NCBI RefSeq assembly: GCF_002775205.1
Contig: NC_036450.1
Location: 24,268,288-24,332,287, forward strand
Direction: 5' to 3'
DNA length: 64,000 bases
Origin: Xiphophorus maculatus
Taxonomy: Eukaryota > Chordata > Actinopteri > Cyprinodontiformes > Poeciliidae
Shown: piece after piece, positions 1 through 64,000 of the stretch
Layout: every line of letters begins with the position of its first letter
Numbering within the stretch: position 1 is the stretch's first letter
Program-made: the position numbers and the translations under genes
The notes under the pieces: generated by a model
The model's database searches: none
What the model saw: only the letters and a program-made list of their open reading frames with translations
Told to the model about the DNA's origin: nothing

Positions 1-777
1 TTTCCCTTTCACTTTTGTATTACCAACTAAGCTGGCCTGAGGAGAGTAGGGTGACTTAGCTTTCCTATGCTAGCGTGCTTCCTATCCAGAAGCTAAATAA
101 ACATCCTCGATGCATTCATTCATTTTCACATCGATAAAACAGGCAACAGAGGGTCTAACTACCTGCCAGTAAAATAAGCTTACATGATGCTTGGCATTGC
201 GCGGCTAAATGTCGACAGAGATCACATAATTACAGCTAAATGTTACTGACTGTAACAGTGACCACCGATACAGCTCCACATGTTAGAAACCATTTATTTC
301 CCCGTTTCTCACTATATATTGAACCATTAGCAAACATTAGCATACTTGATGCAAGCCTACGTTGTAACAGAACAGCTCCTAAAGTTTACAGGTAGCTCGT
401 TAAAGCGGCGCCGCTGAAGTTAATCAGTTGTTGATAAATGACGTTAGCAAAAATGAAAAGTCGTACTGTTAAAAACACAAACTCACTCAGTGGTCAGCCT
501 TGTCCTTCCTAACCTGCTTCAGGAAAGCTAAGTGTGGAGGCTAAAGCAGCCAGCCGACGGCCCCTGTTGTTCTAGCGTTATTAACGGTTGTCGCACGCGC
601 ACTATGCCTCTGTTAATGTTGCTTGCTAACGTTAGCAACCAGGATACGGAGACCAAAAGCCTGGAAACAAACCATGGTTAATCACTGGAGTGTAAAAATA
701 TGACAACAACTAAGACTTTGTTTTAAATTAACGTGTAGGTGAAAAAAAAGCAAATTTTTACGCCAAGACACACTTAC
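1..777. other. No coding gene seen; probable intron of a leftward gene
   Basis: AT-rich sequence with no ORF that resembles a known protein. If the GC-rich block at 778-1010 is a first exon on the minus strand, this stretch is the start of its first intron. Confidence 0.35.
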
Positions 778-1010
778 GTTACTTTAATACGGGAGCTGCG
801 GCTCACGGTCGGCAGCTCTCTGCAGCTCGGGTGCTTGTTTGTCCTCTCTGCTCGCGCTCACGCCATCTTTTTATCAAATGCTCCGTCGCATGCTGGTCAC
901 GTGACGTGCAGGCCAACGGCTGCTGTTTTCAGGGCAAAAGTGCTCGACGGAGGTCGTTGAAAACGGGTGTTAGAGCGGCCGCGGCGCGTCCCTCGACGAC
1001 AACACACCGA
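778..1010 (-). promoter_or_regulatory. GC-rich promoter / noncoding first exon of a leftward gene
   Basis: The base composition becomes CpG-rich here, for example around 975-1000. On the minus strand a good splice donor (AAC then GTAAGT) lies at 778/777. There is no convincing coding start on that strand, so this fits a 5'UTR exon. In mammals SBNO1 is transcribed away from KMT5A at this position, so sbno1 is the natural guess. No coding sequence confirms it. Confidence 0.35.
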
Positions 1011-1193
1011 TAAAAGCATGAAACGTCGCATATCTGAAACAGTGAAACAAACGAAAAACATAGCAGAGTCAGCGAGCTAATACCACATCACGTGACCCTG
1101 ACAGGTCCCGATAGGAAGTGACGACGGTGGATGCTTCTTCGTTCTCTTCCTTTTTCGTTCCTTCCTTTTTTGATTTGCTGAATGTTAGGATGC

Positions 1194-2439
<1,246 letters not shown>

Positions 2440-2476
2440 AAAAACTATGGTTCCGTTAAACAGAACCATAGTTTTT
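2440..2476. repeat. Perfect 14-bp inverted repeat upstream of kmt5a
   Basis: aaaaactatggttc at 2440-2453 is the exact reverse complement of 2463-2476, with a 9-base spacer. It lies about 310 bp upstream of the kmt5a start codon. It could be a small cruciform or hairpin, or the remains of a transposon end. Confidence 0.8.
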
Positions 2477-2499
2477 CCATGTGGAAATGTTTAGGTTGT

Positions 2500-2784
2500 A
2501 AACAAACTCTTTTCCAAGCACACGGGCACTGCCACTGAAAACCGACAGGGGGCGCCAGCGTTCCAACTCTTCTCATTCATTTCCACACAAGAGGAACATG
2601 GCGGAGTGGGGCTGTTGAGGCTGCAGCGGTTGAGCTGTTGGCGATTCCCCGTCCAACAGAAGTGCAATAGGACGTCGTGGATTTGTGTGGCTGTGTCAGG
2701 AGGACACGGCCTGTGGGAGTGGGCCGAGGCTAGCTTCTGAGTGGGTATCTGTTGGGAGCAGGGAGTCACAAAAACAGCTCGGAC
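2500..2784 (+). promoter_or_regulatory. kmt5a proximal promoter / 5'UTR with a short uORF
   Basis: GC content rises here compared with both flanks, ending at the kmt5a ATG. AACATGGCGGAG at 2595-2606 resembles the YY1-type sites found at TATA-less housekeeping starts. If it is transcribed, its ATG (2598) opens a six-codon uORF ending at 2618, upstream of the main start. The transcription start itself is not visible. Confidence 0.45.
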
Positions 2785-5700
2785 ATGAACGGGGTAAGTT
2801 TGCTTGTTTGGGCATCATGTAAAAGAGGTTACACAAAGCTAGCCAAAGTGGGGAGATATTGGTGAAAATATACCCAGAGTCGGGGTAATAACCTGTTCGT
2901 GTTCTAGAAGTGATACCAGATAGTAATCTTGTAGTTAACCGTATTTTTAAAAAATAATAAGATTGTGTAGTGGCTGTAGCTGCAGATGTGATCTTTTTGT
3001 TAACAGTGCTAACGGCTAGTTAGTCAGCTAGTGAGTTACGGCCGCTACATGCATGTCAGCTGGTGACACAACCGCAATTTATCGCGTTTAACAGAACCAA
3101 CGTGACACGTATTTCCTTTTTCTGAGTGTTTCTCAGTTTAACGTGAAAGCACGCTTCAGTTTGAGTTGACTGAAGCATGAGTTGGTGATAAGCAGGCCTG
3201 TTTGTAGCTGTGCTACGGTTTAAAGGGACTGGTCGGGTGAGTGGAGCAAGTGGGTAAGGATCCAGCGTGGTCCCGTCTCCAGGGCTCCTCCCACATCAGC
3301 TATTCAAACAGTACATCCTTACAATAGAGGTATCGAAGAGATTTGTTTTAATATACACTTTATTTCATTATTAATAAATAAAATAATCTCTCTCTTAAGG
3401 AGTGACGATTCAGTGACATCTTAGACTCGTGGCTCGGCTCCTTAGCATCAGCTCACCAGTTGTGCCACTCATCTGTATGTTGTTGATAAAGCTCACAATA
3501 TTTTTATGATCAGTAAATATTGCAAATATGGATTCAGATTTGGCAGTACGGTAATAGATTAGCAAATCAAACGGAAAGGGGCTTAGCAGACACCCCTGGG
3601 GAACACAGTCTGTCCTGACTGCTCTACTCCTGTTTCAGAAAACCTCTGGATTCATTTTCTGCTCATTATTCTTTTTAGATAAAAGAGAATTGTTGCTATT
3701 GGGCAATTCAGCATTTATTTGAGCGATATGGTAACGTCTATTTATGTTTAATCTTTTAACACTTCATTTTTTTTAGGGAAATCTGCCAGTGTTAACTTTA
3801 GGAAGGGAAATGTGCCGCGTTGTTCTCACTTTATAATGTTCCTAAATCAAAATTTAAAAAAAAAAAAGGGGGGGGGGGGAAGAGTGTCTCTTATAATCAA
3901 TAACGTTTTTAAGCCAAGGAAAAGAGTGCAGTCAAATATAGTAATACCTAAATCTACAACCAACATTATTTTTTCATTCACAAAACTTTTTTTTCTGTCT
4001 TTAGTTTGAGCAACTTTACCTTTAACCCTTTAACTGCCACCCTCAAAACATTTAAATGCAAGTCATTGGGTAAATGAAGACACCAGTGTTCTCATGACAC
4101 TTAAACGGTTGTAAACTATGTTTGCTCTTGTCAGTGTTTATATTTTTAAGCTGAAAGCATTACACAAGTAAAAAAAAAAAAATTTTCTATTATTTATTTT
4201 AACAAATAAAATAAAGACTCAAATTTGTTATTTTAGTCTTAAGAAAACCCTGATAAAGGTTGGGAACATATCCACTGATGAATTAAAGGAGATTGGGGAA
4301 TAAATATGAATTAAAGGGAAATTCTTATTCCTTCATTATCTCTTTGTGTAGACATTTCTAATATCTGTGTTTGTAGTTCGTAGGATAAAAACAATAGATC
4401 CGTAGGTCAAATAAAGACTGGAATTGGCCTAGAAAAGCCCGATACTGCATGATTTTATTTTAATGAGTAGTAATTTACCATCAGATGAAACATCCTCATT
4501 TTGGAATTACTACGCAGGACAAGAAATAAAATACCAACACATGGCGCATGTAAATTTCTGACTTTATATTATAAAGTAACCCATGGATTTTCTTGAATAG
4601 TGCTGAATAAAAAGTGACTCTCCACATTCCATCAGGATTATTACCTCAGCTTTGTTTTCACTTGAGGCCGTTTGCATTTTAGTTTCATTTTGACAGTAGA
4701 TCCGACTGTAAACAGAAAGCTAAGAGTATTTTGTGAACGTCGCCTCTTGGTTTGTTAAGAATCTTGATTTCCTTGTTCGAGCTTCACTGTCTCGATTGTT
4801 TGTGGATCTTTGAGTCTGTGGTTTGTTTTTGTTTGTTTTGTTTTGGCAGAATGAAATGCAGGCCGACCGGGTTCAGATGGGGTGATTCACAATATAGAAT
4901 AGAATAGAATTCAACTTTATTGTCATTGCACTGTCACAAGTACAAGCAACGAGATGTAGTTTGCATCTATCCAGAAGTGCTCTACAAGATATAAATATTT
5001 ATTTACGGATGTACAAGACTATGTATGTATGGACTATAAGGGGTCATAGCAAGAGATATACTGTAGATATTGTGTATAAATATAAATATGGGAGCTATAT
5101 GCACAGATTGTACAGATTATACAAGAATGTTAGGGGATGGATTATAGATAAATAATGGCAGATAAAATTTACAGGTTGTATGTGTGTGTGAAGAAAACAG
5201 TCTGTGAAATACAATATCATGTTTCTTTACACGTCTTTGCTTTAGTGGTTTCTCTGTCGCTATTGCGCCCCTGGGTTGTAGAGCTGTATCCAGTCAGACT
5301 TGCAGCATGCATTCAGATCCTGTATTTACCAGTACACTTCTTCTTTTTTCCCCCTTTTGGGCAAAATTAAGACATTTACTAAACACATATGAGACCGGAA
5401 ATTTCAATACACCAAATCAAAAGAAAATGTTTCTTTATTGTCTGAAGTTAAATCAGACCAAACTTCTCTTGATTTGAATTACTTAGAATTACTAAAATTA
5501 TTTCTGTTTTCTAAATGCCTCAATAATCAAAGAAGGTCAGAGTTTTGTCTTCAAGATCAGAAGTTTACATACACCTCCTCAGTATTTTGTATATTGCCTT
5601 TAGACTGTTTGACTTGAGTCAAAAGTTTTTGGGTTTTTCTTCCACAAGATTTTTTTTTTTTTTTTTACAATAGTTTGCTGGAGTTTTGGCCGCCTCATTC

Positions 5701-8700
5701 GCACTCGCATCTTCAGCTCTGTCGATAAATTCTCCGTAGATTTGAGATCAGGGCTTTGTGACTGCCACAGCAAAACACTGACTCTGTTGAAGCCACTTTG
5801 TCTGGAACCACTTTGGCTGTATGTTCAGGGTTTATATTCCATTTGGAAGACCCACCTGTGCCTAAATCTCAACTTCTTGACTGACATCTTTGGATTTTGC
5901 CTCAGAATTTCCACATAATATTCTTTCCTACTTTGTGAAGTGCGCCAGTTCCTCCTGCAGCAAAACAGCCCCATACTTTACAGCTGAGATCACTTAGAGA
6001 GGACAGTTACTAATTGTTTTTCTTTTCTTTACAGGAAGTAGTGTGCAGTCCTCACCCAGTGATGGCGTTAGCCTGCGCCAAGTCCAAGCCAGCAGCTCAC
6101 GATGAGAAGACGAGCATCAGGTTGACGCAAGAGGGGCGGGGCTCTCCCATCGGCGTCCCGCAGCTCGACGTTCCCAGTCAACCTGAGGGTCGGCATCTTC
6201 CTCTCTGTAGTCCTACGGGTCGCTACATGTTTGAACTTTCCACATACAGAACCCATGAAGTCAATTGTGAAGAAAATAATGCTTCATATAATTTGAGATT
6301 TTTTGACAATCATGAAGAAAAAAAACAACAAAAAAAAACTTGGAAACCATATCAACTAAAAATATTAGAAGTACATGACTGCATAAATATCCACCCATCT
6401 TTGAAAGGACCGACCTAATTCAACAGAGGTCCAGCTGAGTGGCGCCATGAAATGGAGATTACCTGAGAGCTTTTGATGTGTGACCTGATTGTAGTAGAAC
6501 AAAGCTTTTGTTTTGAAGGTCTGGTCTCTGGATCCTCAGTAGCTTTGTTGTCAAATTACGGAGCAAAATTTGACATTTTGAAAATAAATTTGCTTAATGG
6601 AATCAGTCTAATTTATTTTTAGAAATAAATTTGTGTTATTTCCAAAAGTAACTTCAGTCAAAAAAAAAAAGTAATTATCAAAAAAACCAATAGTTTTTTT
6701 GATATTAAAAAATGTAGTATTTTTTTTAGTAGAAAAAAATACTACTGATTTTTGATCATACATTTTGGCGTATCAAACTTGGTTTATTCTGAAAATTTCC
6801 AATGGAAACACTTTTTTTGCATCACACAAGTCACATGATCAACAAGCAGATGTTGCCAGTGGCGCAAACCACAAAGAAGAAAACAGGAAGTAGTTGGAGG
6901 ATGATGGCGTGACATGGTTTTTAATGTCATTGTGTGAACAAACTGATTGTGTGATTTTAAAGCGCTTTTTTATTTAATGAAAACACCACAACTGCAACAT
7001 TGTTTTGTTTTGTTTTTTGGGAAAATTGGCAGGATTTTGTTCATATTTCTAATGGAAACACAGGTTTTGTTTCAACTACAACATGAAGAACCTCACTAAG
7101 AAAAAGTCAGGAGATAGTTGCCAAACATTTCACCGTACTGGATAGCTCATTGATTTTACATTCATTCCATCATTAATAAGTGATGAAAAGGAAGAAGTAT
7201 GGCACTTGTCAAATTTGGGGACTCACTGAGTTGAAGGGAAGTGGCAAAAGCAAAGGAGGTGGATTAGCAGTGTTTACCAGCAACAGACTGTCACCAGCTG
7301 CATTTCCATTAACAATGTGTGCAAAACTTTGTCAGTATCGCTAATTTCGGAATTGTGTTGTTCTTATTCTTAACCTAAGAATGGCAACTGAGATCACGTC
7401 AATAAATGTGCTACTTTTTACTTTTATTCGAGTAAAAATATGTTGAAGTAGCGCAACTCTTGAGTCCATCTCTACTTGAGTCAATTTTTTGGCTACTCTA
7501 CCCACCTCTGATATTTCTCTGTCTCTCTCCCAGCCAGGACAACAGACCCCATCGGCGCCACGCTCAGAGACCCAAAGCCGGATCTGACGGCGACCGGTAG
7601 CGCCTACGGCCAGCGTCCGCCCTGCTGGCCCACCGACCAGCCAACCCTCCCTCAGCTCTTCTGCCATCGCCCCCCTCACGAACTCCCTATGCCCCTCGGC
7701 AACAGCTTGTCTCACGCTTCCCTCCACGGCAACCACAACAACGGCGGCGCACTCCACGGAAACCAGAGGAGAGGGACCCGTGCCAAAGTCATGGGAAAGA
7801 AATCCACCAGGAGAACGTACGTATGCCCTGATTATGATGCAGTGGAATGTAATATCATTATAGTATTAATAAAATATCTTAGTAATACTGGTGCAAGTGG
7901 GTGCTTTGGGGGGGATTAGTGGGAAATTCAGAGTTACAGTGACTGGAGAATGAGCTGAAGTGAAAATGGAAGGATTCAATAGTTCTTCCCTGAACTAAAG
8001 ATATATTTTTGACAATAATGTTGTGGATAAAAAAAAACAACTTAAAATACAGTTTAATTTAACTATAAATTTATAATTGCATACAGTAGGGGCCTCCCAA
8101 AATCAAATACTGGACTAAAAGTAAAAATCACCTGTTATCAAATAAGTACAACAGTTGCATATACAGTAGTAAATGTAATTGTTAAAGAAATATGGCTGTG
8201 CAACATCTTTTTTTTTTTTTTCCAAATAAGTCAAACAAAATAATCAAACCTCACAATAAATGTGAAAGAGTTCAGGAAAACTTTTTTTCTTTTGAAAAAT
8301 TAAACAATAGGTCCCTAATCTAAAAAGGTGTTAAAAGTCAATACTGTTGATTGACTCAAATAAGCACAACCATTAATCAGTTGGAGCCTTAATCCTATCA
8401 TGGTTGTGCACTTAAGTCATCCAGTTGCGAAGGTCACTCCTTCAGCTTTTGGTTGTTGCTCTGTTCAGTTCAGTTTTATTTCCATGTCAGGAGTAATGAG
8501 GTGCGAGCAAAGGTAATGTTGTCTTTTCTCATGCCAACAATAATACGAGTATAAATTGTAAGCAGTGTGATAGTGGATGGCAAATTATTTACCATTTTGT
8601 TTTGTTTTTTCCTTTTTTTTTCCCCCTAAAGGGAAGGAGGCAAAAACTCGCAGAACCGAAAAGTTACCGACTTCTATCCAATCAGACGGAGTTCAAGAAA

Positions 8701-11064
8701 AAGTAAAACAGAACTCAAGGTAAGAAGATGTTCCTTTGACTCTAAACTAAAACAGGGATTTAATCCTCACTACATCCATGTCAACTTCAACTCCTGAGCA
8801 GCTTGGTAGGAGAAACTTAGCTCAGGTCGTTTTGAAAGCGAGTCATTCCAGTGTGTGTGTGAACGAAAAGTCTTTTCCTGGTCAGTGTTGTGTGCCTTTT
8901 AGTCACCAGTTTAGATCTTATTCAACAGCTGATAGACTGATTGCCAGCATAAAGTGTTTTCTATCTGAACAGGTTACATAAAAATGTCTCCATCTTTTCA
9001 CTTTCAGTAGTTTTGATTATTGTAATGTTGGACCTCCAAGTCTCAAAACAGCAACCAAAAAAAAATCTAGCAGCTTTAGTTTACCCATGATTATACTCCC
9101 CAATACGAGGAAAACTGTTTCACATCCCAGTTTTTCTTGGAAACTGATATAACAGAATATCAGTGCGGTTGGGAAACCTCACTGATATTCTGTTTGTAGA
9201 GGAGTAGATGTTGTGGCGCTACTTTATAAATGTTTGCAAGAAATTTTGTGATATTTCAGCCTGCTTAAAGTATATCTGACACATTGTATCAGGCGCGAGG
9301 AGGCTAGCGCTAAACGCACCCTGCCTCGCGCGCTGTCATGGCGAATCGCGCTCGCCGCCTTTTCCTCAAACCGAGCGTTTTGGACGGTGTTCTTGCCGAG
9401 CGGGCCCTCCTGGACCGGGATAATACTTCATGACACATTTATTTTCTAAAACTGCGGCACAGACCTTCCTGTCAAACGCTTGGTCGGCTCGCACGCGCTC
9501 AACGCAAACTTTAACAGGCGCAACTAAAAATCCCTCCCAACATCTACATAAAGAAAAAAAAATGATTAGAGAGAAATATGCAGACAGATTGGACACACAA
9601 ACCTTTTTTTTACGTAGCTCAATTTCGTTGCTCGATGTTGATCACGGTCGACTGTAAGTATGGTAAGTCTGAGGCAGCAGTGTAGTAGAAGTCAGAAATA
9701 CTGCCACCTGCAGGTGGGTTAGTCATTTACTTCCAATTGTTTGTTTTGTTTTTTTACCATTTTTTCGGAAACATTGTAGTAAATTCACAATTACACTTTA
9801 ATGCGAAACCTGCGTGGATTTGTAAATTTTTCATTTTTTTTGCATGAATCTCCACAATTGCGTATTCCTGTAAAACTGGTGGTACTGATAGGTGAACAGT
9901 TCAATTAGCATTTTAATATTTCTTCTTTTGATGTGGTACTTCCCATTATTCTTTTGAGCTACTTCATGTTTTAATGTTTTATCTGTGTTAATTTGTACTA
10001 CCCTGTGTCTGAGTGGTGACATTAAATAAAGTTGCCTTGCCTCACCAGTGGGAACAAAAGAAGATCATCGATGATCTCATCACCAACGGAATCGAGGAGG
10101 GAATGGAGGTAATGTGGGTCTTTCTGGACGTTTCACTCACCCGTAATGCGGATAAACTCCTAATACTCACTTAAGTATTCATTGCTGGCGACGTGTTGAA
10201 ACATAATTTGCTGGCCGTTTAAGTCAGCACGCCATGTGTCACCCTCCCGTTCGCAGGTCCAGCACATAGAAGGAAAGGGGAGGGCGGTGTTTGCCACTCA
10301 GTGTTTCCAGAAAGGTGATTACATCGTGGAGTACCACGGCGACCTGCTGCAGATCACCGACGCTAAGAAGAGGGAGGCGGAGTACGCTCAAAACCCTGCC
10401 ACCGGCTGCTACATGTACTACTTTCAGTACCTCTGCAAAACGTACTGGTAGGAAAACATTTCATCCATCTTCTTGTTTTGACTCGATATGAAATATTAAG
10501 AGGGTAAAGAATACCAACAATGTCCGCACTGAACAGATCACTCCAAGCATGTAACATTCTACTACTATTACTAGCTTACCTTAAAAAAGTTATTTGAATT
10601 TTGAAATGCAGAGTGGTATTTAAATGTGCTGCATTATTGTAACTGTTTGAAAGTAAAATCAAGAAACAGTTAACAAGTTTAACCAAAACATAACAGCAGC
10701 AGGAAGAGATTAACCCATTATATGTACGCCAACTATAAAAAAGAATGTAGAAATTGTTTTTCCATGTGTAATAGCATTTAGTTTTTATTATTCAATGTTG
10801 TTAATAAAAAAATATATATATATATTTTTTTATATTCTCTCCCCGCCCCGCAGCGTGGACGCCACCAAAGAGACGGGTCGGATGGGCCGGCTGATAAACC
10901 ACAGCAAAAACGGGAACTGCCAAACCAAACTCCACGACATCAACGGCGTGCCGCACCTCATCCTGGTCGCCTCCCGAGACATCGACAAGGGCGAGGAGCT
11001 GCTGTACGACTACGGGGACCGCAGCAAAGCCTCCATCGCCGCTCACCCCTGGCTCAAGTACTGA
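2785..11064 (+). CDS. kmt5a: Histone H4-K20 monomethyltransferase (SETD8/PR-Set7), spliced
   Basis: This nuclear enzyme monomethylates lysine 20 of histone H4 and supports mitotic chromatin compaction and genome stability. Proposed coding exons: 2785-2793, 6035-~6188 (or 6206), 7534-7816, 8632-8719, 10049-10108, 10257-10447 and 10854-11064. All join in frame, giving about 331-337 residues. Human KMT5A isoforms are slightly longer (about 350-390). The N-terminal half is basic and low-complexity. The exon at 8632 carries the family signature NRKVTDFYPIRRSSRKSK (a PIP-degron-like TDFYP). The last two exons hold the SET domain, including VEYHGDL, INHSK and GEELLYDYGDRS, and the protein ends SIAAHPWLKY. 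The first exon is only three codons (Met-Asn-Gly) before GTAAGT. The exon 2 donor is uncertain because several phase-1 GT sites are possible, all weak. The paralogue (a or b) cannot be decided from this window. Confidence 0.95.
3850..3880. repeat. Poly(A)/poly(G) run
   Basis: About 12 A followed by about 11 G in kmt5a intron 1. Length is probably unstable. Confidence 0.8.
4893..5155. mobile_element. Retroposon-like repeat fragment in kmt5a intron 1
   Basis: It starts with the pentamer repeat ATAGA and continues TTCAACTTTATTGTCATTGC, a sequence that recurs at ends of many fish retroposons in my recollection. No coding capacity is left. Confidence 0.45.
5440..5985 (-). mobile_element. Decayed Tc1-like DNA transposon in kmt5a intron 1
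   Basis: CAGAAGTTTACATACACCT at about 5568 is the Tc1/Sleeping Beauty-type terminal sequence. What follows tracks the 3' part of a Tc1 transposase read on the minus strand, including TTTGAGATCAGGGCTTTGTG and CATTTGGAAGACCCA, then the region near a CTCCTGCAGCAAA run. Frameshifts and indels make it clearly inactive. Confidence 0.8.
6540..7075. mobile_element. Dispersed nonautonomous element, copy 1
   Basis: Shares several blocks with 13353-13815 and 20398-20825: a TTTTGAAAATAAAT block near the left end, a GCATCACACAAGTCACATGATC block, an AGACGACAGGAAGT-like block, and the right end TTTCTAATGGAAACAC. It is internally interrupted by A/T runs. It lies in the kmt5a intron between exons 2 and 3. 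A short similar end, GCATTTCCATTAACAATGTG, occurs at about 7299. Confidence 0.7.
8205..8222. repeat. Poly(T) run
   Basis: A homopolymer of about 15 T in the kmt5a intron before exon 4. Confidence 0.7.
9151..9194. repeat. Perfect 15-bp stem-loop in a kmt5a intron
   Basis: aacagaatatcagtg (9151-9165) pairs exactly with 9180-9194 across a 14-base loop. The stem is shorter than a typical pre-miRNA, so a transposon-end relic is as likely as a structured RNA. Confidence 0.75.
9290..9500. other. CpG-rich patch inside a kmt5a intron
   Basis: A local jump in G+C and CpG, for example GCCTCGCGCGCTGTCATGGC around 9320, within an otherwise AT-rich intron. No exon of kmt5a fits here. It may be an internal CpG island or a GC-rich repeat. 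Confidence 0.4.
10023..10042 (+). repeat. LINE-tail-like sequence abutting the exon 5 acceptor
   Basis: taaataaagttgccttgcct is identical to 53816-53835 in a separate AT-rich repeat tail. Here it runs directly into the CACCAG acceptor of kmt5a exon 5, which starts at 10049. It therefore supplies the pyrimidine-rich part of that splice site. Confidence 0.65.
10257..10447 (+). CDS. kmt5a: kmt5a exon 6, N-terminal part of the SET domain
   Basis: Acceptor cgcag at 10252-10256 and donor GTAGG at 10448; phase 0 to phase 2. It encodes the opening of the SET fold, with GKGRAVFAT, the conserved VEYHGDL and CYMYYFQYL. The split codon TG|C rebuilds the cysteine of the TYCVDAT segment across the junction with the next exon. 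Confidence 0.95.
10854..11064 (+). CDS. kmt5a: kmt5a last coding exon, catalytic C-terminus of SET
   Basis: Acceptor cccgcag precedes 10854 and the stop TGA is at 11062-11064. It contains GRLINHSKNGNCQTKLHD (the pseudoknot NHS motif that contacts AdoMet) and GEELLYDYGDRS, with the catalytic-channel tyrosines. No frameshift or missing key residue is seen. Confidence 0.96.
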
Positions 11065-12020
11065 CGGGAGGCGGTCAGCGGCACTTGTGTTTCTCATTGC
11101 TAGCAGACATGTTGCCTTAGAAACAGAATGCGTACCCCTTTTGTTGCCATGCAGAGAACGCTGGGTGGTAGATGACGGGGTGGGTTTGGGGTGGGGTGGG
11201 CGTTCTTAGGGTACCGATTTACATTTCGATTAAGGTCCGTCTGCTCCATCGGACGGACCTGCGTACTTTTATTTATATGTGTCTCTGAAACATTCTGGTT
11301 GTTTTGCAGCACATTTCTTTTGTACATTTTGTACTTCCTGAAGACCAATGCCTCTACAGCATGCAGGTGGTAGTTAATGCTCAACATTTTTTATACTTCT
11401 TTTTTTTTTTTTTGTAATTTATCTTTAGATACTTAGCAATACTTCCCCGAACGGCTTCTCAGCCCCTTCCTCCTTTTTGGATCAACAAGCACTATGAGAT
11501 CCAAGTTCAATGGAAAAAAAAAACCCAAGGCTTTTTAGAAAAAATATTCTGCTCCAGTGAACTTCAGCTATGAATACGACAGCATATTAGGGCCGTTGCA
11601 GAAAGAAGAAAAAAATAAAAAGGAGTAAATTTCCAAGAAAAAATAAATAAATTCTGGGATTGATGTCAGAAATTTTGTAGAAAAACTCAGAAATTTCTGG
11701 GATTGAAAAGTTGAAAATTTGCAAGAAAAAAACTCACGTTGGGAGTTCTTTCTTGGAAATTCACTCCTCTTTTCTCTTTTTCTGCCTACGACGGCTCCAA
11801 CACGCCGTCCCACATGGAAACCGTCTGCCGCGGCTGGTGGCCATGTGACAGTTAACCACACTCCAGGCTCGGCTGCCATCTTGGAGGCTTTCGATCATGT
11901 TTTGACGCTTGGTGAAAAGTCCGAATGTGACGCAACCTTGTGCAACTCTGAAATAACCAGTGTGATATACATATATATATTTTTTTTGCTTTTTTGTTTT
12001 TAGATGATAATGTATTTTTT
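11065..12020 (+). other. Probable kmt5a 3'UTR and downstream DNA
   Basis: No further coding exon follows the stop. The region becomes AT-rich with several A/T runs. The true polyadenylation site cannot be chosen with confidence. Confidence 0.4.
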
Positions 12021-12479
12021 AATATTAAACACGACGGTTACATTTGAATTTAAAACATGTTAAAATAATATAAAATTTTCTGCGATTCCTTTGCAGAATT
12101 TTCTGCTGTAACTGCTTGAATGAAAGTATATGTTAAGATTTGTTTGATTAAATGTCGACTGATCTTTAGCCGATACGCTGTTCCCTCTTCCTCCACCTGT
12201 CGGCCGTTAAAGGAGTTATTACCAAATGCTGAGCCAGACAGTGACAAAGTGTCTAAAGTCAAGGTATTCTAAACACACCTTTTCACATTAAAAAAACATT
12301 AACAGAAAATATTTTAGGATACAACATAGAATAATACAATAACCTTTAAAGGTACTCCCTTCCCCCCCTTTTTTAATAAGTAAAATTCTGAAAAGTGTGG
12401 CATACATCTGTTTTCAGGGCCCCTGACTTCAGCAGCAAGTATTTGGGGGTAAGTCTCTAACAGACTTGCAAATATTCTT

Positions 12480-12682
12480 TTTTTTTACCCCTCCAGGGGG
12501 TATTTTTGTGGGCTCTAGTGTCCCTTATATGACAGTAGGCTGACAGGAAACAGGGAAGGAGAGGGGGGAAGACATGTGGCAAATGTCGTCGGGTCCGGGA
12601 GTCAAACCCGCGACGGCCGCGTCGAGGACTGAAGGCCTCCAAATATGGGTCGCGCTAACCGCTACGCAATCACGGCACGCCC
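12480..12682 (-). mobile_element. tRNA-derived SINE, copy 1, with target-site duplication
   Basis: Read on the minus strand, the 5' end has tRNA promoter-like boxes: an A-box-like sequence near 12660 and a B-box-like GGGTTTGACTCCC near 12600. The opposite end is a T run on the plus strand (the A tail) at 12480. The 12-bp gcaaatattctt occurs immediately on both sides (12468-12479 and 12683-12694), a target-site duplication. A relative with the same body is at 62006-62228. Confidence 0.85.
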
Positions 12683-13352
12683 GCAAATATTCTTGTAAGA
12701 GTGTAATTTTAGTCTTGTTAAAATAATAATTTAAAAAAATCCTAGCCTAACCTGAATTCAAAGTCCAATTAAGCAACAGCTGTAAAACACGCTTGTCAAA
12801 CAAGATGGCCGCCCTTGATGCGCTGACGTCACTGTGAATTATAGAAACCCATGGAAATCGCCCCCCTTCTCCCCCCCAAAAATGTATTTATTGGCTAGCC
12901 CTAACTAAAGAACTTGTCTGCAAATATTCTTAAGTTTTTTAACTTGCACTTTCCCAATGGAGTTTATTTAGGGGTAACAGAATTACGAATTAAGGAAGCT
13001 AAAGACAAAACCACGTCCTACTTTTCAGAATATATTTAAACAATTCCTTCATTCAATATGAATCGCGTAAAATCCCAATGAAATGCATTGAAGTTTGGTT
13101 TTATAATGTGACAAGATGTGATCAGAGTTCCCTTGTTTGCACAAAGAGGGAGACGTTGAAACTATGGTTTTGATTTGGGCCACAGACACATTTGGTTTTA
13201 ATGACCAAAAGTCATTGGCTCATTATTGAAAGTACTGATATCGACACTTTGAGTAAATCTCTTCTTTGAAGAGAGGACTGGCAATATCGAAGCGTCCAAA
13301 CTGAAAACACTCCCAGGTCATTCTACGCTTCTTCCACAAGCGCAGGAGGGTT

Positions 13353-13815
13353 TTATACGCTGCGTTTCCGTTGACCATTTAATTGCGCAACTTGACATTT
13401 TGAAAATAAATCCGCTAAAGAGAAACACCAATTTTGAAGAAAAAAAATATACATACATTTTTCGGTAAAATGTTTTGCCACTAAGATTATGTTGTTTTTT
13501 GTTTGTTTGTTTTTTTTAATCAAAATTGGTGTATTTGACAAAACTCCAGAGGAAACACTTTTTTTTCGCATCACACAAGTCTCTTGATCAACAACGGGAT
13601 GTTGCTGCCGGCACAAATCATGAAGACGACGACAGGAAGTAGTTGGAGGATGAGGACGCAGCAGTGTGTTCTTGAATGACTTATTGTGTGAGCAAACTTG
13701 GTTGTATGATTTTGTGTGTCTTATTCAATGGAAACGCCGCAATTGCAAATTTTTATTTTTTATTTTTTACATTAGCAGAAATATTGACAATTTTGTGCAC
13801 ATTTGTAATGGAACT
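13353..13815. mobile_element. Dispersed nonautonomous element, copy 2
   Basis: Left end GCTGCGTTTCCGTTGACC and right end CACATTTGTAATGGAAC are imperfect inverted repeats of one another. The body matches the copies at 6540 and 20398, including TTGACATTTTGAAAATAAAT and GACGACAGGAAGTAGTTGG. It has no coding capacity. Confidence 0.75.
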
Positions 13816-16800
13816 GATGACCTTAAAAAAAAGCATGTTGGAGACCCTCTCAGATCAAAAGCGCAATAGGACGTCTGTTGAATTTATGTGAATAAAACCA
13901 GGTCATTTTCAATTGTACTACATTAGTATCAAAAAGTAAATAAGGCATAACAAACATGATAGCATGAATTTATATGGAGAGAGGCGGGGCATCCTGATCT
14001 GGCTGTTCTAAACATAGATCTGACTTTTTCCACATTTTTTCCATTATTTTATCATTAATTTCAGACATACTGTAAGAGAAGAGTTCTGCCAGTGCACCAT
14101 TTACCCCCAGGGTTACCAAAGTAACCGTTGGTCCCAATTTAACTTCTACAAGGTAAATTTAGTGATAAACTATCAGCTTCTTTGCTAAATATTGTCTTTT
14201 TTAACTTCAGACACAGAATTGGTATTATGGTACATCGTTTTTTGGTATGCCAACTCATTCTGTGCTTCTCTTCCCCATATAAATATATATAAAGTTTCCC
14301 CCATAAATATTTGATATGAATCAATGATTTGTGTTGGTTGATGGCTGATGAATTTCAGGAAGTATTCATCTGAATAATAAGCGAGTTTTAAACTTTTAAC
14401 TTTGTCTCCATCAACTCAGACAGAGACCATAAACTGCTTTTTAACCAAACGGTCTTTATTTTATGGACGTACTTTATGGTCTGTATTTATGGTCTTTATT
14501 TTGTTGAGCGTACAAATACGGGAAACGGTGGGTTTATACGTTACGTTCAGTTAGTTGGGCAACAAAGTGGCTTAGAAAGTTGCTGAATAAACCGACAAGC
14601 TCATTGGTGACTAAAAATGAAAAGCAGTTTTGTTTTACAAGATTGAGCATTTTTCTTGTTCCTTCTAACTTGTTGATTACTGCCATATTATTATTATGTT
14701 GTGGATTTTTAATATTGGTAAACCCCAGGTCTTCTTCGTAAGAGTGACTTGTGGACAATTAAGTTAAGTTTTTTTTCCTCTATTAAGATAAGTAGTTCTG
14801 TTTTTTAACCCAAGCTACTGCTGCAGCTACACAACCTACTATAACACAGCTAAAATGGAGGGAAACTGATTTTAGCAGCTAGTTGCATGTGTTGTCTTTC
14901 GTTGCCAAATGAAAACAAAAGTTAACCATTATGCAACATAATTCAACTATATAACTAGAAGAATCAATTAGCCTCTAAAGCCACCAAAAGTAACAGATTG
15001 TTGGGAGAATTTTATCTAGTTAGCTTAAAAATGTTAGCCAGCTTTACTGTTATTTGAAACTAATGAGGAAATGAGGAAATGAACGAGAGTTTCTGTTCAA
15101 CTTTAACATATAAGCAATCAGGTTCCAAGGCTGTCTTTTCAATATGAAATTTAAGATTCAACTTTTGCATCATTGGTTATTTATTTCTGTCATAGAAAGC
15201 TTAACTTTACGACACTTAAATTTTAGCTAAAGAGCCAGTTGGAAAAATACTCAAGTTTGGCATTTATCTACTCATCTTTAACTAGTTGTAGTTTGTCAGC
15301 TTGTACAGGAAGCCATTTTTGTATTAGCGGTAACTTTAGTCCAATACTTTCTCCGCCAAGACACATTCACTTATTTTGTTATTTATATACACCTTTAAGT
15401 ATTTTAAGTCTTTTTCTGCTCAGCCAGCATTTCTTTTCTGTAATTCATAATTAATTTTCATGATTCATTTTCACAGAAGCAAACAATATGTCTGTACGAA
15501 GAGGCCAGTAGAGAAATTTCAAGCTACTGTCATTTCCTGTCTTAACATAACTTCTATTTAGTAGGATTAACACTTGTGTAAAATGTTTTAATATAATATG
15601 GAACAGATGCAATAAATATTTAAGTGGGCAAAACTGACTTTTTCCACAGTTTTAGGACAGAAAATTGTTGTAGCGCCGAAGAAATCTCGATGCTGGTGTT
15701 CAAGCATTGAGGAATAAAGATTTAATATGCAAATAAAAGGACTGGTGCATCTGGTTTGTTTTTATGGGAAGATATGTGTTTTCAGCTTCGGGATTCAAGC
15801 ATAAAGTTGTCTTAACCGAGAAAACTGAATTTTGCAGGGCTTCACCAATCAGACATGCTAAAAATTTAAAGTTTTTGTCAAATACATCTAATCTTTTTGA
15901 GATTTCTGAATATGTTGATTCCCTCCACCCAATTTTGATCCACTTCTTGTTGTGTGTCTTCACCTCCAGTGAGAGAGACTTTCAGACAAAGGCCTTGTGA
16001 CAGGAAGGGTAGAGCTGTAAAGCTGTGATGAGTTGAATATCCTGCCCTCTGGTGGCCACAAAGGGTTTACTTTTCACTTTATATGGATGGGAAAAAAAAA
16101 ATAAAAATTAGCATGTAGAATCAAACGAAGAAACAGAACATCTTTTTCATGTTAATGACTTTAATTACTAAAGAAACAGGTTTGAATTGGAGTCATGATG
16201 CTTTTGTTACATCCAGACATCCAGCCTGTCAGAGTACAGACATGATAAAAGAGAAATATTGAGCTGCTTTGTCTGGACTTCCCTTTAATTCTGTTATTGT
16301 CCTTCCAGGCTTAATTATGTGAAAAAAAGAGAGAAATTGCTTAATTGCACACACACACAAACACACTTGCCTTTATCATCGTGTTTCTTGCTGTATAGCA
16401 TTCTTGTCCTTTTACAATAATTTATTCCGGCTCTCTGAGGAGCGTAAATAAGGATAAAGTGCTGTCACTATTAAAACACACAGCTTATCTCACTGCAGCG
16501 AATGAAACACAAACTGTAAAAACACAAAAAATATAAAACAAAATAAAAACTGCATACTTCTCATCCAAAATAGTTTATCTCCTATGCGACTTTTCCAGAT
16601 GTCTGCACTGCCGTGCTGAAAATGATCCATTCAGAGGACAGCGACATGGTGTTGGCTCTGTATTACGTGGTCTACAACTTTGTAGATTTGAGCTTTTTTT
16701 TTTTTCCCAGGACTTGTGTAAAAGTAGTGCAACACGGAGAAACATCTGCATGAAATCATGAAATAAAGCGGATATAAAACAGAATGTTTTGGTTAAGTCG

Positions 16801-18207
16801 GCGAAACTAAAGCCAACCGTTTCAATTTTAATGTTTTAGGGTTAGTTTTGCAAAGTTTGGCACCGGACGCTGGGGCCGATTTGGCATCGTTGGAGTTGCA
16901 GAAGTATATTAGTGGAGGGTTATTTTATATATCCAGATACAACTGGTAGAAAAGTATTGCTAATTGACGGAGAAAATGGTTATTTTCATAGTGAGTCAAA
17001 ACAAAAAGAACGAATAACATTTTCTATGGAATCATATTTCTGCCAAGAAAATCCGATGTCACAAAATTTTTATGTTAAATATCACATCGAGGCTACATAA
17101 GCTATCTCAAAATTATTAATTATTATACTGCAATTCTATGACAAAGCTACAGTGATTGATTTGAATGCTATATGTTTTAAGGAGAAACCTAAATCCACTT
17201 TTACTGCTGAAGTTAGACGAGAAAATAAAAATCACTCCCACAAAACAAAAGTGTCAACTGTACATGTTTATGGTTTTAGTAGGGCAAGCACACAAACCCT
17301 ATTAATGTTTTTGACTCTACAACGATTTAAAAACCCTTGTCCTCTTTGTTTTACTAAAATATTATTACTGTTATGTATAAATTACAAGATTTTAATGTAA
17401 AAAATCTGCTGACTCAGGGATATGGCATGTATTTAGGTCTTTTAATCAGAACTAAGGAGGTTGCTTAAGGCAACTTAATGAGATAAGATCTCCTAAATTT
17501 AATTTCTTATGCTAAAAAAAAAAAAGACGTCGATGGTATAATAGAATAATCTCAATCATGGCATAAAGCCAAAGTTTGCCATTTTTATCATTTGTTTTTG
17601 AGTTTTAGTTTACTGGTTTGACATGGCCTCACCTTCACTCATTCACGCCGTTTTCTTTGCAGAAATGGCCTCCAGTATCTCCATTGTGCTTCTCCTGGTG
17701 CTGGAGCCGATTTAAATCATGATTAGACGCAGAGTCGATCCGTGGAGCCGCTCAGAAGTCGCTAAATGCTGGTGGTGATCACATGTCGGGACCAATGTCG
17801 TGGCTGGAAACGTTAAAATACCGTAAAACTAAACTGTGTCAAATTTCCCCTCGCAGCTTCACCTTCTACTGATAAAAAAAATTAAAAATCTGGAAAACTT
17901 CCTTTTTTCAGTCGAAATGAATTTGCTTGACGCTCCCATCTCGTCTTCTCGTCAACATCCACCCTCTCCATCCTTCAACGTGGGTCAACCACCTTCCTGG
18001 TAAAACTAAAACACTTTCTGGCATTTCAAAGCTGCGCAGTCTCCAAACTGACAACGTATCGTCTCTTATGTATTTAAATAAACCTCTTGATGCATTTCTC
18101 CGAGAAGATCCTCTCGTTTCTTGCACGGCCCCTCAGGTTGAAGCACAGAATGAGTCTGTCGCGGTAGTTTGATGTGCGTGGGGAGGAGTGGAGTGTTTTC
18201 CTTCATC
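13816..18207. other. Intergenic region between kmt5a and rilpl1
   Basis: Convergent 3' flank of the two genes. Only AT-rich, chance-length ORFs are visible, for example 16912-17100 on the plus strand, which resembles nothing I know. A short CA-rich stretch occurs near 16350. The rilpl1 3'UTR probably occupies the right part. Confidence 0.5.
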
Positions 18208-21200
18208 CTACAGATGCTGCAGAGCCTCCTGGGCTTGTTCTGTGTACACGTCGTCTTTCTGCATCCAGGATCCGAAGCCGCCACCAATTCCGGCGTCGAT
18301 GTGCGCGCCCCGCTGCGCGCCCCGCTGCTTGTCGCGTGAAAAGAAGCTAAACCTGAAGAGACGAGACAGAGAGGTTTAAAACACCGTCACGTCTGTGAGG
18401 TCAGGAACTGATTGAAACATGAAAAGCGGTGTTAGGAGTTAGGGTAACAGTGCTGTTAATGTCGCCCCCTTCAGGGCTCTTTGGGGATAGGGTTTAGTAG
18501 TGGTTTTAGATCTCGTTTAAATTTCATAGTAAAAAACAGCAAAAACTAAGTGAAAAAAATATGGTGTTTAGGGGAAATTCATTAGGAAAAATGTTGCAAA
18601 TGATGTAAAATATCTGATATAACTGTTTTTATTGCTCTCCGACTACTGAAAGACCTAGAAGCAGCTGCAGAATCATTATTTAACTTGGTTCATGCAGATA
18701 ATATGGAACAAAATCCAACAAATATCCATTCCCACTACTGGAGCTATTTTTAAAAATGACTAAATTAATCGAATGGTTTATGTGACTGAAAGTAAGAGGA
18801 GATGCTTAGGCCAAATAGAAAAAGAATACTCCTCATTTCTTTTTCTTTTTCTTCCAAAATTATGACTTTTTTAGGGAAATTATGAAAAAAAAGTCAAAAT
18901 TATGTGACTTCAGTCAGAATTTTGTCATTGAAATCTGAATTTGGAGATTTTTTTTTTTTTTTAGAATTTCAAGAAAAAACAGTCTGAATTTTCCGATTAG
19001 TCCAAAAGAGAAAAGAAAGAAGGTCAGAATTCTGAAATTAAAGTACAAATTGTAAGAGCCAGAACCCTTACAAAAAGTCAAATTAAAGTCTGAATTGTAA
19101 GAAACACAAAGTCAGAATATTAATATTTAAGTCTGAATTCTGAGAGAATTTTTTTAATTCAGAGAAAATAGTGAGAATTTTTAGATTAATGTCAAAATTC
19201 TAAGAAAAATAGTCAGAATCCTGACAAAAAAATGTCAAAATCTTGAGGATAAAGTCTGAATTCTAAGAAACTTCTGATTAAAGTCATCGTATTTTGCAGT
19301 GACCCTAATGCACTCGTGCTGCGAACCCATTAAAAACACTTCTGGACACTGGCTATGTGGTTGTTAAATGCTACAAATTCTCCACAAATTACGATTTACG
19401 GTTTAGGTATAATGTCTCTCAGAGCCAAACTGCTAAATACGTCATACGTTTTGTCAGCAACACTTAACATCAGTGATACTTCCTGTTTCCACCCAACTGC
19501 TTTCAGTCTAGCTGCTGCTTTAAGATGAGGAACATTATTCCATCCACTATGGAGGATCTCGTAGTGAAACAGTCCCACGGCATAATGCTGCCATCACCAC
19601 CAGCATTATCATCTCTTGATTTAGAGATGATGGCTCCTCAGTCCCAGTGAAAGGAACTTTTGGACAATTCCAACCAGTTTCATCATGACAGATCACCAAG
19701 CGAAGTCCATGAGGACATGAGTGAGAGAGTCCAACATCAGTGTCTGACCTCACCAATGCTCTTCTGTGAGATTCTTTGACTCATTGACACTTAAAATGCT
19801 TTAATTAAATATCCTACAGTGATCTTGTCTGTTAGATCTCTCAGAGGCCTAAAAGATTGGAAAGTTGTAGCATTTATTTTGAATTAATCAATGTAGATTT
19901 TACTGTGAACCCTATAAATGGATCAGTGCAAACATTAGAAGGAGATTCACTAAAGAACATAAGGCCAAAGTGATTAAGTTGGTCAGTTCTACTGAATTAT
20001 TCAGTGAGCTGCAGAGAGATCGAGTGAAACAACAAAACTAACACCTATTCTGACTGGCTGATTTCATTATTTTTTTAAATGATCCATCACAACAGTCAGA
20101 CAGCCCCACAATCAGCCAATCAGAATACTACAAAGGTGAGGCACATGCAGCGGGTGGAGGCTGTTAGCAGGAACCGTGATGGACTGAAAGCCAACAAAAT
20201 AAGGTCATACAAGCGACATGAGGCGTCTGATTGGCTGTAAAGTGGGGTCATCTGGGATCAAACCAGCCGCCACCATCGGCATTATGGCTGTGAAGATCCT
20301 GTTGCACAGAGAGGAGGAGGAGGGTGGGAGTGGGGGAGGGGGTGGGGGATGTAACAAAGGTCATGTCAGAGTTCATTCACACACAAAATGAAACACTAGC
20401 TGCGTTAAAACCGCCATAAAACTGCGCAATTTGGAATTCTGAAAATAAATTTACTGAACGTCAATTTCGGAAAAAAGACAAACAAACGCAAAACCTCAAG
20501 TTTCTCGATAAAACGTGGTTTTTCGGCAGTATCAAAATTAGTGTTTTTTGTAAAACTGCAACAGATTTTTCTTTTTTGCATCACGTGAGTCAACAGCCGG
20601 ATGTTACTGCTGGCGGAAATGATGAAGAAGACGACAGGAAGTGGTAGGAGGATGTTTTGTAATGACTTATGACGTGAACAAACTTACTCACGTATGATTT
20701 TAATTGCGTTTCTAATTTAACGGAAACACCATAATTGTGAAATTGTAGTTTGTTTGGGGTGTTTTTTGTTTACATAAGCGGAATATCGGCAGAGATTTGC
20801 GCGTGTTTCTAGTGGAAACGGAGCTACTGTATTCCTGACTTTGAATATATAGTGCTGTTCTTAAAACCTTTCGTGGTTATTATTAGGTCTCCTGAACGTC
20901 AATAAAGCAAGCATGAAGAGATAATGATGATCTCAAGTACCGAAAAAGCCAACATGTGAGGAGAAGCCGTTTTAAACTGCACATAAAGGCCTTCATTAAC
21001 AACTATTTAAAAAGTCAATCATGTTTGTAAAGTGTAGAAGAAGAGTGTTAGTGACAAACACAGAAAAGGCAACAATGAAAGTGGGAAAAGAATTTCCCAG
21101 ATCGTGAGATTTCTACCTAGTGGCTGCTTACTGTTTAATGTAATGCAGTGGCTACTTACTGTAGATCACTGGGTTTGTTTGGTAGCGATAGTTTTTAGAG

Positions 21201-24200
21201 AACATCAATTTTCCTATGCAGCCACAAAGAGCACTTATTTAGATTTCAGCAAGTTTCACTGTGTAACCTGTTTATTTTCACAGCCAGACAAACGCAGGAA
21301 GAGACTGTCGCTGAGATGACCAATAAAAGGATTTTTTTGGGGTGTGTGTGTGTGTGTGTGTAAGGTTGTGATGTAATATTACAAGCTTGAAATAAAGTTA
21401 TGATCCTGCAGAGCCGCTTCTCTGGGAGATAAATAAACGGCTGAAGCAACAAAACAAAACGACACCCTTTGCTTTGCACATGCAAACTAATCATTTGCCT
21501 TAACGTAGAGCAGGGAGGGAGACTGTGACAGGCTGCTGCCCGCCCTACAGGTCGGGTGTGTTTGTGGGCGTGAAGCTACGACTTACAGTCGCTTGATTCC
21601 CGATTCGGGCTGGGCGGACGACCGAGAACGGGTCCTCAGCTCCGGGGAGGGAGACGGAGAAGGAGTTGCGATGTCATCATCTACTTCATCACTGTGAAAA
21701 GAAACGATTACAATCGTCAAGCACATATGTGTGGAAAATGCAAGACGAAGGTGCTTCCTCTGAATACACTAACAAATCAAGAAAAGCACATGTTGGCAAT
21801 GAACGAAAGCATGTGACAACGTGTTTTTTGATTGTGAAATGGGTGCAGGAAACTAAGTCAGACAGAGCCATATTGTACCAAGTGAAGAAATGAATGAAAC
21901 TTGGACTAGCATCATAGAATACATTGAAGTACACGTGAGTTGAAGAGATCATATCATATGTTGGTCCAGGCATAAGCTAGAAAGAATACACTCCACTCCA
22001 TCTACCTCTTGTAGTACGTCAGCTCCTCCTGCAGTAGGAACACTTTGGACTTCAGCTCATTCCTCTCGTGCAAGACGTCCCTCAGCTCTTGCAGAGTGAA
22101 GCGGGGCCGGTTGGGGTCCTTCGGGTCCAGTCCGCCTGACTCCTCCTCGCACATCGCCTCCTGCCGAGACAGCGGTACATCACAGAGAGTGAACTAAACC
22201 GGCCAGAATGGAAGAAGGAGGAAGCGGGTACGAGGCGAGGATACCTTGGTGAAATATTGGAACACACCAGGCATGTCCTCATCACACATCGCCTCCTGGT
22301 GGCAGATGTTGGACTTCAAGTCAGATATGAGCGTTTTTTGTCTCAAACACGTAATTAGTTTGTCTGTATCTCTTCTGTCATAAAGCTTAAAGCTGCGACG
22401 TGTTTCTCACTTTTAACTCAGCAAACCAGAAACAATCGCATTCGGTTAAAGAAAAACACCTCAAACACATGCAGCTCACTAAGCCATGCAGGAACTGATT
22501 AGAAATGACTCTAATGGATACACGTTTTAAAAGAATAACATCTGAAATCATATGTTTAATTGCAATTTTTTTCTAATTCCATCAGTTTTCCAATTTTTAA
22601 ATGGGCATTACTTTTTCATTTATGACAAAATAAACGAACACTAAGCTGAGGCCACATGACGGAAGAAATAAGGAAAACCGTTTTCTGCGAACAAAATGAT
22701 GCAATTTCCGTTGATCAGTCAGAGTCGATCTCGGCACTTCAGATGAAGTATGTGGGGAGTTCACAGAACTACAGTACATGCTGGTCTTGTATCTGTCCGT
22801 CTTTACGTTCTTAAACATCAATATGTCCCAGAGACTGGAAAAGTGTTACATTTTCTTTTGGCAAAAAAGAGGTATTGATTTTTTTTTTTTTTTTTGGCAA
22901 AAATGACTTATTTTAGGAATACTTCTGCTACTATTGTAGCAGTCATGTAACATAATTTTCATGACTAATCTGCTGAAAATGGCTGATTTTTATTGCTGTG
23001 TATGTTTTGGTGGGTGGGCTTGTTGGTGGAGAAATGATGTCTATTATTTTCAACAGGGAAACGTGTTTCCATATTCAGATCTATTTTAACCAATTTCATT
23101 TGAGGTTCAGAGTTTCCACGGAATATTTTACTGATGTGATATTTCCATCTCTAGATGAGCTCCTTTGTTCTTTCTGTTGCACGCTGGGAGTTTCCAACAA
23201 ACACAGAGATAATTAAATATAACGTCTAAAAATAAATCGTCTAACATTTCTAAAAGTGTATTGCTGCCTAAAACACTTGCTAAAAAAAAAATCCCCCACT
23301 TGTTTCATTTTGGTTGGAACATGAACCAGCCTTTCAGGGTTTGTTGATCACTGAAACAACAACTTCAAGTGCCGTCTGAGGTTGAGTCGTCATGCTGATC
23401 TACATTTGGAGGTATCGTCAGTGCAGTCATCTAAAAGTTCTCACCCGCTTGGCTGGAAAGGAAAACCCAAATCCCTGCTGACCCGTGTTAGTTTTCAGAC
23501 TGCCATGCAGAGCCACTGCGCCTGCCTCACGCCGTCGTCGTCGGTGAGAAAACTAAATTTCACGCCAGCCTGCATTACCCAAAGCAACGCAGCTTCGTCC
23601 TCGGCCTCCTCATCTTCACGTCCTTCTGAGCTGAGGAAGGAAGGATGGGTCTGTGGAGGCGGCCCGAAGCCCCCCGGCGTCAGCCGGCAGGCGCCCGCTC
23701 TGTCTGACCAACCCTCAGCGCTCAAAACCACTTCGGCGCTCTTATCCCGCTGGCGAAGTGAAAAACACTTGATTATTCCCCAAACAGTCTCTGAGGTAAA
23801 TGTGACGGGAGATCTTCAGCAGAACGTTTCTGCGCATCGACTTAAAGCTGCAGGATTTCGTTTACATTTTTAAAAACCACCACTGTGTCGAGACAGTACA
23901 AGATGAAACAGATGAACTGTGTCCCAATGCCTCCTGTAGAAATCCATCGTCCAGTCAAAAACAACCAATCAGAGCCAAGAGGAGGGTCTTAGCACTGTCA
24001 ATCACCCTCATGGATACAACGCTCACACCTCGCCCTTGCTCTTTGCTAGGCCACTGCTTGTTCTGACATGAATGCTAAGGCTAGTTAGCCTGGCGGCGGA
24101 TATAAAGTTCTCCAGGAATGACGTCTTGCTTTTCCGCCATTAGCACATTTAGCAGCGTGTATGCGAGCTTAACTGACAGCGCTGACAGACCCTCCTCCTG

Positions 24201-27200
24201 GCTGTGACTGGTTGCTTTTGACCAGGAGCGTTGCATTCATGGGAGGAGTTTTATTTTTTCACTATTTCACATAGTAGCGTGACATAGTGACAGTTTTAAG
24301 AAATATGTACAAAACTGCGTTTATAAAAGTTGCATGAGGCAGCTTTAAACATAAGTTGAGGTTATATTATGGAAACACATAAAAAACAGCAAAGCTAAGG
24401 AGAAAAACCTTGAGGAGTTCATGGAGGAAACACATCTTTTTGCTGTTGGATTTTGGTAATCTACCACAGCTGAAAGAAGTCACTTTATTTGTCTCGTTAA
24501 ACCGCCGACAATGAAATTCAACCACGAGCCAATATTTAAATTCGAAACGTCTCAGAGTTGTCCCTGATATATTTAAAAGCATCTGTCAGCCTGAACTCGG
24601 TGGGAACAGGACCTCTGTGCGTCTCTCACCTCTGCTGGTGATGGGGGCTGAGGCTCCTCGGGGCTCTGAGCCGTCGGCTCTCCGTGGAGACGCTCCCGTA
24701 GGCGCGCCACTTCCTGCCGCAGGGCGCAGACTTCCTGCGCCTGTGCCTGGGCGCCGGCCTCCAGCTCCACCTTCTGCCCGATCAGCGCTTTGCCCTGAGC
24801 CTCCACCACGGAGATCTTGTGCCGCAGGTCGTGGTTGATTTTCATGAGGCGAGACTGCTGCTGCTGGAGCTGCGGGAGGGAAAGACGGAGTTGTGGGAAG
24901 GAGACGCGCCCTCTGACTGCGCGCTCGCAGTTCACCACTAAACTACAACCCAACTGGTTCTTTGCCAAAACAGCTGGCAGTGAATCCCAAGCACTTCCGA
25001 TGCTTGTTAAATTTTGCTGGACGATAAATTGTCCCAGAAGTTATCATTATGAATGATAATGTTGTTTTGAGATTGTTTTCAACCAATATGGTGCTAATGC
25101 AATGATAATGCAATAACATATTCTCAAAGATCAATAAACTTTAAATTCTAATGAACGTTTGACACGGGAGCTTGTTTTCAATATACAAAATAAACAAACA
25201 AAACAAGAGAAATAATAATTAAAATGAATTATGAAGTCTTTGTAAACACAAGTGTCCTTCAAAAAAAGGGGATAGTTACAATCTGTAGGATAATCCAGAA
25301 CAAATTCGCTGGTTGAGATTATGTACACTACAGTGTTACATGCATGAGGCCATAGCAGAAAGTTAACTTTAACTGCCAATCAAACGTAAGGCAGATATGC
25401 AACAATGTGGAGGGGGTATAAAAAAAAAAATTTATGCCAACGTTGTACAAAACCAAAATCTTACCATGTATATTTGATCTAGTCTTTAGAGCAAATATCT
25501 TAATTCATTTGAAATAAGAAAATCTAACTTACAAATGATTTTTCAGCAAGATATAGGAGCTTGTTTTAAGTCAATAAATCCTTAATATTGATGAAGATGT
25601 ACTAGTTCCACTGGCAGATTTTTCACTAAAAAAACATTTTTTTCCATGTTATGCGTGAAATGATCTGCTAGTGGATCTAGCACTTTTTCATCAATACTCA
25701 GGAATTATTAACGTAAAACAAGCCCCTGTATCTTTCTAAAAAACAGTCACTTGTAAGTTATTTCAGTCTTTTCCCCCCCAAGTATTCTAGAGATATTTCT
25801 AGAGATATTCTCGCTAGAAACTAGACAAAGCTACATGGTAAGATGTTTTGCGGTGCACGTTTTTCCTGCTGTTCTCTGCGACGCCCCTCCGGAGAGGAAG
25901 TGGCCTTACTGCTTCCACGTCCTCGTTCTTCAGCGTCAGCTCGCGGTCCTTCGCTCGAATCTCGTCCCTCTGCTTGTCCACCACCTCCTTCAACTTCATC
26001 ATCACCTGCTTCTCCCTCTCCGTCATACCTGGACACCATGAAGAGAGCAGCGGTGTGTTGGACTGCAAATTGAGAAGATTTATTTCTGACTTTTTCTTTT
26101 AATCCCCAGTGTTTGTTGCCAGAGAGAGAGAGAGGGGGGGAGGTTAGCTGCGGAGGCCGATTTGTGTGCGAGTCTGGCAGGTGTTCCCCAGCACTGAGGC
26201 TGGTTTGTCCGGCGGGGCCTCAGGATCACTGCGGCCTCTGTGTGGGACGACGAAGAGGTCGAGACGAGGCGGACACAGAGAAGGCTTTCTTTGTGCGTGC
26301 CTCTGTGCGAGGCCGTCGAGCGAAGAACCCAGAGACATGTAGCTGGTTTGGGGTTTTTTTGTTGTTTTTTTTTTTTTTTTTTTTTTTTTTTGAAGAGAAA
26401 ATGTAAAATTCCACAACGTGAAAATACAAAATTGACCTTTCCGGGTCATAACCCTCAAACAACAAAAGGAATCCAGGAGTTTTAAAAGAACAAAGCATTT
26501 CTTTTAAATGTGTGGAAAACAACTTCTGTAGAGAAATGAAAGAGAACTGGGTTTATTCCAGGCATCAACTTTAAAACAGGAAACAACAACATTAGTATTC
26601 TTATTTACAAGATTAATATGATATATTGGCATGGATTAGCTAGCGATATAAACTTACACGGTTTTGGTTGGACAAAAACGCTGCAAAGTTTTTCACCTTT
26701 TGTCTTTGGGCGACACTTCAGCAACTGAAGCTTTGAGTCCAATTTTCATCTCGTTGTGTTTTAATAAATCATTAAAATGTTATTCATCTCCATTATGAGT
26801 GAACGGAAACTATCGTTTCCCACTTGAATGAACAGGTGCAAACATTTCCACTGTCCAAAAGAAACAGAAGAATTTTATTCTCAGTGCATTGAAGTACTCT
26901 GAAGTAATAAGATCAAGTCGGTTAAACAAACATGAACTCTGAATGTCTCGACATATTATGTGATAAGGAGGATTCTAGTAGTTTTGGGTTTTTCATTGTA
27001 GTTTAGTTTTATTTCGTTGTGACTTTTTGTCGGCCTATTTCATTTAGACTTAGTTTTCAGAATGCGTTTGCGAGTTTTTGTTAGTTATTATTAGCTCAAT
27101 GTTGTTTAGTTTTAATTTAGTCTTTATTAGTCGTCTCAGTTTTTTCAGACTTTGGTTAATTTTTCTGGTTCAGAATTCAAAAAGGTCAAAGGGTTGCATT

Positions 27201-30200
27201 GTGATTATGTACAAATCAATTGGGTCAATAAATACTCAGCAGAACATCCCGTTTTCTAAAAATGCATTCAATTATTACAGAGCAAACGACAGACTCTGGT
27301 GTTTTCTCCCAACTTTTGCTGAAGCCATTTTGCGCCAAGCGGAATATTTAGCGCCGTAATTTGCAGGCGTCCGACATGAACTGCTTATGTGTGGAAAATC
27401 AATCTACTTCACATCAGCTCAAAAGGCCAATGAACAGATTCACAAACACTAAAGCAAAGGATGTCTATGATTTCAGTATGTTTTCGTTTTATAAACGCAC
27501 GACATAGCTCCAGTTAGTTATAGGTTTTCCCACACTAATTACCGTTTCTATTTATTTCAGTTAGCAAAAACGTTTTCTCAATTTCAGCTTTCGCCATTTC
27601 GTTACGTTTCAGTAAGCCGTGACGCCCTTTGGCGAGAAGACCGGGCCAGAACACGTGACCTCCGGGTCTCTAAGTCGGCGTGTGGCGTTCGGGTTTTCAG
27701 AAGCGCCGGCCTCACCCTCGTGCCTCTGCAGGTCCTCCTCGTTCACGGAGTCTTTGAGGGACATGTTGGACAGGAGGTTCTTGTTCTCCTCCTGCAGCTG
27801 AGCGATCTGGGACAGGAGGTCCTGGGCCTCTCCCCGCCACACATCCTCCACCCGCTCCAACTCCTGAACACACACATTAGTAAACAACTAATTATTACAC
27901 GGCTTGAATCTCAAAGTGAAGCTCCATAATCTGCTGCTGACCCGGATCCAAAGATGTAGCAGTGCTGTCTCGCTTTAAATGAGAACTAATAAGGAATGAG
28001 TTTTCACTTCACGACAGTGTGAACATCCTGGCTAGCACAGGGCCTGTATCCTGAACATGCAGGAAGTCTGAGTCATATGTTTAAATGTTAAGTCTGATTC
28101 ACAGCTAATCAGAATTCATTTATCGTCACTGTACACGAAAGCACAACAAAATTTCAAAAGACGGAGCGAAAAACACAAACAACACAAGACATGGGTAGAC
28201 AGGTGTCTAGAGCTGCAGCCAATGGCATTTTTTTTTCTGGAAAGTTGCTAAATACAGCAACAAAGTTGCTAAATTGGCAACAGTGGAGACGTGACCTGGT
28301 GGGCGTGGATCAGATCGGTTTCACGTTAATATCGGCCGATCGCTTATCTCCCAAAGTATAGGAATTCTGGGTCTTTTTATCGGAGCAATCCCACTATGGA
28401 GGGTAGAGTTAGAACAATGTGATGGCCCCTCTCCAACGTGTTGCTGCGCACTGCTTGTCAGCTGACTGAAAGTATGCTAGTACATCTAAAAGCGATAGCC
28501 ATGGCCTGTTATGAAGGTAACCAGCTAACTCCAAATAACTACGATACACAACAACACACCGTCTTCAGTCAGAGGCTTTTTATACGGCTGCTGTGACGCA
28601 AACTGCTGTCGTATCCTGCATGACGTTACCTCTGAACGTGGCAGGTTTCGATACATTTTTCAGAATTATATCAAAAATTCCAAACAACGATGAATAAATG
28701 CTCCCCAATAATAATAATCAATACAACACTCTATTTTTTCATCAAGCTTCTCATTCGTAGGCTCAGGTGTTGTTGTGTTGTATAAAGTAAGATTTTCATA
28801 AGCTGCATTAGAAAGCAGCCGAGGAAGAGCTACTATTAACGCTCTGTGTTTAGACCTGACTGACGTAAAAAAAATGGGATCTCTCAGTTTTTCCACTTTG
28901 TTGAACTGCTGTGCTTGGGATAATCTCTCACTCTGAGAGATTTTGACTCCTCTAAGCAAACGAACCCTTGAGATGCCACCCAGGTCAACTCCATCAACAA
29001 GACGAGAGATGAATCATCTGGAAGAACCGCTGAAATGAAGCCGACAAGGATAATTAAAGCATTGTTACGACGGAGCAACTCCGCTGCAGCCCCAAGACAG
29101 AAGGAAACGAGTCAGTTCATCTGTTTGTTTTTAAGGTTTGCTGGTTCATTTAGACAGCACACCTCTTTTTTCCTTCTATATTATAATATCTACTGACTGA
29201 TCTGATACTATTGAAGCCAGAAGTTTACAGTCACCTTTCCTCTCACGTTAAATCAGACCAAAGTTTTCTTATTTTAAGCCAGTTAGACGACATTAATAAA
29301 GAAATCTCTTGACATATTCACTCATTGTCAGGGCATTTAGAAAATAGAAATCATTTTTGTAATTTTAACTAACCTAAAACAAGAGAAGTTTTGTTTGCTT
29401 CAACTTCAGAGATGGAGAAAAAAACCCTATGTATCTTTATACTTCTGTTTTGAAGTCTAGATAGTGTGAAAGTTTAATATGTATGTTGCAGTTACTTTAT
29501 AAAATGTTTAGCTTCTTTTACTCTTATTTTTCCAATAATGTTTAAAATAAACTGGAAAGAAAAAAATTAACTCAATCCAGAGAGTTTATGTCATCTGATG
29601 ACCTTTGTTCAAACGCACGCGCACCCCAACGAAGAAGGTCAGTTACTGTTGCTAGGCGGAGTTTACAGAAAACATTTCAGCTTCTTATCGTGTTAGAGAG
29701 AGAGAGAGAGAGAGAGAAAAGCAAAGTGTCCTCATTAGTTTTGTAGGGATAAAACTACCGACTAAAACCTTAACCTGCCATCTGTCCTACTCACATTTCT
29801 CCCACGAGAGCGTTTGAGATATTCTGCGCGTGAAACTCAGCGCGGCTCGGTCGCACTTTCCTCGCACGCGCTCGCCAGCCACGGCGTCCACGTTCTCACA
29901 GTCACGAGACCCGGTTAATCAGTCTGGTACCGACCCAGTCACTGTCACGAGAAGCTGACCTGGAAACTGTTTTACGGCACTCAGCAGACCGACTGCTACC
30001 GCTAAACACTAATAAACAAACCACAGCAGGCCCATGTCTTCCCATATCAGCTGCAGCAAATGTCAAGCAACATGTTATGTTATGTTTACATATGGATATT
30101 TTTACTCGCAGTTTTTTGTTGTTATGTCTTTATGCTGTTTAGCTGTTTATTCCAACGTATTCTCAGATTAAATGATTTCGTTTTCATTATAAATTATTTC

Positions 30201-31329
30201 CTAAAGTCTGGTTTCGTGCGTTGCAACTACATCTATTTAATAGATTTTCTTGAGACTTTATGAAAAAAACTCAAAGAACTTAGGTTTGTATCATGAAAAG
30301 GTTTTGAAAAATTGAAGGGGCATGAATATTTTTGACAAGTTACTGTATATTAGGGGTGCCCAAGGTGAGGCGCGGGGGCTGTTTGCAGCCCTCTGAATGA
30401 TTGTGTGCGGCCTTGATTCAAACAGCGGAGCACACCAGGTCTAGTAAATGGACACTTTATTTTATCTTTTAGGGTGATAATTTCAGATAAATAAAATATT
30501 CTTAAAATAATAAGAAAATACTAGATACTTGATTGACCAAGTTCCTGCTTCATCTTCATTTCGGAGTCAATACAACTACAATACCCTGTAAATACATCTA
30601 AATGTTATTCTTTTGAATAAAACAAACTATCATCTCAGGCATATCGTTAGACCTTTTATAATAATAAATATGAAAGTTGTCAGTAGGTTTCCTTGAAAGT
30701 GCTGCTGATACGCAGATTCAATTTCAGTATTTAGTAAAAAAAACAAAAACTTTTTAAGTTATTATTTTTAAACCACATTGTGATTTATTGTATTTGAAAT
30801 GTGCTCTTAATTCATTAGTCAAATATTTTCCAGCCCTTTCATGACTTTAACTTGCATCCTTAAAAGACTCACTTGCATATTGATTTGTATACCTCAATAA
30901 TATTTTAATGAAGTAATTTCTCTTGGGTTACATTTTCAGTGACCACACTGTAGTAAGACTGGCGCAGTGAGTCGGTAGAACCAGACCAGCACGGTTCCCC
31001 CCTCGGTCAGTCTGCCGTGTTGCCGCGCTCTGTCACACCTGTCTGTGCTTCTTCTCCTTCTCCAGCCGGTCCATCCGCTCCAGCCGCAGCCTGTCCAGCT
31101 CCAGCCGCAGCTCCTCCATGTCCGGGCTCATGCTGCTGCGGCTCACCATCACCTCCAGGATCTCCAGCACCCGCACCACTTTGGGCATCAGCCGGGACAG
31201 AGCCTCGCAGCCGTACTGGTCTATGATCCGCTCGAACTCCTGGCCCACCACCGCCGCGATGTCGTAGACGTCCATCACCGTGAGGTCGGCGACGTTCTTC
31301 TCCAGAGCCGAGCCGAAGTCCTCCATCAT
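18208..31329 (-). CDS. rilpl1: RILP-like protein 1 (Rab effector / ciliary trafficking), spliced
   Basis: Family members control ciliary membrane content and bind phosphorylated Rab8/Rab10 through the RH2 domain. Exons in transcription order: 31329-31039, 27863-27716, 26028-25910, 24869-24630, 22295-22245, 22160-22006, 21691-21587, 18352-18208. All phases agree, giving 417 codons plus a stop; human RILPL1 is about 403. The first exon encodes RH1 (VYDIAAVVGQEFERIID). Exons 2-4 are long coiled coil (VVDKQRDEIRAKDREL, LMKINHDLRHK). Exon 6 carries the RH2 signature DPNRPRFTLQELRDVLHERN. The C-terminus has PESGIKRLFSFFSRDK and ends YTEQAQEALQHL. Two Met codons open the ORF; the first is used here. 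RILPL2 and SNRNP35, which lie nearby in mammals, are not seen in this window. Confidence 0.95.
18850..19285. repeat. Degenerate minisatellite of alternating AGTCAGAATT / AGTCTGAATT units
   Basis: Roughly 20-25-bp units built on GTCAGAATTCTGA with A-runs repeat many times with substitutions and indels. The unit is nearly palindromic. It lies in the last intron of rilpl1. Confidence 0.75.
20398..20825. mobile_element. Dispersed nonautonomous element, copy 3
   Basis: Left end GCTGCGTTAAAACCGCCAT and right end GTGTTTCTAGTGGAAACGGA are imperfect inverted repeats. The body has AATTCTGAAAATAAATTTAC, GCATCACGTGAGTCAACAGC and GAAGACGACAGGAAGTGG, as in copies 1 and 2. It lies in a rilpl1 intron. Confidence 0.75.
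21343..21361. repeat. (TG)n microsatellite
   Basis: About nine TG units in a rilpl1 intron, just 3' of the 21587-21691 exon in transcript order. Confidence 0.85.
22006..22295 (-). CDS. rilpl1: rilpl1 exons 5 and 6, linker and RH2 region
   Basis: Two exons, 22295-22245 (17 codons) and 22160-22006, are separated by an 84-bp intron. Both begin with GAGGCGATGTG, so their products start EAMCDED and EAMCEEE. The second continues into the Rab-binding RH2 core (FTLQELRDVLHERNEL). The shared opening suggests a small tandem duplication that created an extra linker exon. The 51-nt exon is symmetric and could be skipped without a frame change. Confidence 0.88.
23837..24352. mobile_element. MITE-like repeat in a rilpl1 intron
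   Basis: The left end contains TTAAAGCTGCAGGATTTCG and the right end GTTGCATGAGGCAGCTTTAA. These are inverted repeats over TTAAAGCTGC. The interior has AACCAATCAGAGCCAAGAGG and a related second copy of GACCCTCCTCCTGGCTGTGA. No ORF is supported. Confidence 0.65.
24995..25145 (-). mobile_element. Fragment of the GGCCTGTCACGATAA hAT-like family
   Basis: TTTTGCTGGACGATAAATTG and the following ATTATCATT/ATGATAATG stretch resemble the inner ends of the elements at 37740-38094, 57902-59688 and 60280-60612. The outer tips are missing. Confidence 0.55.
26353..26391. repeat. Long poly(T) tract
   Basis: A T-rich homopolymer tract, about 30 T at its longest, in a rilpl1 intron. It creates spurious Phe/Lys ORFs. 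Confidence 0.9.
29212..29385. mobile_element. Tc1-like terminal remnant
   Basis: GAAGCCAGAAGTTTACAGTC followed by TTAAATCAGACCAAAGTTTT is a Tc1-type end, similar to the end at about 5455-5580. It lies in rilpl1 intron 1, with no transposase left. Confidence 0.6.
29695..29717. repeat. (GA)n microsatellite
   Basis: About eleven GA units in rilpl1 intron 1. Confidence 0.85.
31039..31329 (-). CDS. rilpl1: rilpl1 exon 1, RH1 domain
   Basis: It starts with tandem ATGs at 31329 and 31326 and ends at the donor CAG|GTGTGA. The 97 codons include the RH1 helices (DLTVMDVYDIAAVVGQ, LMPKVVRVLEILEVM), a fold that in this family contacts motor or adaptor proteins. It runs into the first heptads of the coiled coil. 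Confidence 0.94.
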
Positions 31330-32131
31330 GTTTCGGCCCTCCCGGTTTCCTGCGCTTCCTTCGCCACAACAAACTTCCTTCCCCCCCGAGACGAGCAAGT
31401 CAGCCAAGTTCCACCCCGGGCGATTTCGCTTCACAACCAGGGCCGAAATGAACCATAGAGGAATCAAAAACACTAAAACTACCAATTATTCAACGTGTGA
31501 CGCTCATTACACGCTTCAAATCGAGTTGTTTGGGATGAAAATCGCAGTCGTCCCACTGCTGTCCCCTGGAAGCTAAAACACAGTCAATGATGGCAGCAGC
31601 CAAAGAGCAGCACTTCCGGTGAGGCGAATCAAAATAAAACTCAAAAAATTAAAATGCATTCAAATCAATTAATTTTATTTAGGATTACGGTGTGCATGTG
31701 TTTTGTTTTTATGTGTTGATACATACATTTTTATTTATGTTTACTCGCTACTGTTATTTATCCCCTGTTGGTTGATTGTCCCAATGTTTAAACCAAATCC
31801 AGATGTTGGTATTAACTAGTTTTGTGATTTAAACTCGACGGACCCAAAACGTGTGAGCACACGAACAGGAAATCAGCCAACACAGAATAATCAGAGTTTA
31901 CTTATTTTATTCTTTTTAGCGCTAAAAAGAAAGAGACGCTTGCCCTCACAGGCTTATGTGGATGTCAAGTGTAAAGGCCCGAATCTATACAGCATCTGCT
32001 CAAAAAGGGAAGACACATTGCTTATATCCTAAAGTCTGCCTCCTGGTCTGCTGATGTGTTACGTCACATGTATGGTGCGTGTCTGGAGTACACTTCTCAA
32101 CACTAGCAATAAAAAAAACAAAGTTATTCTA

Positions 32132-32508
32132 ATGGAAGCCAATTTCCGCCACTCTGATGAAAAAAACATTCAATGTCATAAGTATGACTCGATTATTTAA
32201 TGAGATAATAATGAGATAGCTACAAAAATCTCCTTATTATCCAATAATAATGAGATAACTAGTCATCATTATGATAGTATCTCATTATATGAGATAGCTA
32301 AGTCATAAATAGCATTAGATAGCATGATGAGATGCTATCTTCTTTCAGCATTTCATAACATTGAGATGCTATTAGGAGATAGCATCTCAATGTACTATCA
32401 AGGTCTCATTATTATGAGACGCTATCTCATAATAATTATGAGCTAACTCATAATTATGAGATAGGAGTTTTCTTTCTCTTCATCAGAGTGGCGGGAATGG
32501 GCTTCCAT
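32132..32508. mobile_element. MITE with about 30-bp terminal inverted repeats
   Basis: Left end ATGGAAGCCAATTTCCGCCA is matched by the reverse complement of the right end, ATGGAAGCCCATTCCCGCCA, and pairing continues through CTCTGATGAA. The interior is rich in self-complementary blocks such as ATCTCATAAT / ATTATGAGAT. No coding potential. It lies between the divergent rilpl1 and il15ra starts. Confidence 0.82.
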
Positions 32509-33344
32509 GATTCTACAAGTAGTTTTTCCGCACCATAATTTTTACTTCAGTAATGTAATTTGAAGAAACCTTACTCTTACTTGGTTACACTTACTGACTG
32601 CTCTACCCACCTTTAGTTACTTCAATAAACGAAGAAAAGCTTAGCCAAAAATACAGCAGATACATATAGTTTAAACATGTGAAACTTCTTGTTCGTACAC
32701 AAACGTCATAGCTCTAACATACTATCTACTGAGCACTATGCAGGTCACAGTAAATATTGTCAGTAGAAGCACTATGTTCTAAGTTATATACAATACCTAC
32801 TGTAAGTGTTGGTTTCAAAGGTTTACCGTCCAGACAGATAAATATAAAATATTTTGGGATAAAATTACGTATTTTAAACATTTTATGATGTCTGCTATTG
32901 CAACGTCTTGTCACAAGAGGGCGCTGTTACACTACTAATATCTGCAGTCATTCAATCGCGCTGCAATGGAGCCGATGAAGAAGGTGAGAAGTAAATATTT
33001 TTGGACTGTGCAACGTTATCCAATAATGTGTGACTTGGTAATTGATCTGAACTGGAATATGGTAATATTGAACTTGAGGCAAGTGTTTCATGGACATTAC
33101 AGAAACCGGAAAATGAAAGAATAAACAATTTTAATGAAACTATGGATACTTATGTTTGGACCAACAAAAAAAAAAAAAGCCTCATTGGAGAGTACAGGAA
33201 GTAAAAAGTGTGCTGGATTGTCCTGCTTTTACCATCATCTTTCACCTGAATACTAATGAGAACCACTCCAATAACCAAATCAATTCAAACTACAAATATG
33301 GCAGAGTGTTTTTTTTTCTTTAAAGGCGGGTCTTCGCAGCGAGT

Positions 33345-33356
33345 GAAAGTAAAAGT
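33345..33356 (+). promoter_or_regulatory. IRF/ISRE-like element upstream of il15ra
   Basis: gaaagtaaaagt, about 76 bp upstream of the il15ra ATG, is one mismatch from the GAAANNGAAA core bound by interferon regulatory factors. Mammalian IL15RA is interferon/IRF1-responsive, so the position makes sense. Binding itself is inferred. Confidence 0.45.
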
Positions 33357-33431
33357 AATACAGCAGGCTGCCGTGGAGGTATAAAGATCGCTGGCTGACG
33401 ATGGTCGTACAAGAACCATCCCAGCTGGAAG

Positions 33432-36400
33432 ATGGATCCTCATCGAATCTACACCTCTGTCTGTGCCGTGGTGGTGTGTCTTCTGGGAGCAACGCGTCTC
33501 TCCAGCGGTGGTAGGGTTAAAGTTTATCCAGCATACCTTTTAAAAAAATTTTTTAGAACAAAGGTCACCCATGCAGAACGCATATATACATATACGTTTA
33601 CATATAGACAATTCTAAAATTAATGTTTTTATCATTTATACTTACACTTTGTCAATTGGGTCATTAAAGGCTGTAATGGTCCTTATCTGTCCATTACTAC
33701 CTTAATGTTGGCTTAATGTTGAGCCACCATTACATGTTGGCTTAACATGTAATGTAAAAAATAAAATAAAATAAAAAAAACATACGTAGATATCTAGATA
33801 ACCTTCCATGTAAACTGAAAACATTTAATCTTCAATATAAAACTAGATTACAGGTTTCATATGAACTCTGGTTTAGAGGAAGTTTAAAGGAAGAACTGTC
33901 AGTTTCAGGTGCAAAAAAAAAAAAAAAAATTGTTGATGAAGTTTTTTTTTTGTCCGAACTGGTTTTTACCGGGTCATAAAATGATTTATTTCTCATCTCA
34001 AGCGTGCAACAACACACCTGAACTTCTGCACACAAAAAAGTATGTAAAAACTAAGATGTTATGATCCGGCAGCTTGTAGAAGCACCTGCTTAAGATTGAT
34101 TGGTTTCTGTCTGATTTTTCTCAGTCAGAAACCGAGTTTGGTCGACTCTTTGCTGTTTTATACATCCTGCAGTCTCGCATCATTTCGATGATTTTTAGGT
34201 CTGAAGTCTTACTTCAGTCTTTTGACACACTAGATTTCCCCTCAGACATTTTGTCGTAGATTTGCTGCTGTGTTTTGAGTCACTGTCCTGCCGACGGCCC
34301 AGATTGTCGGATAGATGGCATCAAATTCGACTTCAGAATAACTTTGGTTTACTGGTCGAGTAAACCACAAGTAAGCCAAAGATTTTCCAAAGATAACAAC
34401 TACGACTTGCAAGATGTGGCGACTTTATTTTTGTAGCACCTTCAGCTAAAAGCAACTCAAAACACTTAGACAAAAATAAAGTTAGAAACGACATGCATCA
34501 ATAAAAATCACATCAGTGAAAAAAAAAATCTTTCTTTGAACTTAAAATAAAATGCTCTAATTTGTTACAGCTAATAATTCAGTTCTTAATAAGTCTGAAA
34601 TCAGAATTATAGCTAATAGAATTAGCCATAAGAAATTCAAGTAATTGCTTTTTAAGTTGGCTCCAGAGCAGGCACGTTCACAGGGGGGTGGGAGGAGGGG
34701 GGCTTGAGCCCCTGCCCTTTTTATCCCTGATGCCCCTAGTGCCCTTTTTGAGTTTTTTTTTTAAATAAATATTTTTTTTATTTTTAAGCTGTATGTCAGA
34801 AGGCCTGTTTGTGCCCCTCAGCAATAATATTTAGCTAAATATAATAATTTAGTAAAAATAAACTAGTCTGGCTGCCCTCAGTCTAATAATGACTCTCAGA
34901 GCCTCCATGTTGTTCAGACTCCGGGTCCAAGGTGAGGAGGAGGAGGATCTGTGTCCTCTAACTATCAAATTATGGGCAAGAATATTTTTTCATACACAGT
35001 TTTGTGAATAAAAACGTAGGTCTGATGTTGACGTTAGAAAAACAGTTTCTATTTATATTTTCATAATCATCCTTGCAATAGCGGGACGAAACTCGCCTCA
35101 CCACTAAACACAGAAATGTTTCGAATCCAGAGAAACGTCTGACTTTAACTTCATCATTCTGCTAAAAGCCCGGTTCACTACAGGCAGACTGAGTCGGTCC
35201 ACCGACAGATAGAAAGAATATCTGTCTTTATATCAGACATCCTGATATAAGACACGGTACCGACTGTCACCGTGAGTCGCGACGCAGCTCAAAGCCCCAG
35301 TACCACCTGGTACCACCTGGTACCACCTGCTCTCTGTTCACTCTGTTTCTCCTTAACGTTTCTACCAGGCGGGTTAAAGCCGCTGCTGACGGGATCTGGG
35401 CTGGAGGTTCTGGGCTGTAAATAGAAATTACTGCAGAACCTCAAGTGTTAAAGGAAGATTCGGCCCAAAGCATTTAGAGTCACAAAATAAACATCAGAGA
35501 AAATATTGTAGCAACAATTAGAACCGCAGCAAAAAGCCAAACATGCCACAATGAAATGAATCAAAATGTCCCCAAAGCATCGGAGGACTGACATAGGGGC
35601 CACCGGGGGATTCCAGGTGGATTCCAGGTGGATTCCAGGTAGATTCCAGAGATGCGCATCACAGCAGTTGTCCTTCCAGGGGCGGCCCAAGGTAATATGG
35701 GGCCTTAGTAGAACCTCAGCATCACTAACATGTTTAAATATTGATAAAGTGAATCTGTGAGAGGGAGACCAGGTTTATTGGCAGAGTTTAAAATCAATCA
35801 CTGATTATTGGTTATTTTACTGTGATGTATTTGTGAACAAACCCAATTCAAACACAAAGATTACACCATATTGTAGCCATGGTAACACAACAATCAAACT
35901 ATCAAGATGATTCTTTAGACTTTTACAAAGTAAACTTCCTAATTAAATCCTAAATGTACTATTTATTTTTCTCAGCTGAATGCATTAAATAAAATGTAAT
36001 AACATTGTCAATCTCTATAAATGATGCTACAGGTTTAGATCTATGATCAATGTTACAATAAACCATTTCTAGGGGCCCCTGAATGTCTGGAAGCCCCTGA
36101 ATGTCTGGAGGCCCCTGAATGGCCCCTACCAGCAGCTACTGAGTTTTCTTTGCCTTGATATCTCAGTCTTATAATTCTAGGTCTCAGAGGTTTAACATAT
36201 AGTTTTAACCCCTTTGAGTTTTTTGATCTATAAATCAGTCTGCAGCCAGGTTGTTCTAGAGGTTAAATAGATATTATTAGGGATTAATTAGTAAAATGGC
36301 AGCAAATTAGCTTATTTCATAACTTCATAACCTTTGACCTTCTCTCCTCTGGTCTGTTGAACAGCTACAGTCTCAGATCAGCTCAGATCTCCAGGACTGT

Positions 36401-39400
36401 CAGCAGCAGAAACAGAAACGTTTTACCTGTTGGGGAAAATATAGACTAGATTTGCTTTGCATTGTCCTTCATGATGGCAACGATACAGTAGGATCCAATT
36501 AGATTCTTGATCAATATGGGTTGTTGCTATGTTGTTGTACAGAGTTTTTGTTCAATGTGCCCCTTTTTTAAATCTGAGCCCCTGCCCCTCCATAGGTCTC
36601 TGCACGGCCCTGCTCCAGAGGTCCATTCAGTAGTTTTGAGCACTTTTTAACAGGACTCTCATTTTTCTTTTAGAAAAACTTGGTTTTGTAGTGTTTTTGA
36701 AATTTCTCAGTCGAATTTTCTCTTAAATGTTTTCCACTTATGAAAGATTTTTCTCACCGAGGAATGGTGGATGTGAAATCCTTTGGAAGTGGTTTTCTAA
36801 CGCTTCCCAGATTGCTCAGCTGCAACAATTGCTGTTACTGATATCTTTCTTCTTTGTCATTGTCAAAACATTTGTCTTAGCTCCAGTACTGAAACTCCTG
36901 CTCTTAGAAAGGTGATTACCCTTACAGATGGCCGGTTAAGCTAAACATTTGTTCTTGATAAACTCTAGATCATTCTGACTTTGTCATAACATGTACAGAT
37001 AGAACTGAAGAAACACGTAACTTTCTTTTTGACTTTATTGTGTAAAGAGCGAAAAAGGGGGGATAATTAAAATGACGTCAGCAGTGAAGTAATGCTAGAA
37101 AATTTTAATGTGTGTTTTTATTTCAGACAACTGCAAATGTCCAGCGATTCCTCCAAAAGATTTAACTGTACGAAAAGACGGATGCTTCCAGATCAACAGT
37201 ACATTTCGCTACCAGTGTACTACAGGCTATACGAGAAAACCTGGAACGTCAGGCCTCATCAAGTGTCAGGAGAAGAATGGTGTTATACAGTGGACCGAAT
37301 CTCTATTCAAGTGTATAAGTAAGATCCTTTTATTTCTCTTTCATCACTTTCAGAGGGACCTTTATCATGTTAGCGCCAAGAGGTTTATTTTCAAAGACGG
37401 AGATCTGAGTCGATTCTGAAAACTTTGGGTGGCCACTGAATATCTGAATCAATGTTTGTGAGAAGAAACCAAAACCAGCTGAGGTGGAAAAACAACAGAA
37501 ACGAAATCAAGTGAGATGAAGAGCAAAAAACCCCCCCCAAAAAACAAGATATTCCTGAAGCTATAGGTCAAGACGTACAAACTAGACATGGAAATTGAAA
37601 AAGATGAGGCAGCGAAGAAGAAGAAGAAGCCAGAAGTGAAACCGCAACTAAACCTGCAGACCAGAACAGGACCATCTGCTATTTTCAAATGGGGGAAAAC
37701 AAAAACATGATTCCATGCCACAGAAATCAGACGACGCAGCAGTTTAAGACATTTTGTTTATTAATCTGACAGTTCAAAACTTTGGAGGTGAAATTCTGTT
37801 TAAAGCCTCCATCGTATTTATTGTTTCGGTTGTGTGTGGTTTTTTTATTACAGTTTTATTTATTGTTTTTGGTCCTCATGTTTTATTTTGGATATTTAAA
37901 GTATCTTCCAGTTCCAGTGTTTAGAGAGCTTTACAAGATGTATAATTATTGGTCTTTGAGAGCGCAAACTTGCATTACGATGCCATTATCAGTGTATTAC
38001 CTGAAAATGTTCCCAAAACAACAATATTATCGTTTATCGCAATATTTACTGGGACAATTTATCGTCCGTCAAAAGTTGTTATTGTGACAGGCCTAGCCTG
38101 TGCAAACAGGAGTGACTGCCATGTTGTTGAGAACCCAAATGGCAGCAGACGCAGGATAGAGATAGTATTGAAAGATCAACTAGACAATCTTAAAAAGCCT
38201 GATCTGCCAATTTTTGGCAATACTGATTTTTTTTGTCTGAAATATTGCAGCAAAGTTGCTAAGTTAGCTGAATTAGCGAGGTGTCAGTTGTTAACGTCAC
38301 TGCTCCATCAGTCGGTCTGCTCTCACTGTAGAGCAAAATGTGACAGTCGGTTTTCACACCTTTGCGTAGGTAGATAATATTGATTAGATTGGCGTCCCAA
38401 GTTCAGCTGTCATCTTGCCTGCAATAAATAACTTCCTTGGCTTCTTCACCCATCGCCTATGAATGGCGGTTAGTTTGTTCCAGAAACTAAAGCTAACAGG
38501 TGAGATAGAAGAGAATCTGTACAACAGAGATCAATGTCTTTGATGGAACTGATGATACCGTTTATCATTTATTTACCGATTATATCTGCTGTGTTTTTGT
38601 ATTTCTGCAAGATGTGTTTGTCCATTAAAGATGTTTCCAGATAATACTTAGATGTTTCCGCAGCTGTGATAGTAGGAGAGACCTGAAGACATGTTGGGTA
38701 AAATGCTTATCCTGGAAATGGTCTTGAAGGACTGACATGTGTGGAATGTAGTTTGTACCCTTGCTTGACTCTGCACCCATGACTGACTGACAAAGAAGAA
38801 CTAGAAGTTTTTCCTGAAATCCTTATTGGAGGGATAGTTCATGAGGTGGGGGTAGGGATTGTCTCTGTGGTCCATCTGGCAATAGAGATCAGAACAGTTT
38901 GGGTGGGTCTTTTCCTTGCTGTGATTATGTAACGATGTGATGTGACTGCGTTCAGTGAGACGGGTCTTCGAACGCTTTTGCCTTCGCATGAAGAAACTTA
39001 AAGACAAAAAAACAACAACAAAAGCAGATTGCTATGGGAATTTCATTTATCAAAGAATGAGAATCTGTTTCAATAGCAAGAGAAAGATTCATCTTTGAGG
39101 CAACTTTTTCACTAAGTCCCTGCTGTTGAGATGAAAATTATTAGTTGTTTTTTTTTCTGTAGCTGGATAAATAACTGATTACTGGGGATCTGTTCTCTAC
39201 AAACCCCAAAGCAAAAAGATAGAACCATTTTCTAATCATTTATTGAGGTATTTTGCGCCATATTGCAACATTCACCAATATTATACTATGTCGCTTGCTT
39301 TTCAAATACCATGCTGCCCTCAGTGGAATGTATAGCAGAGGTGTCAAACTCCAGTCCTGGAGAGCCGCTGTCCTGCAGTTTTTAGATGTGCCACAGCTAA

Positions 39401-42400
39401 TGACCTAATTAGTCTACTCAGGTGTGGTGCAGCAGAAGCACATCTAAAAGTTGCAGGACAGCGGCCCTTGAGGACTGGAGTTTGACACCTGTGGTACATA
39501 GTGTTAATTAAATTAGGCAGCATTCACTTTGGCCACTAATACATGTACTTTTTACATTTCTTCACTATCAGATCCAACAATTGGAAATGATTTACACGTA
39601 TTCACAGAATATGATTCACACAGAATGCTCCTTTTCAAAGTAATTGCAAATGTCTGAGTTAATGTGCATCATGTCAATAATTTATTCTTTAAAGGTTCTT
39701 AAAACAGTGGGAGCATAAACCACTGTGAAGGTTTTTTGAAGTGAGAGTTGTTTCAGGGTGGCATTTGTCTTGGGCTAAGATTAGATTCACCTAATCTGGA
39801 TTTATTCTAAACAGATTACTGCTGGCAAATTGTGAACTGCTTCTAACAAAGTCTTATTTTGAAAACTCAAAACCATCTCTTTCATATTTTATGTTGATTA
39901 ACCCTCTGTGCTCTTTTTTTTTGTCTGTTTCAGCTGACCCAAACTATCAGCCACCGCCAACCACCACCACGGGTAGGAAACTGCTTTTCTTTTCTTTAAG
40001 TCTGCATGATTTCTGTCTGTAGCTGTTGATGTGCAAGCACCTTGATTTGAGGCACAAACAAGTGCACAGATTCCTAGATGGAGCCACTTCAGGTTTCACA
40101 CTTCAGGTTGCAACAAGACAAACTACAAACCATCTTTACAGTGAAACACTTTTGTGTAACTGTTTTATTTTTTGGTCCTATACTGTAGAAGAGCATTCTT
40201 TGCTGTAGGTGTTATTTCAAACATATTTCTTTTTTAAAATTTGTAACAATATTCAACATCAACACGTTTAAAAAAAAGCCTCTGTGCAAAATGGGGTTAA
40301 AACATGAACAGCTCCCTGAGAGTTTTTTTTTTGGTTTTTTTCATCGCGTCCTCCCTGCAATGAGGGCAGTGTGGTTCCCACACTTTGGGAACCACTGACT
40401 TAATGTTACCGTCTTTAAACTTGTTTGTTTCCTAAAGATTGTATTGACCTTCACTGTCCTTAGACAGGAACGTAGGTAACGAGAGAGAGGGGGAAAGGCA
40501 TGTGGAAAACGTCACTAGGCTGGGATTAGAAATTCTGACGTCTGCATCCAGGACTACGTCAGTCGCCTCTATATGTGGGTTATGTTTTGCTCCTGCGCCA
40601 CCACAGCAGCCCAGGCCTTTAAACTTTTGACTCCACATGTCCAACTGTTTGGCGTTTCAGTACTTTTTACACAGCTTAATGTCTTAACAAGGAGCTTTAA
40701 CAGCAATATTCACCAGCAAGAGACATTGAGGGTTTTTACGTTTTCCATAAATTTCTCTCAAATGCCAAATATTCTTAACTTTCTGTTTACAGTTTATGTT
40801 TCACAGGGGAACATTGGTGGCCCAATCCCCTCCTACCTCTTTTTGCTTTTGTAAATAACAGCAAATGTCTGAGTTAATGTGCAAAGATGCCAATCGTTTA
40901 AGGTTTAAAGATTTTTTTTAAATAATATGAGCATAAACAACTTCAATGATGTTGAGATTGGAGTTGTTTTTTTGATGATATTTGTCTTGAACCTTCTTAG
41001 ACTAATTGTTAGCTTCACCTTCCTGAACTTGACATTGAAAATTGAAAACTTTCTAGTTGATGAACACAGTGTTCTTCCTTTTTTTTGTTTCAGCTAACCT
41101 GGAATATCGGCCACACCCAACGATTAGCATGGGTAAAAAACACATTTTCTTTGTTTATGTACTAAGGAAGCAACATGACTTATTGACGTTAGAATGAAGA
41201 TTTCTATCTGATAAGGTGCGATCGCTTTGCTTTGGGGACAGACAGCTGCATCCTATTTCTGGTTGCTAAGTTACCCTGCGTGAATTAGTTACCGTGGGAA
41301 TTATATATTTGGAAAATGGTCTGGATTGCCTATGTACAATACTCACAGAAAGTTAGGAATATCTGGCTTTATGTTCAAATTGCAGGATGAATCTCAAATG
41401 TAATGTAACATTTTACAGATCAGCTTAATGTGACATTCTTTAAACTTTTTAACGTATGTCTCTAACTGTTCAGCGTTTCACTACATTTTGCACACCTTGC
41501 TGTTGCTTCAATACGCTTTTTGTGAATTGACATAGCATGCTTCTACTTAAATGCCCCACTATAATTGGATATTCTCATTGCAGTGCTAGATCATTTTGAC
41601 TTTGTCATAACATGTACAGATAGAACTGAAGAAACACGTAACTTTCTTTTTGACTTTATTGTGTAAAGAGCGAAAAAGGGGGGATAATTAAAATGACGTC
41701 AGCAGTGAAGTAATGCTAGAAAATTTTAATGTGTGTTTTTATTTCAGACAACTGCAAATGTCCAGCGATTCCTCCAAAAGATTTAACTGTACGAAAAGAC
41801 GGATGCTTCCAGATCAACAGTACATTTCGCTACCAGTGTACTACAGGCTATACGAGAAAACCCGGAACGTCAGGCCTCATCAAGTGTCAGGAGAAGAATG
41901 GTGTTTTACAGTGGACCAAATCTCTATTCAAGTGTATAAGTAAGATCCTTTTATTTCTCTTTCATCTCTTTAAGAGGGACCTTTATCATGTTAGCGCCAA
42001 GAGATTTATTTTCAAAGACGGAGATCTGAGTCGATTCTGAAAACTTTGGGTGGCCACTGAATATCTGAATCAATGTTTGTGAGAAGAAACCAAAACCAGC
42101 TGAGGTGGAAAAACAACAGAAACGAAATCAAGAGAGATGAAAAGCACCCTGCCACCCCCTCTAATCTTGGGCTAAGATTAGATTCACCTAATCTGGATTT
42201 ATTCTAAACAGATTACTGCTGGCAAATTGTGAACTGCTTTTAACAAAGTCTTATTTTGAAAACTCAAAACCATCTCTTTCATATTTTATGTTGATTAACC
42301 CTCTGTGCTCTTTTTTTTGTCTGTTTCAGCTGACCCAAACTATCATCCACCACCAACCACCACCACGGGTAGGAAACTGCTTTTCTTTTCTTTAAGTCTG

Positions 42401-45400
42401 CATGATTTCTGTCTGTCGCTGTTGATGTGCAAGCACCTTGATTTGAGGCACAAACAAGTGCACAGATTCCTAGATGGAGCCTATTTCTGTTTGCTAAGTC
42501 ACTGTAAATGAAGATAGTCTCATTAGTGAAGACAATTACATAATAGAAAGTATTCTGGATCCAACCACTGGTTGTTGCATGTGTACTCAGTATTCAGAAA
42601 AAGCTTTGGATATTTGGCTTCTGGGTGGAAATTCAGGATGAACCTAAAATCCACTGTAACCATTCCAGGTTGACTTAATGCAGTGGTTCCCAAAGATTTT
42701 CTTCTGCCCCCCCATGGATTACAATCACCCAAAAAAGAAAAAAAAAATTAACTGGGCACACACATCGTTCAACCAGACGTGAACCTATACACATATTTTG
42801 TTTTCAAAATATTTCACACTTCAGGTTGCAACAAGACAAACTACAAACCATCTTTACAGTGACACACTTTTGTGTAACAGTTTTATTTTTTGGTCCTATA
42901 CTGTAGAAGAGCATTCTTTGCTGTAGGTGTTATTTCAAACATATTTCTTTTTTAAAATTTGTAACAATATTCAACATCAACACGTTTAAAAAAAAGCCTC
43001 TGTGCAAAATGGGGTTAAAACATGAACAGCTCCCTGAGAGTTTTTTTTTGGTTTTTTTCATCGCGTCCTCCCTGCAATGAGGGCAGTGTGGTTCCCACAC
43101 TTTGGGAACCACTGACTTAATGTTACCGTCTTTAAACTTGTTTGTTTCCTAAAGATTGTATTGACCTTCACTGTCCTTAGACAGGAACGTAGGTTACGAG
43201 AGAGAGGGGGAAAGGCATGTGGAAAACGTCACTAGGCTGGGATTAGAAATTCTGACGTCTGCATCCAGGACTACGTCAGTCGCCTCTATATGTGGGTTAT
43301 GTTTTGCCCCTGCGCCACCACAGCAGCCCAGGCCTTCTTTAAACTTTTGACTCCACATGATCAGCTTAATGTGACATTCTTTAAACTTTTTAATGTATGT
43401 CTCTAACTGTTCAGTGTTTCACTATATTTTGCACACCTTGCTGTTGCTTCAGTACGCTATTTGTGAATTGACATAGCATGCTTCTACCAAAATTGGATAT
43501 TCTCATTGCGGTGTGCATGAATGTCACCCGAAAGCCAAATATCCATAACCTTTTGAGAGTAGTGTATTTTATTGATAATCTCTTAATGATTATCCATCTT
43601 AATTTTTTGGCCACACATGTTTTAAAAGCCCCACCAGGACCTTCCTCCACACTCCAGAGTGTCAGGACCTCCACCTCTGAGCCTTCAGTATCTCCCAACA
43701 CGGAGCGAAGAGCTCTGGGTAAGAACAATGAAATCCAATCAGTAAAACCACAACAAAGGTCCAGCCTTTGTTGTGTTCTCTAAGAAATAACATGTGCACT
43801 AATGAAGAAAAGAAAGAAAGTCATTTGTAATCTGAGTGAGGCAGATTCGTGGCAAACTTTGCTTATCTAGAAAGCTAATTTTCAGTTAATTTTTTAGATG
43901 TTTTTTAATACCTCTGCGATTTCATCGTTAACTGCGAGGGTCAGAGACAGAAAGTCTGTGTCAAAACCAAGATTCAAGCTTACAGCTACACAGCGTGCAC
44001 CTTTTGCAATGTTTCTTCATAGCAAAACAATAAAATAAAAAGACAAAGCAGTCAGGCAGTCACTAAAAATAATTATGAAACTGAACTTCTAATTAAAGCA
44101 GCTGAAGTTGCACCTTAAAGAAATGTGACAAGAAGGTCGTTTGTGTTGGGTTTTTATGTTTGCGACATCATGTGTGAACAGAAAACGGTGCCGAATGACT
44201 CATGTGCCTCTCCGTTTCACTGGAACATAACAAAACGACCTGCTGTCTCTGAGAGGAGTTTTCATCTGGTTTCACTTGGCTAGACAAAGAGTGTTGATGT
44301 GTTAAAAAGGCTGTTTGGTGTCTGTACCATCAAACAGAAAAACCAGACTGACATTTAGCAACGTTAAAGCTGTTTTGAGTTTTGACCTTTTTTTTTTTTT
44401 CCTTTTCTTTTTTTCACAAATAGCAATGGATCATCAGCATACAGTGAAACCTCGTAATTTGCGTTTATCCTGCTGTTGTCATTGGTTCTGCGGATTTGCT
44501 TAGCTGATTTTCCATGACATTTGTATGACCTGATGAGCTGTGAAGTTGATGGATGAAGTGTTTTTTTATTATACTTTCCATGCGGTAAGCTCGGGCCAAA
44601 AACTGGCCAAATCAGAATCTGTTTGCACAAACAAGAGAAAAAAAAAGCAAAAAAATAACGTCTCACATTTTCTGCAACATATTCAAAAAACTTGTAAAGT
44701 TTGTATACAAGTTTTTTGTACTTGTATACAAAAAACAAATGTTTCAGAAGTCTTCTAGAATTAAATTGTTTTTTTTAATGTCGTTCTAGAAACTTTAAGT
44801 TGTGTCCAGTTTGTGATTAATGATGATCTGATCATCTGATACTTGATGGCTGCTGTTGCTGTGCAACGTGGCACAAGCAGGGTTCTGGTGGGACAATTAC
44901 TTTTTCACTGGCCAGGTTCCTTAAATAGATTTTCACTCTTAATAAAAGGAAAATCTTTTTTGTTGTTGTTGTTTTTTTTGCAGCATTTACTCAGGTTAAA
45001 TTTATCTGACATCAAAATTAGTTCAATTACCTGAATCTTTTTTAAAAAAAAAAGGTGAAACACCCAAAATGCTTTAAGAGGGCAGAGACTTTTTGTTACG
45101 CCACTTTTTAACACTCTGTCAGGTTTTGATATATTGCAATAATATGTGGAACAAATGGGTGAAGATGTTTGTGTTGAAAATAACTTGAAGAATAAATAAG
45201 CAAAAGGCTGTAATTATAGCAGAAATAATATAAAAATAAAATAAAATATAAAATACAAAAGAAACAATTATAGCAGATAAACAGATGGTTCCACAAAAAA
45301 CATAACAGCTGATGCTACCTTCTTTTCCTGTTTGCAGGACCTTCCTCCACCCTCCAGAGCGTCAGGACCTCCACCCTCCAGAGCGTCAGAACCTCCACCC

Positions 45401-47895
45401 TCCAGAGCGTCAGAACCTCCACCCTCCAGAGCGTCAGGACCTCCACCCTCCAGAGCGTCAGGACCTCCACCCTCCAGAGCGTCAGGACCTCCACCCTCCA
45501 GAACGTCAGAACCTCCACCTCTGAGCCTTCAGCATCTGCCAACACGGAGCGAAGAGCTCTGGGTAAGAACAATGAAATCCAAAAGAAAAAGAAAGAAAGT
45601 CATTTGAGGCCTGAGTGTGGCAGGTCCGTGGCAAACTTCGCTTAGTTTCTAAATGGAATATCTCTGCGATTTTTTTTTTTTTCATTAGCTGCGAGGAAGA
45701 GAGAAAGAAAGTCGGTGTCCAAATCGAGATTAAAGCTTACAGCTAAACGGCATGTACCGTTTGAGACGTTTCTTTAAAACAAAAAGAAATAAAAGACAAA
45801 GTAGTCACACAGTGACAATCACTAATTATGAAACTTGGTGTATTTGAGATAAATTGGTTAATGAATTTAAGTCTTGCACTTCTCTGTTGCTAAGGCAAAT
45901 TGGGAAGTATATAGGTAAATAAAATGGTTGCTTGGTTACGTTATAAATATATATTGTGTTGAATCACTGGATATATTTAGCCATCTATTTATAGCACGTG
46001 TGTTGCTGCAAAAGATAAAGTGCAAACTACAGCGAGTTTAGCAAGGAGGTTTTGTAAGGTCGACCCTCTTCATAACTTATATTGCCAGAAAACAACCACA
46101 AAGAATTGGCCAAAACTGAAACGCAAATGAAACCCAAAATTCAAAGATTGTAACATAATTCTACGTATGTATATACGGGGCCTCCCTTCTGAAGCTGCTA
46201 CCCCCGCGACCCGACCTCGGATAAGCGGAAGAAGATGGATGGATGGATGGATATATAAATCTACTGGTGATTCCTGTAGATTTATACCAACTTTTAACAA
46301 CCCTCTTTTTGTCAGTCGGACATAAGAGGGCTCTCTGGACATTCCTCTTGGCACAATCTCCCCGTGTCGTCCAGAGTCCTCTTCTGTTCAGCTCACATCG
46401 AAGGTTTTCTGTCACACTAATGTCTTGAGGAATGAGAGAGCCATGGAAGGAGGTCAGTTTTGTGTCTGGTCATGTTTTTTGATCAAAAACCTGCTGACGG
46501 ACCCAACGACGACCTCCAGGTTGAACCTCAACAGGTTCGTCGCGCCACACATTCCAACATGGGAGTTTTAGAAAAGACAGCAGGCCCTCAGCGACACAGA
46601 GCACTTGCTGTGATAAACAACATATATGAGGTGTTCTTCCACATGCTTTGGTTTTGTTTCACCCCGCATGGAGTTTTATGACATTATGTCATTTTATGAC
46701 CCGGTCGTTGAGACGTACTCCCGTCACGCCGCTTCAGCATTTCTGGCCAACCCTCGCCACAAACGCTGAAAGAACTTGTAACAAGCTTGTCTGAACATGA
46801 AAAAACTGAGGGAATTTTGCGGGACACCGAGTCAAGCTGTGTCCTGGATGCGTGTAAGTCACTTTTGATAGACTGCCCAGCGTATATATCCTGGGATTAA
46901 GGATGTTCACAACGTTCTGCTCCGTTGGGGACGGGCTCGTTGCTTTTGCGGTGAGGTGGCTGACATGGTTTCTCTTTTACTTATTTGTTGTTGTTTTTTT
47001 TTGGTCAAATTTAAACCCTTTACTGCAGGAATTTCTTCACAATTATATTAGAAAACGCTGTAAAACGCTTTGAAAATTCAGCAGAGATTGTTCATTTGAA
47101 AATAACACATACATGAAATACATACCGAGGGAGTTAACATTCCAAATAGCAAAAATATGGCATCACCTGACCAAAAGGTAACAGCAAAGAGCCAGTTTTG
47201 TGTCACCTTTTTTATTAATAGAATATGGATAAATAATCATTACTAATATACATACATTAACTGACAATAATATACAAACAACGATGGTCAACTTACCATC
47301 CGGAACTGAATGTTTATCATACCATCAGTTTCACTTTCAGGCATCCAGCATGCCGAGTTGAGTAAAGCATAAGTATTTGGTTGTGATGCAGAATTTTTCC
47401 AACATGTCCAAAAAGGAATCTTGGTTTGTATTTAAATGATATACGGTGTGTTACAGTGTTAAGTACTCATTAAGGCGAAACGACAATGTAACCTTTGAGT
47501 ACACACTTTTTGAACTGCGCTGCAGAATCTATTCCATTGTAGCAATTAGCAGATTTGTAATTTTACTGGATAATGTCTCATGGGACGGGATTGACGCTAG
47601 AGAAATCATTTTAGCCGACTGTGTTTTTGTTTCCCCGTTAGGAGGAGAACGCAGAACAGTTTGCATCAGTTTGATTGGAGTGATTCTATTCTTCATGGTG
47701 TGCGGTATCATCTTCTTCCTACATCGACAGTAAGTTGGTCAACAGAGCTTTCTCATCCTTCTCCGATATCAAAGTTTTAATGCTTGTACTGACAAAAACA
47801 AACCCCCAAAAAACGCCTTTCTGTTCTTATCTTTGAGGAGAAACAAGCCGTTTCCTCCAAGAGACCCAGAGGAACTGGAAGCTATGAAATGCTGA
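33432..47895 (+). CDS. il15ra: Interleukin-15 receptor alpha-like protein with two sushi domains
   Basis: A type I membrane receptor that in vertebrates binds IL-15 through its sushi domain and presents it in trans to lymphocytes. Ten proposed coding exons: 33432-33510 (signal peptide, VCAVVVCLLGA core), 37127-37318 (sushi A), 39934-39972, 41094-41132, 41748-41939 (sushi B), 42330-42368, 43638-43718, 45338-45562, 47642-47729 (membrane span, ISLIGVILFFMVCGIIFFL), 47838-47895 (short tail). Lengths sum to 1032 nt, 343 codons plus a stop, in frame throughout. Family evidence: GYTRKPGTSG and WTESLFKC match the IL15RA sushi pattern (human GFKRKAGTSS, WTTPSLKC, from memory), and the tail EELEAMKC resembles human VEMEAMEA. 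The fbh1 neighbour matches human 10p15. Human IL15RA has one sushi domain. IL2RA has two but they are diverged; here the two are nearly identical. Alternative splicing could use only one. Confidence 0.88.
34669..36612. mobile_element. Nonautonomous hAT-like transposon, 1944 bp, in il15ra intron 1
   Basis: It is flanked by a perfect 8-bp duplication, ctccagag, at 34661-34668 and 36613-36620. The ends are inverted: CAGGCACGTTCACAG on the left against CAGGGCCGTGCAGAG for the reverse complement of the right, followed by shared GGGGCTTGAGCCCCTGCCC-like sequence. An 8-bp duplication and CAGG tips fit the hAT superfamily. No transposase ORF survives. Inside are short tandem arrays at 35310-35340, 35600-35650 and 36070-36130. 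Confidence 0.92.
35600..35650. repeat. 11-bp tandem repeat (GGATTCCAGGT)
   Basis: About four units with one variant, inside the hAT-like element. An unrelated 11-bp tandem (ACCACCTGGT plus one base) lies at about 35307-35335. Confidence 0.85.
36967..37505. repeat. Duplicated block A, copy 1 (contains sushi A)
   Basis: About 540 bp almost identical to 41587-42134. It covers roughly 160 bp of upstream intron, the sushi exon and about 185 bp of downstream intron. Identity stops near AACGAAATCAAG at both copies. Confidence 0.92.
37127..37318 (+). CDS. il15ra: il15ra exon 2, sushi domain A
   Basis: 64 codons, phase 1 to phase 1. It carries six cysteines (NCKCP, DGCF, RYQC, IKC, LFKC), a glycosylation sequon NST, and the IL15RA-like GYTRKPGTSG loop. 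The acceptor is tatttcag and the donor GTAAGA. It is nearly identical to the exon at 41748-41939. Confidence 0.92.
37740..38094. mobile_element. Fragment of the GGCCTGTCACGATAA hAT-like family
   Basis: It ends in TTGTTATTGTGACAGGCCTA and aligns along its length with 60280-60612, sharing TCGGTTGTGTGTGGTTT, TCTTCCAGTTCCAGTGTT and GGGACAATTTATCGTCC. The left terminus is not found. It lies in the il15ra intron after sushi A. Confidence 0.72.
39335..39497. mobile_element. Short palindromic MITE, hAT-like ends
   Basis: Left GGTGTCAAACTCCAGTCCT pairs exactly with the right end AGGACTGGAGTTTGACACC. The complementarity extends inward through GCCGCTGTCCTGCA and TTAGATGTG. The flanks ATGTATAG and GTACATAG may be a worn 8-bp duplication. 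A relative lies at 61569-61750. Confidence 0.85.
39934..39972 (+). CDS. il15ra: il15ra stalk exon, copy 1
   Basis: 13 codons, phase 1-1, encoding ADPNYQPPPTTTT-like sequence (the first residue depends on the upstream split codon). Pro/Thr-rich, suited to O-glycosylation. Copies 2 and 3 are at 41094 and 42330. Confidence 0.82.
40433..40610 (-). mobile_element. Degenerate tRNA-SINE copy in an il15ra intron
   Basis: Shares order and spacing with the SINEs at 12480 and 62006 (TAGACAGGAACGTAGG, GGGGGAAAGGCATGTGG, ATCCAGGACTACGTCAG, TATATGTGGGTTATG, GCGCCACCACAGCA). The duplicate at 43147-43330 was copied with block C. Confidence 0.68.
41094..41132 (+). CDS. il15ra: il15ra stalk exon, copy 2 (oldest duplicate)
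   Basis: 13 codons, phase 1-1, giving NLEYRPHPTISM. Same spacing and splice structure as the other two, but much more diverged. The preceding intron (about 40858-41090) still aligns with 39645-39930, so it is a true duplicate. Acceptor gtttcag, donor GTAAAA. Confidence 0.72.
41587..42134. repeat. Duplicated block A, copy 2 (contains sushi B)
   Basis: Partner of 36967-37505. It begins directly after the end of another duplicated segment (41418-41584), so the junction at about 41585 is a rearrangement breakpoint. Confidence 0.92.
41748..41939 (+). CDS. il15ra: il15ra exon 5, sushi domain B (recent duplicate of A)
   Basis: Same length, phase and splice sites as sushi A. Only a few substitutions are seen over 192 nt. 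At protein level I see GVLQWTKSLFKC against GVIQWTESLFKC (I to L, E to K); a CCT/CCC change is silent. The open frame and intact splice sites argue that it is a functional exon. Confidence 0.9.
42163..43359. repeat. Duplicated blocks B and C, copy 2
   Basis: Partner of 39768-40639 with about 330 bp of extra DNA at 42481-42811. The start of that extra DNA (TATTTCTGTTTGCTAAG) resembles 41251 onwards in the unit 2 intron. This suggests it is ancestral sequence deleted from the other copy. Confidence 0.85.
42330..42368 (+). CDS. il15ra: il15ra stalk exon, copy 3
   Basis: 13 codons, phase 1-1, DPNYHPPPTTTT. It differs from copy 1 by Q to H and a silent change. It lies inside the second copy of a roughly 320-bp duplicated block. 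Confidence 0.82.
43359..43512. repeat. Duplicated block D, copy 2
   Basis: Matches 41418-41584: ATCAGCTTAATGTGACATTC through GACATAGCATGCTTCTAC, then ATTGGATATTCTCATTGC after a small indel. It links the intron upstream of sushi B to the intron upstream of the stalk exon at 43638. Confidence 0.82.
43638..43718 (+). CDS. il15ra: il15ra Ser/Thr stalk exon, unexpanded copy
   Basis: 27 codons, phase 1-1, PSSTLQSVRTSTSEPSVS then NTERRALG. It contains a single TLQSVRTS unit. The acceptor is placed at CACCAG by homology to the next exon. An in-frame alternative 9 nt upstream (43629) is also possible. The polypyrimidine tract is weak, so inclusion may be variable. Confidence 0.72.
45338..45562 (+). 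CDS. il15ra: il15ra Ser/Thr stalk exon with seven coding 24-bp repeats
   Basis: 75 codons, phase 1-1. Same start and end as the 43638 exon, but the TLQSVRTS unit occurs seven times in tandem (24-bp period, 45350 onwards), with only point differences such as QNV in the last unit. It adds about 48 residues of Ser/Thr-rich extracellular stalk. Copy number is likely to vary between individuals. Confidence 0.88.
46185..46260. mobile_element. Non-LTR/SINE 3' tail with (ATGG)n
   Basis: CTGCTACCCCCGCGACCCG, then GGATAAGCGGAAGAAGATGG and four GATG units. This is a very common type of retroposon tail in teleosts. The body is missing. It lies in the il15ra intron before the transmembrane exon. Confidence 0.7.
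47642..47895 (+). CDS. il15ra: il15ra transmembrane and cytoplasmic exons
   Basis: 47642-47729 encodes GERRTVC followed by a hydrophobic span (ISLIGVILFFMVCGIIFFL) and HRQ. 47838-47895 encodes RNKPFPPRDPEELEAMKC and a stop at 47893-47895. The tail is short with no visible signalling motif, as in IL15RA. A second acceptor 3 nt downstream would change the frame and is less likely. Confidence 0.85.
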
Positions 47896-50800
47896 CTGTG
47901 ATGCAGAACGTCAGTCAGAGGAAAAACAGGGTGGAAGGAAGTAACGATGAGTAACCTGTACTTAATATAAATGTACCCACTGCGACGCCGTCATCTGGTT
48001 TGTGAAATGTGGTTTTGAAGACTAGTTTGGAATTTGCCATCTTTTTTTGTGTGTGTTTATTTTCTTATGACAACTTTAACAAAATGAATGTTTTGGATCA
48101 ATTTCATGTATTTTTCAACAGTTATGTTTTCATTGATTAATCTGCAGTTACAGTGTGCATGAAATTAGATTTAGGTACAAACACAGGCAGCTTCCCCTTC
48201 AGCGTTATGCTGCATTTTTTTTTTTTTTTTTTTTACCATGAGCAAATAGAAAAACATTCACCAGGGCCTGGCTTATGTCCTCCAATCAGTAGGTCAAAGT
48301 TAACATGGAAAAATACAGAAGACGACAACAACAGCCTTTTTGTAAAACTATATATATATATATACTGTATAGCCTATATATATATATATATATATATTTC
48401 TTTGAGTTGACAGTTTTCCTGACTTGTGCGTTTTACTGTGGATGGATGAATGGAACTTAAAAAAAATGCTTTAAATTATTTATCCATTGAAAAGTAAGCT
48501 CGTTTTTCATGAATGTAACTTTGCCTTAAAGATTTTAAGAGTGCACACACAAGAATTCTTGTGCGCCCCCTGCTGGTTGGGAGCAGCCATTCTGTGCCCA
48601 CAAGATGCTGCATCAATTTTTTTTTTTTATCTTATATGATACCGTTTTGATTTCTAGGTTTGTTATTGACCTAAATCATCGTAGCTGAGTAAGATAAATT
48701 GATAAATGTTAGAAAGGCAGCAGCAAGTACTCCTCTGTTAGCATATGAAGTAACTGGGATCTTCTGTTTATATTATGCAGATTGTTGCTTGTTGACCATT
48801 ATATACCAGATTAACTGAAGTTAATAAATTTAATACAAATATTCATTTTTATTTAATTGAGTCGTTCGTTGTTATTGTGTGTTTATTTCAGTCAGCTAGC
48901 AGCTAGCTAGTCAAAGAGATGCTTGCTGTCCGTAACCCTTTAACTCACTTTTGTACATATTGAAAGGTTACAGCTACAAACTTTGACACATTTTATTAAC
49001 ATTACATATGAACACAAACATTTCTATGTTTATGGTATTGTGGAAGGTTAACTTCTGCCCTGGTCTCTTCCAGTTTTTAGCAGGATTTCGTCTAGAATTG
49101 CCCTGTATTTAGCTCCATTCATCTTCTCTCTAACTCAGTTATGCACCAGTTTGTCACCTAAAATCCCAAATAAAACAATTTGCAGTCTGTGGTTTTAACA
49201 TGACTGAATGTTGTTCTTCATGGGTAATGAATACTTTTTCAGCAAAGTACTGTACCAGCCTTCTTTGCCATCAGCACAGTACTGAAATGTAATCATACCT
49301 TGTTATTTAACTCAATGGAAGTGGCAGTGAGTAGCCAAAAACCAAGTCATTTAAGACACCCGACTTCAACAGCTCAGCCAGGTCAAGTTAAAACAAGCAT
49401 AAAAAAATAAAAAGGGAAGAATCTGAGATGGCTTCAGATCTGAGATCTAAAATGAATCACTGGTGTAAACAGACACTGTAAAAACGTTTGAAACACAAAC
49501 CGATCCATTTGTGTCACGACCAGACCCGATTAGAAGGCACAGCAAGGAAATCAGCTCGCTTCCTCAGGACGTCTGATGTGTGGCGTTGCTGTGGTCGGAC
49601 CACGCTCAGCAGAGTTCATGCAGACGATGAGGCACGAGACAGAGCTTCGAAGCGGAGAAGATCTGCATACATCTCACAGTCATTTGTGCGCACACAGTGA
49701 CTTGTGTTCAGTTAGAGAAAGGCTTTACATAAATGCAAGCGAGTGAATTGGCAGCTGTAGTGGAACGACTGGCTTTCTCCAGAGACGAGCTTGTTCCAAC
49801 CCCGTGGTGAACGTCTGCTCCAAATCAGCATCTGAAGGACTTTAAAAAGCAGCAGCAAACACCTTCTGTGAATTAACCATGTATTCAGTAACTGAGTAAT
49901 CTGTTCTTTTAAAGTGATGATAGTCAAGTGGCTGGGACATCAGAGGTTTACAATGGAGGGAAGTTTTTAATATTGTTTTCAGTCCATCAAAAATGGAGAT
50001 GCGAGACAATCAGTAATGTTTCTATCGGATGTTGAGTAATGGGGTTATAAAAGCTTTTCCTGCATTAGCCATAAAATCTTCTTTTAGCTAAAGCATCGTT
50101 CCATTTTGGTTCCTGTTGGTGTGAAATTCTAGTCTCCCTTCCAACACCTAAACTGTAATTATGTTTTTACTCAGAAATCAGAACTACCAACTTCTGTGTT
50201 TGGGGGGGAAAACATTAACTAGAATCTTCACCGAAGTCCAACATGGCTGCCATGCATAATAAATGTAGTGTTAGCTGCTGTAATAATAAAAAAAAATTGT
50301 ATGGCATTTGAATATATAAAACTCAAAAATACTAAATGAAATCATTTAATTTAGCTTTACTAAGCTAAAGCTAGGAGCATTTTTTTTTTTAATTTTCTCT
50401 GAGAAATTTGTAGCTGAAATTGAATTTGAACTTCATGTACCAAGCCTGTGCTTAAAAGATTAGCTTGGATTTTATTTTTTTTAAGAGAGGTTCAGCAAAG
50501 GGCAACGTCAGTGATAATTCGCTTTGCTGTAGTAGAAAGATACACTGTGAGCTTGTTGGAAAAGTAAATAAATAAGGTGGAGGAAGCTAACTGCGGAGCT
50601 TGCTAGCTTCCCTGACTAAAACAGCTGGGTAAGCTACAACAGTAGCCTGCCACAACTGATTTAGCTTCAACTAGCTGAATCACCCTAAACTTTAGCTTTC
50701 TAAAAAGATTCTGTATCAGGATCAACTTTTTTTTTTTTGTCTGTTGAACTATTTCTAATGGGGCAACCGTCATTAAATTCACAGCAGGTGTTGGCAAGAA

Positions 50801-51953
50801 GCCAAATAATACAAGCACACAAAGAAATATAAGCAAATTAGTCCATATAAAGTTATGAGTAAAAAAAAAAAGTATGACAGTAAAGATTAAATGAGAAAAC
50901 AGATGTGCAAACAAACATCTATAGAAAGCCAGAGAGCAACTGGAATCTTTCAGTATCTAGAAAGCGTTCTGCTGTTATGTGCCAATCAGTATCAGCTGGT
51001 TTAATATTAACCGACTGGCTTTTAATATCTGAACACGCTAATTATGTATACAGGATAGACTACAGCCGTTTTAAGTTTATAATTTTCACTAGTTGCAAGA
51101 CAAGAGGAACAGAAATACTTTAAATAAGTCACTGTTGGTGTACTGACCGCACTGACTAATTCTGCAGCTCTTCTCTTCTTGCTGATAAGTCAAAAAATAT
51201 TTGCCATTTCCTATATCATAGAATTTTCTTCCACATTGTGAGTCAAGCTGCCAGAACCTTTACAAAATACAAACACAGCCACAGAAACCAAAAGTCTTTA
51301 AGTAACTTATGAGTTCTTGTGAATTTCTATTTTAGGATTTTCATGGAGTCCTGGAATATCCAGAACCTTTCCTGACACCCGTTGCTCATTATTGAGATGA
51401 TTTTTTCCATCTGTCCACCAACGTTAGGAGCCAAAATGAAATTGGCAGACTTTATTATTTGCGCAACCAACAACAGTCTGGCTTTGCTCCTGCGTGGCTC
51501 TTCTGCAGAATCGTAGTCACACGTGGAGCTAATTTATGAGCTGGAAGACTTTTGTGGAACTTTGAGAAATGCGTGAGGTTTACTGGAAGTAGGTTTTTCC
51601 TGCCAAAACAAAGCAGTGAAAAAAATGTGCTTATCGGGTTGAAAAGAAACAGCCTGGAATCTGAGAGAGAAAACGAAAATGTAATTTTCAAGTATACATT
51701 ACAAAACACACAACACTGTATTAGCTTAACAGAATTTTAGGAAGAAGGAAAAATCTCCTTTTCAGAAATGTGCAAATGTTAAAAATTAAGTTGCTTTTTT
51801 TTTGAGAAAGGTAAAAACTTGCCACCAGTTCTGTGTCTCTGGTGAAACAAACATGAATATTGCTCACACACTCATCACAGTCATCCAATTCTGGTTTTTC
51901 CAAGCGTATTGCATAGAAGTCCCTTTATTAATATCCGGCCCTGGGCGACAAAA
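47896..51953. other. il15ra 3'UTR / intergenic / fbh1 3'UTR
   Basis: The two genes converge here and no coding exon is recognised. Contents include a T-run near 48215, a (TA)n tract at 48346-48397, and AATAAA-like signals near 48825. A GC-richer patch at 49500-49700 has an ORF that resembles nothing I know. Confidence 0.5.
48346..48397. repeat. (TA)n microsatellite, interrupted
   Basis: Two TA blocks separated by CTGTATAGCC. Probably in or near the il15ra 3'UTR. Confidence 0.88.
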
Positions 51954-52194
51954 TCAAAAAAATAGCTCCAGGAAAAACGGATGGTGGATGGGAACGTGGA
52001 GCTGCTGCGGGATTTCCGCCATGGAGAGGACGTCGTCGGTCATGAGGAAGGCCGTGGGCCCGATGCGGGTCCACACACACCTCTCACACAGCGGGCCCTC
52101 CTCAGTCACGCATTCGGTCTGGACGAAAGTAAGAATTTATTTACTTTTTTTTTTTTTTTACAAAAACGATTTTACCCAGAACTTCACTACCACA

Positions 52195-52237
<43 letters not shown>

Positions 52238-52397
52238 ATACAAAGATTTTAAGTCGTCTTACACACTGCATCTTTTGTCTGGCCATGACGAACGCCGAGC
52301 CAGGAGTGACGCAGTTGGGACATTCAGAGATGGAGCACGGTAGCGGGCCGCCGCCCGCCGCCAGAGAGCTGGGCATCTTCGACTTGAGGAAGTATTC
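51954..52397 (-). CDS. fbh1: fbh1 last two exons, cysteine-rich C-terminus
   Basis: 52397-52263 starts [16 protein letters not shown], contains [11 protein letters not shown] and ends MARQKMQC. 52118-51954 starts [20 protein letters not shown] and stops at TGA (51956-51954). The three CxxC pairs, one of them formed across the splice junction, suggest a zinc ribbon. Human FBH1 has fewer paired cysteines here, from memory. Confidence 0.88.
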
Positions 52398-55300
52398 CTA
52401 AAAATTAAAAGGATGATGGGGACGCAAGTTATCGATAAATATGTTAATGTAAAGTTGATTGATCTTATCGATCAACAAACAATTGTAAACGATGAGCAGC
52501 CATTTCCCCGAAAACCAGAGTTTTCTCTCGTTCCAAGAGGGTCGACCGTCTGTCCATAACATGAAGGGTTATATTTTTCATTTTGTGTCAGACATATTAA
52601 ATACAGACTTAATAAACAAGAACCTTTTACGCTGACACTTCGGGAGCTAACGAGTGTTTATATTTCAAAAAAGAACAGTTTAACACGCATTTTGGATCCC
52701 AAACCCGGCTGAGTTTTGACCGTTTCTCTTTTCTGTTCCGATGCGGCTCCGCCATTTTGTATCGTTCGCATCAACTGGCTCCGCTTCAAGATGACTAGCG
52801 GCGCCCTCTGCTGGATGGCGGCCAAACTACAACACCGAAGGCGGTCTAAGCGGACGGAATTAGTTAATCGATTTTAACTCATTTTAATCTCATAAACCAT
52901 TAATTGACAATCGTAATTCGATTGTTTGCATCCACAACCTATTTTTCTTTTTAACAAAGTAAAGCCTGGGGATTTCCCGCTAGAAGGAGTCTACTGATTA
53001 AAGACTGTATTTATTCTCCCTGAGGTTATCTCATATCATTCAGCTTGAGTCATACTTCTACAGAAATCATTTATTGCCTCAGCGTCCAGTTATTCCAAAC
53101 AACTCCAGTAGATGCCATCTTTTCCGCAGGAAAAAGGTCTGACCTCAAACTGACTCTGGATAATTCAGCTGGATGGATTTGGTGGGGATTCCTTCTTCCA
53201 TGTTTTCATTTGATCACATTACAACCACAAAGTTCAGTTGCTTATTGGGATTTTAGAAGATTGATCAGCACCAAGTATTGTTTAATTAGGAAGTGAAGAA
53301 ACATTATATATGGTTTTATGGTTTTTAACTTCTTTTTTTTTTAACACCAATCTGAAAAGTGTGGTGGGCACCCTAAAACTGCATCTGTACCAATACCCAA
53401 GCTTGTGCATCACCCTGATCTTCATAATACGAGGCAGATTTTGATTTTTAAGAAATTAAAATTGACCTTGTGCATGATTTTGAACACAGCCTGATTTTAG
53501 GGATCCCTCCTCCACAATTTATCCTGCTAAGTGTTTGCTTCATGAAAATGAGGGATTACAGAATAAAGCTGTAAAAAATAGAGATTCGTCTCCCTGACTT
53601 CAGCTCAGTGAAATCAAAAACCTTCTTATTTGATGTTGCTTATTCTTAATTTTGTTTCTAATTCTATTCATTCACTAGATTTAAAATTTTTAATGTTAAC
53701 TTGGTCTATTTTTAATCTGCTTGATTTTTTTTCTTATTACCATCTTCTTCTTGTATGCTGTTTTTAACTTTCTTGCACAAGCACTTTGAATAGTCTTTGG
53801 CTGAAAGGTGCTATATAAATAAAGTTGCCTTGCCTTCCCTCCGCGTGGAACAATAAACAGTCAGAGCTGGAGTGAAATATTTTAGATCAAATCATATAAT
53901 GATGCTGAAGGTTCCTAGTCAAAGCCCAGAGCCAAATGCCACAAACAACTGTGGCTAAACTGAAAAACTGGTGTTAAGACTACCAAACAAGGCTGTTTGG
54001 TGAACTTGAGTTATTTTTGGTTGCAAAATGTCACACTCTACTCTACATGCACAAGGTGGGTAGACACATACCCCAAAAGACCTGAGCTGGAATTGCTAAA
54101 TAATCATAAGAAACTATGAATCCATGAACTGTTTTATTTTCATTTCTCAATGATGGATTTTATGTCTTCCACAAATAAATCAAAACAAAATAGTCTGTGG
54201 CTGTAAAATCAACTTAAAACATCATCCACACTGAAATAGGTTGACACTGAAGGTTCTAAAGACCACAGTTGCACTTTACACTGCTATCTTCCTGCACCAA
54301 TGCAGCAGGCCACCACCCACGCAGGCAGCTGACAGTACGAAGAGCTCAACCAATGAAAACATGGCATAGTCCCACACCTGCAGCTGAGTTCATCAGAACA
54401 AGTTGGAGGGTTGAAACTTCAGAAGCTTTCATGTTGTACTTCTGCTGCGGTCGAAGCCGCGTTTGTTCTTTTAAAAGGAACAAAGGAGTCCAGTTGCGTA
54501 GCGAGGTATTTTCCATACAGTTTTATAATGTTAGTTTGAGGAGCTGAATTAAAAACCGACCTGGCTCCTGCTGACTCCGATGTTGTGGGCCAGAACTTCA
54601 TGATATCATCTGTGATTTTCCCCGTGTGTTTTACTACGTTTAAAAGCATAGTAAGAAAAATCTCTCCCTGTTATACTGCAATATGGCAAATACTAATCAC
54701 AAAATCAATAACTTGCTTTTAATTCCAGATAGCTAGCTAGCTCAATAAATAGAGAGCTAGATGGAATGTTAGCTAGCTAGCTAGCTGGGTCGTTCTCTGA
54801 ATTCGGTGCATTTTGTGTCTCACAGTTTTACCTCAAAGATTTTCATATAATGCAAACCACATTTTTTGAGAAAATCAAGAAATGGAAATATCCATGTGTT
54901 TTGGTAATGTAACATGCAAATATATTTCACAAATTATGTTTTGAAAAATTTTATGGCTTGTTGAAGCGTAGAGGTCAGCCAAATGAGCATGTCCCCACTG
55001 ACCAATGTTCATTTATCAATGAATATAAAACAAATAAAAATAGCCACTAATTGCACGTTATTTCTACCAATATGAACATTTTTAGGTATACTTTAACCTA
55101 AATAAAAGAAATATGAGAAAAATACATAAATTGTTTATAAAATAGCACTATTTAATCATTTCCCTCCAGTTTTGTTCAACCCCGTAACAGCAGACCAATC
55201 CCTCCTTTTTATAAATAATGGTTCAGTCCAATTCCCTCAGCACCCTGGAAGTGACATCACTTAAGTCTCTCTTCCCGCTAACACTGAAAAAAGATGCAAG

Positions 55301-58300
55301 TGTTGGGAAAGTTTCTTACCTGTATTTGATTATCTTTATCCATAGATCGTCATCGTCAAGCTCAACCTTTCAACACTGTTACGCGTGTAAAGCTGATGTG
55401 GACTCATGGCAACTTTTAGAGAAATTATTCAACCCCGTTACAAAAACGGTGATTTTGTTACGGGGTTGAACGTTGGACTGTTCTTAAGCCGGCCGGAGAG
55501 TTCAACCCCGTTACAGTCTGGTCAACTTTTACACTGGGTTTAACCCCATAACGTGATACATTGTTATGATTTTTTAAATAATAACAGCAAATATTACACT
55601 AATATTTGTTGGACTGTATGCAAAGTTTAAAGAATATATATTCAAAAACAAAACAAAAAAGAAGCCTGATTTAATGTTTATTTTAAAATATATTTTATGG
55701 TATGTTATGAAAAGCGTTTTTACATCAAGTTGCCATGTTCTACTTATCAGTCTAATTGTTATGATTCAGAATCAAATAAAATATACGTACAATTAGTTAT
55801 TTTAATGAAGGGACAGGTGATCTCATAGGAACTGGAAGAATTAGTTTAATTATGTTATGGAGTTATACTCATAGAGGAATCAAAGTGTCCCGTTACGGGG
55901 TTGAATTTAAAGCAACCATAGTAACAATGAAATTTGTATTGTATTGTATGTTTGGGATTTGATGCATAAAGTGGGGAGTCATATTTTCCTGTAGGTTCAA
56001 AGAGTCCTTCAATAGATTCTCTGTTCCAAAACACCATTTTTTGTGGTATTTTTTTAAGTAACCTGAGAAAAACCAAAATGCACTGAATTCAGAGAATCAC
56101 CCAGCTGTCTACAGAGAGATAGATATTGAAGAGTACAACATATAGATAGAGAACTATCCAGCTAGCTGTATAGGTAGGTACCTAGCAAGCTAACTAGCTG
56201 GACAGCTAGCTAGCTATAATTTTTTTATTTTTTATAACAAGATACTATGGATCATGTCCATCATACATCTGGGTTTCTTCTCGGCTATGTTCAGAGACCA
56301 AAACTCCTCATTATTTTTAAACTGACAGCAGATGCCTAAAGATGCTTTGTGAAAACCTTTACTAGTTTAGAACCATCATGACACGATGAACGTTGAGTAA
56401 CAGGAAGAAATGGGGATGTAAAAGTGGATGTTTGAACAGATTGTTCTACTTTGTGAGGACTGTGAGCAGACAGTGAGAGTAATGAATGTGCTGTGTGATC
56501 ATATCTCACCCCAGCCACAGTGAGAATGCGGAGGATGTTTTTAGTTATAACCAGGGAGGACATGGCGCGAGTCACCGCCACATACAGCAGGTTCCACTCA
56601 TCGTCTGGAATCTTAGCTGCGATAAGAGATAAGAGGTAAGCAGCACAAGCCCAGTCAGTAGGACAGCTCATCATGAAATGTTTATCTTTTCCAAAAAGAG
56701 TGGTGGTGTGTGGGGGGGAAAGGAAACGTACAAAAACAGAAGTCTTGAATGCGGCACAGGTTGTGGCCGGAAGCGGGAACGGTGGCGAAGTCGTCGGTGA
56801 CGATCACAGTGTCGAACTCCAGACCTTTGGCCTTGTGGACAGTTCCAACAATAAAGTCTGGGTACAGAGAAAATAAGGGTTAAGACTATTAATCGATTAT
56901 TGAAATAATCGTCAACTAATTTAGTAATCGATTAATCGCTTACTGGAAGTATACAGACTAGAAAACATGCCATTTGCTGAAAGAACAACACATATTGTTA
57001 CTTCATTCTAGACAATTAAATGTTTATTTTCTTACTTAAAGGAATCAAGTTATTCATTTTCTTGGATTTTCTTTTTTTTTTCTTTTAAATGTTGTATAAA
57101 ATAAGCTTAAGTGGTTAAAAGAAAGGTCTGCAGTGTGCCTTTAAAAAAAATCTGATTAATCGTCAGAATAACTGATTACTAAAATAATCGTTAGTTTCAG
57201 TATTAAAATAATTGCTAAAACAATGACGGAAAAATGGACAGAAGGTAGTTCTGAACATTTTTGATAGGTTGCTTTTTGTTTCTGTAAGGCTGAGTGGAAA
57301 AACAAAAACTGCACGCCGTCCTTCAGGTGATATGCCGTGACGATAAAAACCTCCTACAGGGGTTCCACGTCACAAAACATGCAACCATCTAAAACCCACA
57401 GCTTCCTTTAACCAGACCACGACTTTTTATCGTCTAATATCAGCTTTAACCTGTAATCACAACTTAAGTAAATCAAGCTGCAGGATGGAAAAAATGTCGC
57501 AAAGCGGCTACTTTTCTGAAGAAAACACCCGCCGTCGTCGCCGTCCTCTCCTTGTTGGAGTTGACGCATACCTGCTCGGTGGAAGTCGGCCTCGGAGCAC
57601 GCCTTGAGTCGGGCCACCAGCTCCGGGATGCGCTCTCTGTAATGCTCCACGATGCTGAGCTTCCCGTCCAGCTCCTTGTCTTCGGTTTGGATGATGTACT
57701 TCTTAAAGGTCAAGTAGGGGTTCTCCTTGCTTGAGAAAAACGTCCGGATGAGGGGGTCTTTGATGGCTGACAGGGCATTAGAAGTCAATCAATCAATCAA
57801 ATTTTATTTGTATAGCACATTTCAGCAGCAAGGCATTTCAAAGTGCTTTACATCATATCAAACACAGAAACACAATGCAACATAGAATCAACAATCAAAA
57901 CTAGGCCTGTCACGATAACAAATTTTGCTGAACGATTAATTGTCTCAAAAATTATTGCGATAAACGATAATATTGTTTGAAGACTTTTTTAACACTGATG
58001 TAATGGAAATGACGTAATAATGCATGCGATTTCCTGCCAAAGATGCACTTTATTTTCAAAAGAATATTTAACACTGGAACTGATGAACAAAATAAACAAA
58101 ACAACCAAAAACAAAAATAAAATGGATTCTCAGTCTCCATTAACAAAGAACGCCCTTGAAAAAAAAACTAAAATAAAGCCAAAGCGGAAATAAATACTGC
58201 ATTCAACCAAAAGAGTGCAGATTATGAAGTCTGTATATTATGTTGCCCTTCAGTAATAATTAGATTTAAATAGAGAAGATGGGCACATCAACTTCCTGAT

Positions 58301-61300
58301 GCAATAGTTCACACTACACGATTTTTTGCTCCTATTTTTCCCCTTACAACAATCTTCAAACGTTGGTCTTTCTAAGATTGTGTGGTGTGTTATGGTCGTT
58401 GCTGCTCTAATCTAAATCAGGGGTTTTTCCGACTGGGAGCTTTAAGGAAGCCTGTTGAATGTGACCGGATTCTCCTCTGCACTTTCTGAGGGGAAATTAC
58501 GGAGGGGAATCCCAAACAGCTGACACAGTGCAAGAGGAGATGATATGTGGAAACAACATTAATGTTTATTCAACATGCAAAGAATATAGAAATGACAAGG
58601 CCAGGAGTTGGAGCTAAATTGCTACCGCAGTTGATAAACCCGGTAACTTTTCAGCTGTTCTTCGTTAACGTGACGTAAATAGGTTATAATGATTTTCATT
58701 CAGTCAGGACTTTACGCTGACACTAGCCACATGCATTGCAGGTAGACTGTAGTAAAGCATTAATTAATGCCTGGTTTTAAAATTAGTTCACTGAACTTGT
58801 AGCCATTATTTTGTGCCCATTGTTGGACACCACACCGCAGGAAGGAACCCGATCGAAACGTTATACCTAGGATTTCTGTCGGCTAATGTGCGGTCTGTCA
58901 GGTTTTAAAAATGGGCCGACAATCGGCCGACAGCTCTAAGATGTGTCATGTGCGCTGGGCTTTACACTAAGGTAATGAGAAAGGGAAGGGAGAGCACCGG
59001 AGTTGAGCCTTTTTTCGTTCAGTGTCATCAACAGAAAGAGAAAAAGGTCAGAAGAGACGATAATGCCGATTGTTGGGTAAATTGTATTATTAGTATTATC
59101 AAATATTCGTTGTATCATGTAGTCTTGTAGTTACATTTAGATAATGTTTCTGTGTGTTAAATAACTTTGATTCCTTCCTGTGACTTCCTTGAGAAAGCCA
59201 GCAGTGAAGCGGAGACAACTCTTCTAGCAGAGGTTATTGCCCAGCAATAAACTCTGCTCTCCTGTGTGATATACAACTTGTTTTACTCAATGCCGGCCGT
59301 GTCTGGTACTCGAATGGAGCAGAGGGATTTAGAGTGTAGATAACATGTGTCTAAATAGTAAAAGTCATTAGCGCTGCAACTATGTGATAAATTGTTTTGC
59401 CCCTCCCTTTTAGAAGTTGCAAAGCGCCCAATGTACGAGGGTTTCTGAGAGTAATAAAAAGAGAGGAGCGGCCAGATGTGTTTCAGAGCAGTAGGAGATT
59501 TGTAACTGAAAGCACATCTCTGTCTGCTCTCCTCGCGAGAAACAAAGAATCTAACTCTCTTGTCTTTCCTGTGTTTGTTTAAATTGTCTCTAATAGGTAT
59601 TTAGACCTGACACCGATAATTAAAATGACGTCGGTAGTTTTAATTTATTGTACGATTCATTGATTTATTGTTTATCGCGACAGGCCCAATCAAAACATGA
59701 CATTAATTCAGGTTCCATCAATAAATTTGTAATTGATTACGTTTCAAATACAATCCTAAACAGGTGGGTTTTTAGTGGAGTTTGCATCCATAGAAGGTTT
59801 ACCTGTTACACTCCTACTGTGTTATATGGAACAAAATACCTGTTGCTGTTTTTATTCCCACTCACAATCACACAGTTTAAAACGATGCAGACAGCATTTT
59901 AATGGGCTTCTGGCACAAGGCTCCATACACATCTTTCATGGAATTTCGAGCAGGGACTCCGCCGTCCCTCACGGATTTTTGTGCCATTTCAACATAGAAT
60001 CAACAATCAGACCATGACATTAAGTCAATTCCATCCTTAAATGAGTAATTGATTACGTTTCGTATTACGAAGTTAAATATTTACTCTCGCATCGCCTCGT
60101 AAAAGTATTCATACCATGTCAAGTCATTTTTTTGTTTTCTTTTTTAAACTCGCAAACTTCGACGTATTTAACTGAGATTGTCCATAATCTATAGTGTGGA
60201 CAATTGAGAAAGAAAACCATTTATGGTTTCCTAATCTGTCGCATCAAACAATGAATCAATCAATTGCATCAGAACTTAAAATTAGCTCGATTATTTCCAT
60301 TCTGATGAGTCATAGTTCTTGAAGGGCAATTTTGTTTACAGAGACGACATTATTTATTTCATCTGTAGTTTCGGTTGTGTGTGGTTTCTAGTTCCATTCT
60401 ATTTATGGGTTTTGACTGTCATGTTTTATTTTAGATTTTTCTATATGTCTTCCAGTTCCAGTGTTAAGTGTCAAAATTAAAGTTCACTTTGAGAGGGCAA
60501 ACTCATCAATACATTGCTTGAAAATGGTCTCAATATGACAATATTGTCAATATCGCAATCATTACTGGGGCAATTTATTGTCCGGAAAAACTTGTTATCG
60601 TGACAGGCCTAAATATAAAGTGTAATGTTGATTCATATTCACATGTTTTCATGTGAAACTCATTACCAGTTTCTGAATGAGTACTTTTTAAATTGTTGTG
60701 GACTTATATCGGCTCATGCTACAGATTCTCAGGTGGATTAAATTGATAGTTTGACTAGGACACTACAAACCTTCTTTTTTGTTTCATGTTTTTTTTTTTT
60801 TTTTTTAAGAGCCATTCAGAGGTGAGCTCGCTGTTGTGATTTGGATCATGTCATGTTTGGGCCTGTTGCTTTGAACAACTAATTAATTAATTGCATGAAC
60901 TCAATAATTTCCATCTGTATGAATTATTGTTTTTCTCTCTCTCCGGGTGACAAAAGTCTTCAGTCTGGTACTTTAGTCTCAACTGAAGGATTATTTTAAT
61001 GTTTGGATGCTGCGCCCTCCGGTTTATTTTCTCTCTCTTACAGTGTTCTCATCTTTGCTATGTTCTTCGAAATTATTTGCAGTTCTTAAGATTATAATAA
61101 CCAAGTAAATCAAACTTATTCATCAGCTTGAGAAGATTTTTTTTCATTTTCTTTATGACTGGACACTCACCTCTTTTTTTGGATTCCTGCCCCGCCTGAG
61201 TCATCAGGTGGTAGATGTCCATGATCTTCTCCAGCCCAATGTTTTTCACTCCCTGTCAGGCGGAAATGAAAACTTACACTGACCACTTTTCTTATCTATT

Positions 61301-62658
61301 TTAAATCCTCTGTGGGTGTGTGGGTGTAAACACTCACGCCGATGAAGTGGATCCGGCACTGCTGGTTGGCGTCCGTAAGCTGGACGGCGCCCTTAAAGAC
61401 GCCCAGGTTACACCGAGAGAGGACGCCGATCTTCCCCCGGCTGCAGCTCTCGCCCTTCTTCATGGCCTCCACGGCGTTCTCTGCCGTCTCATCACACACA
61501 CCACCTGGAAAATTAACAGTAGAATCTGATCAAAACACTTATTTTTTTTAAAAGTACATCCTGTAGACCAGGGGTCTCAAACTCCAGTCCTCAAGGGCCG
61601 CTGTCCTGCAACTTTTAGATGTGCCTCTGCTGCACCACCTGAACAGAATAATTAGGTCATTAAGGCTCTGGAGAACTGATCTACACAAGGAGGAGGTCAT
61701 TAAGCCATTTCATTCCAGTGTTTTGTACATGTGGCACATCTAAAACTAATGGACTAATTAATTCATCCATCGTATTCATAACTGATAAAATTACAGATGA
61801 AAATTCTGGCAGAACCTTTGGATTAAAACAGTAAAATCGACTGAATACAGACAGTAAAATGTGTTAATTTATGTCTGGAAAGTATGGAAGTTGTTCATTT
61901 TCTATTCAAAACTTCTCAAGTGGCATCGCTTAAGCTTCAACCATTTCAAATTCTTAAAAAAATAAAAACATTTTAATCTCCTTTTAAGCACCATTTCCAA
62001 TTATTTTTTTTAAAATGTATTTATTTTTCTCCCCTCCAGGGGGTCTTTTGTGGACTCTAGTGTCCCTTACATGAAAGTAAGCTGACAGGACAGGGGGAAA
62101 GTAAGGGGGGAAGACATGTGGCAAATGTTGCCGGGTTGGGAATCGAACCCGCGACAGATGCGTCGAGGACTCAAGGCCTCCAAATGTGGGTCACGGTATC
62201 CCCTACGCCACCACGGCACGCCCGACCTTTTCCAATTATTAATCAGTAAGGTTGAACAATAGTTAACAGATTATTCCTATACTGTCAGTCATTTTGGGAA
62301 ATAAAATGTTTACCTTCTTACTTGAAGGACTTGAACTATTTGATTATTTGCGTCTCTTGACATATTTCCAATATTGCATCAACTAAGCCTAAGTGATTAA
62401 ATGCAAAATCTGCAGAATGTGGCAATATTTTAAATCCAATTAATCAATTAATCGTCAGAATCATCAATCACTAAAATAATTGTTAGTTGCAGTTTTCAGT
62501 AAAAGCCTAAAACAAGCTCTCAGCTGTTCTTTTGTTAAAGTCAACCATCTGCAGCTCTTACTTTTCTGCATTCCTCCAACCAGAATCTTCTTCACCCCCT
62601 TGCAGACTTTCAGGATGGCTGCGCCCACGAAGGCGATCTCCGCTCCGAACCGAAAGCT
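51954..62658 (-). CDS. fbh1: F-box DNA helicase 1 (FBXO18), C-terminal exons only
   Basis: FBH1 is a nuclear UvrD-type 3'-5' helicase and SCF subunit that strips RAD51 from DNA. Eight exons in transcription order: 62658-62562, 61504-61338, 61252-61171, 57766-57572, 56857-56732, 56616-56510, 52397-52263, 52118-51954. Phases agree; 357 codons plus a stop. Motif IV is [15 protein letters not shown], motif [13 protein letters not shown], and motif [14 protein letters not shown]. The family order (RIHFIG, then [14 protein letters not shown], then [11 protein letters not shown]) is kept. The C-terminal region has CPNC, CTEC and CERC pairs, suggesting a zinc-binding module, and ends [10 protein letters not shown]. 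The N-terminal half (F-box, motifs I-III) must lie beyond 64000 or be missing. The introns carry several transposons. The neighbouring il15ra supports the identity. Confidence 0.93.
52194..52240. repeat. (TAAA)n microsatellite
   Basis: About eleven AAAT units in the last fbh1 intron, 22 bp from the 52263 exon edge. Confidence 0.92.
53765..53840 (+). mobile_element. LINE-like 3' tail
   Basis: GCACTTTGAATAGTCTTTGG, then GGTGCTATATAAATAAAG and TTGCCTTGCC, is a typical fish LINE tail in which cells report TATAAATAAA before the 3' end. It shares 20 nt exactly with 10023-10042. Confidence 0.65.
54730..54785. repeat. TAGC tandem repeat flank
   Basis: Runs of TAGCTAGCTAGC next to the left end of the 54783 element. 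A similar run lies at 56160-56215 beyond its right end. This suggests insertion into, or expansion beside, a simple repeat. Confidence 0.8.
54783..56106. mobile_element. 1.3-kb DNA transposon with 33-bp inverted ends and an internal repeated motif
   Basis: Left end AGCTGGGTCGTTCTCTGAAT and the reverse complement of the right end, AGCTGGGTGATTCTCTGAAT, match over 33 bp with three differences. Inside, TTCAACCCCGTTAC or its complement occurs at about 55174, 55432, 55457, 55501 and 55891. The element sits within TAGC-repeat DNA (54730-54785 and 56160-56215). No convincing transposase ORF. Confidence 0.82.
56510..56857 (-). CDS. fbh1: fbh1 exons with helicase motifs V and VI
   Basis: 56857-56732 encodes [19 protein letters not shown] (motif V). 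56616-56510 encodes [20 protein letters not shown] (motif VI, with the arginine that senses ATP hydrolysis). The exons join T|CT in phase 1. All hallmark residues are present. Confidence 0.94.
57786..57901. mobile_element. Retroposon fragment interrupted by a hAT element, left part
   Basis: AATCAATCAAATTTTATTTG, TATAGCACATTTCAGCAGCA and CATTTCAAAGTGCTTTACAT form a common teleost repeat. It continues on the far side of the hAT element at about 59697. A related uninterrupted stretch is at 59985-60060. Confidence 0.75.
57902..59688. mobile_element. hAT-like transposon, 1787 bp, with perfect 8-bp TSD
   Basis: Left end TAGGCCTGTCACGATAAC; the reverse complement of the right end is TGGGCCTGTCGCGATAAAC. 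Both sides carry atcaaaac (57894-57901 and 59689-59696). It is nested in a retroposon fragment in the fbh1 intron between exons 61171 and 57766. No transposase ORF of useful length is open, so it is nonautonomous or decayed. Confidence 0.9.
60280..60612. mobile_element. Fragment of the GGCCTGTCACGATAA hAT-like family
   Basis: Right end TTGTTATCGTGACAGGCCTA. Aligns with 37740-38094. Lies in the same fbh1 intron as the full-length 57902 element. Confidence 0.72.
61569..61750. mobile_element. Relative of the palindromic MITE at 39335
   Basis: GGGGTCTCAAACTCCAGTCC followed by GGGCCGCTGTCCTGCAACTT and TTAGATGTGCC. The left half is intact. On the right only GTGGCACATCTAAAAC is recognisable, so the far tip is lost. 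Confidence 0.72.
62006..62228 (-). mobile_element. tRNA-derived SINE, copy 2, with target-site duplication
   Basis: Same family and orientation as 12480-12682. The B-box appears as GGGTTCGATTCCC on the minus strand near 62145, with an A-box-like TGGCGTAGGGG near 62205. tttccaattatt flanks it at 61994-62005 and 62229-62240. Confidence 0.87.
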
Positions 62659-63544
62659 CTGGACCAAAGACGCAAAGCGTGATTTGGCGCTTTTCAGCTA
62701 CAAAACGCTAAAGATGAGTAAACCTTCTAGAAAAGTGTGCGAGTTATCTTTAATTAGAAAACCGGTTAACATGGATTCATCAAACACCGCTCATCAGATT
62801 CACAGATTTTCTAAATAAACAAGTTCAGGTCAGTTTTAGTGACACTTCATCCTCAGGGGTCGAAGATAAAACTTTCTAAATAGTCAGACTAATTTGTGAT
62901 CTACACACTTATTCCACACCTGAATTTTTATATTAGGCAAAAAAAAATAAATCTGAGTAAATATAAAAGCAGTATGTAATTATTACAGGGAAAAAAATAT
63001 AATAGCCACCATTTTTGTAAGCTTACTTTCTCACACTCAAACAGACTATAAAACTTTACAGAAGTATTCACACCCGTTGAACCACAGACCTTGTATAGAA
63101 CAGGGATTTTATGTGTTGGATCGATACATTGTGGATAACTGCAGTGGGAGGAAAATGGCACCTGGTGGTAAATAAATGTAAATAAAGCACGGCCTGCTTT
63201 TTTTAATATACATTTTTAGTTCTCCCATATGTTTGTGTCTTCTATCTCATTCAATTCAGTTCAATTCACAATAAACGTAGTTCTTAGTTAAACTATGTGG
63301 TTAAGTTCAGATTATTCTGCCAATTGGAGGAAAAGTTTCCTTTCTAAGGAAACCAAACTGACTGAATCGAGTCACTAATTTTGCAGCAACTATCATTATC
63401 ATTGTTTTAAAGAATAAAATTGTGCACACGGGACTGGAATCACAAATGTTTTCATCCACCGGAATCAGTGCAAATCTGCCCCCAAGGGTTGATTTAAACC
63501 TGCCAAACCTGTAGGGGGCGATGTAACACAAAGCTAAAATATAT

Positions 63545-63678
63545 GTCAGCCAATCAGATTGCTTCTAAAATAAGAACTACTTCCTGTTAGGAATTAAAAT
63601 GGCGACGAAGTTCAATTGTTTAGGCTGAACTACTTTTAGATAGCACATTTGAATATAAAGCTAATAAAATACAAGACG
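63545..63678 (+). promoter_or_regulatory. Promoter-like stretch before an unidentified gene start
   Basis: CCAAT box (CAGCCAATCAG, ~63549), ETS-type ACTTCCTG (~63579) and a YY1-like AAAATGGCGAC (~63597) occur in order just upstream of an ATG with a splice donor. This order is common at TATA-less housekeeping promoters. It is inferred from motifs only. Confidence 0.4.
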
Positions 63679-63891
63679 ATGTCAAATGGGAATCCTGTAA
63701 GTATGTGAATAATATTGGGGCATTATTTGTCAGACTTTGTCAGGACCTCAAACCTCCATTTTGATCATAAATCTTCTAAATAATGTTTTTTTTAGGATAT
63801 TAAACTGAGTTTTCATGTGGATGAAAGGCCAAATGTAGAAAAACCTTTTGTTCTCCCAGATATCCGGATACATGTACATTTACCTACGTAA
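63679..63891 (+). CDS. Possible first two exons of an unidentified gene
   Basis: 63679-63696 reads Met-Ser-Asn-Gly-Asn-Pro before a perfect GTAAGT. After a T-rich tract and TTTTTTTAG, an open segment from 63796 continues in phase: DIKLSFHVDERPNVEKPF, then VLPDIRIHVHLP. It either stops at TAA (63889-63891) or splices at 63887 (GTAAAC). I do not recognise the protein. It lies on the opposite strand to fbh1, whose upstream exons should lie further right, so it would be nested or the fbh1 copy is incomplete. Confidence 0.4.
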
Positions 63892-64000
63892 ACAGACGGA
63901 GTCGATTAACCGACTTAGATGATTTCTGAAGACAACTGGTTGCAGTCAAAAGTGAATAAAGTACTAGCTGCACGATTAAAATTTGCGTTCTAAGAAAACA

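Follow-up and report, generated by a model that had tools for sequence, protein, structure and literature searches.

Head-to-tail duplication within a fish IL15RA-family gene and the prospect of a receptor chain with two near-identical sushi modules

Background

What receptor would be made by an IL15RA-family gene in which the sushi exon occurs twice? The teleost IL-15R alpha chains described in excerpts of PMC6070626 carry a single sushi domain, whereas the gene considered here can, on the model given below, encode two near-identical ones. It lies in a 64-kb stretch of fish DNA (the window; C8:24268288-24332287) from a genome of 704.3 Mb in 101 contigs. A sequence-only reading of the window had described an IL-15 receptor alpha gene with a duplicated sushi exon, and had proposed that the fish either can make a chain with two equivalent cytokine-binding modules or uses the two exons alternatively. 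The answer depends on what the gene is, how far the duplication extends, how old it is, and which transcripts its splice sites and reading frames would favor.

Results

Gene model and neighbors

The gene model was built from reading frames, splice sites and a paralogue on C17, and its exons are predictions throughout (Table 1). It occupies the plus strand from a signal peptide beginning at 33432 to a stop codon at 47895, between an RH1-domain gene and FBH1, both on the minus strand; the latter is recognized from a minus-strand ORF at 56339-56803 that resembles F-box DNA helicase 1 (E=2.2e-6). A scan of 31300-37120 gives two candidates for exon 1, and the one listed was preferred for its recurrence in the C17 paralogue, at 60% identity over 40 aa. 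Two separate genes were rejected as the leading reading of the locus: the signal exon shared with the paralogue lies upstream, within that scanned interval, and between the copies there is one weak candidate, reading into linker exon L1A.

A single signal-peptide exon and a single transmembrane exon are common to both sushi copies in this model. Every exon between them is a multiple of 3 in length and in phase 1-1, and therefore any combination of them stays in frame. Open frames result for a chain with both sushi exons (343 aa including the possible stalk exon ST1, 316 aa without it), with A only (239 aa) and with B only (226 aa). The model thus bears out the proposal that a two-sushi chain can be encoded here, and the gene departs from the ordinary one-sushi IL-15R alpha plan in having two intact sushi exons.

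Table 1. Predicted exons, duplication units and inserted element, in window coordinates
Feature	Position	Strand	Remarks
Exon 1, start codon and signal peptide MDPHRIYTSVCAVVVCLLGATRLSSG	33432..33510	+	ends in phase 1
Duplication unit U1	36965..41585	+	self-comparison and alignments
Sushi exon A, 192 nt, phase 1-1	37127..37318	+	Pfam Sushi score just below cut-off; IL-15R alpha is best PDB match
Linker exon L1A, 39 nt, phase 1-1	39934..39972	+	similar linker exon in C17 paralogue
Linker exon L2A, 39 nt, phase 1-1	41094..41132	+	older diverged repeat of L1; weak donor (score -0.63)
Duplication unit U2, abutting U1	41586..43513	+	self-comparison and alignments
Sushi exon B, 192 nt, phase 1-1	41748..41939	+	I54L and E58K relative to A
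Linker exon L1B, 39 nt, phase 1-1	42330..42368	+	relative to L1A, one Q>H and one silent change
Element in U2, 434 bp, presumed hAT-like	42681..43114	+	8-bp repeat ACTTAATG on both flanks (42673-43122)
Possible stalk exon ST1, 81 nt, phase 1-1	43638..43718	+	acceptor judged poor by eye
Stalk exon ST2, 225 nt, phase 1-1	45338..45562	+	holds a 24-nt repeat, 7.3 copies
Transmembrane exon	47642..47729	+	47% identical over 32 aa to C17 paralogue
Short cytoplasmic tail and stop codon	47838..47895	+	match in C17 paralogue

The paralogue is a second gene of the IL15RA family in this genome, at C17:17457937-17471180. Its exon plan (signal peptide, sushi exon of 195 nt, linker of 39 nt, transmembrane exon of 88 nt, tail) matches that of the window gene, and the one sushi exon found in it is 48% identical to copy B. 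It adjoins a G-patch gene resembling RBM17. With the window gene beside FBH1 and the C17 gene beside this RBM17-like gene, the gene order of the mammalian (tetrapod) cluster appears to be split over C8 and C17.

Identity of the gene and its ligand face

The assignment to IL15RA holds up. The best PDB match of the window sushi is 2psm, an IL-15R alpha chain (E=1.4e-7); CD55 ranks second (1.4e-5), further IL-15R alpha chains are interspersed with CD55 chains at E of about 1e-5, and IL2RA comes last (3.6). The Pfam Sushi model gives copy B 22.2 bits, above its curated cut-off of 20.7, and copy A 20.4 bits, 0.3 under it. A protein search of the genome with the sushi domain, which scores only the best candidates, has nine entries among the matches listed at E<=1: the two window copies, the C17 paralogue (E=1.3e-10) and six weak ones (E of at least 0.058). 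Each copy (37126-37320 and 41747-41941) has six cysteines, the usual four plus C3 and C20; these two are also present in the C17 paralogue, which suggests that they may form a third disulfide.

In the human contact region, R24 and K34 are both replaced by T in both copies. The aligned residues R26, R35, K36, S40, L42 and I64, listed as IL-15 contacts in parts of PMC6767322 and PMC10005041, are retained in both. Like teleost IL15RA, the window gene combines a sushi domain with a signal peptide, a Ser/Thr-rich stalk, one membrane span and a short tail, the signal, transmembrane and tail exons being in frame, and it has FBH1 adjoining; together with the sushi match and the retained contacts, this supports the view that the gene is IL15RA-like by descent.

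Comparison of the two sushi exons

Both sushi exons are present where the sequence-only reading had placed them, with intact splice sites that the two have in common, an AG acceptor and the donor TATAA/gtaagatc. Three substitutions in 192 bases distinguish them: a silent one, ATA>TTA (I54L) and GAA>AAA (E58K), the last two at positions that align with human A54 and T58. The shared intron sequence described earlier is there as well, since in the gap-free block that contains the exons (36965-37525 / 41586-42146) only 1 of 162 upstream and 5 of 207 downstream bases differ. E58K could be explained by a routine transition because copy A has CpG at the E58 codon, where copy B has CpA; the change from CpG to CpA is a common kind of mutation. 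Two further statements about E58K concern its place. It was said to stand next to the last cysteine, but residue 58 sits five residues before that cysteine (63). The proposed effect near the ligand face of the family is not supported, human positions 54 and 58 both being absent from the contacts named in the excerpted text of PMC6767322 and PMC10005041.

Extent of the duplication

The duplicated interval is real, and its extent had been set too small: it runs to 43513 and takes in a second linker exon (L1B). Self-comparison and alignments resolve it into two head-to-tail units, U1 and U2, which align in four blocks. The first is 561 bp long with 9 mismatches (98.4% identical, far above chance), the second and third have 4 differences in 318 columns and 4 in 545 aligned bases, and in the last (41418-41585 / 43359-43513) 8 of 155 aligned bases differ and there is a 13-bp gap. 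A dispersed repeat was ruled out as the source, as a genome-wide DNA search gives two matches for the sushi exon and two for the tail block, all at this locus.

The alignment of the units is broken by large gaps, of about 2.2, 0.8 and 0.3 kb, that have arisen after the duplication. U2 has no counterpart of U1 37526-39767 or of about 40640-41417, and the second of these gaps accounts for its having no L2 exon. Conversely, U1 is without about 0.3 kb that is present in U2, including the 5' part of the 434-bp element, which we take from its ends to be hAT-like. Since U1 has this element without its 5' part, the element is probably older than the duplication and was partly lost from U1 afterwards. 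An older repeat, 72% alike, joins 39631-39772 with 40846-40989, which places a doubling of the L1/L2 linker region ahead of the recent duplication.

Divergence and constraint

Over the first three blocks U1 and U2 differ in 17 of 1424 columns, a single gap included, or 1.2% (95% interval 0.7-1.9). Three Xiphophorus species are reported to differ from each other by 1 single-nucleotide change per 52 to 69 bp (PMC4705583, in part), so that U1 and U2 have diverged roughly as much as those species, if the fish belongs to this genus. The last block is more divergent than the other three (p=0.0018), and therefore the history was not one clean event; the excess would fit either gene conversion acting on an older duplication or a block that mutates fast.

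Between the copies, the coding sequence of the sushi and L1 exons has 3 amino-acid and 2 silent changes. Differences are no rarer in exons than in introns (5/231 coding against 12/1193 in other sequence, Fisher p=0.18), and these counts, with few changes for a test, give no sign of constraint or positive selection since the duplication. By computation, 5.7% of single changes in a sushi exon create a stop, and 13% create a stop or lose a cysteine. Because the exons differ no less than the introns and so few changes create stops, intact frames are to be expected by chance and do not show that both exons are used.

Discussion

A chain with two sushi modules

We lean toward a real and recent head-to-tail duplication inside the gene, with default splicing that probably yields a two-sushi chain. 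The duplication, within a single IL15RA-family gene, would have taken in the sushi exon together with the introns on either side and the linker exon or exons downstream. Since the acceptors and donors are identical and the flanks near-identical, both sushi exons would be expected to be spliced in by default. The predicted chain would then run from signal peptide through sushi A, linker, sushi B and linker to a Ser/Thr-rich stalk and membrane anchor, with 29 residues, rich in Pro and Thr, as a loose tether separating the closest cysteines of A and B. In mammals most of the affinity for IL-15 is said to reside in the single sushi domain (PMC10705774, in part), so each module should bind alone. 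The usual arginine face of each would bind an IL-15-type cytokine, and a single chain could thereby carry and trans-present as many as two of them; one-sushi transcripts, also in frame, are likely as minor forms. More tentative, and less likely than not, is the further step to a natural bivalent IL-15R alpha whose two equal modules would take two cytokines at once, in an independent and very young repeat of the step proposed to have led to IL2RA, the acquisition of a second sushi domain.

The same duplication could instead be real and yet be represented mainly by transcripts with one sushi exon (through skipping, an alternative cassette, or a transcript end or start between the copies), giving a single-sushi protein, A or B. 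We think this somewhat unlikely. Both one-sushi models are open, and the length with A only equals that of grouper IL-15R alpha (239 aa, with a 26-aa signal peptide, according to part of PMC10705774). Between the copies lie AATAAA/ATTAAA motifs at 38423, 38624 and 39507 and a signal-like candidate start (39891-39972) that reads into L1A, but such motifs and weak start candidates are common by chance. The splice sites of A and B are, moreover, identical, and linker exons separate the copies, unlike the usual neighboring pair of mutually exclusive exons. With linkers between the copies and all internal exons in phase, nothing seen forces either/or splicing, and the alternative use of the two exons put forward by the sequence-only reading finds no support in the exon model, although it may still occur.

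Two more explanations bear on the repeat itself. A false join of two alleles of a single-sushi locus, end to end, can mimic a tandem repeat, and 1.2% is within possible allelic divergence; this artefact is nonetheless quite improbable, for the window contains 0 N, the copies differ by the three large gaps and by 5% in the last block, and alleles would be expected to be near-identical if the DNA comes from the inbred platyfish line (104 generations of sib mating in the account given in part of PMC4705583). An older duplication homogenized by gene conversion would make the two-sushi plan several times older than 1.2% implies, and the plan might then occur in relatives. The higher divergence of the last block points that way, but it is a single short AT-rich block that may just mutate faster, and we regard this history as unlikely. 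It concerns age, and it can hold together with the two-sushi chain favored here.

Relation to known receptors

The window copies are 97% identical and have linker exons between them, whereas IL2RA is a tight two-domain unit whose sushi domains are highly diverged from each other; the identity of the window copies therefore points to a doubling that took place independently of the one in IL2RA and after it. Domains 1 and 2 of IL2RA are described as diverged and strand-swapped (PMC3894449, in part). Like the window model, tetrapod IL2RA (CD25) has two sushi domains per chain, and it belongs to the same family and cluster; its proposed origin is an IL-15R alpha-like gene to which a second sushi domain was added (PMC9465101, in part). 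The same portion of that paper gives fish one receptor of the IL15RA/IL2RA kind at the locus, IL2RA having arisen in tetrapods with the second sushi domain, and among its references is one in which both receptors are listed for ray-finned fish. A bona fide two-sushi IL2RA is reported, in excerpts of PMC6070626, as not found in teleosts, and a search of open-licence papers, mostly at listing level, met no IL15RA with a doubled sushi.

A young duplication of the sushi within the gene would allow an IL2RA-like step to be watched near its start, in the splicing of both exons, in two-ligand binding and in their divergence. A natural bivalent trans-presenting chain, if true, would be of interest to cytokine engineers; if the second sushi exon is skipped or neutral, this is an ordinary young duplication.

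Ligand genes, relatives and stalk repeats

A search for ligand genes with the Pfam IL15 profile gave no matches here and none in any of 14 control genomes either. The search of viral_contigs for relatives returned 13 pattern stretches, none of them confirmed. In the stalk, the 24-nt repeat of ST2 occupies 45344-45519 with 97% matches and encodes about seven STLQSVRT-like units, and its length is likely to vary between fish. ST1 is a 94% repeat of part of ST2, and this stalk exon is thus an older duplicate.
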